Source of the DNA: Pseudohongiella nitratireducens
GTDB lineage: Bacteria; Pseudomonadota; Gammaproteobacteria; Pseudomonadales; Pseudohongiellaceae
Direction of reading: 5' to 3'
NCBI RefSeq assembly: GCF_001642735.1
Contig: NZ_LWHM01000021.1
Span: 1 to 64,000 of the forward strand
DNA length: 64,000 bases
A program made the translations under genes and the position numbers. The notes beneath the pieces are model-generated. The model saw nothing but the letters and a program-made list of their open reading frames with translations, made no database searches and was not told where the DNA came from. This document shows, piece by piece, positions 1 through 64,000 of this stretch (its first letter is position 1; every line of letters starts with the position of its first letter).

Positions 1-15
1 GTAAGCGTTCGCTCA

Positions 16-1599
16 TCACACATTGACAGCCGTTTCCGGACTCCAGCTGTGTGGCAGCAGCTCAGCAATGGCACTGGCCTGCTGGGTCGGCAATCGGGCC
101 AACACATCTTTCAGGTACTCATAAGGATCGTGACCGTTTAACCGGGCCGACTGTATCAGACTCATCACAGCAGCGGCACGCCGCCCGCTGCGAAGCGAGC
201 CAGCAAAGAGCCAGTTTTTGCGACCCAGCGCCCAGGGACGCATCTGGTTTTCAACCTGATTGTTGTCGATGGGCACACCGCCATCATCCAGATAACGGAT
301 CAGGGCACCCCAGCGTTTTAAACTGTAATCGATAGCCTTAGCCGTTGCTGTGCCATCAGGCACTTTTTGACGACTGGCCACCAGCCAGGTATGTAGCTCA
401 TCGGCAATCGGTTTGGCACGTTGTTGCCTGAGTATATGGCGCTGCTGATCATCAAGCCCCTTGGCCTGACGCTCTATCTCATAGAGTCGGCCGATCTGCT
501 CCAGGGCAGTGGCCGCCAGCGTGCTTTTACTGCTCTCATGCAGCTCGAAGAACTTACGACGAGCGTGCGCCATGCAAGCCACTTCGCTCACACCCTGGCC
601 AAAGCTGGCTTTGTAACCGCTGTAATCGTCGCAGACCAGCTTGCCCTGCCAGCCCTCAAGGAAGCGGCGGGCATGCTCACCGGCACGCGAGGGTGCAAAG
701 TCATACACCACTGCCTTGGTGTCAGCATAAGGGGTCGTGCAGTACGCCCAGATGTAGGCTCGACTGGTCTTTTTCTTACCCGGCTCCAGCACCGGCACCG
801 GTGTTTCATCGGCGTGCACAACCGGATGATTCAGGATCGTCTCACGCAGCGCATCGGCCAGCGGCTGCAGGGCGTGACCACAGCGGCCCACCCAATCCGC
901 CAAGGTGGAACGGGCAATCGGGTAACCGGCCCGGCCAAAGATGTGTTCCTGGCGATACAGTGGCAGGTGATCGGCGTACTTGGCCACCAGTACGTGGGCC
1001 AGTAATCCGGTGGTCGGCAGGCCTTTATCGATCACGTGTGCTGGAACCGGTGCCTGGGTCAGGGTTTCGCAGTCAGTGCAGATCCACTTGCCACGGATAT
1101 GCTGCTCGACACTGAACACACCGGGTGTATAGTCCAGCTTCTCGCTGATGTCTTCGCCGATGCGTTTGAGCTGACAACCACACTGGCAATGCGTGTTCTG
1201 AGGTTCGTGCCGTATGAGTGTACGAGGCAGCTCAGCTGGCAATGCCACCCGCTTGGGCTGCGTTTTGGGTTTGTTGTTGATCGGCTCATCTTTGACCAGA
1301 TCTGCCCACTGCTGTTCGATGGCGCTGGTGTCGGCATCGATGATGTCCTCAAGCAGACTGCGCTGCAGTGAGTCGAGCTTCTCGCTTTGTTTACCGAACT
1401 TTAAACGGCGAAGCAGCAGCAACTCATGTGAAAGCTTGGCGTTGACCGCTTCCAGGTGCTGGTTGCGCTGCTCAATACGCTCAGTGCGTTGTTGCAGGGC
1501 TTGCACCTCGACCTGCTGCTCGGCGGCATTACCCATGAGCTGGGTGACCAGGGCGCGCAGTTGTTCGGCATCCAGCTTGTTCAGATCCGGTTGAGTCAT
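16..1599 (-). CDS. tnpC: IS66 transposase TnpC (DDE)
   Basis: This is the large transposase of IS66 elements, which carries out DNA strand transfer. The N-terminal part is a leucine-zipper-like coiled coil rich in Gln and Leu, followed by a small zinc-binding segment (HCQCGC) and then the DDE core. Candidate catalytic residues are the Asp in VHADETP, the Asp in LVCDDYSGY and the Glu in IDNNQVENQMRP. The reading frame stays open further upstream, but the start at MTQPDLNK is preferred because it fits the family N-terminus. That gives 527 residues, about the usual IS66 length. It is the last gene of the tnpA-tnpB-tnpC cassette. Confidence 0.9.
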   Translation of the reverse strand: MTQPDLNKLDAEQLRALVTQLMGNAAEQQVEVQALQQRTERIEQRNQHLEAVNAKLSHELLLLRRLKFGKQSEKLDSLQRSLLEDIIDADTSAIEQQWADLVKDEPINNKPKTQPKRVALPAELPRTLIRHEPQNTHCQCGCQLKRIGEDISEKLDYTPGVFSVEQHIRGKWICTDCETLTQAPVPAHVIDKGLPTTGLLAHVLVAKYADHLPLYRQEHIFGRAGYPIARSTLADWVGRCGHALQPLADALRETILNHPVVHADETPVPVLEPGKKKTSRAYIWAYCTTPYADTKAVVYDFAPSRAGEHARRFLEGWQGKLVCDDYSGYKASFGQGVSEVACMAHARRKFFELHESSKSTLAATALEQIGRLYEIERQAKGLDDQQRHILRQQRAKPIADELHTWLVASRQKVPDGTATAKAIDYSLKRWGALIRYLDDGGVPIDNNQVENQMRPWALGRKNWLFAGSLRSGRRAAAVMSLIQSARLNGHDPYEYLKDVLARLPTQQASAIAELLPHSWSPETAVNV

Positions 1600-1684
1600 G
1601 GCACAAGTATGCCACTGCCAGGCGTTCAGTTCGATACGCTTATTGGGTAATAGCACTGAGCACAAGGGTATGATTCGATATACA

Positions 1685-2020
1685 TTACACGATAGTGACC
1701 ACCCCGGCTTCGCCGATGCGCTGCCAGGGCAGACCTTGAACCAGCGCCTGCAGCTGCTCATCACTGAGCGACAGCTGCGCCGCTTGCCACGGCTCGCTCC
1801 AGTAGAACTTACCGCGGTTCAACCGCCGGGCACACAGCCAGATGCCCAGGCCGTCGTGGATCAGCACCTTCATCCGGTTGGCGCGCTTGTTGGCAAACAA
1901 ATACGCACAATGCGGCCGGGCACTGCCGAAGACTTGAACCACCCGCGCCAGTGCCGTATCAGGACCGGCGCGCATATCCAGCGGTTCAGTGGCCAGCCAG
2001 ATCTGATCAATACGGATCAC
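1685..2020 (-). CDS. tnpB: IS66 accessory protein TnpB
   Basis: TnpB is the small accessory protein of IS66 elements and is needed for transposition, though its biochemical role is poorly defined. The sequence starts IRIDQIWLATEPLDMRAG and contains CAYLFANKRANRMKVL and GLGIWLCARRLNRGKF, all typical of the family. I place the start at a GTG at 2020 that overlaps the TGA stop of tnpA (GTGA), the usual coupling in this family. A longer frame begins at 2050 but lies inside tnpA. The chosen protein has 111 residues, a normal length. Confidence 0.88.
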   Translation of the reverse strand: MIRIDQIWLATEPLDMRAGPDTALARVVQVFGSARPHCAYLFANKRANRMKVLIHDGLGIWLCARRLNRGKFYWSEPWQAAQLSLSDEQLQALVQGLPWQRIGEAGVVTIV

Positions 2021-2388
2021 TGTAACAGCTCTCGCAACAACGCCAGGCATCGCTCCATCTGTGAGAGCGGCAAACTGATGTTGATGCTCTGATGGCGATA
2101 CGGAATCTCCATCCGGATTGATTCACTGTCAACGCCTTGTCTGGCACTTGATACGGACGAGGCCTGACCAGGCATTGGCAGTGCGACAAAGCTCGGTGTC
2201 GTGTCAGTCGTGTTGTTCTTCGCCAATCGAATCCATTTACGCAGCATGTTGGCGTTAAGTCCGTGCTCCAGTGCGACACGGGCCACCGAGGCGCCAGGTT
2301 GCAAACTGGCAGTAATGACTTTGTGTTTGAATGCCTGGGTATAGCGTTTGCGCTTAGGTGCGCGGTTAACTACGCTTATTTCGTTCAT
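2017..2388 (-). CDS. tnpA: IS66 accessory protein TnpA (HTH)
   Basis: This is the first gene of the IS66 cassette, a 123-residue protein with an IS3/IS911-type helix-turn-helix in its first half. RYTQAFKHKVITASLQPGAS and VALEHGLNANMLRKWIRLAK are the recognisable stretches. It probably binds the element's ends or promoter. Its TGA stop overlaps the GTG start of tnpB, which implies coupled translation. The ATG lies about 20 bp inside the inferred right end of the element. Confidence 0.87.
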   Translation of the reverse strand: MNEISVVNRAPKRKRYTQAFKHKVITASLQPGASVARVALEHGLNANMLRKWIRLAKNNTTDTTPSFVALPMPGQASSVSSARQGVDSESIRMEIPYRHQSINISLPLSQMERCLALLRELLQ

Positions 2389-2394
2389 GATAGG

Positions 2395-2418
2395 TGTCCG
2401 CTTAAAAATAAGTGGACA
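2395..2418. repeat. Palindrome at IS66 right end
   Basis: Two 10-bp arms, TGTCCGCTTA (2395-2404) and TAAGTGGACA (2409-2418), are inverted copies with one mismatch and a 4-bp spacer of A. They straddle the estimated right end of the IS66 element, just upstream of tnpA. This could be part of the terminal repeat, a transposase binding site or an operator. It also makes the exact IS boundary ambiguous. Confidence 0.5.
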
Positions 2419-2445
2419 CTATCGAATCAGACGCATGTCAATTCA

Positions 2446-2688
2446 AGATGTGATGGCCGGACGGATACGAAACGACGTGGTTTTACAAAAAAGCTGCTGT
2501 GTGAGCGTACTGGCTTTGATCATAAAACCGTGAACAAAGTCTTCGCAGGTGATCCGGGCGTTGCCATAGGCACTTACTTAAAAGTAATGGCCGTACTTGG
2601 CATGGAAAGCAACTTTGCGGAAATGGCCGCTCATGATGAAGTTGTTATCAAGCTGCAAAACATAAAATTGCTGGAAGGTTCAAAATGA
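2446..2688 (+). pseudogene. HipB-like XRE antitoxin, 5' end disrupted
   Basis: The plus-strand frame reads through a helix-turn-helix: KKLLCERTGFDHKTVNKVF followed by VAIGTYLKVMAVLGME. This matches the XRE fold of HipB-type antitoxins, which bind their own operator and neutralise HipA. No ATG, GTG or TTG start is available in this frame on the host side of the IS66 element, so insertion probably removed the 5' end. The stop overlaps the next ATG by four bases (ATGA), the normal hipB-hipA coupling. The family call rests on the motif plus the partner gene. Confidence 0.55.
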
Positions 2689-2957
2689 GCCGTGAAATCG
2701 TCGAAGTCTATGCCGACTGGCAGCCAATCGAAGCACCACTGCTAATAGGGCGGCTTACTTACAGCGATTCAAGCCAAGGAGGCGTGTTTGGTTTTGCCTA
2801 TGATAAAGCGTTTTTAACCTCAGCCTATCGCTTGCAAATCGATCCAATCCTGACGCTTCACTCTGGTGAGCTCTACAACGACGAAGCCGATAAAAACTTC
2901 CGTGCATTTCTCGACTCATCGCCTGATTGGGCTTTTGGGGCAAGCCTAATCAATTGA
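2685..2957 (+). pseudogene. HipA-like toxin, N-terminal fragment
   Basis: The 90-residue product resembles the N-terminal subdomain of HipA Ser/Thr kinases. It has VEVYADWQPIEAPLLIGRL, then GGVFGFAYDKAFL, then a segment ending AFLDSSPDWAFGASLI. Full HipA proteins exceed 400 residues and carry the kinase core downstream. Here translation stops just after the FLDSSPD motif, and no kinase sequence follows in any frame before yicC. The fragment therefore cannot phosphorylate a target. It starts four bases before the HipB-like frame ends. I read the pair as a dead toxin-antitoxin locus. Confidence 0.6.
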
Positions 2958-3156
2958 GCCACAGTTGGCGAGCGCAAAAAGTAGAAGCCGCCTGTTTAAG
3001 CCAGCTTAACCAATGGATACTCGCCCACGGATGTACTGTGTTAAAGGCAGTATCTTAGATGACTAAATAGGCAATGAATCATACTTGAGCTTGACGCTTT
3101 GCAGTGAACCATCAGTGAGTAAGGGCTTCTAAGACATTCTTGGACGGCTAAATAAG
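2958..3156. other. Non-coding gap after hipA remnant
   Basis: About 200 bp between the truncated HipA-like fragment and the 3' end of yicC. I found no credible gene, no strong hairpin and no repeat here. It may be decayed toxin-gene or insertion debris. Confidence 0.4.
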
Positions 3157-4023
3157 CTATTCGATATTCTGCACCTGCTCCCGCATCTGTTCAATCAGCA
3201 CCTTCAACTCCACGGCATTCAGCGTCGTTTCCGCAACCACTGACTTCGACGACAAGGTATTCGCCTCCCGATTCAGTTCCTGCATCAAAAAATCCAGCCG
3301 GCGGCCAATGGGTTGTTTGGAGTTAAGGACACGTTCGACTTCGCTGACATGCGTATCCAGGCGATCCAGCTCTTCGTCAACATCACTCTTTTGCGCCAGC
3401 ATGACCAGTTCCTGTTCAATGCGGGCGGGATCGATTTCGGATTTGAGGCTGTCCAGGCGTTCGCGGATGTTGTCCTGCTGACGTTGCAGGATGTCGGGCA
3501 TGGCCTTGCGGACAGTGGCGACGATGTCGCGGATGCTGTCCAGGCGCTGACGAATCAGTTTGGCCAGTTCCTCGCCTTCACGCTGGCGGGCACGTTGGAA
3601 AGCGTCGAGGGTGTCTTTTAACAGGCCCATGGCATTGGCCTGGGCGGCATCCATGTCGAGTTGGTGCTCTTGCAGGACGCCGGGCCAGCGCAGGATTTCG
3701 GCGACACTGAGCGGGCTGGCATTGATGTGGGTGTCAGCGACCAGTGAAGCCAGTCCGCGTAGCTGGCGGACCAGGTCTTCGTTGAGCTGCATCTCGCTCT
3801 GGCCACTTTCCTGAATCTGAAAGCGCAGGGTGCATTCGACTTTGCCGCGGGCGACAGACTTGCGCAAAGTCTCGCGGACGTTGGGCTCGATAGCGCGGAA
3901 CAGTTCGGGGATGCGCATGCCAGGTTCGAGGTAACGGTGATTGACCGATCGCACCTCCCAGCTCAGTGTGCCCCAGTCGAATTCCTGCTGCTGGCGTGCA
4001 AACGCCGTCATGCTGGCTACCAT
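3157..4023 (-). CDS. yicC: YicC family endoribonuclease
   Basis: YicC/YloC proteins are endoribonucleases linked to small-RNA turnover and stationary-phase survival. The N-terminus MVASMTAFARQQ followed by LSWEVRSVNHRYLE is the family signature. The C-terminal part contains IGRRLDFLMQELNREANTLSSK and ends in a short helix, as in Escherichia coli YicC. The 288-residue length is normal. The ATG is preceded by a strong AGGAGG. The gene lies divergent from rph-pyrE with a gap of about 290 bp, the arrangement found in enterics. Confidence 0.93.
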   Translation of the reverse strand: MVASMTAFARQQQEFDWGTLSWEVRSVNHRYLEPGMRIPELFRAIEPNVRETLRKSVARGKVECTLRFQIQESGQSEMQLNEDLVRQLRGLASLVADTHINASPLSVAEILRWPGVLQEHQLDMDAAQANAMGLLKDTLDAFQRARQREGEELAKLIRQRLDSIRDIVATVRKAMPDILQRQQDNIRERLDSLKSEIDPARIEQELVMLAQKSDVDEELDRLDTHVSEVERVLNSKQPIGRRLDFLMQELNREANTLSSKSVVAETTLNAVELKVLIEQMREQVQNIE

Positions 4024-4189
4024 GTCCCGTCCTCCTGTCTTAGTGTCTGACAGCCATGCTCGGCGACATGGCTGTGAGTGCCTATACCCTATGTGTCTGA
4101 GCCTAACTGTGCGTGTTTGAGTTGACGGGATGATGTCTCAACCTGCATCAGCCCGTCTGGCCCAAGTGTAACCCAAAACGGTATGGCTG

Positions 4190-4218
4190 TTTCAGCCAAA
4201 CCGCATTCCCCGTATAAT
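4190..4218 (+). promoter_or_regulatory. Possible rph-pyrE promoter
   Basis: A perfect TATAAT box lies at 4213-4218, about 95 bp upstream of the rph start, in the yicC/rph divergent gap. The hexamer 17 bp upstream (4190-4195) matches the -35 consensus poorly. The -10 box is therefore the main support. Confidence 0.35.
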
Positions 4219-4312
4219 TGTGCTATCACTACCAGATAGCCCCTCAAAGCTACGCCGTGAAGAGCCAGCTCATCAGTCATTCATCGAAAGACACAACAGT
4301 TAAAGAGGTTCC

Positions 4313-5062
4313 ATGTCTCAAAACAATGCCAGCCCAGCTCGTCCAAGCCAGCGTCAAGCCGATCAACTGCGCGATGTCAAAATCACCCGCAACTACACCA
4401 AGCATGCTGAAGGTTCAGTTTTAGTCGAGTTTGGTGACACTAAAGTGATATGCACGGCGTCCGTGGAAGAGAACATCCCGCGATTCCTTAAAGGCAGCGG
4501 TCGTGGCTGGGTGACGGCTGAGTACGGCATGCTGCCACGCTCGACCGGTTCCCGCATGGATCGTGAAGCGGCACGCGGCAAGCAAAGTGGCCGTACCCAG
4601 GAAATTCAGCGTCTGATCGGCCGCTCGCTGCGTGCCGCCATTGACATGAATCTGCTGGGCGAAAACACCATCAAGATCGACTGCGATGTGATTCAGGCGG
4701 ACGGCGGCACTCGCACAGCGTCCATTACTGGTGGCTGTGTGGCTTTGGCTGATGCCATCAATGCCATGCTGGAGCGCGGCATCATCAAGAGCAGCCCGCT
4801 GAAGCAGATGATTGCCTCGGTGTCAGTGGGTATCTACAAGGGAGAGCCAGTGCTGGATCTGGATTACCCGGAAGATTCATCTGCCGATACCGACATGAAC
4901 GTGGTCATGACCGAAGCAGGCAAGTTCATTGAAGTGCAGGGCACTGCTGAAGATGGCGCATACAGTTTTGATGAACTGCAGGCCATGATCCGCCTGGCCG
5001 AGAAAGGTATCTCCGAGCTGGTCGATATTCAGAAGCAGGCACTGGGCGTCAGCGGCGATTGA
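4313..5062 (+). CDS. rph: Ribonuclease PH
   Basis: RNase PH is a phosphorolytic 3'-5' exoribonuclease that trims tRNA precursor 3' ends and forms a hexameric ring. Visible family stretches are [68 protein letters not shown] and the near-C-terminal [19 protein letters not shown]. The 249-residue length is slightly longer than usual because of an N-terminal Gln/Ser-rich extension. AGAGG precedes the ATG. pyrE follows after 54 bp, as in enterics, so the two are probably cotranscribed. Confidence 0.95.
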
Positions 5063-5116
5063 GCCGCTGATCACAGGAAAAGGCGGTAAACTGCCGACTC
5101 ATTCAGGAGAACCATC

Positions 5117-5770
5117 ATGTCACTACAGCCATACCAGCGGGAATTTCTGGATTACGCGATTGAGCACAACATCCTGACCTTTGGCGAGTTTACGCTGAAG
5201 TCAGGACGTACCAGTCCGTATTTCTTCAATGCCGGTCTGTTCAATACCGGTGAAGCCCTGGGCTTTATCGGCAAGTGCTATGCAGAAGCGTTGCAGCGCG
5301 CAGAACTGGACTATGATGTGCTGATGGGCCCGGCCTACAAAGGCATTCCCCTGGTATCAGTGACAGCCGCCGCCTTGGCTAATGAGCAGGGCGTTAATAA
5401 ACCCTATTGCTTCAACCGCAAGGAAGCCAAGGCACATGGCGAAGGTGGCACCATTGTGGGCTCCCCGCTGGAAGGCCGCGTGATGATTGTGGACGATGTG
5501 ATCACAGCCGGTACCGCCATCCGTGAAGTCATGGACATGATTGGTGCGGCCGGTGCCAGGCCGGCCGGCATTCTGGTTGCACTGGATCGCCAGGAAAAAG
5601 GTAAAGGGGATTTGTCTGCCATCCAGGAGATTGAACGTGACTACAAAGTCCCGGTCATCAGCCTGATCAACCTGACCCAGATCATTGATTACCTGCGCCT
5701 GCAGGACGATGAATCGATTACCACCTACCTCCCCGCCATCAGGGAGTACCGTCAGCGCTACGGCGTTTAA
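5117..5770 (+). CDS. pyrE: Orotate phosphoribosyltransferase
   Basis: PyrE converts orotate and PRPP to orotidine 5'-phosphate in pyrimidine synthesis. The PRPP-binding loop [13 protein letters not shown] is intact, as are the catalytic-loop stretch [13 protein letters not shown] and the N-terminal [16 protein letters not shown]. The 217-residue length is standard. A strong AGGAG lies upstream of the ATG. It follows rph closely. The gene ends before a very large palindrome that could stop transcription. Confidence 0.96.
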
Positions 5771-5841
5771 CAAACACAGAAACTATTTACACCTGCTGCG
5801 CCCGTGTATTAGAAAAACACAGTAGAAGACAAGCACAAGGC

Positions 5842-6004
5842 CAGGGCGGCATAGTCCCCAGAGCAGACAGTAAGGCCACGCCTAGCACATCGGGCATCGC
5901 CCGAAAGAGCGGGCGGGCTGTCTGAAGCCGTCAGGCTGAGTTTCCGCCCGCCGGGCGATGCCCGGTGTGCTGTGGCCGTCTGCTCTGGGGACTATGCCGC
6001 CCTG
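5842..6004. repeat. 163-bp imperfect palindrome
   Basis: The outer arms are a near-perfect inverted repeat: CAGGGCGGCATAGTCCCC at 5842-5859 pairs with its complement ending at 6004. Pairing continues through AGAGCAGAC and GGCCAC to CGGGCATCGCCCG, with small left-arm insertions. An inner pair, GCGGGCGG and CCGCCCGC, extends the stem towards a loop of roughly 25 bases. It fills the gap between the convergent pyrE and slmA genes. It has no transposase gene. Options are a bidirectional terminator or a MITE/REP-type element. I saw no second copy in this window. Confidence 0.85.
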
Positions 6005-6041
6005 ACCGTCTCAGATTAGAAGCCAGGTGTTACAAGACACC

Positions 6042-6680
6042 TCAGAAGGTGTAAGGACTCTCATCCCCACTATAAGGCTGCAACAGATTCTGCTCAAGAT
6101 AGTGCCACTGCTCATCCCAGTGCTCGGTCGGCAGTCGTGTAAAGCCACTGCGTACAAACTGCATCAGCCGACCTTCGGCAGCTGCCAATAACAGGTTCGC
6201 CAGCACGGCAGGCGAAACCGATGGTTTCATCTTCTCGCGAATGGGCGCTTCACGCAGAATCTGCTTGAGCTGCGACTCCAGGCGGTCAAACATCTGTGTG
6301 ATACGCACACGCAGTCGGTCAGTTTCGCCGGTCAGGGCGTCACCTGTCATCAGGCGCGTCATGCCGGGATTCTTCTCAGCAAAGGTGACCAGCAGCGTTA
6401 GAATACGTTGACAGCGCTCTGCGGTGCTCATGTCATCCTGCAGGATACGGTTGATGCGGATGAACAAAGTCTCTTCAATAAACTTGATCAGCCCTTCAAA
6501 CATCTTGGCCTTGCTGGGGAAGTGACGATACAGCGCAGCTTCCGAGACACCGACTTCACGGGCGAGTGCGGCCGTGGTGATGCGTTCACCGGGGCCGGCC
6601 TCAAGCATCTGGGTCAGCGCTTGCAGGATGTGCTCCTTGCGGGATTGTTTTTTGGCAGCCTTGGCTTGTGCGGCGCTCAT
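6042..6680 (-). CDS. slmA: Nucleoid occlusion factor SlmA
   Basis: SlmA is a TetR-fold DNA-binding protein that blocks FtsZ ring assembly over the chromosome. The N-terminal helix-turn-helix reads [20 protein letters not shown] followed by [12 protein letters not shown], the characteristic SlmA version. The C-terminal part carries [20 protein letters not shown]. At 212 residues it is slightly longer than the enteric protein. A good AGGAGA lies upstream of the ATG. It follows argB on the same strand by 61 bp and sits close to pyrE and coaBC, the known neighbourhood of slmA. Confidence 0.93.
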
Positions 6681-6741
6681 TTATTCTCTCCTGTTATTGA
6701 TTCTTCTTGTCCCGCCTTTGAGGCAGAACTTTTTTAATCGG

Positions 6742-7704
<963 letters not shown>

Positions 7705-7906
7705 TTATTTGGTTATTAAGTTATCTGGGGCGCGGGAGGGCGCCAGGGCGTTCATATTGTCGTTATCGATGTCTTAAGGGGAAATTATACGCCTAGCGGG
7801 TCGTCAGTGAAACTGTTGCGTGGCAGGATTGTTTGCGATAGATCAGTAGTGGCGCAGTCTGGGCAGGAAGTTAGTATACACTTTCCAGGCAACCATGCTG
7901 TTCACA

Positions 7907-9361
7907 CTAGAACTTAAGTGCGGGGTCGATCTGGTTCAGCAATGCCTGAAAACTTGCCTGAATTCGCTGCAATGCCACCTCACTCGCGGCCTCAAAGCGT
8001 AGCAGTAGAGCAGGGGTCGTATTGGATGCCCGGATCAGTCCCCAGCCATCTTTGAAATCAGCCCGTACGCCGTCCAGCAAATTGACATCGGCATCGCGAA
8101 AGTCAGCCGCTTCAGCAATTCGGGCCATCAGGTTGAATTTGACAGCTTCCTCCACATCAATACGCAGCTCCGGAGTATGGACGCTGTCAGGGAGGGTTTG
8201 TATCAGCGCTGACACCGGCTCGCCGCTGCGCACCAGTAGCTCCATGAAGCGGGCGCCAGCATACAAACCATCATCATGACCATACCAGCGATCCTTGATG
8301 AAGATGTGCGCTGAAAACTCACCGCCGATCACTGCCTGGGACTCAAACATCTTCATTTTCATGAATGAGTGCCCACTTCGGCTCATGACCGGTACGCCGT
8401 TCAGGCTTTCTATCTCATTGGACAGCAGATTGCTGCATTTCACATCAAAAACCACGTGTGCTTTCTGCGGACGATGTTGATAACGTGGCAGGATATCGCG
8501 TACAAACAGCATCAACAGCCGGTCTGTGTCCAGTATTTCGCCGGTTTCACTGACGATAACGATCCGGTCTCCATCACCATCCAGCGCAATGCCCAGGTCC
8601 GCTCCTTCGGCTTTGACCCGGTCACATAACGCGTCCAGGTTGCTGGCAATTGTCGGATCAGGAGGATGGTTGGGGAAGCGGCCGTCGATTTCGCAATACA
8701 GCTCAATAACCTCACACCCCATGGCCCGGTACAAGTCAGGCGCTACCAGGCCAGGGACGGCATTGGCGCAGTCGACTACAAGTTTGGGCGGACGCTCAAG
8801 AGGAATGTCCTGGCAGATGCGTTTCAGGTAATCGGGGATAATATTCAACTGGCGGATCTCACCTTTGGGCTGATCAGCAGGTCTGACCCTGTCAGGATGA
8901 CGGGCCAAGTAAATGGCCTGTTCCCTGACGCCCTGAATCTGTTCCGGGCTGAGGCTGGCACGATGGCGGACCATCTTGATGCCATTGTAATGAGCCGGGT
9001 TGTGGCTGGCGGTCAGCATCACGCCAGCACTGCATTCTGTCGTGTGTGTCGCGAAATACAGTAATGGTGTTGGCACGATCCCCAGGTCAATAATATTACA
9101 GCCACTGTCGAGAATGCCGGCCTGCAAGGGTTCAGCCAGTAAGGGGCTGGAGAGTCGGCCATCCCTGGCAAAGAGCACCTCCGGGTGACCGAAATGCATG
9201 GCCAGGTAACCGATGGCCTGGCCTAGCAGACGCGCATTTTCCTTGGTCAGGTCTTCACCGGCTACACCGCGAATGTCATAGGCACGAAACATGTGTGCAG
9301 GCAGATGACAGCGCTGTTTTGCTTTTGCTGTGTTGGCGTTGGCTGCCAGGGGAGCATCCAT
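7907..9361 (-). CDS. algC: Phosphomannomutase/phosphoglucomutase AlgC-type
   Basis: This alpha-D-phosphohexomutase interconverts the 1- and 6-phosphates of mannose and glucose for LPS and exopolysaccharide precursors. The phospho-serine loop is GVMLTASHNPAHYNG, the metal-binding loop is ALDGDGDRIVIV and the sugar-binding segment includes GGEFSAHIF. The C-terminal domain contains GLIRASNTTPALLLRFEA for phosphate contact. The 484-residue length fits. Its ATG shares one base with the coaBC stop (TAATG), so the two are translationally coupled. Confidence 0.93.
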   Translation of the reverse strand: MDAPLAANANTAKAKQRCHLPAHMFRAYDIRGVAGEDLTKENARLLGQAIGYLAMHFGHPEVLFARDGRLSSPLLAEPLQAGILDSGCNIIDLGIVPTPLLYFATHTTECSAGVMLTASHNPAHYNGIKMVRHRASLSPEQIQGVREQAIYLARHPDRVRPADQPKGEIRQLNIIPDYLKRICQDIPLERPPKLVVDCANAVPGLVAPDLYRAMGCEVIELYCEIDGRFPNHPPDPTIASNLDALCDRVKAEGADLGIALDGDGDRIVIVSETGEILDTDRLLMLFVRDILPRYQHRPQKAHVVFDVKCSNLLSNEIESLNGVPVMSRSGHSFMKMKMFESQAVIGGEFSAHIFIKDRWYGHDDGLYAGARFMELLVRSGEPVSALIQTLPDSVHTPELRIDVEEAVKFNLMARIAEAADFRDADVNLLDGVRADFKDGWGLIRASNTTPALLLRFEAASEVALQRIQASFQALLNQIDPALKF

Positions 9362-10611
9362 TAATCATTTGCCTCGCGCTGAAGCAAGCGCTCACTGATC
9401 AGTGTCAGCATCTGGCGAGCCAGGAAAGACTTGGTGGCGGGTCCCAGGGACTGCTGAGCCAGTTTATCTTCGCCAGTCATCGGCCAGAGCGCCACTGCTG
9501 CTGCAGCATCGCTGTTGAACGTCGCACTGGCATCGTTGGCAAAGATCAGATCCAGCTTTTTACGGCGAACCTTATTGCCTGCATGAGCAAGCAGGTTTTC
9601 GGTTTCAGCGGCAAACCCGACCATGAAAGGGCGCTCTTGACGCTCGGCGACTGTTGCCAGAATATCGGGGTTACGCACCAGGCGAAGCACCATTTCTTCG
9701 TCCTGTTTCTTGATTTTTTGCTCGCTGACCTGGGCAACCCGGTAATCGGCCACAGCCGCAACACCGATAAACGCATCGACCATGTCTTGCTGATCAAGCA
9801 CCTGTTCGCAGGCAGCCAGCATTTGCTGGGCAGAATCGACAAACAGGCAGGAGACCCGATCTGGTACAGCCAGGTTGACTGGGCCGCTGACCAGAGTAAC
9901 CCGAGCGCCAGCAAGGACGGCTTCTTCGGCCAGGGCGTAGGCCATCTTGCCTGAGCTGTGGTTACTGATGTAACGCACCGGGTCTATGGCTTCGCGAGTG
10001 GGGCCGCCAGTGATAAGCAGGTGGCGACCACTCAGCATGTTGGTCGGGAAGAGGCTGGCGCAGCTGGCGGCCAGTGCTTCAGGTTCCTGCATACGGCCAG
10101 GGCCGGTGTCGCCGCAGGCCTGGATACCACTATCAGGGCCGAAGAGATGGATGCCCTGTTCGCGTAGCGTTGTCAGGTTGGCCTGGGTACCGGGCTTGCT
10201 CCACATCCCCTGATTCATGGCCGGAGCCAGCGCTACCGGGGCAGGTGTGGCCAGTAACAGGGTGGTCAGCAGATCATCTGCCTGGCCGCTGGCCAGCCGC
10301 GCCATAAAATCCGCGCTGGCCGGGGCGACCAGGACCAGGTCGGGCCAGCGTGCCAGCTCAATGTGGCCCATACCGGCTTCGGCATCAGCATCGAGTAAAT
10401 CCAGATGAACTTTGTGACCAGACAGCGCCTGCATGGTCAGGGGCGTCATAAACTCAGTGGCCGCGGCGGTCATGACGACTTTGACGGTAGCGCCTGCTTT
10501 GGTCAGCAAGCGCGTCAGCTCGGCGCATTTGTAGGCAGCTATGCCGCCGGTCATCCCCAGCAAAATCCGTTTGTTGGCTAATGTGGCCAGTGTCTCTGTG
10601 GGCATGTTCAT
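9361..10611 (-). CDS. coaBC: Bifunctional CoaBC (PPC decarboxylase / PPC synthetase)
   Basis: CoaBC makes 4'-phosphopantetheine for coenzyme A. The N-terminal CoaC flavoprotein part has [37 protein letters not shown] and [12 protein letters not shown]. The C-terminal CoaB part has [20 protein letters not shown] followed by [14 protein letters not shown]. An upstream in-frame ATG exists, but I chose MNMPTETL at 10611 because the extra 18 residues do not resemble the family. That gives 416 residues. The gene is divergent from radC. The dut gene often found between coaBC and algC is absent. Confidence 0.94.
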
Positions 10612-10769
10612 GCGTCCAGGCTGAAAACAGAACTTCATTTTATGCACCCTGTGCCAGATCAGCAAGGAACGGACGTTCTGGCGTCATTGCATCTGCCTGC
10701 GTGATGCCTGCTCAAGTGCTATATAAGGTTTGCCTGGGAAGGGGAGACGAAGAGGGGAGTCAGGGACGG

Positions 10770-11444
10770 ATGAGTATCAAGGATTGGCCAAGCGGCGAGC
10801 GTCCGCGGGAAAAACTGTTGGAAAAGGGGGCAGCCAGCTTGTCTGATGCCGAACTGCTGGCGGTATTTCTGCGTACCGGCAGTCGGGGTTTAAGTGCATT
10901 GGATGTCTCGCGCAAGCTGTTGATGGATTTTGGTGGCCTGACACCTATTCTCAGGGCAGATATGGAGAGCTTTTGCCGTCATGATGGTCTTGGGCCGGGT
11001 AAGTATGTGCTGTTTCAGGCAGTCCTGGAGCTGGCGCGGCGTTACATGAGTGAGAGGCTGGCGGAAACTGATGCGCTGACCAACTCGGATCTGACGCGGG
11101 ATTACCTGAGAGCCTGTATGCGCGATTATCAGCATGAAGTCTTCGCCTGTCTGTATCTTGATAATCAGCATCGCGTCATGTCGATGGAAGAGCTGTTCCA
11201 GGGTACGATAGATGGCGCAGCGGTATATCCTCGAGAAGTGGTAAAACGCTGTTTGCGCAATAATGCCGCGGCGGTGATTTTTGCCCATAACCACCCTTCC
11301 GGGCTGGCGGAGCCGAGCCAGGCAGACATTGCCATTACCCGGCGCTTGCAGCTGGCGCTCAACACCATTGATGTCAGGGTGCTGGACCACGTGGTGGTCG
11401 GGCACAGTCATGCGGTGTCCTTTGCAGACCGTGGTTTGTTGTAA
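10770..11444 (+). CDS. radC: RadC family JAB/MPN-domain protein
   Basis: RadC proteins were once linked to DNA repair but their role is unsettled. The C-terminal JAB1/MPN metalloprotease-like domain has the motif [20 protein letters not shown] with the metal-binding His-x-His and downstream Asp. The N-terminal part has a helix-hairpin-helix-like region around [16 protein letters not shown] chose the start at [17 protein letters not shown], which has AGGGA upstream and gives 224 residues. It is the first gene of the classic radC-rpmB-rpmG cluster. Confidence 0.93.
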
Positions 11445-11479
11445 AGGAGTGACAAGATAGTGGAAAATGAAGAAGTTTC

Positions 11480-11508
11480 TTGCCTTCAGGAGGGGATTTT
11501 GGTATAAA
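11480..11508 (+). promoter_or_regulatory. rpmB-rpmG promoter
   Basis: A TTGCCT -35 box (11480-11485) and a TATAAA -10 box (11503-11508) are separated by exactly 17 bp, about 45 bp upstream of rpmB. This is a good sigma-70 match in a short intergenic gap after radC. Confidence 0.7.
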
Positions 11509-11553
11509 TCGCGCCTCAATTTTTTCTGTACGGGATTGTAACGAGGCAGAACT

Positions 11554-11790
11554 ATGTCAAATGTATGTATGGTAACCGGCAAAAAGCCGATTACAGGTAA
11601 CAACGTATCTCACGCTAATAACAGAACGCGTCGTCGTTTTGCGCCAAACTTGCACTCACACCGCTTCTGGGTTGAGTCCGAGAATCGTTTCATCAAACTG
11701 AAAGTATCCGCAAAAGGTATGCGTACTATCGATAAGAAGGGCATTGATGCCGTTCTGGCCGATATCCGTGCCAACGGCGTTAAAATTTAA
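11554..11790 (+). CDS. rpmB: 50S ribosomal protein L28
   Basis: L28 is a structural protein of the large ribosomal subunit. The 78-residue sequence is typical: [20 protein letters not shown], then [19 protein letters not shown], and a C-terminal [24 protein letters not shown] lies upstream of the ATG. rpmG follows after 27 bp, so both should share the promoter at about 11480-11508. Confidence 0.97.
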
Positions 11791-11817
11791 TTTTACTGAT
11801 TCAGGTGGTATTTAGCG

Positions 11818-11973
11818 ATGCGCGATAAAATCAAACTGGTTTCTTCTGCAGGAACCGGACATTTCTACACGACAGACAAGAACAAGCGAAACACGCCTGA
11901 CAAGATCGAAATCAAAAAATTCGATCCGGTTGTTCGCAAGCACGTAATGTACAAGGAATCCAAGATCAAGTAA
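11818..11973 (+). CDS. rpmG: 50S ribosomal protein L33
   Basis: L33 is a small protein of the large ribosomal subunit. Translation from 11818 gives 51 residues: [19 protein letters not shown], then [19 protein letters not shown], ending VMYKESKIK. This is the zinc-free type, lacking the CxxC pairs of the alternative form. It directly follows rpmB as in most gammaproteobacteria. The upstream AGGTGG is a weak to moderate ribosome site. Confidence 0.96.
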
Positions 11974-12020
11974 GCCCCTTCCCAGGGCTTCCCGGATCAG
12001 ATTTAAGTACTCGTTACAAA

Positions 12021-12053
12021 AACACCCGACCTGCCCATGGCAGCTCGGGTGTT
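12021..12053. terminator. Terminator between rpmG and RAYT-like gene
   Basis: The stem ACACCCGA/TCGGGTGT encloses a second stem CTGCC/GGCAG. On the minus strand it is followed by a run of five T, so it should terminate the convergent transposase-like gene. On the plus strand the tail is not T-rich, but the hairpin could also stop rpmB-rpmG transcripts. Confidence 0.7.
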
Positions 12054-12111
12054 CCCGTCTCTGGTCGATCCATTTTTCTGACGTAATCTGACTGAGTCAG
12101 ACCTTGTCTGG

Positions 12112-13083
12112 TCAGCTCTTTTTCTTGCTGAGCGACTTGGCCAGACGTTGTGTGGTGGCCAGCAGTTTAGGGTCGACTTCAAACTCTTTCTTCAGTTTGC
12201 CCACAGTGGTGGATACGGTGCCGTAGCGCTTCAGCTTGAATAATTTGGCGATGGTCTGCAGCGTCGAAGCTGAGAGCTCCTGGCAAAGATACATGGCAAC
12301 CCAGCGTGGCACATTCTTCGAGCCAGGGCCCCGGGCCGCCTGGTAGATACTCTTCTCCGTCACCTTAAAGTGCTTGGCAACGGCTGTCACAATTTCTTTG
12401 CAGGACGGGCGCCATTTGGCATTGACGCCGCGTGATACGCCACGTGCCTTGGTGGCACTGCGTTTCTTGGCAGCAAAGGCCTTGAACTTTTCGTCACCCA
12501 TAATGGAGGAAAGGTTTTTCTTGCCATAAAAGTGCGAAAGTTCTTCATCAACACCTTCACCCACGTAAGCGACATAATTCTGATAGCGCTTGTTAGCCGG
12601 ACCGCTCATCTGTTTGAGAGCTTCGTCCCTGTCCAGCCAGTCGGGAGTCTTGACGGCGCTGGTGTAGTAGGAAAGGCTGCTGCGCTCGGGCTTTTCCATG
12701 TCTGGTTTGCGGCCACTGAGGTGAATATATCGGGTCAGTGGTAACGCGTAACTGTCTGCCTGAACCAGTACAGCTTTGTATCGTCCTTTGAACAGTGAGC
12801 CATCGGACTTCTTCATGCGCTGGTAGTTTTGTGTGTACAAGCCGTCTATCTGTCGCATAAAGCGGCTCAGATTGCCTTCAGGTGTCTTAATGACCAGATG
12901 GTACTGATCCTTGAGGAAGGCGTAAGCCAGGACTTTTACATTGAAACGTGTACAGGTGTCCTCTATGACCTTCAGCATGGCTTCATAGTACTTTGCAGAC
13001 GGGAATGCTCGCTGACCATCCAGCGTCAGGTTAGAGACGTGGTAGACAGCGTCCGGATATTCAATGCGAAGTGGTCTTGCCAT
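12112..13083 (-). CDS. RAYT-like Y1 transposase relative with DnaA domain IV-like C-terminus
   Basis: The first 200 residues match REP-associated tyrosine transposases: MARPLRIEYPDAVYHVSN, PEGNLSRFMRQIDGLYTQNY and SLFKGRYKAVLVQ. The HUH motif, normally close to N-H-x-H-L, is D59-Q-Y-H62 here, so one metal-binding His is missing. A tyrosine remains in GLYTQNYQRM. Residues about 235-305 resemble the DnaA domain IV helix-turn-helix (VPRWVAMYLCQELSASTLQT). I chose the start at MARPL, with AAGGA upstream, for 323 residues. It may be a domesticated DNA-binding protein rather than an active nuclease. Confidence 0.75.
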   Translation of the reverse strand: MARPLRIEYPDAVYHVSNLTLDGQRAFPSAKYYEAMLKVIEDTCTRFNVKVLAYAFLKDQYHLVIKTPEGNLSRFMRQIDGLYTQNYQRMKKSDGSLFKGRYKAVLVQADSYALPLTRYIHLSGRKPDMEKPERSSLSYYTSAVKTPDWLDRDEALKQMSGPANKRYQNYVAYVGEGVDEELSHFYGKKNLSSIMGDEKFKAFAAKKRSATKARGVSRGVNAKWRPSCKEIVTAVAKHFKVTEKSIYQAARGPGSKNVPRWVAMYLCQELSASTLQTIAKLFKLKRYGTVSTTVGKLKKEFEVDPKLLATTQRLAKSLSKKKS

Positions 13084-13501
13084 AGTAGCGTTCCTTGTGT
13101 TGCAAATGGTTGTCTGACTTCTCGTCAATCTCACTCTTTTACAGCGCAACTACACAATACGCGCGTGGATATTATTCGGTTCATCTAAATGCGAAATAAG
13201 CGACATTTAGATACAGGTGACCCCAAAATCAGCCTTACTTATTTATACTGAACCAGTTACAGAATACAGGTCAATAGTATATTTTTGGTCCGTTTATACT
13301 GATTTTGTCATAATATGACGTCAAAAGTCGTTAAGTATTCCCTGACACGTCAAGATTTTATAGGATTTCGGGAATAAAAACGTGACATGTACTTCAGAAT
13401 CACTACTAATAATGACAGGGGAAAGGGAGCGAACCTTACAATATGAATAAATTCATATTGTTGCTCATGGAACCTGTACCAGGCCTCACAGAGTGGCTGC
13501 T
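13084..13501. other. AT-rich intergenic region with three palindromes
   Basis: This 418-bp gap lies between the divergent upstream side of the RAYT-like gene and the 3' end of cmoB. I see no gene. It holds three perfect inverted repeats: ATCTAAATG/CATTTAGAT at 13183-13212 with a 12-bp spacer, GTCAT/ATGAC at 13307-13319, and CAATATGAAT/ATTCATATTG at 13439-13460 with a 2-bp spacer. The first is about 100 bp upstream of the RAYT-like start and could be an operator. The last lies about 40 bp past the cmoB stop. Confidence 0.6.
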
Positions 13502-14506
13502 TTAACGCTTTTTGCCACCTTTGCGCCTGGCAAGTTCGGGTGCGGTCGCGAGGGTGATAGCCCGTTTGGGGGCTGGTAGCCCTTCAACCGTCAGGTTAGG
13601 ATTGGCGGGATCAAGCCCGTCTGTCAGGGACTGGAAGGGCATCCAGTCAGTGGGGCGCTGTTCTTTTGCAGTTGTGGTATTCACATCAACAGTACGAACG
13701 TTCTCGAATCCGCAGCGGCGTAGCCAGGACTCTGTTGTAGGTACTGATGGGAGAAACCAGACATTGTTCATGCGGCTATATCGACCTGGTGGCGTCAGTG
13801 CGTAGCCTTCGTCACCATCCACGACCAGGGTTTCGAGCACCAGTTCGCCGCCAGGCCGCAAATAGGACTGAAGCTGGAACAGGTGATCGATTGGCGATCG
13901 GCGGTGATAGAGTACACCCATGGAAAGCACGGTATCGAACCAGGGTATGCCTTCCGGAAACTGATCCAGTGTCACCGGAATGGAATGTACCGGCAGTTCC
14001 TGTAAAAAATGCTGCAACAGGCGGTACTGGAAATAATAGGCCGGGTGAGGGTCAACACCTAGTACCATTCTGGCGCCTTCACCATACATACGATAAAGGT
14101 GGTAACCGTTGCCGCCGCCAACATCCATGACCCGGCGCCCTTGCAGGGGTTGAATGTGAGGCAACAAACGGTCCCACTTCATATCCGAGCGCCATTCGCT
14201 GTCAATCTCTACGCCAAACAATGACCAGGGGCCTTTGCGCCAGGGGATTTGCGAGCGAGCAGCGTCATGGATGGCCTGATACTGTTCATCGCTGACATCC
14301 TCACGTCGACCAATTCGGACCTGCGATGTGAAGTCGTAGCTGCTGGCCGTAACGTCTGGCAAGTCGTCATACATTTGCAGCCATTTGTCAGTCAGGCCAT
14401 GGCCCCGGGAATAGAGGTAAGCTTCACTGGCAAAGTGGGCAATAGGTTCCAGGCCGGAACCCTCAAGCAGGGCCGCCAGTCGTTGTTGTGCTGTGGTATC
14501 CCGCAT
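13502..14506 (-). CDS. cmoB: tRNA U34 carboxymethyltransferase CmoB
   Basis: CmoB transfers a carboxymethyl group from carboxy-SAM to 5-hydroxyuridine at tRNA position 34, giving cmo5U. Family stretches are IPWRKGPWSLFGVEIDSEWR, SDMKWDRLLPHI, SMGVLYHRRSPIDHLFQLQS and the C-terminal VEGLPAPKRAI. The nucleotide-binding loop reads DVGGGNGYH where the enteric protein has DVGCGSGYH. I start at MRDTTAQQ, whose ATG shares one base with the cmoA stop (TGATG); this gives 334 residues. A longer frame would lie inside cmoA. Confidence 0.93.
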   Translation of the reverse strand: MRDTTAQQRLAALLEGSGLEPIAHFASEAYLYSRGHGLTDKWLQMYDDLPDVTASSYDFTSQVRIGRREDVSDEQYQAIHDAARSQIPWRKGPWSLFGVEIDSEWRSDMKWDRLLPHIQPLQGRRVMDVGGGNGYHLYRMYGEGARMVLGVDPHPAYYFQYRLLQHFLQELPVHSIPVTLDQFPEGIPWFDTVLSMGVLYHRRSPIDHLFQLQSYLRPGGELVLETLVVDGDEGYALTPPGRYSRMNNVWFLPSVPTTESWLRRCGFENVRTVDVNTTTAKEQRPTDWMPFQSLTDGLDPANPNLTVEGLPAPKRAITLATAPELARRKGGKKR

Positions 14507-15243
14507 CAGCGCACCGCTACCATGGAACAGAAATTGAAGCACTGGAACCAGACGTCACAGTTCTTCAACCCTGCTGCCATCAGGCGCTGTTTGTGAGTAT
14601 CTATGGTTTCGGGGATCAGGACATTTTCCAGTGCCGCCCGTTTCTGGCTGACTTCCAGTTCGGAATAGCCCTGGGCCTGTTTAAACTTGTGGTACAGATC
14701 AATGAACAGTTCGTTCAGATCATCGTCGGGAAACTGAATTTTTTCGGACAAAATCAAAATGCCACCTGGTTGCATACCGTCGGCTATGCGTTGGATTAGC
14801 GCCTGCCGTTGTGCCAGAGGAACAAACTGCAGGGTGAAGTTCAAAACGACTACCGTGGCATTGGAGATGTCTGCTTCACAGATATCGCCCAGTTTGGGGG
14901 TCACGGGTAAGCCCTGGTGTTCCTCGGACTTGAGTCGGTCTGTGAGACGTTCGATCATGGCAGTCGAGTTATCGATGGCAATCAACTCGTAATCCCGATG
15001 TGAAATCTGGTGCGCCATGGCAAGGCTGGCGCCACCGAGTGAACAGCCCAGGTCGTAAATTCGGCTACCCGGTTTACAATACCGTGACGCCAGCACGCCG
15101 ATCATCGACAGAGTCGTTGCGTAACCGGGCACAGAGCGGTTTATCATATCGGTAAAGACGGAGGCGACTTTGTCGTCAAAAACAAAGTCACCAGCTTCTT
15201 GCCGACTGGCAAAGATATTGTCGCGGAGCGAATCCTGGGTCAT
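14506..15243 (-). CDS. cmoA: Carboxy-SAM synthase CmoA
   Basis: CmoA makes carboxy-S-adenosylmethionine from SAM and prephenate, the donor used by CmoB. The Rossmann-type methyltransferase fold shows IYDLGCSLGGASLAMA as the cofactor loop, then LIAIDNSTAMIERL, VVVLNFTLQFVPL and GGILILSEKIQFPD. At 245 residues it is normal in length. It is coupled to cmoB by a one-base stop/start overlap and follows the HIT gene by 23 bp, so the three likely form one minus-strand unit. Confidence 0.95.
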   Translation of the reverse strand: MTQDSLRDNIFASRQEAGDFVFDDKVASVFTDMINRSVPGYATTLSMIGVLASRYCKPGSRIYDLGCSLGGASLAMAHQISHRDYELIAIDNSTAMIERLTDRLKSEEHQGLPVTPKLGDICEADISNATVVVLNFTLQFVPLAQRQALIQRIADGMQPGGILILSEKIQFPDDDLNELFIDLYHKFKQAQGYSELEVSQKRAALENVLIPETIDTHKQRLMAAGLKNCDVWFQCFNFCSMVAVR

Positions 15244-15266
15244 GTTAGCTATACTGTGTCAGGTGC

Positions 15267-15692
15267 TTATGCGGAGGGAACATGATCAGACTGGCCTTTT
15301 TCGATCAGTCTTTGCCTGATCTTGACGGCGGTTTCAGCCTGCAATGCATCTTCTCGCGGTTTTGCCAGCGCAAAATTAAGATCAGCAATGGCCTGAATGG
15401 GTACCAGGTGAATATGAGTATGCCGTACTTCAAGCCCGGCGATCATCATGCCCACTTTTTCACAGGGAAACAGCTCTGCCATGGTCTCTGACAATAGTCG
15501 GGAAACCTGGAAGACGTGGGCAGTGGTGTCATCATTCATATCTACCCAGTGGTCAACCTCCTCATAGGGAATGACCAGCAAATGACCTTCACGAATGGGC
15601 TCGATAGTCAGAATGGCAAAACAACGACCGTCATCCCAAATTTTATGGCCCGGAATTTCACCTTGACGTATTTTTGTAAACAGACTGCTCAT
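15267..15692 (-). CDS. HIT family nucleotide hydrolase/transferase
   Basis: HIT proteins hydrolyse or transfer nucleotides from substrates such as AMP-lysine or dinucleoside polyphosphates. The histidine triad is seen in RHTHIHLVPI, and the N-terminal FTKIRQGEIPGHKIWDDG plus LLVIPYEEVDHW are typical. The 141-residue length fits the Hint-like/HinT-related branch; the precise substrate cannot be told. AGGAG lies upstream of the ATG. It is the first gene of the unit leading to cmoA-cmoB. Confidence 0.88.
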   Translation of the reverse strand: MSSLFTKIRQGEIPGHKIWDDGRCFAILTIEPIREGHLLVIPYEEVDHWVDMNDDTTAHVFQVSRLLSETMAELFPCEKVGMMIAGLEVRHTHIHLVPIQAIADLNFALAKPREDALQAETAVKIRQRLIEKGQSDHVPSA

Positions 15693-15739
15693 ACCATTGA
15701 CTCCTGTGCCGTTCAGGGGGCTATTATGAGGGATTTGCT

Positions 15740-16489
15740 GTGTCAGTCCAAATGAAAGCCATGAAAGTGTTGCTGCGTCGACAGCCTGACCATGAAATTC
15801 TGGAGCTGGAGTATTTACCGGTTCCTTGTGAGCTGAAACGAAGCCAGCGCAAAAGCCTGGCCGTTCATGTCTCGCATAATCGTGTGGAAGTCAGGGCGCC
15901 ATTGCGCATGAAGCGCACACCCATTGAGTTGTTTGTGCAGAAACATCAGCGCTGGATTCGCAAAAAACTAAAAGAAAAGCAGCGCAAACACGCCGAAAAA
16001 CTGACCCTGGCCGCTGGACGGCATATCCTCTACAAAGCCCAGGAGTGGCAACTGGTGATTCGTGACCAGCGGCCAACCGGTGTCGTGCTGGAGCCTGGCC
16101 GTTTCTGCATTCAGGCTCCAGGCATTACTGACCCCAAAGCAGAAAAAATCCTGACCGACTGGCTGAAACTCAAAGCGAAAGAGTATCTCCCGGCACGCAC
16201 TCAGGCATTAGCGCAATACCTTGGGGTTGATCACAAACTCAAAGAAGTTGTATTCCGCAAGACGCGCAGCAAGTGGGGTCATTGTACGTCTGAGGGCCGG
16301 ATTCAGTACAACTGGCTGATCATGCTGGCCCCTGATGGGGTCATTGATTACATGATCTGCCATGAAGTCTGCCACTTGTTACACATGAACCACTCTCCGG
16401 CATTCTGGGACGCGGTTGCCAGTGTCTGCCCTGACTACCAGCGCTATGTGGGCTGGTTAAAGGCGAACGAACACCGCCTCTGGTTCTAA
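15740..16489 (+). CDS. YgjP-type zinc metalloprotein (DUF45)
   Basis: YgjP/DUF45 proteins are zinc-dependent, gluzincin-like hydrolases of uncertain substrate. The zinc motif HEVCH begins at residue 208 (ICHEVCHLLHMNHSPAFW), preceded by the family stretch RKTRSKWGHCTSEGRI. The N-terminal half is basic with many Lys and Arg. The start is GTG with GAGGGA upstream; an ATG 12 bases later is the alternative. The length is 249 residues. It is divergent from the HIT gene with less than 50 bp between, so their promoters must be close. Confidence 0.85.
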   Translation: MSVQMKAMKVLLRRQPDHEILELEYLPVPCELKRSQRKSLAVHVSHNRVEVRAPLRMKRTPIELFVQKHQRWIRKKLKEKQRKHAEKLTLAAGRHILYKAQEWQLVIRDQRPTGVVLEPGRFCIQAPGITDPKAEKILTDWLKLKAKEYLPARTQALAQYLGVDHKLKEVVFRKTRSKWGHCTSEGRIQYNWLIMLAPDGVIDYMICHEVCHLLHMNHSPAFWDAVASVCPDYQRYVGWLKANEHRLWF

Positions 16490-16565
16490 CAGGGTGTTTT
16501 TGCCTCGACTTAACTGCCTCAATTACGCTTCGCATCACCCTTTCCTGTTACTTCTCTTTTACTGA

Positions 16566-18596
16566 TTAGTAGGCAAGTTGCCGGGCCTGCCAGCGGGTGA
16601 TGCCGATGCCAGCGGCCAGCAGGATGGCGCTGACGATGAACAAGGCGTTGTGGCTGACACCCAGCATACCGCCGGCTGGTGCTGCCAGGGTCAGGCCGGA
16701 GACACAGACGCAGGCCCTGCCAACCAGGCCCACCCTGCCTTCACCAAGCCGTCCATAGCCGAGCAAATAGCCTTGCAGGCCGGCAGACAGGAGAGCGACA
16801 CCGATCAGAGCGGTACCTACCAGTAATACGCTCTCGCCAACGCTGCCTTGCAGCAGCAGAGCCGGATTGAAGACGAAAAAGAAGGGGATGAAGTAGATGA
16901 TGGCGCCAAGGCGCATTGCTTCCCAGCCAGCACGCATAGCGGATACATGGGCCACTGAGGCGGCGGCGAATGCAGCCAGTGCCACAGGCGGTGTAATGAA
17001 GCTCAACATACCCCAGTACATGATGAACATGTGTGTGGCCAGTGGATCCAGGCCGGCATTGATCAGTGCCGGTGCCAGAACGATGGCCAGGAAAATATAG
17101 GCAGCGGTTACCGTCATGCCTATACCCAGCACAAAACTGGTTAATGCGCCCATGATCAGCAGGATGAGGGTGTTGTCGCCAGCCAGGTAGACCAGGTCAT
17201 TGGCCAGTGTACCGGCCATGCCGGTCACTGCCAGTGAGCCGACGATCAAACCGATGGCGGCAAGAATACCGGCCAGCTCGGCCATCAACCGGCCAGTGGC
17301 GGCGACCATCAGCATGAATTTCTTGGCGTCCATGCGATGGCTGGTGAACTGGTTGATGATCAGCAGTGCACCCGTGGCAATAAATGGTGCGGTGGCTTCC
17401 CGTTGCATGTAAACCAGCATGATGGTCAGCACGGCAAATACGGCGATAAAGTACCACCCTTCCTTGATCACGTTGCCCAGTTTGGGCAGTTCAGGCTTGG
17501 GCAGGCCTTCCAGTTTGTTGCGGGCGGCATAGGCATCAATTTGCATAAACAGGCCAAAGAAATACAGCACCGATGGCACGATGGCTGCCACGGCCACGGT
17601 GACATAACTGACACCCAGAAAGCTGGCCATCACGAATGCTGTGGCACCCATGATTGGCGGCATCATGACACCGCCGGTTGAGGCGCAGGCTTCAACACCA
17701 GCGGCATAGCCTCGTGAAAAGCCAACGCGTTGCATCGCTGGAATGGACAAAGGGCCGGTTGTCAGCACGTTAGTGATGGGGCCACCGCTCATCGAGCCCA
17801 TCAGGCCGCTGGAAAAAATGGCGACCTTGGCAGGACCGCCGCGCATGTGTCCCAGTAAGGCAAAAGCCAGATTGATAAAGAACGGGCCGCCACCGGTATA
17901 TTGCAGTGAGACGCCAAACAGAATAAAACCAAAGACCAGCATGGCAAAAGAATTCAGCGCCACGCCAAACAGGCTTTCCTCGCCCAGAATATGGAAAATG
18001 GCAACATCGTGAATGGGCATGCCAATGCCGGCAATAACGCTTGGCATCAAATGCGCATAAGTAGGGTAAAGGGACAGAACCAGCACGATACAGAAAATCG
18101 GCCAGCCCCCGGCACGACGTCCGGCCTCCAGGACAATAGCCCAGGTAATCAGGGCCAGTGCTACCCCAAGTGGCGGGGCCACATACTCCCAGGCATCCAG
18201 AATAATCAGGTCGGCGTTGTAGGCGAAGTAGGAAAACACCACAGCGATGACCACCATGATGACCTTATCGTACCAGGGGACAAAGTTCAGGTTGCTCTGG
18301 TGAGAAGGAAAGGTGATAAACACCATGATCAGCATCAGACCGGTTATCAGGTACAGGTAGCGGCCGTCCAGCATGGTGTAGTCAACAAAAAAGCCCCAGG
18401 CAAATATCTGGTTCATGGCCAGCAGACTGGCAGCGGCAGTCAGTACGGCCATCAGGGCGCGCCATTTGGTGGCCAGCTGTCTATAGCGGCCAATGATCGG
18501 TAATTCCACTTTCTCAGGGTCGGCTTTTGCGCCCAGGTTCTGATCTGTTTTGGTCTCGTGCGCGGCTGAGTTGCTCATATTATTATCGTTATCCAC
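16566..18596 (-). CDS. TRAP transporter fused permease, TAXI type
   Basis: This 676-residue, highly hydrophobic protein is the fused small-plus-large membrane subunit of a TAXI-type TRAP transporter, which imports organic acids using an ion gradient. About 17 or more hydrophobic helices can be seen. Recognisable stretches are SGLMGSMSGGPITNVLTTG, EACASTGGVMMPPIMGATAF and MFIMYWGMLSFITPPVALAA, typical of DctM/FtsH-like TRAP permeases. The start drawn is GTG; an ATG (MSNSAAHETK) 18 bases on is equally possible. The solute-binding gene lies upstream. Substrate unknown. Confidence 0.9.
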   Translation of the reverse strand: MDNDNNMSNSAAHETKTDQNLGAKADPEKVELPIIGRYRQLATKWRALMAVLTAAASLLAMNQIFAWGFFVDYTMLDGRYLYLITGLMLIMVFITFPSHQSNLNFVPWYDKVIMVVIAVVFSYFAYNADLIILDAWEYVAPPLGVALALITWAIVLEAGRRAGGWPIFCIVLVLSLYPTYAHLMPSVIAGIGMPIHDVAIFHILGEESLFGVALNSFAMLVFGFILFGVSLQYTGGGPFFINLAFALLGHMRGGPAKVAIFSSGLMGSMSGGPITNVLTTGPLSIPAMQRVGFSRGYAAGVEACASTGGVMMPPIMGATAFVMASFLGVSYVTVAVAAIVPSVLYFFGLFMQIDAYAARNKLEGLPKPELPKLGNVIKEGWYFIAVFAVLTIMLVYMQREATAPFIATGALLIINQFTSHRMDAKKFMLMVAATGRLMAELAGILAAIGLIVGSLAVTGMAGTLANDLVYLAGDNTLILLIMGALTSFVLGIGMTVTAAYIFLAIVLAPALINAGLDPLATHMFIMYWGMLSFITPPVALAAFAAASVAHVSAMRAGWEAMRLGAIIYFIPFFFVFNPALLLQGSVGESVLLVGTALIGVALLSAGLQGYLLGYGRLGEGRVGLVGRACVCVSGLTLAAPAGGMLGVSHNALFIVSAILLAAGIGITRWQARQLAY

Positions 18597-18674
18597 TGAT
18601 TCAGGCGATTAAGCCCAGTTCCTCATGTCAGCTGTTGCCGTTGGCGCCAGCTCCCCTTGTCGACTGTATTTTTG

Positions 18675-19898
18675 TTATTGCGAGTCAGACAACGTAATCA
18701 GTCCATTTTCTGCCAGGTGATTTGCCCGAACTTCAAGCCAGGCTTCAGCAAAGGCCTCACGGTCTTCTGGTGCGGTTGGCAAGAAAGTATCCCAGGCCTC
18801 TTTAAGGACTTCCTGGCGGTAAAGATTCTGCTGCTGTCGCTCCTCAGCCTCGGGTGTCCAGATGCCAACTTCCTTAAAGTAGCGGATGGCACCTTCGTGA
18901 TACGGGATGAAGGCATTTTCCAGCTGCTGTCCATCGATTCGCCAGCCGTTGGCACCCGGTGCTGAGTTTTTGTATTCATCATAGTGCACGGAAATGACTT
19001 TGGTGATGCCATAAACCATGTCCTCATCCAGGTCAGCCATGGACACCAGCAAGGGATAAGCCGAAGTGAATACTTCAACACCTTCTTCCGGGTCGATAGT
19101 CGGGCCTTGTGTGGCGACATGGGGAACATACCAGGGTAAGCGCTGACGAACACGGGCAATGCCTTCCGGGTTGTCATGCGGGAATGGCACCCAGAACAGG
19201 CCGCGAGGTGAGGTTTCCAGTCGCAGAAACGGGGGAGAGTTGCAGGCACCACCGGCAACATCGGCACGGTTATTGATGACAGCATCGATAGAAGCGTTGT
19301 AACCACCAACTTCCACGCGCTCAACATCGTCCCAGGTTAATCCGGCGTAAGACAGCAGTGCTGTACTGGCATTATTGAGTGATGGTGCGCCTTGTACGAA
19401 GGTCAGACGTTTACCGGCGATGTCCGCCACGGACTCAATGTCGGCGTCTTCAGCAGTCGCGAAACTAAAGGAGCAACTGGTTGAATAGTTTGAGAGTAGA
19501 ACTCGGATTGGCTGTGGCCCCCAGATATGAGAGGCGAAATTGAGAATGCCTTCCTGTGCGTAGACCGCTTCCGATCCCCCAGCGGACATATTGACCCGCC
19601 CGGCTTGAAGTGTGGCCAGGCGAGAGACGTCATTCCGGCCAGGTACGACTCGCAGGTTGACCCCATATTGACGTTGCAGGATATTGCCGATGGCGACAGC
19701 CTGGCTATAGCCGCCAGTGCCGGTTGGATAGGCTGACCAGGCGATGGTACGGGGCATGTTCAATTGCCCGGCAGGTGGGTTTTCGGGTAATTCTTCAACG
19801 CCGCAGGCGGTCAGCAAGGACAGCGATAGCAGTGTAAGTGCGGACAACAGAGGGCGACGGTATAAAAAGCGTCGACGAGGGTGTAGCAAGCTGGCCAT
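18675..19898 (-). CDS. TAXI family TRAP solute-binding lipoprotein
   Basis: This is the extracytoplasmic solute receptor partner of the downstream fused TRAP permease. A lipoprotein signal is visible: basic N-terminus, hydrophobic core and LLTAC lipobox near residue 35. The TAXI signature region follows: AWSAYPTGTGGYSQAVAIG, YGVNLRVVPGRNDVSRLATL and MSAGGSEAVYA. I prefer the second ATG (19898), because the first sits immediately after AGGAG and is too close for use. That gives 407 residues. The 78-bp gap to the permease implies an operon. Confidence 0.88.
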   Translation of the reverse strand: MASLLHPRRRFLYRRPLLSALTLLSLSLLTACGVEELPENPPAGQLNMPRTIAWSAYPTGTGGYSQAVAIGNILQRQYGVNLRVVPGRNDVSRLATLQAGRVNMSAGGSEAVYAQEGILNFASHIWGPQPIRVLLSNYSTSCSFSFATAEDADIESVADIAGKRLTFVQGAPSLNNASTALLSYAGLTWDDVERVEVGGYNASIDAVINNRADVAGGACNSPPFLRLETSPRGLFWVPFPHDNPEGIARVRQRLPWYVPHVATQGPTIDPEEGVEVFTSAYPLLVSMADLDEDMVYGITKVISVHYDEYKNSAPGANGWRIDGQQLENAFIPYHEGAIRYFKEVGIWTPEAEERQQQNLYRQEVLKEAWDTFLPTAPEDREAFAEAWLEVRANHLAENGLITLSDSQ

Positions 19899-19995
19899 AG
19901 GGTCCATTCTCCTGCAGGTGTAAGGATCTCGCGAGTTCCATAATCGCGATGGCTGTCTGCATCAGACAACAATACAACATTCAGGCAGAATAGCG

Positions 19996-20024
19996 CAGCC
20001 ATCTGTGAGAGTACCAGATGGCTG
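19996..20024 (-). terminator. Hairpin after trmB
   Basis: A perfect 10-bp stem (CAGCCATCTG/CAGATGGCTG) with a 9-base loop lies eight bases past the trmB stop. The T-tail on the minus strand is weak (CGCTATTCT). It probably ends the thiS-thiG-trmB transcript. Confidence 0.5.
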
Positions 20025-20032
20025 AGACAGGA

Positions 20033-20821
20033 TTAACTCTTGGGCGGTTCAACCGAGAAGAGGAGGTCCCAGACACCATGGCCGAGCCGCTGGCCGCGAC
20101 GTTCGAACTTGGTTTCGGGGCGTCCGGTATCCTGGGCATACTGGTTTTGGCCAGCCGTGTTATGAAACCCTTGAGCACTTTCCATGACTTCCATCATTTG
20201 TTCGGCATAGTGTTGCCAGTCGGTCGCCAAATGAATAAAACCGCCAGGCGCCAGTTTGCTCTTTAGCTTCTCAATGAAAGCGGGCTGTACCAGGCGCCGC
20301 TTATGGTGTTTTTTCTTGTGCCAGGGATCAGGGAAGAAGATCTGCACGCCTGCCAGGCTGTGATCGGCAATGCAGTTTTGCAGAATTTCTACGGCATCGT
20401 GGCAGTAAATGCGCAGATTGCTGATTTGTTCTGCCTCAATGGCGTGCAGCAATTTGCCCACACCCGGCTTATGTACTTCGATGCCGATATAGTTCAGGTG
20501 AGGATTAGCTTTGGCCATCATGGCCAGGGAGTCGCCCATGCCAAACCCGATCTCCACCACCAGCGGTGCCTCACGTCCAAAGGTCGACTGAACGTCCAGC
20601 GGGCTGCTGGTGTCTTCGATAACATACTTCGACCAATAGTTTGCCAGGGCTTCTTTCTGGGCGGCGGTCAGGCGGCTGGCGCGGATGACATAACTGCGTA
20701 AGGGGCGATGATGCTTCTTGCCCTCAGGTTGCTCAGTTGTATTCGCGTCATTGGCAACCACATCGTCAGTATTTCCAGGCTGATTGGTTTGTGGGTGCTC
20801 ACTTTGCTTGGCGTCAGTCAT
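20033..20821 (-). CDS. trmB: tRNA (guanine-N7)-methyltransferase
   Basis: TrmB methylates N7 of G46 in the tRNA variable loop using SAM. The cofactor loop is VVEIGFGMGDSLAMMA, followed by YIGIEVHKPGVGKLL, and the substrate region IFFPDPWHKKKHHKRRLVQP is characteristic. The C-terminus contains TKFERRGQRLGHGVWDLLF. The protein is 262 residues, with a polar N-terminal extension of about 35 residues rich in Asn, Thr and Gln. Its ATG overlaps the thiG stop (TAATG). The thiS-thiG-trmB order is also known in Pseudomonas. Confidence 0.95.
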   Translation of the reverse strand: MTDAKQSEHPQTNQPGNTDDVVANDANTTEQPEGKKHHRPLRSYVIRASRLTAAQKEALANYWSKYVIEDTSSPLDVQSTFGREAPLVVEIGFGMGDSLAMMAKANPHLNYIGIEVHKPGVGKLLHAIEAEQISNLRIYCHDAVEILQNCIADHSLAGVQIFFPDPWHKKKHHKRRLVQPAFIEKLKSKLAPGGFIHLATDWQHYAEQMMEVMESAQGFHNTAGQNQYAQDTGRPETKFERRGQRLGHGVWDLLFSVEPPKS

Positions 20822-21615
20822 TAAAAGAATGTTCCATCAATCGGTGAGGATGCACTTGCATACAGCTTGCGAGGCATACGGCCAGCCAGCCAGGCTTCGC
20901 GCCCACTTTCTACCGCCAGGCGCATGGCATTAGCCATACGGATGGGGTCACCCGCTTCAGCAATAGCGGTGTTCATCAGTACACCATCGCAACCCAGCTC
21001 CATGGCAACCGTCGCGTCAGATGCAGTACCGACACCCGCATCAACAATAATAGGTACCTGGGCGTTCTCCAGGATCATGCGAATGTTGTAAGGGTTGCGG
21101 ATCCCCAGTCCGGAGCCGATGGGGGCGCCGAGCGGCATGACGGCGATACAGCCAATCTCTTCCAGGCGTTTGGCAATCAGCGGGTCGTCGCTGGTGTAAA
21201 CCATGACGTCAAAGCCATCAGCGACCAGCTCTTGTGCCGCGACCAGTGTTTCCGTCACATTAGGGTACAGCGTCTTCTGGTCACCCAGGACTTCCAGTTT
21301 GACCAGCGAATGGCCATCCAGCAGTTCCCTTGCCATGCGACAGGTGCGCACGGCATCGGCCGCGTTATAGCAACCGGCCGTGTTAGGTAAAATGGTGTAC
21401 TTTTCTGGAGAAATCACATCCAGCAGGTTGGGCTCACCTTTGTTCTGTCCCAGGTTGACGCGACGAATCGCGACCGTAATCATTTCAGCGCCGCTGGCTT
21501 CAAGTGCCTGCAGGTTCTGATCAAAGTCTGTGTATTTGCCGCTGCCAACGATCAGTCTTGACTGATAGGTTTTTCCCGCGAGTACCAGGGGTGTATCTTG
21601 CTTTTGCGTAGTCAT
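20821..21615 (-). CDS. thiG: Thiazole synthase ThiG
   Basis: ThiG forms the thiazole phosphate ring of thiamine from deoxyxylulose phosphate, dehydroglycine and ThiS-thiocarboxylate. The TIM barrel shows [45 protein letters not shown] and [20 protein letters not shown], then [14 protein letters not shown]. The length of 264 is normal. The conserved lysine of the Schiff base is expected in LVKLEVLGD. It follows thiS by 86 bp and is coupled to trmB. Confidence 0.96.
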
Positions 21616-21701
21616 GCCTTGTCCTGCGAATGCATTAAAAAATGTATTGCTGCGGCACTCATATCACAAATCAGTGCCACCTTAAGAATCTCGTCAACAG
21701 T

Positions 21702-21902
21702 TCAACCGCCACCGATGGCGTGAACGATCTCGATTTTGTCGCCATCATGCAGTAAATGTTGCTTATGTTGGCTTCGAGGGATGATTTCCTGGTTGATTTC
21801 AACGGCAACACGGCCGCGTGTCATATCCAGTAATTCCAGTAATGCGACGAGTGTGCTGCCGTCTGGTAATTCGCGTTCATCGCCATTAATCGTCACTTTC
21901 AT
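21702..21902 (-). CDS. thiS: Sulfur carrier protein ThiS
   Basis: ThiS is a ubiquitin-like carrier whose C-terminal Gly-Gly is adenylated and thiocarboxylated to donate sulfur to ThiG. The 66-residue sequence ends IVHAIGGG, the required tail. Family stretches are MKVTINGDERELPDG and VAVEINQEIIPRSQH. It lies 16 bp after the DUF423 gene and upstream of thiG, all on the minus strand. Confidence 0.94.
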   Translation of the reverse strand: MKVTINGDERELPDGSTLVALLELLDMTRGRVAVEINQEIIPRSQHKQHLLHDGDKIEIVHAIGGG

Positions 21903-21918
21903 GTTGCTACCACTGTGT

Positions 21919-22299
21919 CTATGCGTTGCGTGTCATCAGCATGGCTGCGACCAGCAGCCCCCAGCCAATGATAAAACCCAGGCCACCGATTGGGGTGATG
22001 GCGCCCAGCCAGCGTACACCGGTCAGGCTCAGGATATAAAGACTGCCAGAGAAAATGATGATACCGGCCAGAAAGGCCCAGCCACTGGCCCGCAGCAGGG
22101 CTGAATCGCCATAGTGCAGACACAGAATGCCAACGCCAAACAAAGCCAGGGCGTGGTACATCTGATATTGCACACCGGTTTGATAGATTGCCATCAGATC
22201 GGCAGGCATTCGGTCTCGCAGTCCGTGTGCGCCAAACGCACCGAGAATGACGCCGAGCAGGCCATTGATGGCAGCGATGGCAATAAAGACGGATGGCAT
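21919..22299 (-). CDS. DUF423 (YgdD-type) inner-membrane protein
   Basis: A 126-residue membrane protein with about four hydrophobic helices. The N-terminus MPSVFIAIAAINGLLGVILG with GAFGAHGLRDRM is the DUF423 signature, and YQTGVQYQMYHALALFGVGI also fits. Function is unknown in this family. I chose the ATG with AGGAG upstream; the longer upstream frame overlaps the rpoH terminator. It precedes thiS by 16 bp and probably shares its transcript. Confidence 0.85.
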   Translation of the reverse strand: MPSVFIAIAAINGLLGVILGAFGAHGLRDRMPADLMAIYQTGVQYQMYHALALFGVGILCLHYGDSALLRASGWAFLAGIIIFSGSLYILSLTGVRWLGAITPIGGLGFIIGWGLLVAAMLMTRNA

Positions 22300-22391
22300 G
22301 GTGTTCTCCTGAGTATTAAAAATTGCCGGGCGCAATTTTTTACGTTGCACTGGCAATCGCCAAACGGGTGGCCCCCAGGGATGGAGGCGAT

Positions 22392-22417
22392 AAAAAAGCC
22401 GCTGGGTAAGCAGCGGC
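22392..22417 (-). terminator. Rho-independent terminator after rpoH
   Basis: The stem GCCGCTG (22398-22404) pairs with CAGCGGC (22411-22417) around a 6-base loop. On the minus strand it is followed by six T (22392-22397). It lies about 90 bp downstream of rpoH and upstream of the DUF423 gene. It therefore separates rpoH from the thi genes. Confidence 0.88.
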
Positions 22418-22507
22418 TTTGATGGATCAATCAGCGTTTCCTGGAAACACGCCAGGTACATCAAGCCGGTATGAAGCTGTCCGGATTGGCCCCGGTCAGA
22501 AAACGGC

Positions 22508-23383
22508 TCAGGCCAACATGACGCCTTTGACTTTTTTCATGGCGTTTTGCTCCAACTGGCGGATGCGCTCAGCGGAAACGCCATATTTGGCGGCCAGTTC
22601 ATGCAATGTGGCTTTCGGTTCTGATAGCCAGCGGCTGCTGATAATGTCACGACTGCGCTCGTCGAGTTCACTCATGGCCAGATGCAGTTTGTTGTTCTGC
22701 GCCTCTTCCCATTGCGACTCTTCCACTTCACGGGCGACATCAGAGTTGCTGTCTTCCAGATAATAAGCGGGTGCCTGGAATGACTCGTCGTCGTTAGCCT
22801 CAGGGTCGACATCAAAGGCTTTGTCAAAAGAAGCCATGCGGCCTTCCATTTGGCGAACCACGTTGGGGTCGACTCCCAGGTCCTTGGCGACGGCTTCTGT
22901 TTCGTCGTTGTTCAGCCAGCCCAGGGACTTCTTGGCGCTGCGCAGGTTAAAGAACAGCTTGCGCTGTGCCTTGGTGGTGGCAATCTTGACGATGCGCCAG
23001 TTGCGCAGGATGAACTCGTGCATTTCTGCCTTGATCCAGTGCACGGCAAACGAAACCAGACGCACGCCCATTTCCGGGTTGAAGCGCTTCACGGCTTTCA
23101 TCAGGCCAACATTGCCTTCCTGAATCAGGTCAGCCTGGGACAGACCGTAGCCTGAATAACTGCGGGCAAGGTGGACCACGAAGCGCAGATGTGCCATAAC
23201 CAGATGCCGGGCGGCCTCGAGGTTGTCTTCGTAGTAGTACTGTTTCGCCAGATCCAGCTCTTCCTCCGCGGTTAATACGGGGACGCTGTTGACAGAGGCT
23301 ATATAAGCCGTGAGGTCACGACCCGGAACAGCCGGGCTGGCCAGTTGTAAACTCTTTCCTGCCATCATATTCTCTGTGGTCAT
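22508..23383 (-). CDS. rpoH: Heat-shock sigma factor RpoH (sigma-32)
   Basis: RpoH directs RNA polymerase to heat-shock promoters. Region 2 contains [20 protein letters not shown] and [20 protein letters not shown], followed by [20 protein letters not shown], which includes the RpoH box type sequence. Region 4 has the helix-turn-helix [21 protein letters not shown] prefer the ATG at 23383, with GGA upstream, giving 291 residues; a GTG 15 bases earlier is an alternative. The nearby ftsX-ftsE-ftsY cluster is the classical rpoH neighbourhood. Confidence 0.95.
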
Positions 23384-23432
23384 ATCACTAGATTCCACTT
23401 AAATAACTGATGTTGAATCTTTACCAAACACT

Positions 23433-23441
23433 ATTTTAGCA
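23433..23441 (-). promoter_or_regulatory. Possible rpoH extended -10 box
   Basis: On the minus strand the sequence TGCTAAAAT lies about 50 bp upstream of the rpoH start and fits an extended -10 element (TGn plus TAAAAT). No convincing -35 box was found at 17 bp. Confidence 0.3.
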
Positions 23442-23452
23442 CGTTTTATTAC

Positions 23453-25579
23453 ATGAGTGATCACCCTATGTCCAGTATCTTTTTACATCCCCTCAAGCGC
23501 CTGGCAGTCGGCTCCATCACATTAACGCTGCTGGCCTGTTCTCAGGACCTCTCACAAACATCCAGTCCCGGCAACAATTCAGACGTACCGGTGTCGATAA
23601 GCGCTGCTAACACTAGCGAGAGCGGCCAGGCAGGGCTTGGTATCAATCCGGATAACATGGATCGTTCGGCGCGTCCCCAGGACGATTTTTATCGTTTCGT
23701 GAACGGGGGCTGGGACGATAGCACTGAAATTCCAGAAGATCGTTCACGTTGGGGTAGTTTTGATGAGCTTAATGAGAGGGCTGATCAACGTGTTCTGGCA
23801 ATTTTGCGAGATTTGGCAACCGGTGAAATCGAAGATACCGAAGAAACAGCCAAGATGGCTGATATCTTCAATGCCTACATGGATGAGGAGCGAATTGAGT
23901 CGCTGGGTACAGAGCCGCTGACAGATGAGTTGGCCGATATCGATGATATTGCCAGTTATGCAGATCTGCTGGCTTACTGGGCGGCTGCACGCTCCAACGG
24001 CTTAACAGCGCCTTTTAGCTTTGCGATCACCCAGGATCAGCAACAATCCGATCAATACATCACGCTGTTCTACCAGAGCGGCCTGGGCATGCCTGACAGG
24101 GAATATTATCTGGGCGAAGAGGCGCGTTTCACGGAGATTCGGGAGAGCTATCGGGCTCACATTGCGACATTGTTCGAACTGGCCGGGCTGGAAGAGCCAG
24201 AGTTGGCTGCCGGGCAGATTCTGACACTGGAAACCCAACTGGCTGAGCAGCACTGGACTCGCGTACAAAACCGGGATCGGACGGCGACCTATAACCGTAT
24301 GACACCTGATGAGCTGGCCAGCCAGGCGGCAGGTATTGACTGGGATCAATACCTTGCCAATTCAGGGCTGCCAGATATTGATGCCATGGTTGTGATGCAG
24401 CCGGATTACCTGCAGGCGGTGGGCGAGATCTGGCAGGACATTCCGTTATCACATTGGCAAAACTATCAACGCTATCACCTGCTGCGAACCTCGGCCCAGT
24501 ATATGAGCGATGAGTTCATGATGGCGCACTTTGATTTCTTTGGTCGCGAACTGAGTGGTCAGCCAGCACCTCGGTCACGCGTGCGCCGTGCCGGTGACCT
24601 GGTTGAAAACCTGATGGGTTTTGCGGTGGGCAAGGTCTATGTTGACCGTCATTTCCGCCCGGAAGCCAAAGCAAGGATGGAAGACCTGGTGGATAATTTG
24701 CTGGCCTCTTTTGAAGTCGCCATCAATGACCTGGAGTGGATGAGTGAATCGACCAAGGTTGAGGCCCAGGAAAAACTGGCCAAGCTCAATACCAAGATCG
24801 CCTATCCTGATGTCTGGCGCGATTATGAGTGCCTGCAGACCGACCCTGCGCAACTGCTGGAGACCGTTAAGCGTTCGGCTGCCTGTGAATTTCAGCGCAA
24901 TGTTGATCGGCTGGGTCAGCCAGTGGATCGTGATGAATGGGGTATGACGCCGCAGACAGTGAATGCTTACTACTCGCCTACGATGAATGAAATCGTGTTC
25001 CCGGCGGGCATTCTGCAGCCCCCTTTCTTTAACATGGAAGCAGATGATGCCATTAACTATGGCGCTATCGGGGCCGTGATCGGCCATGAAATCACGCATG
25101 CCTTTGATGACCAGGGTCGGCGTTCAGACGGTGATGGTAATTTGCGTGACTGGTGGGCACCGGGTGATGAGGTGCAGTTTCGCGAGCGCGCCCAGCTCAT
25201 GATCGATCAATATGATGCCTATGAGCCGATTGAAGGGATGCACATACAGGGGGCATTGTCGCTGGGTGAAAACATTGCAGACCTGGGCGGGCTGACAGTG
25301 TCTTACCAGGCCTGGCAACGCAGCCTTGATGGGCAAGAAGCTCCGGTCATCGATGGTTACACCGGGCCGCAGCGTTTTTTCCTTGGTTATGGGCAGATCT
25401 GGCGTGCCAAGTACCGTGATGATGCCATGCGTCGCCAGTTGACCACCGGGCCGCACTCTCCACCGATGTTTCGGGTGCGTGGAACACTCTCCAACATGCC
25501 TGAGTTTTATGAAGCATTTGGCGTGGAAGTGGATGATGGTATGCACCGTCCGGAAGCGCTGCGGGTCAAGATTTGGTGA
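23453..25579 (+). CDS. M13 family metallopeptidase lipoprotein
   Basis: M13 (neprilysin/PepO-like) zinc peptidases cut short peptides. The zinc motif HEITH begins at residue 545 in VIGHEITHAFDDQGRRSD, and the third ligand motif is ENIADLGG at residue 606. NAYYSPTMNEIVFPAGILQP is also conserved. The N-terminus has a lipobox (LTLLACS), so the enzyme is probably anchored in the periplasm. The length of 708 is normal. The last 14 bases overlap the convergent ftsX 3' end. The gene separates rpoH from ftsX, which are usually adjacent. Confidence 0.93.
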   Translation: MSDHPMSSIFLHPLKRLAVGSITLTLLACSQDLSQTSSPGNNSDVPVSISAANTSESGQAGLGINPDNMDRSARPQDDFYRFVNGGWDDSTEIPEDRSRWGSFDELNERADQRVLAILRDLATGEIEDTEETAKMADIFNAYMDEERIESLGTEPLTDELADIDDIASYADLLAYWAAARSNGLTAPFSFAITQDQQQSDQYITLFYQSGLGMPDREYYLGEEARFTEIRESYRAHIATLFELAGLEEPELAAGQILTLETQLAEQHWTRVQNRDRTATYNRMTPDELASQAAGIDWDQYLANSGLPDIDAMVVMQPDYLQAVGEIWQDIPLSHWQNYQRYHLLRTSAQYMSDEFMMAHFDFFGRELSGQPAPRSRVRRAGDLVENLMGFAVGKVYVDRHFRPEAKARMEDLVDNLLASFEVAINDLEWMSESTKVEAQEKLAKLNTKIAYPDVWRDYECLQTDPAQLLETVKRSAACEFQRNVDRLGQPVDRDEWGMTPQTVNAYYSPTMNEIVFPAGILQPPFFNMEADDAINYGAIGAVIGHEITHAFDDQGRRSDGDGNLRDWWAPGDEVQFRERAQLMIDQYDAYEPIEGMHIQGALSLGENIADLGGLTVSYQAWQRSLDGQEAPVIDGYTGPQRFFLGYGQIWRAKYRDDAMRRQLTTGPHSPPMFRVRGTLSNMPEFYEAFGVEVDDGMHRPEALRVKIW

Positions 25580-26531
25580 GGTGACGAGACACCGAAATAC
25601 GGGCACCCAGCCAGCCGAGCAATGCGCTACCCAGCAGCAGGCTCAGGCTGGCTTGCCAGCCCAGGCCGATCAGTTGGTATTCACTACCGTAGAAGCCTAA
25701 CAAAGCGCTGGCGGGCTCGTGAATAAAAAGCAGCATCAGTGCCAGCAGAATCCAGGCGATGACACCGCCGAGGAATCCATAGCACAATCCCAGCCAGAGG
25801 AATGGTCGGGCCATGTATTGTCGAGTAGCGCCGATCAGGTTCATGACCTGAATTTCATCACTGCGGTTGGCGATGATCGTGCGAATACTGTTGCCAACTA
25901 TAAACAGCACAGCCATGGCCAGCACAGCGACAAGCACCAGCACAATACGATCGCCAAGCATAAGTATCTGCTCCAGCCGGATTAACCACTGCTCGTCTAC
26001 CTGAACGAGATCAATCAGCTCGTTTGCTGACAGCTCTTCAGCCAGAGCATTGATATCTGTCAGTCCGCTGGCTGGCAGGTGGATATCCAGACTGGCTGGC
26101 AAGGGATTTTCTTCCAGGTTGCTCATTACATCACCGAGGCCTGACCAGTCAGCAAAGTCACGCATTGCCTGTTCCGTTGAGATGTAATTGACGACATTGA
26201 TCCGGTCGTCTGTCTGCAATGAGTTGACCAGTGACAGGTGATCAGCGTCACTGGTTGCATCGTGAAAGTAAGCAGTGATCTGACCTGTTTCTGTCAGACG
26301 ATTACCGAATTGTGCGAGATTGCTGCCGAGGACGTACAGAAGAGCAGGCAAGAGCAGGGCGACGCCAATAACCATCAGTGTCATGAAAGTATTAACAGGC
26401 TGACTGAAGAGACGCTGTAAAGCATCTTTGGCACACAGCCAGTGCTGTCGCAGCCATTCCCCAGGCGATACTCGCAGTTTGCCTGAGGCGGCTCGGGAAG
26501 GAGCACTTTTGCGGGTGCGACTTGCTTTCAT
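25566..26531 (-). CDS. ftsX: Cell division protein FtsX
   Basis: FtsX is the permease-like partner of FtsE and activates periplasmic cell-wall hydrolases at the septum. The 321-residue protein has a basic cytoplasmic N-terminus, one helix (VNTFMTLMVIGVALLLPALL), a periplasmic loop of about 120 residues, then three more helices including VLVLVAVLAMAVLFIVGNSI. RSDEIQVMNLIGATRQYMAR is the conserved FtsX segment. Its ATG overlaps the ftsE stop by four bases (ATGA). Confidence 0.95.
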   Translation of the reverse strand: MKASRTRKSAPSRAASGKLRVSPGEWLRQHWLCAKDALQRLFSQPVNTFMTLMVIGVALLLPALLYVLGSNLAQFGNRLTETGQITAYFHDATSDADHLSLVNSLQTDDRINVVNYISTEQAMRDFADWSGLGDVMSNLEENPLPASLDIHLPASGLTDINALAEELSANELIDLVQVDEQWLIRLEQILMLGDRIVLVLVAVLAMAVLFIVGNSIRTIIANRSDEIQVMNLIGATRQYMARPFLWLGLCYGFLGGVIAWILLALMLLFIHEPASALLGFYGSEYQLIGLGWQASLSLLLGSALLGWLGARISVSRHLTKS

Positions 26532-27220
26532 GATGAGCCAGCTCCCTGGCGACTGGGGTGTTGTTCATCCCTGATCAGGCGACCATTATCCAGGGTCAGC
26601 ATACGGTGGCGCAGTCGGGTGATCAGCGCCAGATCGTGACTGGCGATCAGCATGCTGACGCCGATCTGATTGAACTGCTCGAACAGTTTCATGATATCCG
26701 CAGCCAGTTCTGGGTCCAGGTTGCCGGTCGGTTCGTCTGCCAGCAGGATCTGTGGTCGGTTGACTACGGCTCGGGCAATACCGACGCGTTGCTGCTCGCC
26801 GCCAGACAGGGCAATGGGATTCATTTTTTCCTTGCTGAGCAGGCCGACTTTGTCGAGTGCGGCGCGCACACGTCGGGCGGCATCCGCTTCGCGATAACCG
26901 TCAATGCGCAGCGGCAGCGCAACGTTTTCATACACGCTGCGGTCGTAAAGCAACTGGTGATCCTGAAAGACCACGCCGATGCGGCGGCGATAGAAAGGGA
27001 TTTGTTTGTCGGAAATCCGCTGGATGTTGCGACCACTCACCAGGATTTGTCCCTGGCTCAGGGATTCAGTTCGCATGATGCACTTCAGCAAAGTACTCTT
27101 GCCTGCGCCAGAGCGGCCGGTGAGGAAAGCCATTTCGCCACGTTCCAGCTCAAAGCTGACTTGCTTCAGGGCTTCATGGCCACCCGGGTAGCGTTGGCTG
27201 ACCTCATCAAAGCGAATCAT
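26528..27220 (-). CDS. ftsE: Cell division ATP-binding protein FtsE
   Basis: FtsE is the ABC ATPase of the FtsEX complex. Walker A is GRSGAGKST, the signature is ALSGGEQQRVGIARAVVN and Walker B is ILLADEPTGNLD; the switch His is in IASHDLAL. The start at MIRFDEVSQRYPGG is chosen because family members begin there; it lies within the last 14 bases of ftsY. That gives 230 residues. The longer upstream frame is inside ftsY and is not expected to be translated. Confidence 0.96.
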   Translation of the reverse strand: MIRFDEVSQRYPGGHEALKQVSFELERGEMAFLTGRSGAGKSTLLKCIMRTESLSQGQILVSGRNIQRISDKQIPFYRRRIGVVFQDHQLLYDRSVYENVALPLRIDGYREADAARRVRAALDKVGLLSKEKMNPIALSGGEQQRVGIARAVVNRPQILLADEPTGNLDPELAADIMKLFEQFNQIGVSMLIASHDLALITRLRHRMLTLDNGRLIRDEQHPSRQGAGSS

Positions 27221-28322
27221 CTTGTTTGCCGGCCTCTGGTGTGTCTCCCTGTGAGCCAAAGAGAGCGGCGACAAAGTCGTCGGCATCAAAGGGGCGGAGA
27301 TCTTCTGCCTGTTCGCCGACACCGATGAAACGGATAGGTAGCTGCATGGCTTTGGCAATGGCAAACACGACGCCGCCTTTGGCCGTGCCATCCAGTTTGG
27401 TCAGCGTCAGTCCGCTGAGGTTAACGGCGTCATTGAAACTTTTGGCCTGACTCAGGGCATTCTGACCTGTGGTGGCATCCAGCACCAACATCACTTCGTG
27501 AGGCAGGGACTCATCCTGTTTGCGCAGCACACGGACTATTTTTTCCAGCTCCTGCATCAGGTTGGCTTTGTTGTGCAGGCGGCCCGCGGTATCGGCGATC
27601 AAGACATCCATGCCACGTGCTTTGGCTGACTGATAGGCATCATAAATTACAGAAGCGCTGTCTGAGCCTGTTGCCTGAGCGACGACTGGCACATTGTTGC
27701 GATCACCCCAGACCTGCAGTTGTTCCACGGCTGCTGCCCGGAAGGTATCGCCCGCGGCCAGCATGACTTTGCGGTTCTCGCCCAGATACCGTTTTGCCAG
27801 TTTGCCGATGGTGGTGGTCTTGCCAACACCGTTGACGCCCACAATCAGAATAACAAAGGGTTTGTGGTTGCTGTTAATTGCCAGTGGCGCAGTGCAAGGG
27901 TCAAGTATGGAGCGCAGTTCGCTACGCAGCTGAGTCATCAGCGCATCCGCATCATTGAGCTCCTTGCGCTTCATTTTGGCCGTGAGTGATGAAATAACCT
28001 GATCTGTCGCTTCTATGCCGACATCAGCTGTTAAAAGCTGCATTTCAATGTCATCTAGCAGGTCCGCATCAATGGTCTTACGGCCCATGACCAGAGAGCT
28101 CAGGCCTTCAGCGAGATTATTGCGGGTGCGGCTTAGTCCCTGCTTCAGACGACCAAAAAAACCGCTGGGTTTGGCTGCTGGTGATGAGTCAGTGTCAGGC
28201 GAATTGGTATCAGGGGCTGCGGTTTCAGCCGGGACATCGGTAGCTGAAGCTTCAGGCTTGCCTTCTTCTTCAGGTGATTTTGGCTTCTTGCCAAGTTTTC
28301 CAAGACCAAACATATATTGCAT
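27207..28322 (-). CDS. ftsY: Signal recognition particle receptor FtsY
   Basis: FtsY is the SRP receptor GTPase that docks ribosomes at the inner membrane. The N-terminal 75 residues are acidic, rich in Glu, Ser and Pro, as in other FtsY A domains but short. The NG domain has GVNGVGKTTTIGKLAKRY, the DTAGRLHNK loop, and TKLDGTAKGGVVFAIA. The length is 371. The drawn start is the first ATG; MFGLGKLG three codons on is a likely alternative. It is the first gene of ftsY-ftsE-ftsX and divergent from rsmD. Confidence 0.95.
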   Translation of the reverse strand: MQYMFGLGKLGKKPKSPEEEGKPEASATDVPAETAAPDTNSPDTDSSPAAKPSGFFGRLKQGLSRTRNNLAEGLSSLVMGRKTIDADLLDDIEMQLLTADVGIEATDQVISSLTAKMKRKELNDADALMTQLRSELRSILDPCTAPLAINSNHKPFVILIVGVNGVGKTTTIGKLAKRYLGENRKVMLAAGDTFRAAAVEQLQVWGDRNNVPVVAQATGSDSASVIYDAYQSAKARGMDVLIADTAGRLHNKANLMQELEKIVRVLRKQDESLPHEVMLVLDATTGQNALSQAKSFNDAVNLSGLTLTKLDGTAKGGVVFAIAKAMQLPIRFIGVGEQAEDLRPFDADDFVAALFGSQGDTPEAGKQDDSL

Positions 28323-28485
28323 TCTCGAGCGCGGAACAGGCGATGGCGTAGTCTAGCATTTGCTATGTGTGCCGTCATCGCTGCTCTGGGTACTTTGCTG
28401 GATGTGTTTTGTGGTGTGCGTCGTCAACCTTGTGCGGTGCTGCTATTATGCACCGCATTCTGTTCCACTCTTACACCGGATACAC

Positions 28486-29163
28486 ATGGCTCGTTCGACA
28501 AAAGGCAAATCAAGGCGTCCAGCCGGCACCACATCACAGGCAAGACCAGCAAGTGCTCGCAAGGTGCGAATCATTGCTGGCGAATTTCGTGGTCGACGGC
28601 TTACGTTTCCAGATTTGCCGGGCTTGCGCCCCACCGCTGACCGGGTGCGCGAGACCTTGTTTAACTGGTTGCAGGCAGATGTGGTGGCCGAACATTGCCT
28701 GGATTTGTTTGCTGGTAGTGGTGCTTGCGGGTTTGAGTGTCTGTCTCGAGGTGCTAGTACGGTCACATTTGTAGATAGGTCCTCAGAGGTGTGCAGGTAC
28801 TTACAAACTGGTTTGAGGCAGTTACTTGAGGGACAAAGTGACCACCAACCATCGGCTCAGATTCACAATGTCAGCGCCCAGGATTTTCTGCAACGCAATG
28901 CAGACCAGTCATCGCCATATGGACTGGTGTTTCTGGACCCTCCCTTTGCAGACGACTGTCTGCTGGAAATCAGTCAGCAGCTGGAAACCGGCGGCCTGCT
29001 GAAAGAGAAAGCACTGATTTATGTTGAGTCCGGTAGCTCGATACCTTTGGTCAGCCAGTTGGCGCCGTTGTCGAACTGGCAGGTGCTGAAAGAGAAAAAA
29101 GCCGGTGCGGTGCGCTTTGCCTTGTTTCAGCGACTGGCAACTGGTACCAGCGATAGCGCCTGA
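28486..29163 (+). CDS. rsmD: 16S rRNA (guanine-N2)-methyltransferase RsmD
   Basis: RsmD methylates G966 of 16S rRNA. The sequence shows VRIIAGEFRGRRLTFPDLPG, LRPTADRVRETLFNWL, the SAM loop LDLFAGSGACGFECLSRGA and the catalytic motif VFLDPPF. I chose MARSTKGKSRRP as the start, giving 225 residues with a basic N-terminal tail. The longer frame upstream is Cys-rich and unlike the family. Its position divergent from ftsY is the standard arrangement. Confidence 0.94.
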   Translation: MARSTKGKSRRPAGTTSQARPASARKVRIIAGEFRGRRLTFPDLPGLRPTADRVRETLFNWLQADVVAEHCLDLFAGSGACGFECLSRGASTVTFVDRSSEVCRYLQTGLRQLLEGQSDHQPSAQIHNVSAQDFLQRNADQSSPYGLVFLDPPFADDCLLEISQQLETGGLLKEKALIYVESGSSIPLVSQLAPLSNWQVLKEKKAGAVRFALFQRLATGTSDSA

Positions 29164-29209
29164 GTGAAACAGTGCAGGTATCAATCACGCACAATCAAAC
29201 GGAAGCAAG

Positions 29210-30235
29210 ATGGCATTGATCAACGATGAGCTACAACCTCCCTGGGTGCTGGCCGGTGGTCACCGGCAGACATTGTGGCGAAAGTTCATTAGTAAACCGC
29301 AGCTTCGGCGCCAGCGCCGCCGGGTTGAACTGGCGGATGGCGATTTTCTGGATCTGGACTGGCTCAAACCGGATACCACTCAGAATAATCTTCCTGATAC
29401 ACCCGCCAAAGACACGCTCGTATTGCTTGTGCATGGTCTGGCAGGCAGCTCGGAAAGCCCTTACATACTCAATATGCAGCAGTCCCTTGCTCAGATTGGG
29501 ATGAACAGTGCCGCGTTAAACCTTCGCAGTTGCAGTGGCGAGCCGAATCGCCTGGCCAAGTCCTATTACTCTGGTTGTTCTGATGATGTTGAGCAGGTGG
29601 TTGCCCAGTTGCTTGATGGAGAAAATACAGTGGAGCGGGTGATTGCGGTCGGTTACTCGCTGGGGGCGAATGTGCTGGTGAAATGGCTGGCTGAAACCCG
29701 GTTTTCAAATCAGGTGGTGTGCGGTGTCAGTGTATCCAATCCACTGCGCCTTGATGTGTGCTGTGCCAGCATGGATAAGGGGATTCCCTTTTGGTATGGT
29801 CGCTACTTTTTGCAGCAATTGTGTCGTGATCTTGAAGAAAAATATCATCTTTTCCAGGAAAAAGGCGATTCGGAGGGGCTTGCACAACTCGATGCACTGG
29901 GTAACTGGCGCAAGGCACGAACCCTGTGGGAGTTTGATGACTGGGTCACCGCACCGATGCACGGGTTTGACAGTGCCAGGGATTATTACCAGCGTTGTAG
30001 CAGCCGTCAGTTTATTGCTGGCGTAAAGGTGCCGTTGCTGATTCTGCACGCTGCCGATGACCCGATTATCCCACCAGGTGTTTTGCCCGCCAAAGACGAA
30101 GTGCCTGCTAATGTACATATCAAACTAAGCCCTTCGGGCGGGCATGTTGGTTTTATTGACCGGCGACAAAAAGATTGGCTGGAACAGCAACTTATTGCCT
30201 TCATCAGACTGGCGCAAGGTGGCGTGCTGGTGTAG
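29210..30235 (+). CDS. YheT-type alpha/beta hydrolase
   Basis: This belongs to the YheT/embryogenesis-associated EMB8 group of alpha/beta hydrolases; substrates are not established. The family stretch LLVHGLAGSSESPYI is followed by the nucleophile elbow VGYSLGANVLVKWLAE. The acid is probably the Asp in HAADDPIIPPG and the base the His in SPSGGHVGFID. The length of 341 is normal. GGAAGC lies upstream of the ATG. It lies 46 bp after rsmD and 33 bp before coaD. Confidence 0.88.
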   Translation: MALINDELQPPWVLAGGHRQTLWRKFISKPQLRRQRRRVELADGDFLDLDWLKPDTTQNNLPDTPAKDTLVLLVHGLAGSSESPYILNMQQSLAQIGMNSAALNLRSCSGEPNRLAKSYYSGCSDDVEQVVAQLLDGENTVERVIAVGYSLGANVLVKWLAETRFSNQVVCGVSVSNPLRLDVCCASMDKGIPFWYGRYFLQQLCRDLEEKYHLFQEKGDSEGLAQLDALGNWRKARTLWEFDDWVTAPMHGFDSARDYYQRCSSRQFIAGVKVPLLILHAADDPIIPPGVLPAKDEVPANVHIKLSPSGGHVGFIDRRQKDWLEQQLIAFIRLAQGGVLV

Positions 30236-30268
30236 GGTTAGCAGGGTTCGACAGGGAGCAATAACAAC

Positions 30269-30757
30269 ATGAAAACAGCCGTCTATCCAGGGACGTTTAA
30301 CCCGATCACCAACGGTCATAGTGATTTGGTAGAAAGAGCCGCCAAATTATTCGATAAGGTCATTGTTGCAATCGGTGTTAATCGCCAGAAAAGCGGTACG
30401 TTGCCTACGGAAAAACGGGTGGAGCTGGCCCGTCAGGTGCTGGGGCATCTGGATAATGTGGAAGTCTGCTCCTTTGATACGCTGCTGATTGATTTTGTCC
30501 GGGAGCGGGAGGCAAAGGTCATCCTGCGTGGCTTGCGCACCGTCGCTGACTTTGAATACGAGTTTCAACTGGTGGGTATGAACCGGGCGCTGGATCCAAA
30601 AATCGAAACTATTTTTATGGCCCCAGAAGAACATCTTTCCTACATTTCGTCGACATTAGTACGCGAAATTGCCTCATTTGGCGGCGATATTTCACGATTT
30701 GTTCATCCGCTGGTTGATGAAGCCATGAAAGAGCTGCACCGCAAGGAAAAATCCTGA
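30269..30757 (+). CDS. coaD: Phosphopantetheine adenylyltransferase
   Basis: CoaD transfers AMP to 4'-phosphopantetheine, the penultimate step of coenzyme A synthesis. The nucleotidyltransferase motif is [18 protein letters not shown], with the T/HxGH equivalent at [21 protein letters not shown] and the C-terminal [16 protein letters not shown] are also diagnostic. The length is 162 residues, as expected. It is convergent with mutM, separated by a block of 14-bp repeats. Confidence 0.96.
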
Positions 30758-30793
30758 GCGACTGTCTCGGCACTTTCTGTGCTGAAATTCATG

Positions 30794-30870
30794 TACCTAA
30801 ACTCAAGTACCTAAATCCAGATACCTAAATCCAGGTACCTAAATCCAGATACCTAAGCCCATGTGCCTAA
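30794..30870. repeat. 14-bp tandem repeat, about six units
   Basis: Units begin TACCTAA at 30794, 30808, 30822, 30836, 30850 and (as TGCCTAA) 30864, an exact 14-bp period. The best consensus is TACCTAAATCCAGG/A; the first and last units are more diverged. The block lies between coaD and mutM, and the last unit covers the mutM TAG stop (30867-30869). Changes in unit number at the outer end would leave both genes intact. No function is evident. Confidence 0.88.
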
Positions 30871-31682
30871 CGTTGACAGTTACGGCAGTATACCGTGCTG
30901 CGCTGCGCTATCCTTATCTCGGTTAATGGGGTTTGACACTTCTGGCAGGGTTGACCTGCGCGACCATAGACCTGCAATGACTGCTTGAAATATCCCGGTT
31001 TTCCGTCGCTTCCCACAAAGTCCCGTAATGTCGTCCCACCCACATTGATGGCGTTGGCGATGACGTCTTTGATGGCAGCTATCAGGCGCTCATAACGCTG
31101 CCGTGAAATCTTTCCAGCCTCCCGTTTAGGAGAGATTCCTGCCATATAGAGTGCTTCATTTGCATATATGTTACCCACGCCAACCACAATGCGGCTGTCC
31201 ATGATAAATGTTTTGACTGGAACCTTTTTCCCTCGACTGCATCTGTATAAGTATGGGATGTTGAAGTTGTCGTCCAGCGGTTCAGGGCCAAGGTGGCGTA
31301 ATCGGTCGTGTTCAAGGACAGGCTCGGTTGTCCACAGCATGGCGCCGAAACGGCGCGGGTCGTGATAGCGAAGCGCCGTATGATTGTCCATCACGATATC
31401 AATGTGATCATGTTTTCGAACTGGCTCGCTGGCAGAGACAATGCGGACGCTACCCGACATGCCCAAGTGAACAATCAGGCACCCTTGTGTCGTATATATC
31501 AACAGGTACTTGCCGCGCCGGTCCGTTGAGGTGATTTTACTGCCCGGCAAGATACGGCTGATCTGCGGGTCAACAGGCCAGCGTAGGCGCGGTTCACGGA
31601 TAATGACTTGGTTGATGGTGCGGTTGCACACATGAGGGTCGATACCTCGGCGGCTGGTTTCGACTTCCGGTAATTCTGGCAT
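30867..31682 (-). CDS. mutM: Formamidopyrimidine-DNA glycosylase
   Basis: MutM removes 8-oxoguanine and formamidopyrimidine lesions by base excision and AP lyase action. The N-terminus MPELPEVETSRRGI supplies the catalytic Pro2 and Glu3. The helix-two-turn-helix region contains VGVGNIYANEALYMAGI, and the C-terminal zinc finger is CQKCQ with CRNC. The conserved Lys lies in TDRRGKYLL. At 271 residues it is standard. The stop codon lies within the 14-bp repeat array. Confidence 0.95.
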   Translation of the reverse strand: MPELPEVETSRRGIDPHVCNRTINQVIIREPRLRWPVDPQISRILPGSKITSTDRRGKYLLIYTTQGCLIVHLGMSGSVRIVSASEPVRKHDHIDIVMDNHTALRYHDPRRFGAMLWTTEPVLEHDRLRHLGPEPLDDNFNIPYLYRCSRGKKVPVKTFIMDSRIVVGVGNIYANEALYMAGISPKREAGKISRQRYERLIAAIKDVIANAINVGGTTLRDFVGSDGKPGYFKQSLQVYGRAGQPCQKCQTPLTEIRIAQRSTVYCRNCQR

Positions 31683-31830
31683 GAACGCTCCGTTTTTTGC
31701 GACGGTATGTGTCTGTTGTCACAAGGGTTAAGCAATCTGGCTTGCAAAATACGCTGTGCATTATAGAGTTAAAAGACGATCCCTGAAAAAGCGTAATATA
31801 AATAAGAGTGCAGGAGGTCTGGCGGACAGT

Positions 31831-33300
31831 ATGGATGAACTGAACCAAAAGCAGCATGGACTGTTAACATTCGGCGGCGATGGCCTGGTATTGGCAGGTC
31901 TGAAGCAGTGCGCGCAGGCTTTTTGTTTATCCGTTGCTTGCCTTGCTATGTCAATGGTGCAGGCAGCGGACTCAGATCAGCAACTTGATAATGTTGCTGA
32001 GATGGAAGGGAGGGATCTTGCCGAGGGTGTTGTAGAAGCTGCCCGGGAAGCTGCCAGACAGGTAGAAAATCTGTTGCAGGAAGTGAATTTACTGCGCCAG
32101 GGTATTGCGGCACAAGTCGCTGAAGACGGCAATACCTGGCATGTAGGCATCGCTGAATCCCAGTTGGCCCTCGGTGTTGCATTGCAGTCATTGGATGATC
32201 ATCCGGCAGCAATCACTGAGTTAGAACGTGCTGTCCACATTAATCGTGTTAATCATGGGCTGTTCGCTCTTCAACAAATACCGGCATTGTTGCTTCAGGT
32301 GCGAAGCCATCTGGCCATGGAGGATTGGCAAGCTGCTGATGAACGCATGCAGTATGCATTCTATGTCCACACCCAGGCGTTGGCTGACAATGAAGCTGAG
32401 ATGATTCCGGCCCTGGTTGATTATGCGCACTGGCAACTCAGCTCATATGCAGACGGGCATGGTGCGATCCCTTCGGTGCGGCTGGTTGATGCCTACCAGT
32501 TATTACGCGTGGCGGACAGCATCATTGACCGGCACCCTACGCCGGAAGCTTATCCTCGCGCCAGCTACCTGCGTCAGATGGCCTACATCGCCTGGCTGAT
32601 CCAACATAGTGATCTGGATATGTGGCTGGATGCGGACAAGCTGGATGCCCGTGTGGTTGAGGATGCCTGGGTTATTAACATGACCGACGAGAATTATGTC
32701 AGTCAGCGTAGCCCTTATCTGATGGGTGAATCAGCGTTGGAGGAGATTGTTGCTCTGCGCAAGGCCCAGTTTGAAGCTACAGACGAAGACTCTCCTGATT
32801 ACAGGCAATCGTTGCTGCTTTACAGCGAAGCGATCAAGCAGCACGCAGACTGGAATCTTGTCTTTGAGCGTCGTTATGAGGCCATGGATTTATATCAACG
32901 GTCATGGCAACTGATGGCAGCGCACAGTGGTGCCGCGCCCGAAGAGGGTTTTCAGGATGTTCTTATGCTGCCATTGTTTCGTTCTGATGATATTGTCAAA
33001 GGGCACAATGAGACTGGGTTGACCGTACCCAGATATACCCGGGCCTTTCTGAACGAAGATGTGTTGAGCATTCTGTCTTCCGGCAGGGCTGCAAGAAGGG
33101 TAACCCTGGAGTTTGAAATTAACCGTTTTGGCAGGCCGACACAGGTGGAAGTTGTTGAAGTCGCGCCTGAAGATGACCAGGATCTGAGACGCCAGGTGGT
33201 GAGTCTTGTGCAAAGTCGGAAATTTCGTCCATGGATTGTGGATGGGGAAGCGCAGGATAGCGAACTGTTGACCAAGAGCTTCAGTTTCGGAATGGATTGA
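31831..33300 (+). CDS. Exported TPR protein with TonB-C-like domain
   Basis: The first gene of the large envelope operon encodes about 489 residues. A hydrophobic stretch (CLSVACLAMSMVQA) near residues 30-45 looks like a signal peptide. TPR-like helices follow at about 100-200 (VGIAESQLALGVALQSLDDH). The last 90 residues fold like TonB-C: VTLEFEINRFGRPTQVEVVE, then LVQSRKFRPWIVDGEA. TonB-C domains usually contact outer-membrane receptors. There is no N-terminal anchor like that of TonB. The start is uncertain: an earlier ATG (31756) is in frame, and AGGAGG lies 14 bases before the one chosen. Confidence 0.65.
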   Translation: MDELNQKQHGLLTFGGDGLVLAGLKQCAQAFCLSVACLAMSMVQAADSDQQLDNVAEMEGRDLAEGVVEAAREAARQVENLLQEVNLLRQGIAAQVAEDGNTWHVGIAESQLALGVALQSLDDHPAAITELERAVHINRVNHGLFALQQIPALLLQVRSHLAMEDWQAADERMQYAFYVHTQALADNEAEMIPALVDYAHWQLSSYADGHGAIPSVRLVDAYQLLRVADSIIDRHPTPEAYPRASYLRQMAYIAWLIQHSDLDMWLDADKLDARVVEDAWVINMTDENYVSQRSPYLMGESALEEIVALRKAQFEATDEDSPDYRQSLLLYSEAIKQHADWNLVFERRYEAMDLYQRSWQLMAAHSGAAPEEGFQDVLMLPLFRSDDIVKGHNETGLTVPRYTRAFLNEDVLSILSSGRAARRVTLEFEINRFGRPTQVEVVEVAPEDDQDLRRQVVSLVQSRKFRPWIVDGEAQDSELLTKSFSFGMD

Positions 33301-33405
33301 CAGCCAGATACAACGCAATAATGCAGTGTTCAGGCGGTCTGATATAAGTAACAGTATTTGAATTTATACAGGCAGTACGCGACTGTGTCGCGTCAGGAGC
33401 AGTCA

Positions 33406-34848
33406 ATGAATCGTCGATTCCACAGACCGTTAGCACTGAGCAGTGCCGTCACGCTGGCATTGATTCTGACGGCATGCGAGACGACTCAGCAGCAACAGTC
33501 GCAGACCATGCCGCAGATGCCGAGTATGCCGTCGTCTTCTTCATCGTCGAGTTCCTCCAGCAGTAGCTCGTCTTCAAGTTCCTCGTCCAGCAGTTCCTCA
33601 TCCTCTGGTGGCATGCCATCCAGTGGGTCGGCGTCATCCTCAGGCTCACCATCTTCCGGTTTGCCTTCACCCAGTATGCCGTCCTCGGGAATGCCTTCAT
33701 CTTCAAGCGGTTCCAGCGGCTCAAGTGGAGCTACGGCCTCGTCGTCAGGCATGCCTTCATCCAGTAGTGGATCAGGAGCGTCGTCAGGATCTGTAGCATC
33801 AGGTGGGTTACCGGGATCAGGCAGTTCAGGGTCAGCGGGCAGCAGTGGTGGCATGTCAACCAGTAGCGGTGGTGCCAGTGGCACTGGCGGTGTGACTGTC
33901 AGTGGTAGTAGTGGTATTCCGGACTTTTCCCGTGGGCGTCAATCGGCCTCCGGCTCAGGCGCCGGTAGTACCGGTGCCGGGGCATCCATGCCAGGTGGTT
34001 CGCAAAGCGGACAAGGAACACAGCCTGGAGTGATGAGCGGGACTGGAAGCAGTTCGGGTGGCATGAGCACTGGTGGCATTGCCGGCGCTACAGGCACTGA
34101 TGCTGGTGGTACATCGACAGGTTCTGGCGCCATGGCTGGTACAGGTAACCAGTCTGGTTCAGGTGTCAATGTCAACGTAGACACTGGTGCCGGTGCCGGT
34201 GTCGGTGTTGGTACTGGAGGTATCAGTGTTGGAGGCATTGACGTTGGAGGTATTGGCTCGGGTACTGGTACGGATGTTGGTATCGGTACTATGCCCGGAA
34301 CGGGAGGTATAGGTGCAGGGACAGGCAGTGCAGGTGGTATAGGCGGTACCGGCACCATGACGGCAGGTGAGCGGGTTGCCGTACTTGATGGGCAACTGGG
34401 TCGCGGTTATGAAGATTTTGATGGCATGATCCTGGATGAACGAGCCAGGGCGCAGCGGGAAAGTAATGCAGTGGGCTCTGATCCGGCGGGGCTTTATGAC
34501 AACCCAGCCAATCAGCCAGGTGGACGCCAGGGGCAACCTGGAGGTGATAATGGGCAGTTGCCAGGTGTCACACTGCCGGGCGAAGGCGGGATAATTGCTG
34601 GTACTGGCAGAGGGCAGGGCGATGGTCCTGAGCCACAAGCTGGTGGCTCTGGCGGTTCCGTAGGCGGTTTGCAGGGCGGTGAAGGCTCTGGTGAAGGTGC
34701 TTATCCGGTACCTGATGACATCCCCAGCGGCAATAACGATGATGTTGTTGCCCGGCAGATCCGCGAAGCGGCAATGAACGAGCCGGATCCGGAGCTGCGT
34801 GAAGCCTTGTGGGATGAGTATCGTCGCTATACTGGAATCAGTGAGTAG
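33406..34848 (+). CDS. Poly-serine / glycine-rich lipoprotein
   Basis: A 480-residue low-complexity lipoprotein. The signal peptide ends in a clear lipobox, LTAC, near residue 25. A run of almost 30 serines follows about residue 43, then Ser/Pro/Gly/Met-rich repeats such as GMPSSSSGS, then a Gly/Thr/Val-rich stretch (SVGGIDVGGIGSGTGTDV). The last 45 residues are different: charged, probably helical, with NEPDPELREALWDEYRRYTG. I recognise no family. It probably sits in a membrane leaflet with a long flexible arm. The start has AGGAG upstream. Confidence 0.8.
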   Translation: MNRRFHRPLALSSAVTLALILTACETTQQQQSQTMPQMPSMPSSSSSSSSSSSSSSSSSSSSSSSSSGGMPSSGSASSSGSPSSGLPSPSMPSSGMPSSSSGSSGSSGATASSSGMPSSSSGSGASSGSVASGGLPGSGSSGSAGSSGGMSTSSGGASGTGGVTVSGSSGIPDFSRGRQSASGSGAGSTGAGASMPGGSQSGQGTQPGVMSGTGSSSGGMSTGGIAGATGTDAGGTSTGSGAMAGTGNQSGSGVNVNVDTGAGAGVGVGTGGISVGGIDVGGIGSGTGTDVGIGTMPGTGGIGAGTGSAGGIGGTGTMTAGERVAVLDGQLGRGYEDFDGMILDERARAQRESNAVGSDPAGLYDNPANQPGGRQGQPGGDNGQLPGVTLPGEGGIIAGTGRGQGDGPEPQAGGSGGSVGGLQGGEGSGEGAYPVPDDIPSGNNDDVVARQIREAAMNEPDPELREALWDEYRRYTGISE

Positions 34849-34872
34849 TAAGAGACAGACAGGAGCCGATAA

Positions 34873-36075
34873 ATGGCAGTATCAAAGGTAACGTTGACTG
34901 GGCTAGCGTTGACAGGATTAAGGGCAACCCTTCTGCTGCTGGTAATGGCAGGATGTTCGACGACGTCAGTGAAATCAACGGAGTTTGTTCCTGTTGTCCA
35001 GGACAGTATCCCCATGGACGAGGCTTTGATCCTGGATGTGGGTGTCCACGTTTTTGATCCGGGTATTGATGAAGTCGAAGATGATGAGCTCGATCGGACC
35101 AATTTCGATATACGTCGTGCTGAGGCCCGGTACACACCCTACCTGATGGCTGACACATTGCAGCGATCCGGTAACTGGGGTGTAGTTCGTGTGATACCTG
35201 GCGACCGTAGTGTCATGGACATTAATGTTGAAGGGAAACTGCTGCTGTCCAATGGCGAAGGTATGATTATCGAGGTTTCGGTCAGTGATGCAACAGGACG
35301 TCACTGGTATACCAAAACGTATGAAGAACATATCAGTCAGTACAACTATGAACCCCGGCAGCGCCAGCTTCATGATCCATTCCAGGTGATTTACAACCAG
35401 ATCGCCAATGATTTGCTGGAATACCGACAGGAGAATGTTGCCGATGAGAGTATCCGCAATATCCGTACAGTTGCTGAGTTGCGTTTTGCGGCCGAGTTTG
35501 CACCAGAGATATACGGTGATTACTTAACAACTGATGAGGATGGTATAAGGCAGGTGGCGCGACTTCCTGCTGAAAATGATCCCAATATGGCCAGGATTCG
35601 TGAAATTCGTGAAAGGGACTACCTGTTTGTCGATACGATCCAGGATTATTACGCGACCTTTGTGCGCGAAATGCGGGGTCCATATGACGCCTGGCGTGAA
35701 GTCAGCTTTCAGGAAACGCTGGCGCTGGAAGACGCAGAGCGTTCGGCAAGAAGGCGGTTTATTACAGGTGCTGCAGCCATCGCTGGTGGTATTGCGGCGG
35801 TAGGTTCCAATAACGCAGCTGCACAAACGGCAGGTATTGTTGGTGTCGGTGCGGGTGCTTATCTGGTACGCAGTGGCTTTGACCGCTCGGCCGAAGCTGA
35901 AATGCATATTGCCGCGCTGCAGGAGATTGGTGAGTCCATGAACTCAGAGGTTGCTCCCAAAGTCATTGAACTGGAAGATCGCAGTATCATGCTCACAGGC
36001 ACGGTTGAAGAACAGTACGAGCAATGGCAAGACATTCTAATGGAAATCTATCGTACGGAAACGGGCGGGTTGTAA
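34873..36075 (+). CDS. Lipoprotein with glycine-zipper segment
   Basis: A 400-residue lipoprotein with lipobox VMAGC near residue 28. Residues 40-200 form a probable globular domain with RYTPYLMADTLQRSGNWGVV. Around residues 297-335 there is a glycine zipper-like hydrophobic segment (GAAAIAGGIAAVGS and GIVGVGAGAYLV), as in proteins that insert into or assemble at the outer membrane. No family is recognised with confidence. The stop shares one base with the next ATG (TAATG), so it is coupled to the membrane TPR protein. Confidence 0.78.
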   Translation: MAVSKVTLTGLALTGLRATLLLLVMAGCSTTSVKSTEFVPVVQDSIPMDEALILDVGVHVFDPGIDEVEDDELDRTNFDIRRAEARYTPYLMADTLQRSGNWGVVRVIPGDRSVMDINVEGKLLLSNGEGMIIEVSVSDATGRHWYTKTYEEHISQYNYEPRQRQLHDPFQVIYNQIANDLLEYRQENVADESIRNIRTVAELRFAAEFAPEIYGDYLTTDEDGIRQVARLPAENDPNMARIREIRERDYLFVDTIQDYYATFVREMRGPYDAWREVSFQETLALEDAERSARRRFITGAAAIAGGIAAVGSNNAAAQTAGIVGVGAGAYLVRSGFDRSAEAEMHIAALQEIGESMNSEVAPKVIELEDRSIMLTGTVEEQYEQWQDILMEIYRTETGGL

Positions 36076-37571
36076 TGGCAGGTAAACAAGGTAGTCAGGC
36101 AGTATCCCGGTGGGTATGGGTGTCTCTTGCTGCACTGGTTTTGTTGGCACTGGCTGTGATATTCGTGTTGCCAGGGGTTGTGGAGCGTTACGAGCTGCCA
36201 TTAGTAAAGCGGCCAGAGCCAGCTGCAACCGAAGTTGTTGCCGGAAGCAGCGCTAATAGTGGTAGAAATTCCGGCGGCAATGTTTCTCCTTTTGAAGAAG
36301 CGCAGCAGGCACGCCAGCGTCGGGCAGCCCAGGATATCCTGGCCAGCCTGCTGGAACGACAGTCTGAACTGGAAGCTTTTGCTGTGGAGGAATGGGCGCC
36401 AGATGCCTTTGAATATGCGCTGGCGCAGGCAGAAGAAGGTGACGTTTTCTATCGCCAAGGTGCTTTTGAACAGGCTGAAACGCTTTACCAGCAGGCTGAC
36501 GACGGCCTTGCTGCACTGCAAAGTGCCCGTGATAACGAATATCAGTCGGCCATGGCGCGTGGTGAAACAGCCATGACGGACGGTGACGCTGAAGCGGCTA
36601 CGGCGGCGTTTGAATTAGCCTCCCGGATTCAGCCCAGCAGTCAGGCTGCAGCCGATGCACTGGACAGGGCAAGGGTTCTGGAAGATGTGCTGGCATTATT
36701 GGTTGAAGGGCAGGCTCTGGCCGAGAGTGGCCAACTGGAAAGTGCCAGGGACCGCTACCAGAAGGCCTTGGGGCTAGATGCTGCGCACCCCCAGGCGCAA
36801 TCGCTGGCATCAGATATCGAGCAACAAATTATTGACCGCAACTTCTCCACAGCAATGTCAGCAGGGTTTACTTCGCTGCAGGCGGGAGATACCGATGCGG
36901 CGATATCGGCATTTGAAAATGCATTGGCGATCAAGCCAGGTTCTGACCAGGCCGAAGCAGCGATTCAGCAGGCTCGGGATCAGGTGGAGATGAGTGAAAT
37001 TGCCCGGCTTCGTGAGCAGGCTGAAGACCATGAAGAGAACGAGCGCTGGCAGGAAGCTGTGGAAGCTTATCAGCAGGCATTGAATCTGGATGCCAACCTG
37101 GTATTTGCTCAGGAAGGCAAAGATTATTCCCAGCGTCGCCTGCAGCTGGACCAACTCATGCAGGCCAATCTGGATGACCCGCTAAGGCTTTCTGACCAGG
37201 CTGTTTATCAAGAAGCTCAAAATTTGCTCGGCGTTGCCACCGGGTTAGTGGCTGACCTGAGAGAGGATGGTGTTCACCCGGGAGATCGCCTGTTATCTCA
37301 GGTTGATGAACTGGCTGTTGTGCTGGAAAAAGTTGTTATCCCCAAAAACATAACATTGAATTCGGATGGAATGACATCGGTAACATTATACCGGGTCGCT
37401 GAGCTCGGCACTTTTGAGCAAACCACAGTAAGCCTGACTCCGGGTCGTTATGTGGCAGTTGGCACGCGCAGTGGCTACCGGGATGTCAGGGAAGAATTTG
37501 TCGTTGGACTGGATGACGCACCAGCCGCTGTCAGCATACGCTGTCATGACCAGATTGCGTCTGCGGAGTAA
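36075..37571 (+). CDS. Membrane-anchored TPR protein
   Basis: A 498-residue protein with one N-terminal helix (WVWVSLAALVLLALAVIFVL) and a large soluble part expected in the periplasm. Multiple tetratricopeptide-like repeats run from about 90 to 360; examples are GDTDAAISAFENALAIKPGS and WQEAVEAYQQALNLDANLVF. The C-terminal 90 residues appear beta-rich. TPRs bind other proteins, so this is probably a scaffold of the envelope complex. It is preceded by a coupled lipoprotein gene and followed after eight bases by the PEGA gene. Confidence 0.8.
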   Translation: MAGKQGSQAVSRWVWVSLAALVLLALAVIFVLPGVVERYELPLVKRPEPAATEVVAGSSANSGRNSGGNVSPFEEAQQARQRRAAQDILASLLERQSELEAFAVEEWAPDAFEYALAQAEEGDVFYRQGAFEQAETLYQQADDGLAALQSARDNEYQSAMARGETAMTDGDAEAATAAFELASRIQPSSQAAADALDRARVLEDVLALLVEGQALAESGQLESARDRYQKALGLDAAHPQAQSLASDIEQQIIDRNFSTAMSAGFTSLQAGDTDAAISAFENALAIKPGSDQAEAAIQQARDQVEMSEIARLREQAEDHEENERWQEAVEAYQQALNLDANLVFAQEGKDYSQRRLQLDQLMQANLDDPLRLSDQAVYQEAQNLLGVATGLVADLREDGVHPGDRLLSQVDELAVVLEKVVIPKNITLNSDGMTSVTLYRVAELGTFEQTTVSLTPGRYVAVGTRSGYRDVREEFVVGLDDAPAAVSIRCHDQIASAE

Positions 37572-37579
37572 TCAGCACA

Positions 37580-39706
37580 ATGCAGGATACGCAACCTCAG
37601 AACAACCGTCCTGACGGTGTCGAAGAAATTCAGTCGGTGGACTTTTCTCCACCACCCGCCCGGATTAAAGAAAAACGCTGGCGTCCGCGCTGGTATCACT
37701 TTGTTATTCTGCTGGCAGCAGCCAGCGTCTTCTATACTTCCTGGTTTGTGTTGACTGCCAGATCAGTATTTATCGATGTGACACCTGCTACGGCAAACAT
37801 TGAAATTGATGGGGGGCTGGCCGTTCAGGTGGGGCCTCGTTACCTGATCCGGCCCGGGCAATACCAGGTATCGTTCAGTGAATACGGTTATGATGATTTG
37901 CAGGCAACCCTGGGGGTATCCGAAGCCACTGCACAGACACATGAATATCAGCTTAGTCCTAAAGAAGGCTATTTGAATCTGACTGTTGATGCTGAACCCA
38001 TGCCGGGCAACTCGGTTGATATGCTGGCACGCATCAAAATTGATGGCGTGGATGTGGGTGAGGCGCCGCTGGAGCAGTTTCCAGTAGAGCCGGGCACTCA
38101 TAATCTGGTGATAGAAAGCGAGCGTTATCTGGATGTGAGCCAGGAGATAGAGATTGTTGGCAGACTTGAGGAGCAAGAGCTCAGCGTAGAATTACAGCCA
38201 GCGTGGGCAGAACTATCGATAGTTGGTGCAAGGAATGGCGCTGATGTCCTGTTGGATGGAGAGGTGGTGGGGCAAGTGCCACTTCAATTTGCACAAATGC
38301 AGGGTAATTATGTGCTGACCGTGCGAGAGTCGGGGTACAAAGCCTGGCAGCAGGATCTGGTACTCACAGCAGGTAATGATCAGCGCATTGATGTGCCGGT
38401 ACTGGAAGCTGCCGATGGTCTGGTATTCATTCGTTCCGAACCAGCCGGTGCCAATGTCACTGTCAATGATGATTTTATGGGGCAGACACCGTTGGAGCTG
38501 ACGCTGCCACCTGGCGAGGATTACCGCATTCGTCTGTTCCGGACGGGTTATGATGTTGCTGAACGCGAAATCACTACGTCATCTGGTGAATCGACAGATC
38601 TGACGGTTGCACTTGATGCGATAACCAGCCCGGTTCGGTTGATCGCTCAACCGGCGGATGCAGAAATTTACGTCGACGGTGAGTATCGCGGTCGTGTCGA
38701 CGAGCAGCAGAATCAACAAATAGAATTGATGGCAGCGGCACAGCGTATTGAGATCCGGAGAGACGGCTACGTGCCTTATGAGTCGGAGTTTGTTGCTCGT
38801 CCAGGTATCGATCAGGAGATTCGCGCCACGCTGGTCACCGAAGAAGCAGCCCGGTTGGCAGCCATTGAGCCGGAAATCACATCGCCAGGGGGACAGACAC
38901 TGCAACTGTTTTATCCGTATGCATACACCATGGGAGCTTCGCGGCGAGAGCCGGGGCGGCGCGCTAATGAGGCCTTGCGGGATGTGGTATTAACACGGGA
39001 TTTCTACATGTCAGAAAACCTGGTCACCAATGCGCAATTTAAACAGTTTCGTTCTGAACATGCCTCTGGCGTTCTGCAGGGGCAAACGCTGGATAATGCC
39101 AGTCAGCCGGTGGTCCAGATCAGCTGGGACGATGCAGCTTTGTATTGTAACTGGCTCAGCCAGCAGGCAGGCCTGGACCCGTTTTATATTGTTGAAGAGG
39201 GCAATGTCACCGGTTTTAATGCTGGCTCAACAGGTTATCGTATGCCGACAGAAGCTGAATGGGAGTGGGCCGCGAGAACTGAGGGCGAGTCAGATGTCAC
39301 CCACAGGTTTCCTTGGGGTAACAGCTGGCCACCCAGCAATAATGAAGGCAATTTTGCCGATGAGTCGACGCAATCATTTCTGGCACAGTTTATCCGTGGC
39401 TATAACGATGGTCATGCGGTGACATCCAATACCGGTCAATTTCCCCCCAATGCGCGCGGTCTCTATGATATGGCAGGAAACGTGTCTGAATGGGTGCATG
39501 ATATTTATGGCGCTGTGAGTGGTCTTAACACAGCGGCAGAAACAGATCCGATGGGTCCGGAGGCCGGGCGCTATCACACGGTTAAAGGTTCTTCCTGGCG
39601 GCATGGTTCGGTAGTAGAGCTACGGGCTTCTTACCGTGACTTCAGTGAAGAGCCCCGCAATGATGTAGGTTTTCGGGTAGCCAGGTTCCTGGAGGAAGCG
39701 CCATGA
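37580..39706 (+). CDS. Membrane-anchored PEGA repeat + FGE/SUMF1-fold protein
   Basis: A 708-residue protein with a cytoplasmic N-terminus, one helix (YHFVILLAAASVFYTSWFVL), about four PEGA-type beta repeats (LVFIRSEPAGANVTVNDDFM then GQTPLELTLPPGEDY) and a C-terminal FGE-sulfatase fold from about residue 440. The latter has YRMPTEAEWEWAARTEGE, RGLYDMAGNVSEWVHD and VKGSSWRHG...DVGFRVAR. The active-site cysteines of true formylglycine-generating enzymes are not seen, so it is probably a non-catalytic binding domain. PEGA domains often bind the cell wall or other envelope parts. Confidence 0.85.
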   Translation: MQDTQPQNNRPDGVEEIQSVDFSPPPARIKEKRWRPRWYHFVILLAAASVFYTSWFVLTARSVFIDVTPATANIEIDGGLAVQVGPRYLIRPGQYQVSFSEYGYDDLQATLGVSEATAQTHEYQLSPKEGYLNLTVDAEPMPGNSVDMLARIKIDGVDVGEAPLEQFPVEPGTHNLVIESERYLDVSQEIEIVGRLEEQELSVELQPAWAELSIVGARNGADVLLDGEVVGQVPLQFAQMQGNYVLTVRESGYKAWQQDLVLTAGNDQRIDVPVLEAADGLVFIRSEPAGANVTVNDDFMGQTPLELTLPPGEDYRIRLFRTGYDVAEREITTSSGESTDLTVALDAITSPVRLIAQPADAEIYVDGEYRGRVDEQQNQQIELMAAAQRIEIRRDGYVPYESEFVARPGIDQEIRATLVTEEAARLAAIEPEITSPGGQTLQLFYPYAYTMGASRREPGRRANEALRDVVLTRDFYMSENLVTNAQFKQFRSEHASGVLQGQTLDNASQPVVQISWDDAALYCNWLSQQAGLDPFYIVEEGNVTGFNAGSTGYRMPTEAEWEWAARTEGESDVTHRFPWGNSWPPSNNEGNFADESTQSFLAQFIRGYNDGHAVTSNTGQFPPNARGLYDMAGNVSEWVHDIYGAVSGLNTAAETDPMGPEAGRYHTVKGSSWRHGSVVELRASYRDFSEEPRNDVGFRVARFLEEAP

Positions 39707-40005
39707 GAAAAGACAGGCTTTATGCTGTGCTACTGGGTGTGCTTTTTTCAAGTCCGATACCCTTGCTTTCCGGTGATGTGTTGGCGCAGCCAACCGATGA
39801 AACTGTTGCTGAAGACGAAAATCAGGATCAGGAAACAGTTGCCGAAGATACCGGCAATGATCAAGCCGCTGCACAAGAACAGGCAGACAGGCCTGATATC
39901 GATAATCAGCCAATCGAAAGCGATGGCAGTAACAGACCCGGACGATTTGTACCGTCCGAACAAATATCACTTGACCTCGGCGTGTCATTTCCAGTCGATG
40001 TCTGA
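39703..40005 (+). CDS. Small acidic secreted protein
   Basis: A 100-residue product with a basic N-terminus and hydrophobic signal (LYAVLLGVLFSSPIPLLSG) that probably ends at VLAQ. The mature part is acidic and rich in Asp, Glu, Gln and Asn, so likely disordered. No family is recognised. Its ATG overlaps the stop of the PEGA gene by four bases. It lies just upstream of the ExbB-like gene, so it may be a small accessory subunit of that complex. Confidence 0.7.
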   Translation: MRKDRLYAVLLGVLFSSPIPLLSGDVLAQPTDETVAEDENQDQETVAEDTGNDQAAAQEQADRPDIDNQPIESDGSNRPGRFVPSEQISLDLGVSFPVDV

Positions 40006-40026
40006 CCAGAAATACAGGGAACCTGC

Positions 40027-40866
40027 ATGAAACAGAAATATTTGTCAGAAGTCGTCTACCAGATATTTGCGCTTGTGATAGTCGTCATAGTCGTGCATGC
40101 CATTTATGTCGCAGTCATTCGACCCAACGCAGATATCATAGCCGAGCAGCAAAGTGCCATGCAGGCAGCAGATGAGAGCTATGTCCCGGAGCGTTCGGTA
40201 TACATCGTGATGCGTGACTTCGAGCAGGAAACCTGCATTATTCTGTTCTTCTGGGCGCTGAGCATGGTGGGAATGAAAACGGTGCGTACCATGCGCGAAC
40301 GACGGCTGCTGGATCACGAATTACTGCAGGTCCCTGAAGGCACCAGCATTCTGCCAGAGGATGCCAGGCATTATGCACGACCAGTGCAGTCCTTGCCCGA
40401 GAAAGAGAGGCGGTTTCTTTTACCCAGAGCCATTCTTGCAGGGCTACATCGCTTTGGCACCACGCGTAATGTTCAGGATGTTTCAGCAACGATCCGTGAT
40501 GTCTGTGACAGTGAGGCGGACCGGTTGGAAAGTGAACTGGCCATCGTCCGGTATATTGCCTGGGCAATACCGTCGATAGGCTTCCTTGGTACAGTAAGAG
40601 GTATCGGTACTGCCCTGGGTCAGGCTAACCAGGCCGTTTCAGGTGATATTCTGGGTGTGACCATGAGCCTGGGGGTGGCATTTAATTCAACTTTCGTGGC
40701 GCTGGTAACCAGTATTATGCTGATGTTCGTGCTACACCAGCTATCTTTGATTCAGGACCGTCTGGTGCTGGACAGTCAAACCTATTGTGACGATCACCTG
40801 ATTCGTTTTTTGCAAGTGCCGGGCAAAACGGCGCGACAGTCAGATGAGTCAGCGGAGACCGTATGA
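40027..40866 (+). CDS. MotA/TolQ/ExbB-type proton channel protein
   Basis: A 279-residue inner-membrane protein of the ExbB/TolQ/MotA family, which forms the channel part of ion-driven motors. Four helices are visible: near residues 10-32, 70-88, about 178-200 and about 215-240. The diagnostic stretch is AWAIPSIGFLGTVRGIGTAL, followed by GVTMSLGVAFNSTFVALVTS. An extra N-terminal helix and a loop of 85 residues between helices 2 and 3 are visible. The stop overlaps the next ATG (ATGA). The following two VWA proteins supply candidate ExbD-like partners. Confidence 0.88.
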   Translation: MKQKYLSEVVYQIFALVIVVIVVHAIYVAVIRPNADIIAEQQSAMQAADESYVPERSVYIVMRDFEQETCIILFFWALSMVGMKTVRTMRERRLLDHELLQVPEGTSILPEDARHYARPVQSLPEKERRFLLPRAILAGLHRFGTTRNVQDVSATIRDVCDSEADRLESELAIVRYIAWAIPSIGFLGTVRGIGTALGQANQAVSGDILGVTMSLGVAFNSTFVALVTSIMLMFVLHQLSLIQDRLVLDSQTYCDDHLIRFLQVPGKTARQSDESAETV

Positions 40867-42281
40867 GGACAGCGCTGTTACTCAATGACAAGCGAATTGC
40901 CTGGTATGAAGATGGTCATGAGAAATATGCCAGTCCAGGCTTTATCTATGCCGAGAAGCAAGGGCTGCACTTTGGTGAACGGGCTGAGCAACAGAGCCGG
41001 GTACATCCTCTGAATACGCATCATAGTTTCTGGCACCGCTTGAGTCAGGACCGGTTTTCCCGCCCTGTTGTTAATTGCCGTCATGCCGCCGACCTGGTTT
41101 TTGCTCACCTTAGTGACATGTTCGAATCAGGCAAGTCAGGCGATGCTACAGGACAATCGGCATTGTTGCTAACGCCTGCCGGCTATAGCGAATCACAGCT
41201 GGCACTTCTTTCGGGTGTTGCCAGGCACAGTCAGTTCCAGCCTGCCTGGATGATGCCGATTCCTTTGGCAGTGGTTGGTAGCCAGCTGCCTGATACTGAG
41301 CTTTGTGTGGTCGTTGAGCAGTATCAGCATGGTTTAACGCTTAGCCTGATTCGACAGCAACAGCATGCCTTGGTTTGTGACAATGCACAGCTGCTCCCTG
41401 ATCTTGGCTATTTCAGTATGAGCAATAAATTACTGCAGGCAGCCAGTGATGCTTTTGTTGCCCAGACCCGTTATAACCCGCAGCAAAATGCTGCCTGGGA
41501 GCAGTCGCTGTATGATGATCTGCCACGCTGGTTAACGCTGCTTAGTCAGCGGGAGACAGTTATTCCATGTCAGTTACAAACGGACAGCCAGCAGGTCTCG
41601 GCAACGTTGCAGGCGCTGGACTGCATGGATGAGCTGGCACCATCACTGGAAAAAATACATCAGCAGTGGCAGGGAATAAAACAGGACTTTGATAATGTCC
41701 CGGTATTACTCGCTGGCAATAGCCACTTGATACCCGGACTGATGGATATCTTTGCAACGCAGCAAGTCAAAGTTGTAGGCGATCATGAGATTGTCCGCTT
41801 TGCCTCAGATTATGTCTCGCGACTTAGCAGTGATGTTGAGCCTGGAAGTGAACGGTCGGTATCACTGGTTAAAAATATTCACAAGACGCTATTAGCCCGT
41901 ACTGGCAATGGCGCCCCGGCAGAACAAGAACATTTCTCTGGCGGGTCAGCGTTATCGTCTGGCTCGTTTTCCTCCGGTGTTTACTGGCTGTATCAAGGGG
42001 TAGCACGGTCTGTTTCACCTGATAGGGGGTGTCGGCTGGGCCTGATTGGTAGCGTGGTCAGCGATCTTTCCTCGGCAACAGATACGAATCAGGCGCATGT
42101 GAAAATATCAGGTACAGCAACCGTTGAAAAAATAAGTGGGCTGAGCGCGCAGCTCAATGGACGGGATGTCGCGCCAGGTGCGCAGCTGGTGCCGGGTGAT
42201 GTATTGAGCCTGGGTGAACAACAGGTCACGTTTATAGCAGTGGAGCACGACGTAGCGGTGGAACATGGCTCGCAAGCGTAA
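40863..42281 (+). CDS. Degenerate Hsp70/actin-fold protein with FHA-like C-terminus
   Basis: A 472-residue soluble protein with no signal peptide, so probably cytoplasmic. The first 340 residues follow the Hsp70 layout: SPGFIYAEKQGLHFGERAEQ, then ALLLTPAGYSESQLALLSGV, AWMMPIPLAVVG and ELCVVVEQYQHGLTLSLI. The glycine-rich phosphate loops of real Hsp70/actin ATPases are not evident. The C-terminal segment LSAQLNGRDVAPGAQLVPGD then VLSLGEQQVTF resembles an FHA-like fold. It may dock the complex to a phospho-protein or act as a regulator. This is inference from pattern only. Confidence 0.5.
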   Translation: MRTALLLNDKRIAWYEDGHEKYASPGFIYAEKQGLHFGERAEQQSRVHPLNTHHSFWHRLSQDRFSRPVVNCRHAADLVFAHLSDMFESGKSGDATGQSALLLTPAGYSESQLALLSGVARHSQFQPAWMMPIPLAVVGSQLPDTELCVVVEQYQHGLTLSLIRQQQHALVCDNAQLLPDLGYFSMSNKLLQAASDAFVAQTRYNPQQNAAWEQSLYDDLPRWLTLLSQRETVIPCQLQTDSQQVSATLQALDCMDELAPSLEKIHQQWQGIKQDFDNVPVLLAGNSHLIPGLMDIFATQQVKVVGDHEIVRFASDYVSRLSSDVEPGSERSVSLVKNIHKTLLARTGNGAPAEQEHFSGGSALSSGSFSSGVYWLYQGVARSVSPDRGCRLGLIGSVVSDLSSATDTNQAHVKISGTATVEKISGLSAQLNGRDVAPGAQLVPGDVLSLGEQQVTFIAVEHDVAVEHGSQA

Positions 42282-43362
42282 AGGCGGTGGTTTTAATCCA
42301 TTGAGCATGGCATTCCTGGATGTCATGTCCTGCGGCTTCGGTGCTGTCGTGCTGCTATTCCTGATTCTTGACCATACCGTCACAGAGTCTAATGAAGAAG
42401 CTGACCCGGCCACAACAGCAGAAGTCAGTTTGCTGGAGGAAGAAATTGTCGATGGCCGGGAAAATCTGGTTCAGCTCAGAAATACACTGGACAGTGTCAG
42501 CATGGAAGTGGTTGAAGCAGAAGGGCTGGCTGATCGCATCCAGCAACAGATAGATGATTTTATGGCGCAGCTGGCTGCCCTGGAAGGAGATTCCATGGCG
42601 ACAGAGGAGAGCGTTGAACAGCTCCGCGCTGATGTTGAATCCCTGCAGGAGGAGATGCTGAGGCTGCAATCGACTGCGATTGAAGAGCAGGGCAACAGCA
42701 ACCGGGAGTTCCTGGGCGATGGCGACCGACAGTACCTCTCCGGTATGTACCTGGGTGGTAATCGTATTTTGATTCTGGTGGATATGTCAGCCAGTATGCT
42801 CGATGAATCTCTGGTGAATGTAATCCGTACCCGCAATATGGATGTGGGTACACGCCGGAATTCGGAGAAATGGCAGCGTGCCACACGGATTGTTGACTGG
42901 ATTACCAGTCAGTTGCCCCTGGTCAGCCAGTATCAGATTTTTGGCTTTAACGAGACTGTCCGTTCAGCATTGGACGGAACTGAGAATCAATGGCTGGAAG
43001 TGGCTGATGAAGACCAGATAAACCTTGTCGCCGATGCTGTCGGCAATTGGGTGCCAGAGGGCGGTCATAACCTCCAGGCAGCAGTCCAGGCTATCAGGGG
43101 CTTGCAGCCTTTGCCCGATAATATTTACCTGGTGACTGACAGTCTGCCAACCCGAGATAACAGTGAGCCCCGGTCGTCAACAGTCACGCCCAGGCAGCGA
43201 CTGGACCTGTACTGGGATGCGATTGAGAATCTTCCGGCCAATATTCCGGTCAATACTATATTACTGCCGATGGAAGGCGATCCGGCAGCCGCTGCTGCCT
43301 ATTGGCAATTAGGCCTGATAACAGGCGGATCATTCATAACGCCATCGAGAGACTGGCCATGA
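42265..43362 (+). CDS. Membrane-anchored coiled-coil VWA protein, ExbD-like helix
   Basis: A 365-residue protein with a short basic N-terminus, a transmembrane helix, a coiled coil (about residues 45-140) and a VWA domain to the end. The helix starts F17-L-D19-V-M, like the F-I-D-V-M of ExbD where the Asp conducts protons. The VWA MIDAS motif is D173-M-S-A-S177 in RILILVDMSASM. Predicted topology is N-in, with coiled coil and VWA in the periplasm. It overlaps the upstream gene by 17 bases and the next by four. The pairing with the ExbB-like channel suggests a stator subunit. Confidence 0.82.
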   Translation: MARKRKGGGFNPLSMAFLDVMSCGFGAVVLLFLILDHTVTESNEEADPATTAEVSLLEEEIVDGRENLVQLRNTLDSVSMEVVEAEGLADRIQQQIDDFMAQLAALEGDSMATEESVEQLRADVESLQEEMLRLQSTAIEEQGNSNREFLGDGDRQYLSGMYLGGNRILILVDMSASMLDESLVNVIRTRNMDVGTRRNSEKWQRATRIVDWITSQLPLVSQYQIFGFNETVRSALDGTENQWLEVADEDQINLVADAVGNWVPEGGHNLQAAVQAIRGLQPLPDNIYLVTDSLPTRDNSEPRSSTVTPRQRLDLYWDAIENLPANIPVNTILLPMEGDPAAAAAYWQLGLITGGSFITPSRDWP

Positions 43363-44369
43363 GCAGACGCAGACGAAGTACAGAAGATAACGGCGGGATT
43401 GCATTCCTGGATGTGATCTCCTGTGGCTTTGGCGCCATCATTCTGTTGTTGATGATCACTGAGAACTCCGCTCCAGTGACACTGGAGAGCACGGAATCGC
43501 CCCGGGACGAGCCGATTGCCGAGTTACAGGAAACCCTGTTTGAAATCCGTGGTGAAACAGAGATAGTTAACCGGGATCTCAACGCACGACGTGAACAACT
43601 GTCAGCCTATCAGCAGCGTATTGCACGGCTGGAGCGGGAGATGTCAAACATACGGGGCGAGTTTGAAACCTCTGATGAAACGGCTGATCAAATGCAGCAG
43701 GAACAGTCGCAACTGGCAATAGCCAAGCAATCGCTAACGGAAGAAATGCAGCGCCTGCTGGGTCAGAGTTTTACACGTGAAGAAAATGTCATCGGTGGTA
43801 TTCCGGTCGATAGTGAATACATTATTTTCATCATCGATACCTCAGGCAGCATGTTTTATAACGCATGGCCGCGCGTGCTGAGTATGGTCGATGAGATTTT
43901 GAACGTATATCCGGAGGTGCAGGGTATCCAGGTTATGAATGACATGGGCGATTACATGTTTCCGGCCTATCGGGGGCAATGGATTCCAGATACGCCAGCA
44001 CGTCGTCAGGCCATTATCAGCACATTGCGCAACTGGGCACCGTTCAGTAACAGCAGTCCGGTGGAGGGCATTACCCGAGCGATTAGCGCGTTCTATCAGC
44101 CGGGGCAGAAAGTCAGTATTTATTCATTTGGAGATGATTTTCAGCAGGGCGGTTCCATTACCCGGGTCATAGAAACGGTCGACCGGATCAATGCTGACCA
44201 GAATGATGGAAGTCGCCTGGTCCGTATCCATGCCGTCGGATTTCCGGTATTGTTTGATCTGGATCCGCGGTTTCACGAAAGTGTGTACCGTTTTGCCACG
44301 TTGATGCGTGAACTGGCAGAGCGTAATGGTGGCAGTTTTGTCGGGCTGAATTCATATCAGGCCAATTAG
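43359..44369 (+). CDS. Second membrane-anchored coiled-coil VWA protein, ExbD-like helix
   Basis: A 336-residue paralogue of the preceding protein. The transmembrane helix has F16-L-D18-V-I, then SCGFGAIILLLMI, closely like its neighbour. A coiled coil spans about residues 45-140 (QQRIARLEREMSNIRGEFET). The VWA MIDAS is D160-T-S-G-S164 in YIIFIIDTSGSMF. The rest, including DMGDYMFPAYRGQW, differs from the first copy, so the two may form a heteromer. The ATG overlaps the previous stop (ATGA). The upstream 57 bases of open frame lie inside the previous gene. Confidence 0.82.
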   Translation: MSRRRRSTEDNGGIAFLDVISCGFGAIILLLMITENSAPVTLESTESPRDEPIAELQETLFEIRGETEIVNRDLNARREQLSAYQQRIARLEREMSNIRGEFETSDETADQMQQEQSQLAIAKQSLTEEMQRLLGQSFTREENVIGGIPVDSEYIIFIIDTSGSMFYNAWPRVLSMVDEILNVYPEVQGIQVMNDMGDYMFPAYRGQWIPDTPARRQAIISTLRNWAPFSNSSPVEGITRAISAFYQPGQKVSIYSFGDDFQQGGSITRVIETVDRINADQNDGSRLVRIHAVGFPVLFDLDPRFHESVYRFATLMRELAERNGGSFVGLNSYQAN

Positions 44370-44398
44370 TATACGAAAAGTCAGAGTAGGAGCCAGCA

Positions 44399-45040
44399 GT
44401 GATTAAAGGTCGCCAGTCAGTCAATGTATTCACGTTGCTATTGTTGATGATACTGGGTGGTTGTGGTGCCAGCACAGTTACAGTGCAGGGCAATTATCCA
44501 ACGCCGAATGTCCCGCCCAAAGCATTAACCTTGGGTGTGTATTATCCAGACGAGTTTCGTAATTTTGTATATACTGAATTCACCGATCGCGGTAACGAAG
44601 AGTATTTTGTTCAGGCGGGAAACTCCCACATCGAACTGTTCAATACGCTTTTGCCTGCTATGTTCCAGCGTGTTGTTGTTCTGGATGATCTGGCAGCTGC
44701 AGGTAGCGCTGAAGTTGATGCTGTGTTTATGCCATCTATCGATGAGTTTCAGCTGGGCATTCCGGCAAAAACGCGACTGGATGCTTGTGAGGTCTGGGTC
44801 CGGTACAACATGCGGTTGACCCGACCCGATGGCGGCTACATTGCTGACTGGGTAATGACAGCTTATGGCAAGTCCAGCCAGGGAACTTTCAGTTCAACCG
44901 AACGAGGCATTAACGATGCGGCAGTGGCATCCATGCGGGACCTGGCATCCAATTTTGCACTGACTTTTGATCAGATTCCGGAAGTCAGTGACTGGCTCAA
45001 TGCCAGAAATAATGCAGTCACTGCATCTCGGGCGAATTAA
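44399..45040 (+). CDS. Small lipoprotein of envelope operon
   Basis: A 213-residue lipoprotein starting at GTG with AGGAG seven bases upstream. The lipobox is ILGGC near residue 22. The mature part contains LTLGVYYPDEFRNFVYTEFT, VDAVFMPSIDEFQLGIPAKT and a C-terminal helix. The layout of a soluble domain with repeated beta strands recalls LPS-assembly or CsgG-type lipoproteins, but I cannot name a family. It follows the second VWA gene by 29 bases. Confidence 0.75.
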   Translation: MIKGRQSVNVFTLLLLMILGGCGASTVTVQGNYPTPNVPPKALTLGVYYPDEFRNFVYTEFTDRGNEEYFVQAGNSHIELFNTLLPAMFQRVVVLDDLAAAGSAEVDAVFMPSIDEFQLGIPAKTRLDACEVWVRYNMRLTRPDGGYIADWVMTAYGKSSQGTFSSTERGINDAAVASMRDLASNFALTFDQIPEVSDWLNARNNAVTASRAN

Positions 45041-45058
45041 CAGGCGGAGGGTGAGGGC

Positions 45059-45742
45059 ATGATCAGAGCAGGCTGGCATTTAATCAACCCGGGCGTCCGG
45101 TTTTGTCTGGTCGCTCTGGCTGCGTTATTCCTGGCAAGTTGCACCACGACAACAATTGATCAGTACCGGCAGGGTGATACGGGTATTGAGGGACATGAAA
45201 GCGTTGTTATCCTGGGGCGGCGCCAAGGTGCGGCTTATGAAACGCGCGAGGAATTTGTTGAGTGTGTAGGCGATCGCATGGGCAATGGGCGTGATGGCGT
45301 CAATATTGTCCCGGAACAACTGTTCGTGGATGCTTTGTTTCCCTGGTTTGAACCTCGCACTGCACCCATGCGCAGTGATGACCTGGAGCAATTGATGGCA
45401 CAGCCACTGGTGCCGGAAAAAATCAGCGAATTTGGTATACGCTATATCGTCTGGCTGGATGGTGAAACCCAGCGCACCAATGAGATGGGCTCCATTTCAT
45501 GCGCGGTTGGTCCCGGCGGTGGTGGCTGTTTTGGTTTCGGCTCCTGGGAAGATGACTCCAGTTTTGAAGCGCGTATCTGGGATGTCTCTTCGCGCACAGC
45601 CGTGGGTACGATCAGTGCAGATGCTTCTGGACAGTCTTATATGCCAGCGGTTTTTGTGCCGATTCCTTTGATAGCCAGGGTTGAAGCGAAAGCCTGCAAT
45701 ACGCTGGCGGATCAGCTCAAACAGTTTGTGATAGGCGGTTAA
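45059..45742 (+). CDS. Second small lipoprotein of envelope operon
   Basis: A 227-residue lipoprotein. The hydrophobic signal is FCLVALAALFLASC with Cys near residue 28 as the lipid site. Further on is ESVVILGRRQGAAYETREE, and a Gly-rich turn, GPGGGGCFGFGSWEDDS, with two cysteines nearby. The C-terminal half is predicted to be beta-rich. No family recognised. It lies 18 bases after the preceding lipoprotein gene and 33 before the M48 gene. Confidence 0.75.
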   Translation: MIRAGWHLINPGVRFCLVALAALFLASCTTTTIDQYRQGDTGIEGHESVVILGRRQGAAYETREEFVECVGDRMGNGRDGVNIVPEQLFVDALFPWFEPRTAPMRSDDLEQLMAQPLVPEKISEFGIRYIVWLDGETQRTNEMGSISCAVGPGGGGCFGFGSWEDDSSFEARIWDVSSRTAVGTISADASGQSYMPAVFVPIPLIARVEAKACNTLADQLKQFVIGG

Positions 45743-45775
45743 CCCCGCACTGATGGTATTAACCGGGGGAACAGT

Positions 45776-47248
45776 ATGAATTTAGCACTGCGAGACCTCG
45801 CCAAAGTAACAGCTTTAGCTGCAATCGCACTTTTTCTGCTACAAGGTTGTGCAGTGAACCCGGCAACGGGTGGTCCCAACCTGGTACTAATGTCCGAAAA
45901 CCGTGAACTGGAAATTGGCGAGGAGGAGCATGAGAAAATCATTGCTTCTGCCCAGGTTGTTGAGGATGAAGCCCTAAACGCCTATGTACAGAAAATCGGT
46001 GAGCGTCTGGCAGCCGCCAGCCACCGACCTGATCTTGAATACACGTTCACCATTATTGACAGCCCTGAAATAAACGCCTTTGCCCTGCCAGGTGGCTACA
46101 TCTATGTGAACCGCGGATTGATGCTGTATCTGAATTCCGAGGACCAACTGGCTGCCGTCATGGCGCACGAGATTGGGCATGTAACGGCACGTCATGCGGT
46201 GCAGCAGCAGGCGCGTGGTCGTCTGGGTAATGCCGCTGCGACAGTTGGGGGTGTTGTTGCTGCGGTGGCTACCGGTAGTGGTTATATCGGTTCAGAGCTG
46301 GCTCAGATTGGCTCTATCTGGGCGGCTGCCGGTGCCAGCGGTTTTGGCCGGGAACATGAACTGGAAGCTGATACTCTGGGTTCCGAGTACCTGGCTCAGG
46401 CAGGCTATGATCCTGCTGCCATGATTGAGGTGCTGACGGTACTGAAGAATCAGGAAGACTTTAATGTCCGGGTTGCTCAGCGCCAGCCAAGCTATCATGG
46501 TTTGTTTACAACCCACCCGCGAAATGATGTGCGCTTGCAGCAGGCGGTCGCTAATTCAGGAGAGCTGGAAGGCAGCGAAATACAAGCCAGCGATTCGGCC
46601 ATTTTCAGACAAGAGATGGACGGGCTGGCATACGGGGAAACCCGCACACCAAGCGGTGACCGGAATCGCTATTATCAGGACTTGCTGAGCTACACGGTGG
46701 TTTTTCCCAATGAATGGCAGATCCGGGAAACACCAACCACTGTCACGGCAATTGCACCTGAAGAGGTTGCCAGCATCAATATATCCGTCCAGCGTCTGCG
46801 GCAATACAAAGAGCCGCGTCTCTTTATCAGAGAAGATCTCGGCATTACTGATCTGCAGCAGTCAGAATCTTTGTCACAGTATCGGCTGACGGGTTACACC
46901 GGTATTCATGAAAATGAGGCTGGCCGGCAGGAACGTGTATCAGTTCTCTATCTGGGGCCACGTGCCTTTGTTTTGCGTGGTGAAGTCAATGGTGCAGAAG
47001 AACCGGAAGACATGGATGACCTGATGCTGGCTTCCATGAGAACGTTCCGGGCCATTCAGATGAACGAGCGTGCCAGCGCCAGCTCATTACGTATCCGCTA
47101 TGTACAGGTAACCAATGGCTTCAGCTGGCCAGCGTTAGCTGCCCGCAGTCCCATTCAGCAATATCCCGAAGAGACTCTTCGCCTGCTGAATGGATATTAC
47201 CCGTATGGTGACCCTGAGCCAGGTGAGTGGATAAAAATTCTTCAGTAG
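45776..47248 (+). CDS. M48 family metalloprotease lipoprotein
   Basis: A 490-residue BepA/YggG-like zinc protease. The lipobox is LLQGC near residue 25, so it is anchored on the periplasmic side. The zinc motif is H131-E-I-G-H135, with the third ligand Glu197 in HELEADTLGSEY. The N-terminal region carries INAFALPGGYIYVNRGLM, a conserved active-site flank. The C-terminal 200 residues have no TPR like BepA but a separate mixed domain (YQDLLSYTVVFPNEWQIRE). It closes the envelope operon and could clear misassembled components. Confidence 0.9.
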   Translation: MNLALRDLAKVTALAAIALFLLQGCAVNPATGGPNLVLMSENRELEIGEEEHEKIIASAQVVEDEALNAYVQKIGERLAAASHRPDLEYTFTIIDSPEINAFALPGGYIYVNRGLMLYLNSEDQLAAVMAHEIGHVTARHAVQQQARGRLGNAAATVGGVVAAVATGSGYIGSELAQIGSIWAAAGASGFGREHELEADTLGSEYLAQAGYDPAAMIEVLTVLKNQEDFNVRVAQRQPSYHGLFTTHPRNDVRLQQAVANSGELEGSEIQASDSAIFRQEMDGLAYGETRTPSGDRNRYYQDLLSYTVVFPNEWQIRETPTTVTAIAPEEVASINISVQRLRQYKEPRLFIREDLGITDLQQSESLSQYRLTGYTGIHENEAGRQERVSVLYLGPRAFVLRGEVNGAEEPEDMDDLMLASMRTFRAIQMNERASASSLRIRYVQVTNGFSWPALAARSPIQQYPEETLRLLNGYYPYGDPEPGEWIKILQ

Positions 47249-47275
47249 GCTTTGCCTGGCCCACTTGCTGTATCG

Positions 47276-48199
47276 TCAGTCGCATCCGCCGAACCTACGG
47301 CCCAGGTGTAATTCTAGTTTGTTGAGTTGTCTTAGAATATTTCGTCGTTGCAATGGATGATAGAACCAGGGCCTGGGCAATGAGTCCCCTGAGAAGGTGA
47401 GATAACGTTCAGCCAGAGGAATATCACTGGAAGGTCTCTCGCAGAATGGTTGCACAGTGTCAGCGTCCATGATCTTGAATGGATACAGTCCGCATTTTCG
47501 TTGGCGTTCCGCAAAACGCAACGCCCAGGTGCGTTTGCGTCCACGCCAGGCAGGTACACCAGGCAACCAGGCGATAAACGGGTTTTTCATAAATATCATT
47601 TGCGAAAAATGCTGGCGTGCCTGTTCTTCATTTTTCGCTTCATTGTCATAAAACTTCCAGTTCGTTTCCATTAACAGGTTACGTTGGATCAGGAATAGGT
47701 CTGAGTAGAAAGCGCCTGCACTACGGTGCAAACGATCAATGTGGTAGCCATCCAAAGCCGGTACATAGGTAATGCTTTCTTTAGCGCGCTTGATAAATCC
47801 AGGCTGGAAGAATCCTTTAAAGGCCTTGTCATGGTACAAGGACTGCCATCGCTCAATCTCTGGTGCCGATATTGGCCGGACGACCTGCATGTCATCCTGA
47901 ATCGTACATATAAGGGGGTTGCCTGACAGGTTCTCAATGGCCGCTTGCATGTTGCCATAAAGCCCGCCGTGCAGTTTGCTGTATTCCACAGCCTGCTGAT
48001 CAGGTTGTCTGATGTCACACTGAGCAGATAACGTGTTCAGGGTTTGCAGCGTGAGCGGGTCGTCGCTGTTATCGTCCCAGATGGTAATACCCGCTTGCGG
48101 TGCACATTGCTGGATACTCTCAACACAGTTGTTCAGGAAATCTCCCCGATTAAAGGAGAAGACAAGAAACTGCAGGGGGGAAGTGGCATGGTTGCTCAT
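47276..48199 (-). CDS. Family 2-like glycosyltransferase
   Basis: A 307-residue GT-A type enzyme that probably adds a sugar to a surface polysaccharide. The N-terminal LQFLVFSFNRGDFLNNCVES is like the start of GT2 enzymes, ITIWDDNSDD follows, and the metal-binding region may be the D-D in CTIQDDMQV. The start at MSNHATSPL is chosen because the extra 16 residues upstream look unlike the family. No membrane helix is seen. Donor and acceptor are unknown. It is convergent with the M48 gene by 27 bases. Confidence 0.7.
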   Translation of the reverse strand: MSNHATSPLQFLVFSFNRGDFLNNCVESIQQCAPQAGITIWDDNSDDPLTLQTLNTLSAQCDIRQPDQQAVEYSKLHGGLYGNMQAAIENLSGNPLICTIQDDMQVVRPISAPEIERWQSLYHDKAFKGFFQPGFIKRAKESITYVPALDGYHIDRLHRSAGAFYSDLFLIQRNLLMETNWKFYDNEAKNEEQARQHFSQMIFMKNPFIAWLPGVPAWRGRKRTWALRFAERQRKCGLYPFKIMDADTVQPFCERPSSDIPLAERYLTFSGDSLPRPWFYHPLQRRNILRQLNKLELHLGRRFGGCD

Positions 48200-48262
48200 G
48201 AGTATCGTATGGCTCTTGCAGGTATCGGGACGCGAAAAGCATGGCAACTCTCAGTCAGCAGG

Positions 48263-49102
48263 TCAAGCAACAGTAAAGGATTCAAATTGCTGTAGCAGTT
48301 TTTTTCGCTCACTGCCCCAGCGATACTCACCCGTCAGGCCACTTTTACGAATCACCCGGTGGCAGGGTATCAGCCAGGCAACCGGGTTGTTGGCAATCGC
48401 CGAGGCAACCGCCCTGACGGCACGAGGACGTTCTATTTGCCGGGCGATGTCAGAGTAGGTTGCGGTCTCACCGAAGGGCAGTCGCATTAAAGCCCGCCAG
48501 ACAGCCACCTGAAAATTTGTGCCTTTGACATGAAGTGACAAGGGGCGCTGTGGTGCAAATTGATTTGTGGTGCCTGGTGAGAAGAGCTGTTCGGCCAGCG
48601 TTGCCGTCAACGTGGTTTGTTCGTGAATCTTTGCCTTTGGCCAGTTACGTTGCAGTAATGCCAGTTCCGCATCGGGCTGTTTGGGGTCGACAAAGCCAAG
48701 CTGACAGATACCTCTGGGTGTGCTGGCGAGAAAGATAGGGCCATAGAGTGTGTCATGTATGCCGGTCGTGATAGTCAGTGATTCCCCCTGGCCTTTAAAC
48801 TCCCCTGGTGTTACCGCATTCAGTGTAACAAAGTGATCATACAGGCGAGATGAGCTGCTCAGTCCCACATTTTCACTGGTGTGTGTCACGGCCGTGTTAT
48901 TGATCAACTCCTGTTGTGCCTGCTGCAAGGTTAGCAGCTGCAAAAAACGCTTTGGGCTGATACCGACCATGCGACTGAAAACACGTTGAAAATGATATTC
49001 GCTGAGCTTTGCCTGACCAGCCAATGTTGCCAGGGAAGGCTGTTCGCTGACATGATGAAAGAGGTAGTCTATGGTCTTGGCCACTTTCTGGTAATCGGAC
49101 AT
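48263..49102 (-). CDS. AraC-MGMT fusion (Ada-like methyltransferase)
   Basis: A 279-residue protein. The first 100 residues are an AraC-type double helix-turn-helix (LATLAGQAKLSEYHFQRVFS and MVGISPKRFLQLLTLQQAQQ). The remainder is an O6-alkylguanine-DNA alkyltransferase, with the suicide Cys in WLIPCHRVIRKSG and FQVAVWRALMRLPFGETATY nearby. The N-terminal Cys-zinc domain of full Ada, which accepts methyl groups from phosphotriesters, is absent. It may still repair and regulate. It is divergent from an alkA-type gene with about 96 bp between. Confidence 0.9.
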   Translation of the reverse strand: MSDYQKVAKTIDYLFHHVSEQPSLATLAGQAKLSEYHFQRVFSRMVGISPKRFLQLLTLQQAQQELINNTAVTHTSENVGLSSSSRLYDHFVTLNAVTPGEFKGQGESLTITTGIHDTLYGPIFLASTPRGICQLGFVDPKQPDAELALLQRNWPKAKIHEQTTLTATLAEQLFSPGTTNQFAPQRPLSLHVKGTNFQVAVWRALMRLPFGETATYSDIARQIERPRAVRAVASAIANNPVAWLIPCHRVIRKSGLTGEYRWGSERKKLLQQFESFTVA

Positions 49103-49198
49103 ACTGGAATCTCAATGGCACCGTTTTGAGCGATAGTTTGGCGCTTGAGACAGAGGGTGTCGAGCCGGATCTTGCGGTTTTAACAGGGAGGCGACACG

Positions 49199-49831
49199 AT
49201 GCCACAGAACAAGATGATTGACGAGACAGCGGCGTTAACGCATTTCCGTAAACACGATCCCGTCATGGCTGAATTGATTGCTGTGGTGGGTGATTTTGCC
49301 ATGCCAGTGAAAACGGTTGATGATCTGTTTGGCACATTACTTGATGCCATCACCAGTCAGCAGCTGTCAGGTAAGGCGGCTGCAACCATCTTTGGCCGGG
49401 TTTGCGCCTTGCATGGCAACCCGGAAGTGGCACCGACACCTGTTCAGATCATAAAAAGCAGCGATGAAAGTTTGCGGGCGGCGGGATTGCCGAGAGCAAA
49501 AGTGGCTGCCGTGAAAGACCTGGCGGAGAAAGTGCAGTCAGGACATCTTCCGGCGCTGAGTGAGTTACGAGAACGGGATGATGATGACATCGTGAAATGC
49601 CTGGTTGATGTCAGAGGCATCGGCCGCTGGACAGCAGAAATGTTTCTCCTGTTTCAGCTGGGGCGCCCGGATGTACTGCCCGCCAATGATCTGGGCGTAC
49701 AGAAAGGGTTCATGATGCGTTATGGCCTCGATGCCATGCCGAAACCTGCCGAACTGCTTGAGTTTGGGGAGCGCTGGCGCCCCCACCGCAGTGTGGCTAC
49801 CTGGTATTTATGGCAGGCTACCCGTCTTTGA
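49199..49831 (+). CDS. DNA-3-methyladenine glycosylase (AlkA-type, HhH-GPD)
   Basis: A 210-residue glycosylase for alkylated bases. The helix-hairpin-helix is DVRGIGRWTAEMFLLFQLGR, and the catalytic Asp is in PANDLGVQKGF. The N-terminal LLDAITSQQLSGKAAATIFG is also typical. It lacks the N-terminal beta domain of E. coli AlkA, so it is closer to the short MAG/AlkA2 type. GGGAGG lies upstream of the ATG. Divergence from the Ada-like gene suggests shared alkylation control. Its last 24 bases overlap the convergent methyltransferase gene. Confidence 0.9.
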   Translation: MPQNKMIDETAALTHFRKHDPVMAELIAVVGDFAMPVKTVDDLFGTLLDAITSQQLSGKAAATIFGRVCALHGNPEVAPTPVQIIKSSDESLRAAGLPRAKVAAVKDLAEKVQSGHLPALSELRERDDDDIVKCLVDVRGIGRWTAEMFLLFQLGRPDVLPANDLGVQKGFMMRYGLDAMPKPAELLEFGERWRPHRSVATWYLWQATRL

Positions 49832-50560
49832 CACATCAACGGGTGCATCAGCGCACATATCGATTACCAATAACCAGTCACCAGCCAGATTCTCCAGCCG
49901 CTTCACTTCATTGGCCTGAAACCCCATTTGCAACAGCAACTGCTCTTTAGATGGGAAAAAATGGATATGCTCATCCAGGGTATAGAAATAGTACCGCTGT
50001 CTGGGGACCACGATAATGAGCTTTCTGGCCGTCACGCGGCGCAGTTCAGCGACACACTGTCGAAGGTCCAGCACGTGCTCCAGGGTATGGCAGCAGGTGA
50101 CGGTATCAAAGGCGTTATCGGCATAATCCAGGTGAGTCAGGTTGTTCTTGCGGTAGCTGAAACCATTCTCTTCGACCGAGGGCAGGACATCGCAGCCAGA
50201 GAGTGTCAGGGCAGGGTTGTGCTGATGCATGCGTTTTAACAGGTAGCCAGCGCTGCAGCCGGCATCGAGTACCTGGCTGGCGCCCTCGCATTCGCGCAGT
50301 ATTGCTTCAATACTGCGTTCGGTCAGATCGGTTTGCCGGTGCCGGGATAAGGAATTCAGGTTGGCGTAAAAGTCTTCGTATTCTTCTTCAGTAAAATTGC
50401 AGACCCGGTCCTTGAACTGCATGACTTCACGGATATTATGGAAACGGTAGGCGAGGCAGAAAAACGGCCACATGAATAAGCGACTGTCCCGGATAACAGG
50501 GGGAACCCATTCATCCAGAATGGTGCGGATGACATTGGTCACTTCTCTTTTCATAGGCAT
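49808..50560 (-). CDS. Class I SAM-dependent methyltransferase
   Basis: A 250-residue methyltransferase of unknown substrate. The cofactor loop is VLDAGCSAGYLLKRMHQH, followed by LSGCDVLPS and the post-III motif DTVTCCHTLEHVLDLRQCV. It starts at MPMKREVT or two codons later; no ribosome site settles it. The longer upstream frame overlaps the divergent membrane protein gene. The layout resembles methyltransferases of polysaccharide clusters, but the neighbours give little support. Confidence 0.75.
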   Translation of the reverse strand: MPMKREVTNVIRTILDEWVPPVIRDSRLFMWPFFCLAYRFHNIREVMQFKDRVCNFTEEEYEDFYANLNSLSRHRQTDLTERSIEAILRECEGASQVLDAGCSAGYLLKRMHQHNPALTLSGCDVLPSVEENGFSYRKNNLTHLDYADNAFDTVTCCHTLEHVLDLRQCVAELRRVTARKLIIVVPRQRYYFYTLDEHIHFFPSKEQLLLQMGFQANEVKRLENLAGDWLLVIDMCADAPVDVSKTGSLP

Positions 50561-50665
50561 CAGGCCACTCTGTGTGTATGATCTGCTATCAGGCGCATAA
50601 CAAGAATTGACGAGGCGACTGATCCACGTGTCGCGTATTCTCGCACAGAACAACAGGACGCGAAA

Positions 50666-52309
50666 ATGCAAACCCCAGCAAGCATGCAGCAGTTGTCGCA
50701 ACGACTGCAATCAACCCCTTCCTGGCTACTTTTCCTGATATGCAGTGGCATACTGTATCTGAGCCTCTTTCCCTTGCTGAGCTGGGGGATTTTCACGGAA
50801 GATGATTCGCATATCATGCGCGTAGCCCTGGATTACGGCCCGATTCTTCCCTGGTTTGACGCCGCTCGCTATCAAGAGCTATCGGTGGCAAATTTCACGC
50901 CTTTGCCATTGAGTCTTTATTACCTGCTCTCGCAACTGTTTCCCATGCGGCCACTGTTTTTTGTGCTCTTCATGCTGGGAATGCTGACCATTGTGTCGAC
51001 CCTGACTGCGTTATTGGTGCAGCGTCTCAGTGCCAGCAAACTCTCTGGCCTTGCCAGCATTGTGCTGTTGTTTTCCTGCCAGACCACACTGACGCTGGCA
51101 TCACGCTTTTACACCATGCATTACCTCGTCGGTGCAGTATTTGCGCTGCTGGCAGTACTGCTATGTTATCGACAGGCGTTAACGCCACTGCGCATTGGCG
51201 GATTGATGTTGCTTGCTCTGTTAGCGATGGCCAGTAAGGAAGTCTATGTCATGTTGCTGCCGTTGCTGGTTTACCTGGCCTGGCACCAGTACCGTGCCGG
51301 GCGGGAAACCCTGCAGCTCTTGGGCGGGTTGTTAGTCACATTTCTGATTTACTGGCTGTGGCGCTCAGTCATGCTCGGAGGCAGTCCGGCGCTGGGTCAG
51401 GAAAACAGCTATTTTGCCGGTTTCTGGAACATCCCTCTGGCTGCATGGGCGTCGTTTCTAATCTGGTATGTACAGACTCATTATCTGTTGTTGCTGACTG
51501 CACTGATTGTGCTGATTCTGAATCCTCGGACAGTATTGCCTAGACTGCCCCTGGCGCTGATGTTCGCGCTGCCGGGTTTGGCAGTCACTCACGGTATTGT
51601 GGATCACACCATGCACGCGGATCGTATCTTTTTTGCCATGAATACAGGCCTGGTTATAGTGATTGCTGCATCGCTCGGGCCAGTATTGGCGCGCATTGCT
51701 GAACGACGGCAATTGGGAGTTGCCTCTGTCGTATTGCTGGCGGTTTCGGTAGCCGGGCAGGCGTCTTTTGCTGCTTCATATCGGCAGGTCGTAACAGAGC
51801 GAGCGGATTATCGTATTACCCGCTATATCCTGGATCGTGCTCCGGCACTGGCGCAGACGACAGTGCTGTTGCCCATGAATTATATCCAGGGTGATTTGAT
51901 GCGTGTCGCCAGTAAGCTGGAGCGGCCCTGGCCGCAATTAACCCAGAACTGTGAGTTGGCGCTGGCGCGTGAACCGGAGAACATGATTGCCTTTGATGAC
52001 CAGGGGGCATTGCTGGAGCGAGCAGTACTGACTGAGCGCTGCAGCAATAACGGTCCGGTACCACAAATTGATCAGGAGCCACAGTTCAGTGAGGGTATTT
52101 TGTCCTGGTCAATGAACCCGCCTCCAGGCTTCACTGCTGGTGTGCTCTTTATTGACCGGGCTTTTGCTGTGCCGTTGCCGCAGTTTGCCAGCCAACTGGT
52201 CAGGCCTGCTCCTGGTGAACGGTATCAGGTGTTTGCGACAAACTGGCAGCAATGGTGGTTTGGTGAGCCTGCCGTTATTGCTGGTGAGAGCAGTCAGGAA
52301 ATAGAGTGA
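50666..52309 (+). CDS. Polytopic membrane protein, glycosyltransferase-like
   Basis: A 547-residue protein with about 9-11 hydrophobic helices in the first 370 residues, for example LLFLICSGILYLSLFPLLSW and GLMLLALLAMASKEVYVMLL, then a soluble C-terminal domain of about 170 residues. The early loop with FTEDDSHIMRVALDYGPILP contains an Asp-Asp pair like the first loop of GT-C glycosyltransferases. I cannot name the family firmly. AGGACG lies upstream of the ATG. The gene is divergent from the methyltransferase and convergent with thrB, with no gap to the latter. Confidence 0.6.
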   Translation: MQTPASMQQLSQRLQSTPSWLLFLICSGILYLSLFPLLSWGIFTEDDSHIMRVALDYGPILPWFDAARYQELSVANFTPLPLSLYYLLSQLFPMRPLFFVLFMLGMLTIVSTLTALLVQRLSASKLSGLASIVLLFSCQTTLTLASRFYTMHYLVGAVFALLAVLLCYRQALTPLRIGGLMLLALLAMASKEVYVMLLPLLVYLAWHQYRAGRETLQLLGGLLVTFLIYWLWRSVMLGGSPALGQENSYFAGFWNIPLAAWASFLIWYVQTHYLLLLTALIVLILNPRTVLPRLPLALMFALPGLAVTHGIVDHTMHADRIFFAMNTGLVIVIAASLGPVLARIAERRQLGVASVVLLAVSVAGQASFAASYRQVVTERADYRITRYILDRAPALAQTTVLLPMNYIQGDLMRVASKLERPWPQLTQNCELALAREPENMIAFDDQGALLERAVLTERCSNNGPVPQIDQEPQFSEGILSWSMNPPPGFTAGVLFIDRAFAVPLPQFASQLVRPAPGERYQVFATNWQQWWFGEPAVIAGESSQEIE

Positions 52310-53293
52310 TTACCAGTCTGCGTCGCTGGCATTGCTCAATTGTAATTCGCGGTAAAGGCGAAAGAGTCTACCGAAAGGCGCGGGGTCTTTTACGGTAATC
52401 TCCAGTGTTGCTGCCTGTTGTTTCCAGGACTGTTGCCGGGAAACCCAGAAACGCAGCGCAGCCAGCTGCAGCATGCTTAACCAGTGCTCTGATTCTGAAG
52501 GTGTCAGGTGTTTGATGGTCCGATAGCCGCTGAAAAGTGCCTGTATGTTTTTTCTCTGAATTCTGGGCTGCATGCTGTTATCAAAATCAATGCACCAGTC
52601 ATTCACACAGATAGCCATATCCATCAGGGTCCAGCCCCGGTAAGCGTTGTAAAAATCAATAACACCGTTGATTGAGTTGCCGCTCACCATGGCATTGTCA
52701 CGGAACAGGTCACCGTGAATGATGCTGACTGGCATGGTGGGCGGTGATTGCAACCAATCGGCCAGTTGATCCAGAGCGGGCGCCAGCCATTGTTGATGAG
52801 ATTGCCAATGCGAACGTAAAAGCGATCGGGCTTGTGTCACCACCCATTGCGGGCTGCGATCACTTTGACGATTTAAGGAAGTGTTTTCTGTGGCGCTATG
52901 CATCCTCGCTAACCATACTCCCAGCGCATGACTTAATTCGGGCGTGATGCAGGTTGGATGTTCGCCGGGCAGACAGGGCTGGAGCAGGGCTGGACGGCCT
53001 TTGAGGTGCCGGATTCGTTGCTGATGCCGGTCGGGAAGTGCATAGGGAACAGACAGGCCACTGGTGTGAAGCGACTCTAGCAGATCGATGAAAAACGGCA
53101 GTTCGTCGACCGGGCCGCGCTCAATAAGTGTCAGTACCCAATGCTGCTGATGGCCAGAGGAGGCAGTGGTGACAAAGAAATTAGTGTTCTCACTACCGCC
53201 TTGAATGCCCTGGTAAGATTCCATATCACCCAGATTATAGTCTGAGATAAATTCTCTGATCTCATCTTCCTGCAGTGGCGTGAATACGGACAC
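52310..53293 (-). CDS. thrB: Homoserine kinase, APH-fold type (ThrB)
   Basis: This homoserine kinase of the aminoglycoside-phosphotransferase fold makes O-phosphohomoserine for threonine synthesis. MSVFTPLQEDEIREFI matches the start of pseudomonad-type ThrB. The catalytic loop is SIIHGDLFRDNAMV with the Mg-binding GVIDFYNAYRG. The length of 327 is slightly long. The GTG start shares one base with the stop of the XRE gene upstream (TAGTG). thrA and thrC are not nearby. Confidence 0.85.
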   Translation of the reverse strand: MSVFTPLQEDEIREFISDYNLGDMESYQGIQGGSENTNFFVTTASSGHQQHWVLTLIERGPVDELPFFIDLLESLHTSGLSVPYALPDRHQQRIRHLKGRPALLQPCLPGEHPTCITPELSHALGVWLARMHSATENTSLNRQSDRSPQWVVTQARSLLRSHWQSHQQWLAPALDQLADWLQSPPTMPVSIIHGDLFRDNAMVSGNSINGVIDFYNAYRGWTLMDMAICVNDWCIDFDNSMQPRIQRKNIQALFSGYRTIKHLTPSESEHWLSMLQLAALRFWVSRQQSWKQQAATLEITVKDPAPFGRLFRLYRELQLSNASDADW

Positions 53294-53526
53294 TAAGACT
53301 CCTTGCTGTGATTTTCAGTTGCATAACTGAATACATCATCCAGTGGTTGATCAAACTCATGAGCAATTTTGAAAGCAAGCTCCAGTGATGGTGAGTACTT
53401 GGCGGCTTCTATAGCATTCAGTGTTTGCCGGGTCACCCCGATTCGCCTGGCCAACTCTGCCTGTGTCATTTCATCATTCAATAAGCGCAAGCGACGAATA
53501 TTGTTTTTTACCAGCGTACCGCTCAT
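53293..53526 (-). CDS. Small XRE-family regulator
   Basis: A 77-residue helix-turn-helix protein. The fold shows MTQAELARRIGVTRQTLNAI, followed by EAAKYSPSLELAFKIAHEF, typical of the compact YgzD/YozG-like XRE type often paired with a membrane protein. The ATG shares one base with the stop of the upstream membrane protein gene (TGATG), and its stop overlaps the thrB GTG. So three genes are in one coupled transcript. Confidence 0.85.
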   Translation of the reverse strand: MSGTLVKNNIRRLRLLNDEMTQAELARRIGVTRQTLNAIEAAKYSPSLELAFKIAHEFDQPLDDVFSYATENHSKES

Positions 53527-54008
53527 CAGTACCCTCGCCGATAATAAAACAAGGCACTGGCTGCTTTGGCTAACGATGCCAGTGTTAACGCAGCAATCAG
53601 AGCCTGGGCTATCAACAATGGACTCATTGGTATGTTGAGCTGCAGCGTATCGCTATCAGCTGAGGTGGTATTGATCACAATGGCGCCAATCACAAACGCC
53701 GTGATCACACACAAGGTCCAGTATCCGACCTGGTTACTACGTAGCTCAAATAGGCGGTCGCGTTCATCGCTGGGCTCAACAGTGGCACTGTGATCGCCGC
53801 TGAGCATCCGAAGCAGGGTAAATAGCACCGTGGACAGGATGATACTGAGGATGACCGTGCTGATAATCAGGCGGGTCAAGTCTCTGACCGGAAAGGCGCT
53901 GTCTGCATCCAGGCTGAGCAAAATAGCGAAAGAATGATAGAAAAAATAAACCGAGACCAGGGCGCTGATCAGGGTCTCACACCATAAATTTTTTTCGCGC
54001 CAGGACAT
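53526..54008 (-). CDS. Four-helix membrane protein paired with XRE regulator
   Basis: A 160-residue membrane protein with about four helices: near residues 15-33, 47-68, 97-116 and 130-150 (LISALVSVYFFYHSFAILL, LTRLIISTVILSIILST). A charged cytoplasmic segment, SDERDRLFELRSNQVGYW, resembles that of DUF2178-type proteins that partner small XRE regulators. The family assignment is tentative. I chose MSWREKN, which has GGGAGG upstream. It heads the transcript to the XRE gene and thrB. Confidence 0.65.
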   Translation of the reverse strand: MSWREKNLWCETLISALVSVYFFYHSFAILLSLDADSAFPVRDLTRLIISTVILSIILSTVLFTLLRMLSGDHSATVEPSDERDRLFELRSNQVGYWTLCVITAFVIGAIVINTTSADSDTLQLNIPMSPLLIAQALIAALTLASLAKAASALFYYRRGY

Positions 54009-54154
54009 GAGCGATCCTCCCTTGTATGTAATCGCGGGAATAATAGTGCCCAAGCCACATCGCTGTGTCAAATATATTTTACATAGTGTAAATAATATTT
54101 GACGTTACCGGTATTAATTCTGTCTTTCTTCGTCAGTCTGATACGCGCCTGATC

Positions 54155-54865
54155 CTACTCATACTGCGCTTCATGCTCCATCAACACCTCACGAATGGCT
54201 TCTGCCCAGATGTCGTAACCTTTTTCATTCAGGTGCAGGTTATCCTCGACAAAGATGTCATCGCGAACTTTGCCATCGTCTTGCATGAAGGGCGTGGCTA
54301 CATCGATATAGTGAATACGTGGGTCAGACTCGGCCAGTGATTGATACTGGTTATTCAGGGAAACAGCGATCGGCCAGTAATCTTCCCGGGCAATACTGGG
54401 TTTGACAGAAAGCAGGTAGATACGGGCTGCCGGGAAAGACTCATGGATTCTATCGATACCGGTCTGCACATGCTCCATGATCACATCATTAGGGATACGG
54501 TATCTGCCGGTGTCATTATCGCCTTCGTAGATGACGACGGCCCTGGGGCGGTATGTCAGTACGGTGCGATCCAGATAATACAGCAAGTCATGCATGACGC
54601 TGCCGCCAAAACCGCGCGGAATAACAGTCAGCGGAGCGAGGTCTTCAATCGCATCTTCATTCCAGTACATGATGCTGGAGCTACCCACCAGTACAATGCC
54701 GCTGGCCGGTGGTGGAGATTGTCGGTCTTGCGCCTCAAAACGGCGAATATCATCTTCAAAACGGGTGGGGTCAGGCAGTTCTTGTGCCATTGTCGAGAAA
54801 GGCAGCAGGCATAGCGCCAGGCAGGCCAGTAGTGTGTTGTTACGTGCTCGCAATAAGGAATTCAT
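54155..54865 (-). CDS. Secreted SGNH/GDSL hydrolase
   Basis: A 236-residue exported esterase-like enzyme. A signal peptide (LLACLALCLLPFSTMAQE) is visible. Block I has the nucleophile Ser in VLVGSSSIMYW, block II is around GFGGSVMHDLLYYLD, block III holds EGDNDTGR in place of GxND, and block V is DNLHLNEKGYDIW with the Asp and His. The substrate is unknown. I chose the ATG at 54865, with GAGG six bases upstream, over the GTG two codons earlier. Confidence 0.82.
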   Translation of the reverse strand: MNSLLRARNNTLLACLALCLLPFSTMAQELPDPTRFEDDIRRFEAQDRQSPPPASGIVLVGSSSIMYWNEDAIEDLAPLTVIPRGFGGSVMHDLLYYLDRTVLTYRPRAVVIYEGDNDTGRYRIPNDVIMEHVQTGIDRIHESFPAARIYLLSVKPSIAREDYWPIAVSLNNQYQSLAESDPRIHYIDVATPFMQDDGKVRDDIFVEDNLHLNEKGYDIWAEAIREVLMEHEAQYE

Positions 54866-54884
54866 ATCCACCTCGATTCAATGT

Positions 54885-56303
54885 TCAGACTTCTGTATGT
54901 AAGCGTCCCCTTGATACTGAGAATAAAATGCCCAGCAAACAGAGGCAACCGGCAATTGTGAAGCTGAGATCAATGGCATTGGCCAGCAAGTCTCTCGTCT
55001 CTGGCGACACCGCGACATCGCCCATAACCAGGCTGATCGACAACGTGACCAGGACCATACTGGATAGCTGGCCGATGATTCGAGTCGTGGCGACTGCGCC
55101 GGATGCGCTGCCATAGTAGGTTGGCGTGACCGAGCCCATGATGGCATTGATATTGGGTGAAGAAAACAGACTGAAGCCACCGCCGGTCAGCAATAAGGCC
55201 ACAATCACCTGGGTGATGTCGCTCTCAGTATGGAGGCGGGCCAGGATAAACAGTCCGGTAGCGGTAATGGCCATACCCGCCGAGGCCAGCATGCGTGGCT
55301 CTACCCGGTCGGACAATCGCCCCATGATGGGTGAGAAAATAGCCATCATTGCCGGCTGTACCATCATGATCAGGCCCGCCTGACTGGCAGAGAGTGCTTT
55401 GATGGACTGCAGGTAAAGACTTAACAACACCACGTTGGCATAGGTTGCAGCGTACATCAGTAATGAGGCTGTCGCGGAGAGAGTAAAAACTCGGTTCTGG
55501 AAGAACAGCTTCACGTCCCAGAGTGGGTACTCACTTTTTCTGGCGTGCCTCAGGAACAGATACAGTATTGTCCAACTGGTGGCGATCAGTACTAATGCGA
55601 TCAGGGAAGGTAGCAGTGACACGCCAACACAGAAGATGGCGATGCTACTGGTCCAGAGTAATGCGCCAACACGGTCAAAGCGGGTCGGGTTTTCATTGCG
55701 CCATTCTTCTTTGACGGCGAAGAGTCCGATCAGCAACACCACAAAGGCAAGAGGCACGTGCATGACAAACGCGGCGCGCCAGCCAACCTGGTCAATAACG
55801 ATCCCGCCCAGCAACGGGCCTGCTGAAAGCCCCACGTAGACAGCAGCGGTGATCATGCCGATATATTTGCCACGTTCCTTGGGCGACACCACCGAACTGA
55901 TAATGGCGATCTGGGTCGCGTTGATCATGGCGCCGCTGGTGCCTTGCAGAAACCGGGCAACCAGGAGCATCTCACCGGAAACAGCAAACGCCGCGAATAT
56001 GGAACTGGCAATAACGCAAATGACGCCAGTGAGAAACACCCGTTTGCGCCCCAGACCATCCGACAATTTACCGAAAACCAGGACAAACATGGCACTTGCC
56101 ATCAGAAACGCCATCGGCACCCAGCTCAGGGTTAATGCACTGAGTGACAACCCTTCAGCGATGCCCGGCAAAGCCACATTGGTCGAGGACAACATCAAAG
56201 GAGTTGCAAATGCGTTGAGCAGAAGCATGACCAGGACGATGCCTGGGCGAGACTGGGAAGCCAAAGAACTTATCCTGTTTCCGGTGTATTCGAGATGGAG
56301 CAA
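54885..56303 (-). CDS. MFS drug exporter, DHA2-like
   Basis: A 472-residue major facilitator with about 14 hydrophobic helices, so probably DHA2 type. Motif A is VFGKLSDGLGRKRVF, motif C-like is AVYVGLSAGPLLGGIVIDQV and the N-terminal STNVALPGIAEGL is a common DHA2 pattern. Such carriers expel drugs or metabolites against the proton gradient. No ATG is near the N-terminus: the drawn start is TTG, and another TTG at 56264 with AGGAT upstream is equally likely. It lies 19 bases upstream of the SGNH gene on the same strand. Confidence 0.82.
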   Translation of the reverse strand: MLHLEYTGNRISSLASQSRPGIVLVMLLLNAFATPLMLSSTNVALPGIAEGLSLSALTLSWVPMAFLMASAMFVLVFGKLSDGLGRKRVFLTGVICVIASSIFAAFAVSGEMLLVARFLQGTSGAMINATQIAIISSVVSPKERGKYIGMITAAVYVGLSAGPLLGGIVIDQVGWRAAFVMHVPLAFVVLLIGLFAVKEEWRNENPTRFDRVGALLWTSSIAIFCVGVSLLPSLIALVLIATSWTILYLFLRHARKSEYPLWDVKLFFQNRVFTLSATASLLMYAATYANVVLLSLYLQSIKALSASQAGLIMMVQPAMMAIFSPIMGRLSDRVEPRMLASAGMAITATGLFILARLHTESDITQVIVALLLTGGGFSLFSSPNINAIMGSVTPTYYGSASGAVATTRIIGQLSSMVLVTLSISLVMGDVAVSPETRDLLANAIDLSFTIAGCLCLLGILFSVSRGRLHTEV

Positions 56304-56344
56304 GCGCTCATCATAGCACTGGCGGGTAAAAATTTCTGAACTCA

Positions 56345-56772
56345 GCCAGCGCAGCTGCTATATCAATTATGAAGCTGTTTGATTACTGCCTTTGCGGCAC
56401 TTTACGTTCCAGTAGCTTTGGCGATTTATCACTGGTTAGGTTGAAATGTCTGTATGTGGAAAATGAGAGCCTGGTGAAAACTATTTCGCGTGATCTCGCT
56501 TTACTACCTATGGGTTTGAGTCCAATCGTAGCCGGGTTAATTGGTCGCTCATCGCCTTGGGCAAGTCTTATCGTGATGGAAATCGCAGTGATATGCTTTT
56601 TTTACTGGATGGGTATTTCAAGTGGAAAGGAGGTGAGGAGATACGTCAGGTTTGTCGAACATCGACTATTGGTATGGTGGTTGGCATTCCATTAATGGCA
56701 GTATCTCTTTATCTAGGAGGATTGGTTTTTGGCTATCTGGATGTGTATGTTGCTAGTCTAAAGGCCAACTAG
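56345..56772 (+). pseudogene. Possible frameshifted small membrane-protein gene
   Basis: Three overlapping frames each encode a plausible membrane helix in order: LITAFAALYVPVALAIYHWL in one frame near 56350-56440, then SLIVMEIAVICFFYWMGIS, then GMVVGIPLMAVSLYLGG with GYLDVYVASLKAN before a stop at 56772. No single frame covers all three. The simplest reading is an old small membrane gene broken by frameshifts. It could also be chance hydrophobicity in an AT-rich gap of 587 bp. No family recognised. Confidence 0.3.
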
Positions 56773-56890
56773 ATCATTGCATTTTCCTATAAATTCATAG
56801 AAGAACGACTGGCCTGGTTTTGCAAGAGTCAGGTTAGCCAGTTGCCTGGTGTTACAATGCTTTCATATCAAGACAATAATGACAGCGTGA

Positions 56891-57388
56891 ATGCCCACTA
56901 TGAATACCAATGATCTTACTCTGAATCTGGTTATCAGCCCCCTCACTGATAAACCTGAATATCTGAATAAACTGGCCAAATGGCACCATGCAGAGTGGTC
57001 CTATCTCAATCCGGAAAGAAGTTTTGAAGAGCGCCTGAAGGACATGCAACTGGACCTGGCAGGAAATGCCGTGCCAGCCACGTATTTTGCCGAGGTTGAT
57101 GGCAAACTGGCCGGGTCAGCTACGATTCTGGATGATGATATGTCGACACACCCTGAACTGGGGCCATGGCTGGCCAGTGTTTTTGTTGACGCTCAATACC
57201 GGCACCGTGGCATTGCTTCTGCGCTGGTAAGAAAGATTATGCAGCATGCCGAAGAAGCACAGATCAAAACCTTGTATCTTTACACGCCTGGTCAGGAGCA
57301 GTTGTATGAACAGCTAGGCTGGCAACATTTTCTTAGCGAGAATTATAACGGTACAGACGTCACTATTATGTCGATTAAGTTGACGTGA
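56891..57388 (+). CDS. GNAT family N-acetyltransferase
   Basis: A 165-residue acetyl-CoA-dependent acetyltransferase of unknown substrate. The acetyl-CoA-binding motif A is VFVDAQYRHRGIASALVRKI. The preceding strand GPWLASVFVDA and the later LYLYTPGQEQLYEQLGWQ are typical of GNAT motifs C, D and B. The start drawn is MPTMNTNDLT; a second ATG three codons on is possible. There is no clear link to its neighbours. Confidence 0.85.
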   Translation: MPTMNTNDLTLNLVISPLTDKPEYLNKLAKWHHAEWSYLNPERSFEERLKDMQLDLAGNAVPATYFAEVDGKLAGSATILDDDMSTHPELGPWLASVFVDAQYRHRGIASALVRKIMQHAEEAQIKTLYLYTPGQEQLYEQLGWQHFLSENYNGTDVTIMSIKLT

Positions 57389-57511
57389 TATTGGCCTGGT
57401 GAATAACCTGAACACATAGAAGTGATTTGGCGTCAGCATCCAACAGGGGTATAGTCAGTTGTTCACCTGACGGGAGAGGTCAGGGATAACTATAAAAACA
57501 AAGCGAGCAAG

Positions 57512-59284
57512 GTGTCACCCCTAATGAAAAGCTCAGGTTCTTTGCCGTTTTTGGCAATAGGAACTGTCACTCTGGTATTGTTTGCCTGTAGCCAGGAAGG
57601 TAACAGGGGCGCCACTGTGTCAGCGCAATTAACAGAGTCCCCGGTTCATATCCTGCCCGATACACCCAGTGCAGATATGCTGGCCTGCGCTGATAGTTTT
57701 GCGCCTGTTGTGCCAGAGACTGGCACTTACAGTCGTCCTGTTGATGCAAAATATCCGTTGACCCAAACTTATTTTGATCAGGGCCTTAGGCTGACCTATG
57801 GTTATTACTTTCCTGAAGCTGTAGCGTCGTTCGATGCAGCACTTTGCCTGGAACCTGAGAATGCTATGCTGCACTGGGGGAAGGCGCTGGCGCTGGGACC
57901 AAATCCGAATAGCCGTTATAGCGGCAGGCCAGATGACCCTCACGGTCTGGGGGAAAGATCCATTGCTTTGGCGCAGGCTGGTGCGGGCGAAGTGTCTGAT
58001 GCTGACAGCGGTCTTATCAGGGCATTGTCTGTGCTTTATGACACGACATCTTATTCCGATCAAACCAGCAGAACTGAAGCTTTTATCGAATCAGCCGTGG
58101 CAAATTACCAGGTGCACCACAATGATCTCGAGGCAGCATTTCTAGTGCCTCATGCGATAATGATGTCCACGCCCTGGGCTTATTATACGTCGGGTAGTGG
58201 CGCGCCGATGGCTGGTATCCCTCGGGCGTTGGAAGTGCTGGAGCGTGGTATTGCCCTGCATCCTGAACACCCGGGGCTGACGCACTTGCATGTACACCTG
58301 CTGGAAGCGTCGAATACACCATCTCGGGCTGAAGCTTCAGCTGACCGATTGGCATCGTTAACTCCCATGGCAGGGTACATGGTCCATATGCCAGGGCACA
58401 TTTACATGCGGCTTGGTCGATACGAGGACGCGATCAGCACCAACGAAAGATCACTCGACGCCGACGATTACCTGCAACTGATGTGGGGCGATAGGGCGCT
58501 GCGGCACCAAGGCACTGATAACATGTCATCCTTGAGCCATGGCGCTCATGCTAGCAACTTTATCCACTGGGCGAGTATCCTGCAGGGCAACCGCGCTGCT
58601 GCGATTGAAATATCTCAGTATGATGCTGCTTATGTGAAAACAACGGAGCTCCACCACGGCAATGGATCGCGAACACTTGCTGCCCACTGGATGACGCTGC
58701 GAGCGTTTGGGTTGTTCGACGACCTGCTTGCTACGGTTAACCCTGCACCGGATAATCCTTATCTGAAAGGTTTATTACATTGGCTCCATGGTGCGGCTCA
58801 TGCCAACAAGGGACATTTGGCTGCAGCCCGTGAAGAACTGGCTGCTTTACAGTCAACCCGTACCTCGCCAGGCCTGTCAGCCATCAAAGCCAGCGTCAAT
58901 ACGGCGAGTGATTTGCTGGGTATAGCAGAGGCCATGCTCGCAGGTGAGATTGCCAATGCTGAGTTGGATTATGACATGGCCATTAAGCACTTTGCCCATG
59001 GGGTCAGTTTGCAGGAACAACTGGCATATATGGAGCCGCCAGACTGGTTGCAGTCGACGCGTTTATATCTTGGCCAGGCGCTGATAAACGCTGGGCGTCC
59101 TGAAGACGCCGTTGCTGTATTTGAGCGTGACCTGCAGTTACTGCAGAATAATGGCTGGGCACTAAGAGGGCTGGCAGATGCATTGCACGCAGCTGAAGAT
59201 CCAGAGCGTGCAGCCAGAATTGAAGTGCGTTTTGCGGAGGCTTGGGAAGATGCAGATATCAGTTTGCCAGCGGCACATTTTTAG
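57512..59284 (+). CDS. Large TPR lipoprotein
   Basis: A 590-residue protein with a lipoprotein-type start: hydrophobic IGTVTLVLFAC then Ser, so Cys near residue 27 is probably lipidated. TPR-type repeats are clear, for example AVASFDAALCLEPENAMLHW and GKALALGPNP, and later GRYEDAISTNERSLDADDYL and INAGRPEDAVAVFERDLQLL. HLHVHLLEASN and HMPGHIYMRLGRYEDA are His-rich and may bind a metal. The start is GTG; an ATG 12 bases on is an alternative. The 3' end overlaps the next gene by 35 bases. Confidence 0.8.
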   Translation: MSPLMKSSGSLPFLAIGTVTLVLFACSQEGNRGATVSAQLTESPVHILPDTPSADMLACADSFAPVVPETGTYSRPVDAKYPLTQTYFDQGLRLTYGYYFPEAVASFDAALCLEPENAMLHWGKALALGPNPNSRYSGRPDDPHGLGERSIALAQAGAGEVSDADSGLIRALSVLYDTTSYSDQTSRTEAFIESAVANYQVHHNDLEAAFLVPHAIMMSTPWAYYTSGSGAPMAGIPRALEVLERGIALHPEHPGLTHLHVHLLEASNTPSRAEASADRLASLTPMAGYMVHMPGHIYMRLGRYEDAISTNERSLDADDYLQLMWGDRALRHQGTDNMSSLSHGAHASNFIHWASILQGNRAAAIEISQYDAAYVKTTELHHGNGSRTLAAHWMTLRAFGLFDDLLATVNPAPDNPYLKGLLHWLHGAAHANKGHLAAAREELAALQSTRTSPGLSAIKASVNTASDLLGIAEAMLAGEIANAELDYDMAIKHFAHGVSLQEQLAYMEPPDWLQSTRLYLGQALINAGRPEDAVAVFERDLQLLQNNGWALRGLADALHAAEDPERAARIEVRFAEAWEDADISLPAAHF

Positions 59285-60125
59285 TGTGTTGAAGTTATCC
59301 TTCCTGATCATCTTTATTGCTCTGAGCTGTTGCGCCCAGGTTAACACGGCACCCAATCCAATCAGCGAAGCCTCCGGGCAATCTGATTCTGCTTTGCTGG
59401 AGTACTACTTTCGGACTGGCAACTATCCTGCCGTCAGTGACACCAGGCTGGGCAGGGAGTGTCGTGTTTTTCATCCTGAACTGATGGACGATGGCCGTCA
59501 CCCTATCGTGATCTGGGGAAACGGGACATACACCAGTCCAGCTTCATACCGGAGTATGCTGGAACATTGGGCCAGCCATGGCATGGTTGTTGTCGCCGCG
59601 ATGACACCCAATGCAGGGACGGGTCGGGAAATGGGAGGTTGCCTTGATGATATTCTTGATGAGAATACTCGTGATGGCAGCATTTTTCAGAATAAGTTGA
59701 TGCCATTACGTGTAGCAGTTGCCGGTCATTCGCAGGGAGGGGGTGGTGCGATTATGCTGGGTCAAGACCTGCGCGTCACGACTGTGATAGCGATCCAGCC
59801 TTATGTCACCGGCCGAGGACATGAACCATCAGCCTGGCAATCTCAGCAGGGGGCACTGTTGCTTCTGTCTGGCGCTGAAGACTATACCGCCCCGCCGACA
59901 GAGCAACAGCAACCTGTGTTTGATGCCGCTGAAGTCCCGGTAACCTGGCTGACATTGCGTGGCGCCTCTCACTTGGCACCCATGTATACCGGTGGCAGCT
60001 ATCTTGGCCCGGTGACAGCCTGGCTTCGCTGGTATCTGCGCAACGATAGTCAGGCAGCAGCTCTGTTTGAAGGAAGTCGCTGTGTGTTATGTCAGGATCC
60101 ACGCTGGGAGGTGCGAATAAAATAG
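59250..60125 (+). CDS. Exported alpha/beta hydrolase
   Basis: A 291-residue serine hydrolase with an N-terminal hydrophobic segment (LSFLIIFIALSCCAQ) that may be a signal or lipoprotein signal. The oxyanion region is IVIWGNGTYTSPASY, the nucleophile elbow is VAGHSQGGGGAIMLG, the acid is probably in LLSGAEDYTAPP and the His in RGASHLAPMY. This is the chlorophyllase/PAF-acetylhydrolase type fold. I chose MQISVCQRH with GGGAAG upstream. The start lies inside the TPR gene, so expression is likely coupled. Confidence 0.82.
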   Translation: MQISVCQRHIFSVLKLSFLIIFIALSCCAQVNTAPNPISEASGQSDSALLEYYFRTGNYPAVSDTRLGRECRVFHPELMDDGRHPIVIWGNGTYTSPASYRSMLEHWASHGMVVVAAMTPNAGTGREMGGCLDDILDENTRDGSIFQNKLMPLRVAVAGHSQGGGGAIMLGQDLRVTTVIAIQPYVTGRGHEPSAWQSQQGALLLLSGAEDYTAPPTEQQQPVFDAAEVPVTWLTLRGASHLAPMYTGGSYLGPVTAWLRWYLRNDSQAAALFEGSRCVLCQDPRWEVRIK

Positions 60126-60185
60126 CCCGAATAACGTCATTATTAACAGGTGAGCTTTTAATAATGGGTAATTGAGGAGGCAGCA

Positions 60186-60527
60186 ATGCTTAAAGTTCAT
60201 TCTTTTAGAATGCGCAAGCGATTTACGGTTGGAGTGGTTTTTCTTTGCACTGCATTCGTGAGCTCTTTTAGTCAAGCTCAGCCAGGGCAGAACCCGAACT
60301 CTTTGCCGCCAGGACTGCAGAAAAAAGTCGAAGAAGGAAAGCCGTTACCTCCTGGCTGGGAACGGAAGCTGGAAATCGGCGGTTACCTTGATCGCGACAT
60401 TTATCGCCGTGCTGATGTGCTTTATCGTGACCGTGAAGAAGGACGCGTTACGGTTCGTATTGAAGGTAAAGTGATTCGGCTTATCGAAAACTCCCTGGAA
60501 ATTGTCGATATTTTAAACGACCTCTAA
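60186..60527 (+). CDS. CigR/RcnB-like periplasmic protein
   Basis: A 113-residue small exported protein. A signal peptide (VGVVFLCTAFVSSFSQAQ) is visible. The mature part shows LPPGLQKKVEEGKPLPPGWE then LDRDIYRRADVLYRD, the arrangement of CigR/RcnB-type proteins. GAGGAGG lies upstream of the ATG, so translation should be strong. Function is unknown here; related proteins affect metal efflux or virulence secretion. It is convergent with the SelW-like gene, ending in a four-base overlap. Confidence 0.75.
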   Translation: MLKVHSFRMRKRFTVGVVFLCTAFVSSFSQAQPGQNPNSLPPGLQKKVEEGKPLPPGWERKLEIGGYLDRDIYRRADVLYRDREEGRVTVRIEGKVIRLIENSLEIVDILNDL

Positions 60528-60802
60528 CCGGGCTTGTCAGCGTGCCCCAGGCTTCGGTCCGGGGCAATAACGTCGCGTACCCGTTGCTTCAAAGTTACAA
60601 TATCAGGAAAGCCGTCCATCTCCTTCCGTGACCACACGCGTGACTCATCCACCCAGACTTCAAAAACTCCCCCTGTTCCCGGCTTCAGCGTCAGTTCGCT
60701 GATATCTCCGTCGAAGGTTGACAGCAGTTCCTGTGCCATCCAGGCAGAGCGCAACATCCATCGACATTGTGTGCAGTAGTGAATCGTGACAGTGGATGCC
60801 AT
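60524..60802 (-). CDS. SelW/Rdx family redox protein
   Basis: A 92-residue thioredoxin-like protein of the SelW/SelT/Rdx family. The redox motif is YCTQCRWMLRSAW (C-x-x-C) near residue 10; in eukaryotic SelW the second position is selenocysteine. The rest, with LKPGTGGVFEVWVDESRVW and GFPDIVTLKQRVRD, is typical. AGAGGA lies upstream of the ATG. It is divergent from the GATase-GNAT gene with 64 bp between. Targets are unknown. Confidence 0.85.
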   Translation of the reverse strand: MASTVTIHYCTQCRWMLRSAWMAQELLSTFDGDISELTLKPGTGGVFEVWVDESRVWSRKEMDGFPDIVTLKQRVRDVIAPDRSLGHADKPG

Positions 60803-60866
60803 AATTTGAGTTCCTCTGGTATCTTTGGTGCCGGTATTGGTTGTCTAACACACGCAGGTGATTTGA

Positions 60867-62084
60867 ATGCGAAAGCTCGCCATACTTGATACGGATATTC
60901 TCTACGACTCTTTGCGGCCACGCTACCAGTGTTATGGAAAAATGTTTAGCAATCTGCTTGCGGAAGCTGGCTTAAACTGGGAAATAGAAACCTTCAGTGT
61001 GATTGAAGGCGAATACCCGGCTGAACTCGATAGCTTTGATGCGTTTCTGATTACCGGGAGCAAGTTTGACAGCTTTGCGGACACTCCCTGGATTGTTGAG
61101 CTTAGAGAATATGTGCGCAGGCTTTATAAAAGTCGTATGCCAATGGTGGGTATCTGTTTTGGTCACCAGGTGTTGGCACATGCCCTGGGTGGTGTGGCTG
61201 GTCGCAGTGATGCAGGTTGGGGACTCGGTGTAATGCAGTATCAGATCAAAGCTGAATTACCGTTTCTTGACAGTATTGAGGATGTGGCGCTGATAGCCAG
61301 TCATCAGGATCAGGTGCTGTCATTGCCGCCAGGAGCCGAAATCTTGCTGACGAATGACTTCTGTGCGCATGCGGGTTTTCACATCCCGCGCAATGTACTG
61401 GCTGTGCAGGGGCATCCTGAGTTTACTGTTGAATATGCAAGAGACTTGTTGAGCGTGCGCGAGGATAGTCTGCCGCCGAGTGACGTTGAGGCGGCGCGAG
61501 AGACACTATCCAAATTACCCGCTGAGGGCTTGAGGGTCGCCGCCTGGATAAAAGCGTTTATTGAGGATGCGGTTGCCAGTCGTCACTTGTTCAGCACCGA
61601 TCGACTGTTATGCCGGCGGTGGCTGTTGCAAGACAGAGGTCAGCTTCTGGATGTATACGGTGATTTACAGACAGTTCGCTGGGTAGGGGATGGCAGCCCC
61701 CTGACTGAGGAAGGGGCAGATTACTGGTTTGCTGTCACCGAGCGTAATTATCGGCAACGAGGTTACGGGATGTTTACTTTGCAAACACGTGACACCGGTC
61801 AGATCGTTGGCTTCGCCGGGATCGTGCATCCTGGTAACCAGGAGGAGCCTGAAATCAAATATGCGTTGCACCGGGATTGTTGGGGAGAGGGACTGGGCAG
61901 TGAACTGGTGGCAGGGCTTATCGTGTATGCCAAAATTAAACTGGGGCTGTCGGAGTTGATCGCAACCGTTGATCCAGACAATCAGGCCTCGCGACGTATC
62001 CTGGAAAAATCAGGTATGCACCATGAAGATATCATCGATGACGAAAATGGCCGTAAGACGTTGATTTATCGATTGCGGGGGTAG
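60867..62084 (+). CDS. Class I glutamine amidotransferase - GNAT fusion
   Basis: A 405-residue protein with two domains. Residues 1-230 are a class I glutamine amidotransferase: nucleophile Cys97 in MVGICFGHQVLAHALGG, with the His in LAVQGHPEFTVEYA and the Glu after it. About residues 245-405 are a RimJ/RimL-type GNAT acetyltransferase with YALHRDCWGEGLGSELVAGL and ATVDPDNQASRRILEKSGMH. The fusion is unusual. The amidotransferase might transfer ammonia or, as in GuaA-like relatives, hydrolyse a gamma-glutamyl compound. Substrates are unknown. Confidence 0.8.
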   Translation: MRKLAILDTDILYDSLRPRYQCYGKMFSNLLAEAGLNWEIETFSVIEGEYPAELDSFDAFLITGSKFDSFADTPWIVELREYVRRLYKSRMPMVGICFGHQVLAHALGGVAGRSDAGWGLGVMQYQIKAELPFLDSIEDVALIASHQDQVLSLPPGAEILLTNDFCAHAGFHIPRNVLAVQGHPEFTVEYARDLLSVREDSLPPSDVEAARETLSKLPAEGLRVAAWIKAFIEDAVASRHLFSTDRLLCRRWLLQDRGQLLDVYGDLQTVRWVGDGSPLTEEGADYWFAVTERNYRQRGYGMFTLQTRDTGQIVGFAGIVHPGNQEEPEIKYALHRDCWGEGLGSELVAGLIVYAKIKLGLSELIATVDPDNQASRRILEKSGMHHEDIIDDENGRKTLIYRLRG

Positions 62085-62194
62085 CCAGCATTGATAAATT
62101 GATTGCAGATGAGAGTAATTATCGTTAAGATTGCTTTCTTTCTTACGTGCTCTCTATCGGGTCATTCTGACCTGTTTTCGTCTGGATATACTTC

Positions 62195-64000
62195 ATGAAT
62201 AACAGCCTCAACCGTACTTCGTCATTCAAACTTGCCCTGGTTATCAGCGCTATCACTCTGTCCCCGTCACTGCTTGCACAAGGTGCGGCTTCATCCGAAA
62301 TGGAAGAAATTATCGTAACCGGTTCACAGGTGGCCCTGCCTGAAGCTTTTTCAGGTGGTCAGGTCGCTCGTGGGGGGCGTGCTGGCATGCTTGGTAACCT
62401 GGATATGATGGAGTCTCCTTTTGCCAGCAGTAATTTCACTGAAGATCTGATTCGCCAGCAACAGGCTGTCAGCGTTGCCGATGTAATGCAGAATGATCCG
62501 GTCGTCCGGGTTGCCAAAGGCTTTGGCAACTTTCAGGAGCTGTACATGATTCGTGGCTTTCCGGTTTATTCCGACGACATGACCTATAACGGTGTCTTCG
62601 GTATTTTGCCTCGTCAGTTTGTCGCAGCAGAGATTGCAGAAAGGGTGGAAGTCTTTCGCGGTGCCAGTGCTTTTTTGAACGGCGCAGCACCCGGTGGTAG
62701 CAGCTTGGGTGGATCTGTGAATCTGGTTCCAAAACGAGCAGATGTGCTTGACCTGAACCGAGTCACGGTGGGTCTGGAGTCTGGCGGCCAGCGGCAGTTG
62801 GCCGCTGATGTCAGTCGCCGGTTTGGCAGCAACGGTGAAACTGGTGTGCGCGGCAACATCGTCAGTCGCGATGGTGAAACGTCGGTGAACGATCAGGAGC
62901 GTGAGCTGACAGCGATGTCCCTGGGTATGGATCACCAGGGGGAGCGGCTGAGGTTGTCTGCGGATATGGGGTATCAGGACCACCGCATTGATTCACCGCG
63001 TCCGAGTGTCACACCGAACGGCGAGATACCGGCTGCACCTTCAGCCGATACGAACTTTGCCCAGCCGTGGACATTCACGGATGAGGAACAATTCTTCGGT
63101 GCGGCCCGTGGTGAGTATGACATCAACCAGAATCTACGAGCATGGGCTGCAATCGGTGCGCGTCAGGGCGAAGAAAGGAATCGCCTGGCAAACCCGAACG
63201 CTGCAGTCGATGGTACGACCTCAGCCTATCGGTTTGACAATGTTCGTGAAGACGACATTTTGTCAGGCGAAGTAGGCATGCGTGCGGATCTTGATTACCG
63301 GGGTGTATCACATGCGGTGACTGTCACAGCGTCGTCATTCTCGCTCGAATCCCGAAACGCTTATGCTTTCTCCAGCTTCAGTGGTTTTGCCGGAGACCTC
63401 TATGATCCTTTTACTGTGGATGCGCCGGATGCAGACTTTTTTGTTGGTGGATCCATGTCGGCGCCATATATCACAGAAAAAGTTGATAATGAAGGCTTTG
63501 CGGTAGCGGATATGATGGGCTTTCTGGATGACCAGGTTCTGGTGACAGTCGGTGCGCGCTGGCAGAATATTGCTACGGCATCGTTTGATTACAATTCAGG
63601 CACAGAGCTTTCAAGCTACGATGAATCTCGTGTGACGCCGGTGTTGGGCGTGGTATATAAGCCCAGCGAAACAGTTTCTCTCTATGCTAACTATATTGAA
63701 GGTTTGTTGCCCGGAGAAATTGCTCCTGCCAATAGTGGCGGTGCCCCGGTGCTCAATGCTGGTGAAGTGTTTGATCCCTATCAGTCAGAACAGTTTGAGA
63801 TGGGTGTGAAAGGCGATTTCGGTAGTGTTGGCGGTTCAATCAGTTTCTATCAGACCAGTAAGCCAAGTAGTTATGTAGAAAATAATGTATTTGGCACTTA
63901 TGGTGAGCAGGAAAATCGCGGTCTGGAAATCAGTGCTTTTGGTGAAATTACACCAGATGTCCGCATCATCGCCGGTTACACTCGTCTTGAGGCGGAGCAG
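62195..64000 (+). CDS. TonB-dependent receptor (partial, runs off window)
   Basis: An outer-membrane receptor of at least 602 residues, truncated by the window end. A signal peptide (LALVISAITLSPSLLAQ) and a TonB box-like EEIIVTGS precede the plug domain: VADVMQNDPVVRVAKGFGNF, LYMIRGFPVYSDDMTYNGVF and ERVEVFRGASAFLNGAAPGG. Beta strands of the barrel follow. The plug resembles FhuA-type siderophore receptors, so iron uptake is likely but the ligand is not known. The ATG at 62195 has only a weak ribosome site. It could interact with a TonB-C protein. Confidence 0.9.
   Translation, partial: MNNSLNRTSSFKLALVISAITLSPSLLAQGAASSEMEEIIVTGSQVALPEAFSGGQVARGGRAGMLGNLDMMESPFASSNFTEDLIRQQQAVSVADVMQNDPVVRVAKGFGNFQELYMIRGFPVYSDDMTYNGVFGILPRQFVAAEIAERVEVFRGASAFLNGAAPGGSSLGGSVNLVPKRADVLDLNRVTVGLESGGQRQLAADVSRRFGSNGETGVRGNIVSRDGETSVNDQERELTAMSLGMDHQGERLRLSADMGYQDHRIDSPRPSVTPNGEIPAAPSADTNFAQPWTFTDEEQFFGAARGEYDINQNLRAWAAIGARQGEERNRLANPNAAVDGTTSAYRFDNVREDDILSGEVGMRADLDYRGVSHAVTVTASSFSLESRNAYAFSSFSGFAGDLYDPFTVDAPDADFFVGGSMSAPYITEKVDNEGFAVADMMGFLDDQVLVTVGARWQNIATASFDYNSGTELSSYDESRVTPVLGVVYKPSETVSLYANYIEGLLPGEIAPANSGGAPVLNAGEVFDPYQSEQFEMGVKGDFGSVGGSISFYQTSKPSSYVENNVFGTYGEQENRGLEISAFGEITPDVRIIAGYTRLEAEQ

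Follow-up and report, generated by a model that had tools for sequence, protein, structure and literature searches.

Paired VWA proteins with a conserved Asp membrane helix as probable axle subunits of an ion-driven ExbB-type motor in Pseudohongiella nitratireducens

The window analysed here is a stretch of 64,000 nucleotides from Pseudohongiella nitratireducens (contig NZ_LWHM01000021.1, positions 1 to 64,000). It carries a cluster of forward-strand genes that includes a channel subunit of the MotA/TolQ/ExbB family and two neighbouring VWA proteins, VWA-A and VWA-B. The features are as follows.

31756..33300, forward strand: secreted protein with a TPR-like region and a weak TonB_C-like C-terminus
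33358..34848, forward strand: Ser/Gly-rich predicted lipoprotein
34873..36075, forward strand: P0008, 400 aa, predicted lipoprotein (lipobox by eye, no Pfam family)
36075..37571, forward strand: P0007, 498 aa from the ATG (a GTG lies at 36072), one membrane helix and TPR repeats
37580..39706, forward strand: P0006, 708 aa, one N-terminal membrane helix, PEGA (5 stretches) and an FGE/SUMF1-like domain
39703..40005, forward strand: P0005, 100 aa, small secreted protein with a conserved C-terminal tail
40027..40866, forward strand: P0003, 279 aa, MotA/TolQ/ExbB-family channel subunit (PF01618)
40863..42281, forward strand: P0004, 472 aa, Hsp70-type nucleotide-binding fold and a weak FHA-like C-terminal match
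42265..43362, forward strand: VWA-A (P0001), 365 aa, basic N-terminus and Asp helix; by sequence, coiled coil at about 45-140 and VWA at about 165-365
42319..42321, forward strand: codon of Asp19 of VWA-A, near the start of the membrane helix
42781..42795, forward strand: MIDAS loop 1 of VWA-A, DMSAS, residues 173-177
43359..44369, forward strand: VWA-B (P0002), 336 aa, Asp helix at 14-36; by predicted fold, long helices at 53-102 and 106-135 and VWA domain at about 154-330
43410..43412, forward strand: codon of Asp18 of VWA-B
43836..43850, forward strand: MIDAS loop 1 of VWA-B, DTSGS, residues 160-164
44399-45040 and 45059-45742, forward strand: two predicted lipoprotein genes
45776..47248, forward strand: M48 metallopeptidase, predicted lipoprotein (PF01435, 136.5 bits)

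The N-terminus reads MARKRKGGGFNPLSMAFLDVMSCGFGAVVLLFLILDH in P0001 and MSRRRRSTEDNGGIAFLDVISCGFGAIILLLMITEN in P0002. Both proteins thus have the basic N-terminus and the single FLDV-M/I-SCGFGA helix that the earlier note had described. In alignments of relatives, the Asp of this helix is kept in 123/123 B-type and 119/119 A-type helices. Of the 124 B rows and 121 A rows in all, 123 and 119 carry it, and the three that do not (L077, L079 and L098) begin past the helix. Some genomes are duplicated among these rows, which comprise 115 distinct B rows and 116 distinct A rows. The SCGFGA stretch, unlike the Asp, is variable among relatives. As the Asp is retained in all helix-bearing rows while SCGFGA varies, the conservation of the Asp helix is beyond chance. 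Near the helix end, 106 of the 119 A rows have a His; no B row does.

The predicted fold of P0002 consists of long helices and a VWA domain, with pLDDT below 50 across most of residues 1-50 of the AF2 model. The VWA fold is matched by BatB (E 2.6e-6) and by integrin I domains (about 1e-5), at a TM by query of 0.35-0.37. The top structural match of P0002 (E 2.2e-7) comes from an entry with B19V capsid in its title, in which the identity of the matching chain is not given. In Pfam, PF13519 stays below its cut-off of 27 for both proteins (P0001, 21.8 bits; P0002, 15.3 bits), and searches of the pair with Pfam, NCBIfam and PADLOC return mostly weak coiled-coil matches. Against the sequences of solved structures, the A profile gives six matches at E 0.1, all to its coiled-coil part.

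The DxSxS motif of the MIDAS occurs in 116/116 B rows; among A rows, its Asp is kept in 112 of 114 and its two Ser in 113 of 114. With the loops assigned by eye, VWA-B of the window has a Ser at loop 2 together with DxSxS and the loop-3 Asp. VWA-A of the window, by the same assignment, has a His at the expected loop-2 Thr position, where its 114 relatives carry Thr (105), Asn (7), Ser (1) or Ala (1). It had been proposed that both proteins combine a coiled coil with a VWA domain whose MIDAS is intact, so that motor energy would reach a metal-dependent adhesion domain. By these loops, an intact site fits VWA-B but, given the loop-2 His, appears not to fit the VWA-A of the window. Beyond the VWA fold, seen for P0002, an adhesion role finds no support.

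P0003 is matched by PF01618 at 51.0 bits (cut-off 22.9), with one gene, P0004, between it and P0001, in agreement with the earlier placement of an ExbB-type channel two genes before the pair. T189 is found in 106/106 channel rows and T222 in 104 of 106, the other two having no match to the search pattern; both residues lie at apparent pore Thr positions. An extra N-terminal helix is apparently common to P0003 and MotA, judged by eye. The channel profile has no match at E 0.01 among the sequences of solved structures.

Of the 274 genomes of the class, own genome included, 20 are matched by VWA-A at E 1e-10, and the same 20 by the channel subtype at E 1e-30. VWA-B (E 1e-30) is present in 18 of these 20, and in the two misses, G142 and G153, the A gene lies at a contig end. 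Each genome has one channel-profile match at E 1e-30. All three genes occur in 105 of 117 loci, the remaining 12 being 11 at contig ends and G267, and the order channel-(P0004)-A-B is seen in 102. VWA-A and VWA-B stand together in 113 loci, the other four being broken by a contig end. In G267, the channel gene is on a different contig from the pair, 153 kb inside, so the co-occurrence goes beyond mere linkage. The distance-matrix correlations (B-A 0.95, B-channel 0.88, A-channel 0.87) are set aside, since shared species history accounts for them. VWA-B is carried by 35/35 genomes of the family, and the wider distribution is patchy (20/274 class genomes and 15/299 phylum genomes). Relatives are found in many Gammaproteobacteria, being encoded by at least 572 of 597 stretches in the genome collection; P0002 has no match on plasmids.

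The Asp helix had been likened to that of ExbD. Its Asp proves invariant among relatives. A specific kinship with ExbD is not established, and the ungapped register fits MotB better than ExbD. PF02472 has six matches in the own genome, none of them at the VWA locus. An ExbD profile built without that genome recovers all of these but a weak MotB-like one at C31, and a search of 12,908 segments from the 117 loci with it gives no match at E 10. MotB_plug (PF13677) has own-genome matches at C26 and C31 only, none at the VWA locus. With ExbD as the hhalign query, the N-termini reach a Prob of 25.7 (A) and 2.4 (B), and the control P0006 reaches 4.7; with the N-termini as queries against ExbD, the values are 2.8 and 1.9, and those of the control P0007 are 5.8 and 14.7. 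The power of this comparison is low, the accepted relatives ExbD and MotB reaching only 8-19. When the helices are placed on MotB ungapped with the Asp column omitted, Asp falls on Asp for both, at 8.8 and 12.2, the best of eight control families scoring 6.7. On ExbD, Asp falls on Asp in neither helix, and the best scores (1.8 and 7.2) are in other registers. The control of ExbD on MotB also prefers a non-Asp register (10.5 vs 8.9), and so the MotB fit of both helices is suggestive only.

The locus has the channel family, the single Asp helix and the proposed 5:2 arrangement in common with ExbBD/TolQR. It differs in having two unlike axle proteins and no PF02472 match, and in carrying a coiled coil plus VWA where ExbD and TolR have their periplasmic domain. 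The locus resembles MotAB in its Asp helix, which finds its best ungapped register there; unlike MotAB, it has no MotB_plug, nor is a peptidoglycan-binding Pfam match listed (for P0002, among the best 25 of 29).

P0004, which lies between the channel and the pair, has a predicted model of pLDDT 78 that matches Hsp70 at a Foldseek E of about 1e-13; hhalign against DnaK gives E 0.0026 and Prob 11.6, and Ki-67 is matched at E 0.038. It belongs to no Pfam family, the own-genome PF00012 matches lying elsewhere. Its phosphate motifs are degenerate by eye, and it is absent from some lineages. PilM and GspL offer a parallel, as cytoplasmic proteins of actin/Hsp70 fold docked on inner-membrane machines; the best 50 folds listed for P0004 are nearly all Hsp70. 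The tail of P0005, RFVPSEQISLDLGVSFPVDV in the window, has counterparts closing a small ORF in 66 of 106 channel-gene loci, and in one lineage such a tail is fused to VWA-A.

P0006 scores 150.7 bits with PF08308 and 144.5 bits with PF03781. The searched pattern is present in 43 of its 95 relatives, with Cys there in 0/43, and is missing in 52. Its best PDB matches are PorK-type chains (E about 1e-16), and as FGE enzymes follow close behind (E 6e-14), the likeness to PorK may be one of fold only. The GldLM motor of the T9SS, with GldK/PorK, resembles the locus in that an ion-driven motor stands beside an FGE-fold protein. Identity with a T9SS was rejected, the GldK model giving 108.5 bits against a cut-off of 350 and the scanned proteins having no GldL or GldM match.

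Among 16 distant loci, blastp matches were found for P0007 in 12, P0008 in 11 and the Ser/Gly-rich lipoprotein in 10. The two lipoprotein genes after VWA-B occur in five each and the M48 metallopeptidase gene in three. The gene at 31756..33300 (PF03544, 21.5 bits, cut-off 24.6) is linked in near relatives and in one distant locus. Promoter-like sites are fewer than in shuffled sequence, and terminator-like sites lie within one standard deviation of the shuffles.

The Myxococcus Agl gliding motor is an ExbB-type motor that works with an envelope VWA adhesin, CglB. Likened by description, it has the VWA protein separate where the window has it fused to the axle helix. A closer parallel is given in PMC12204202 (Mol Biol Evol 2025), whose VWA section reports pairs of VWA proteins that bear an Asp helix and adjoin a lone tolQ, and gives AF3 models. 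The TPH-VWA pairs of the Idiomarina loihiensis family are proposed there to rotate within the pentamer, and the motor idea for such pairs is therefore already in print. By this published description, the window pair is a further case of the TPH-VWA kind. Common to both, as far as that section describes them, are the conserved-Asp membrane helix on a VWA protein (fold checked for B), the heterologous pairing, with A and B together in 113/117 loci, and a tolQ-like neighbour without tolR or exbD. The window also carries lipoproteins, the PEGA/FGE protein, a protein of Hsp70 fold and the small protein with the conserved tail, none of which figures in that VWA section; PEGA, SUMF1, Hsp70 and MIDAS are likewise absent from the main text. 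In a scan of named genomes, no Idiomarina title is among the best 80 loci. Among the matches listed from the open-licence literature, only PMC12204202 describes such VWA motors, and Hsp70, TolQ and von Willebrand are not found together. Nor do any three of PEGA domain, von Willebrand factor, proton channel and formylglycine occur together in that literature.

A stator or axle role of the VWA pair with an ExbB-type pore, as the earlier note had proposed, is well supported by inference from the invariant Asp, the channel Thr, the co-occurrence and the absence of any ExbD match in the loci. Most likely, the pair stands in for ExbD/TolR and supplies the axle of a 5:2 motor. The VWA proteins might instead be transducers of TonB or TolA type, with helices outside a TolQ-like ring and an ExbD or TolR encoded elsewhere as the true axle. 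ExbD genes do lie elsewhere in the genome, C1:40983 being on a contig without a PF01618 match, and the first VWA family of such type in the VWA section of PMC12204202 adjoins tolQR. This arrangement is improbable, as no ExbD was found in the 117 loci, every helix-bearing row has the Asp, and the SHLS motif of that first family, as described there, is not seen by eye in the aligned helices. An equally low probability is given to a static anchor, whereby the helices merely tether VWA scaffolds or adhesins and the channel protein works alone. VWA proteins are often scaffolds, and this counts for a tether, as does the weak match to the ExbD and MotB profiles. However, a tether would have no obvious need of an invariant Asp within its membrane helix, and the conserved channel Thr and tight co-occurrence also speak against one.

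If the pair does form an axle, its composition has to be considered. Two homodimeric motors, A-A and B-B, with a common ring type are conceivable, an Asp and a coiled coil being present in A and B alike. This is unlikely in view of the single channel match per genome and the joint presence of A and B, while the helix-end His, confined to A rows, suggests two roles within one pair. An A-B heterodimer is favoured from that joint presence in the gene content of the loci. Anti-phage defence of the Zorya type is highly improbable. A weak match links P0003 to ZorA (15.5 bits), but VWA-B is universal in the family, unlike a sporadic defence island, and no ZorB match was found in the six proteins scanned; Zorya was rejected on these two grounds.

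On the favoured reading, P0003 forms the ring of an ion-driven 5:2 rotary motor, and VWA-A and VWA-B are its probable axle subunits. A pentamer of P0003 would enclose one A helix and one B helix, and ion binding by the two Asp would cause the pair to turn or switch. The coiled coil (some 80 residues in B, about 12 nm) would transmit this motion to VWA domains located at or beyond the peptidoglycan, which under load may grip a partner via the metal site. From gene linkage, this partner would most likely be a co-inherited envelope protein such as P0008, P0006 or the P0005 tail. P0004 is probably an assembly or gating factor at the cytoplasmic face. A catch-bond at the MIDAS of Mdn1 is reported in PMC8837202. 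It is conceivable, if doubtful, that a heterodimeric VWA axle, a nucleotide-inactive Hsp70-fold gate or assembly protein and a P0005 tail docking at the VWA end make up a new class of trans-envelope motor. Ion-driven motion would then load and release an envelope bond through the VWA metal site, as a catch-bond clutch.

In textbooks, ion energy crosses the bacterial envelope by way of the Ton, Tol and flagellar motors. The VWA pair would add to these a motor whose output is a metal-binding domain. The conserved tail and the Hsp70-fold protein provide concrete candidates for its binding partners.

The two VWA genes lie within a run of plus strand genes, tightly spaced or overlapping, that spans 31756-47248 of the window and comprises the following features.

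39703-40005, plus strand: P0005, small secreted protein, upstream of the VWA pair
40027-40866, plus strand: P0003, channel gene, upstream of the VWA pair
40863-42281, plus strand: P0004, Hsp70-fold protein, upstream of the VWA pair
Upstream of the VWA pair, plus strand: P0006, PEGA and FGE-like protein
Upstream of the VWA pair, plus strand: P0007, TPR protein
Upstream of the VWA pair, plus strand: P0008, predicted lipoprotein
42265-43362, plus strand: P0001, VWA-A
43359-44369, plus strand: P0002, VWA-B
Downstream of the VWA pair, plus strand: three genes lipoprotein-like by eye, one an M48 peptidase

P0001 and P0002 overlap by 4 bases, and two more secreted proteins besides P0003-P0008 are encoded upstream of them. 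The head of the run (31756-33300) codes for a secreted TPR-like protein with a weakly TonB_C-like C-terminus (21.5 bits, cut-off 24.6). A repetitive Ser/Gly-rich predicted lipoprotein at 33358-34848 has matches in 10 of 16 distant loci.

The central idea of the earlier note, that the VWA pair acts as stator partners of an ExbB-type channel, is what PMC12204202 (2025) describes for TPH-VWA pairs. The pair in the window therefore adds a member to the kind covered there, being likened by description to the Idiomarina proteins of that paper. Its passages on these proteins describe VWA genes, in heterologous pairs, that adjoin tolQ genes without tolR or exbD. They also place an Asp on the transpore helix of the VWA proteins, with AF3 models positioning this helix in the pentamer; the section on the VWA pairs reports no experiment in its account of them. 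The core reading, the VWA pair as partners of the channel, is well supported and already published.

Both helix sequences are as they had first been read. The Asp is present in 123 of 124 aligned relatives of VWA-B and 119 of 121 of VWA-A, the three remaining rows beginning downstream of the helix; as genomes are duplicated among the rows, 115 (VWA-B) and 116 (VWA-A) are distinct. In rows from outside the class (8 and 7, respectively), the CGFGA part is altered in part, e.g., SSAFAA or ASGLGA, and the Asp is kept. A His close to the helix end is found in 106 of 119 VWA-A rows, whereas none of the VWA-B rows has it. As it is kept in one protein only, this residue speaks for two different roles of VWA-A and VWA-B, as judged from the alignments.

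With ExbD as the query, hhalign gave Prob 25.7 for VWA-A and 2.4 for VWA-B (control P0006, 4.7); in the reverse direction the values were 2.8 and 1.9 (control P0007, 5.8 and 14.7). The accepted relatives ExbD and MotB gave Prob 8-19 against each other. In an ungapped helix comparison scored without the Asp column, Asp-on-Asp was the best register on MotB (VWA-A 8.8, VWA-B 12.2; the eight control families reached at most 6.7). For ExbD the best scores (1.8 and 7.2) fell in other registers, and ExbD on MotB itself preferred another register (10.5 versus 8.9). It is therefore the invariant Asp and the partner, and not likeness to ExbD, that carry the functional claim for the pair.

This partner, P0003, is a member of the MotA/TolQ/ExbB family, scoring 51.0 bits against a cut-off of 22.9. 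The Thr of its G-x-x-G-T-V-x-G stretch is present in 106/106 channel rows and that of FNST in 104/106, the other two falling outside the search pattern; these positions are presumably the pore Thr of ExbB/TolQ. A Thr ring is also reported in the relevant part of PMC12204202. When the 117 loci (12,908 segments) were searched at E 10 with an ExbD profile built with the own genome excluded, there were zero matches; of the six PF02472 matches of the own genome this profile recovers five and misses a weak MotB-like one on contig C31. That contig (L274, 2604-4282) carries a MotA/MotB-like pair, the B protein of which has a YLDVM helix, a MotB_plug match and a weak ExbD match. An ExbD gene lies at C1:40983-41366 of the same genome, on a contig without a PF01618 match.

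The P0002 model (mean pLDDT 66, below 50 over most of the first 50 residues) matches VWA folds including BatB and integrin I domains; its top match is a chain, identity not given, of an entry titled B19V capsid. The proposed intact MIDAS holds in part. DxSxS is kept in both proteins, and VWA-B has the loop 2 Ser and loop 3 Asp in all 116 rows (loops by eye). Loop 2 of VWA-A, likewise assigned by eye, has Thr in 105 of 114 relatives and Asn in 7, and the window protein departs from the motif with a His.

VWA-A (E 1e-10) and the channel subtype (E 1e-30) matched the same 20 of 274 class genomes, own genome included. VWA-B (E 1e-30) was found in 18 of these; in the other two (G142 and G153) the VWA-A gene sits at a contig end. 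VWA-B occurs in 35/35 genomes of the own family, 3/21 from the order's other families and 15/299 across the phylum, 13 of the latter being from one other family. In G267, the channel gene (C39:153313-154107) lies 153 kb into its contig and the VWA pair is on C5 (L184). In L064 (3339-4163) and L065 (3474-4298) the channel gene is divergent (40% identity to P0003) and reversed with respect to the other genes of the cluster. Owing to these unlinked and reversed genes, the co-occurrence is more than gene order.

The C-terminal tail of P0005, DLGVSFPVDx, is strongly conserved; among the 8112 ORFs of the 117 loci, 68 end in it, one per locus. All but two of these ORFs are small (66, in 66 of 106 channel-gene loci); 62 sit 4-115 bases before the channel gene and 4 overlap it. 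In L055 and L105, which are identical in sequence, the tail forms the C-terminus of VWA-A. This fusion in one lineage suggests that the P0005 tail acts at the VWA end. The FGE-like domain of P0006 has PorK as its nearest PDB match. Among 95 relatives, 43 fit the search pattern, none with Cys there, and 52 lack the pattern. Matches by blastp in the 16 distant loci numbered 13 for P0006, 12 for P0007 and 11 for P0008, with several of the loci lacking a match being cut.

P0004, encoded between the channel and VWA genes, is missing from 6 of the 105 loci that hold the other three genes. It has no Pfam match. Its model (pLDDT 78) matches Hsp70 nucleotide-binding domains in Foldseek (E about 1e-13; TM up to 0.71 by target and 0.58 by query). 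With DnaK, hhalign gave E 0.0026 at a Prob of only 11.6, aligned over FGERAEQQSRVHP and VPAGYSESQ; MreB gave no match (Prob 0.1; MreB-DnaK control, 99.4). By eye, P0004 lacks the phosphate motifs GTT and GGGT, and for this reason ATPase activity is unlikely. The C-terminus of P0004 weakly matches a Ki-67 chain (E 0.038), presumably the FHA domain of Ki-67, making a C-terminal FHA domain possible. The new leads are this Hsp70-fold protein, the P0005 tail, and the inheritance of channel and VWA pair together even if unlinked.
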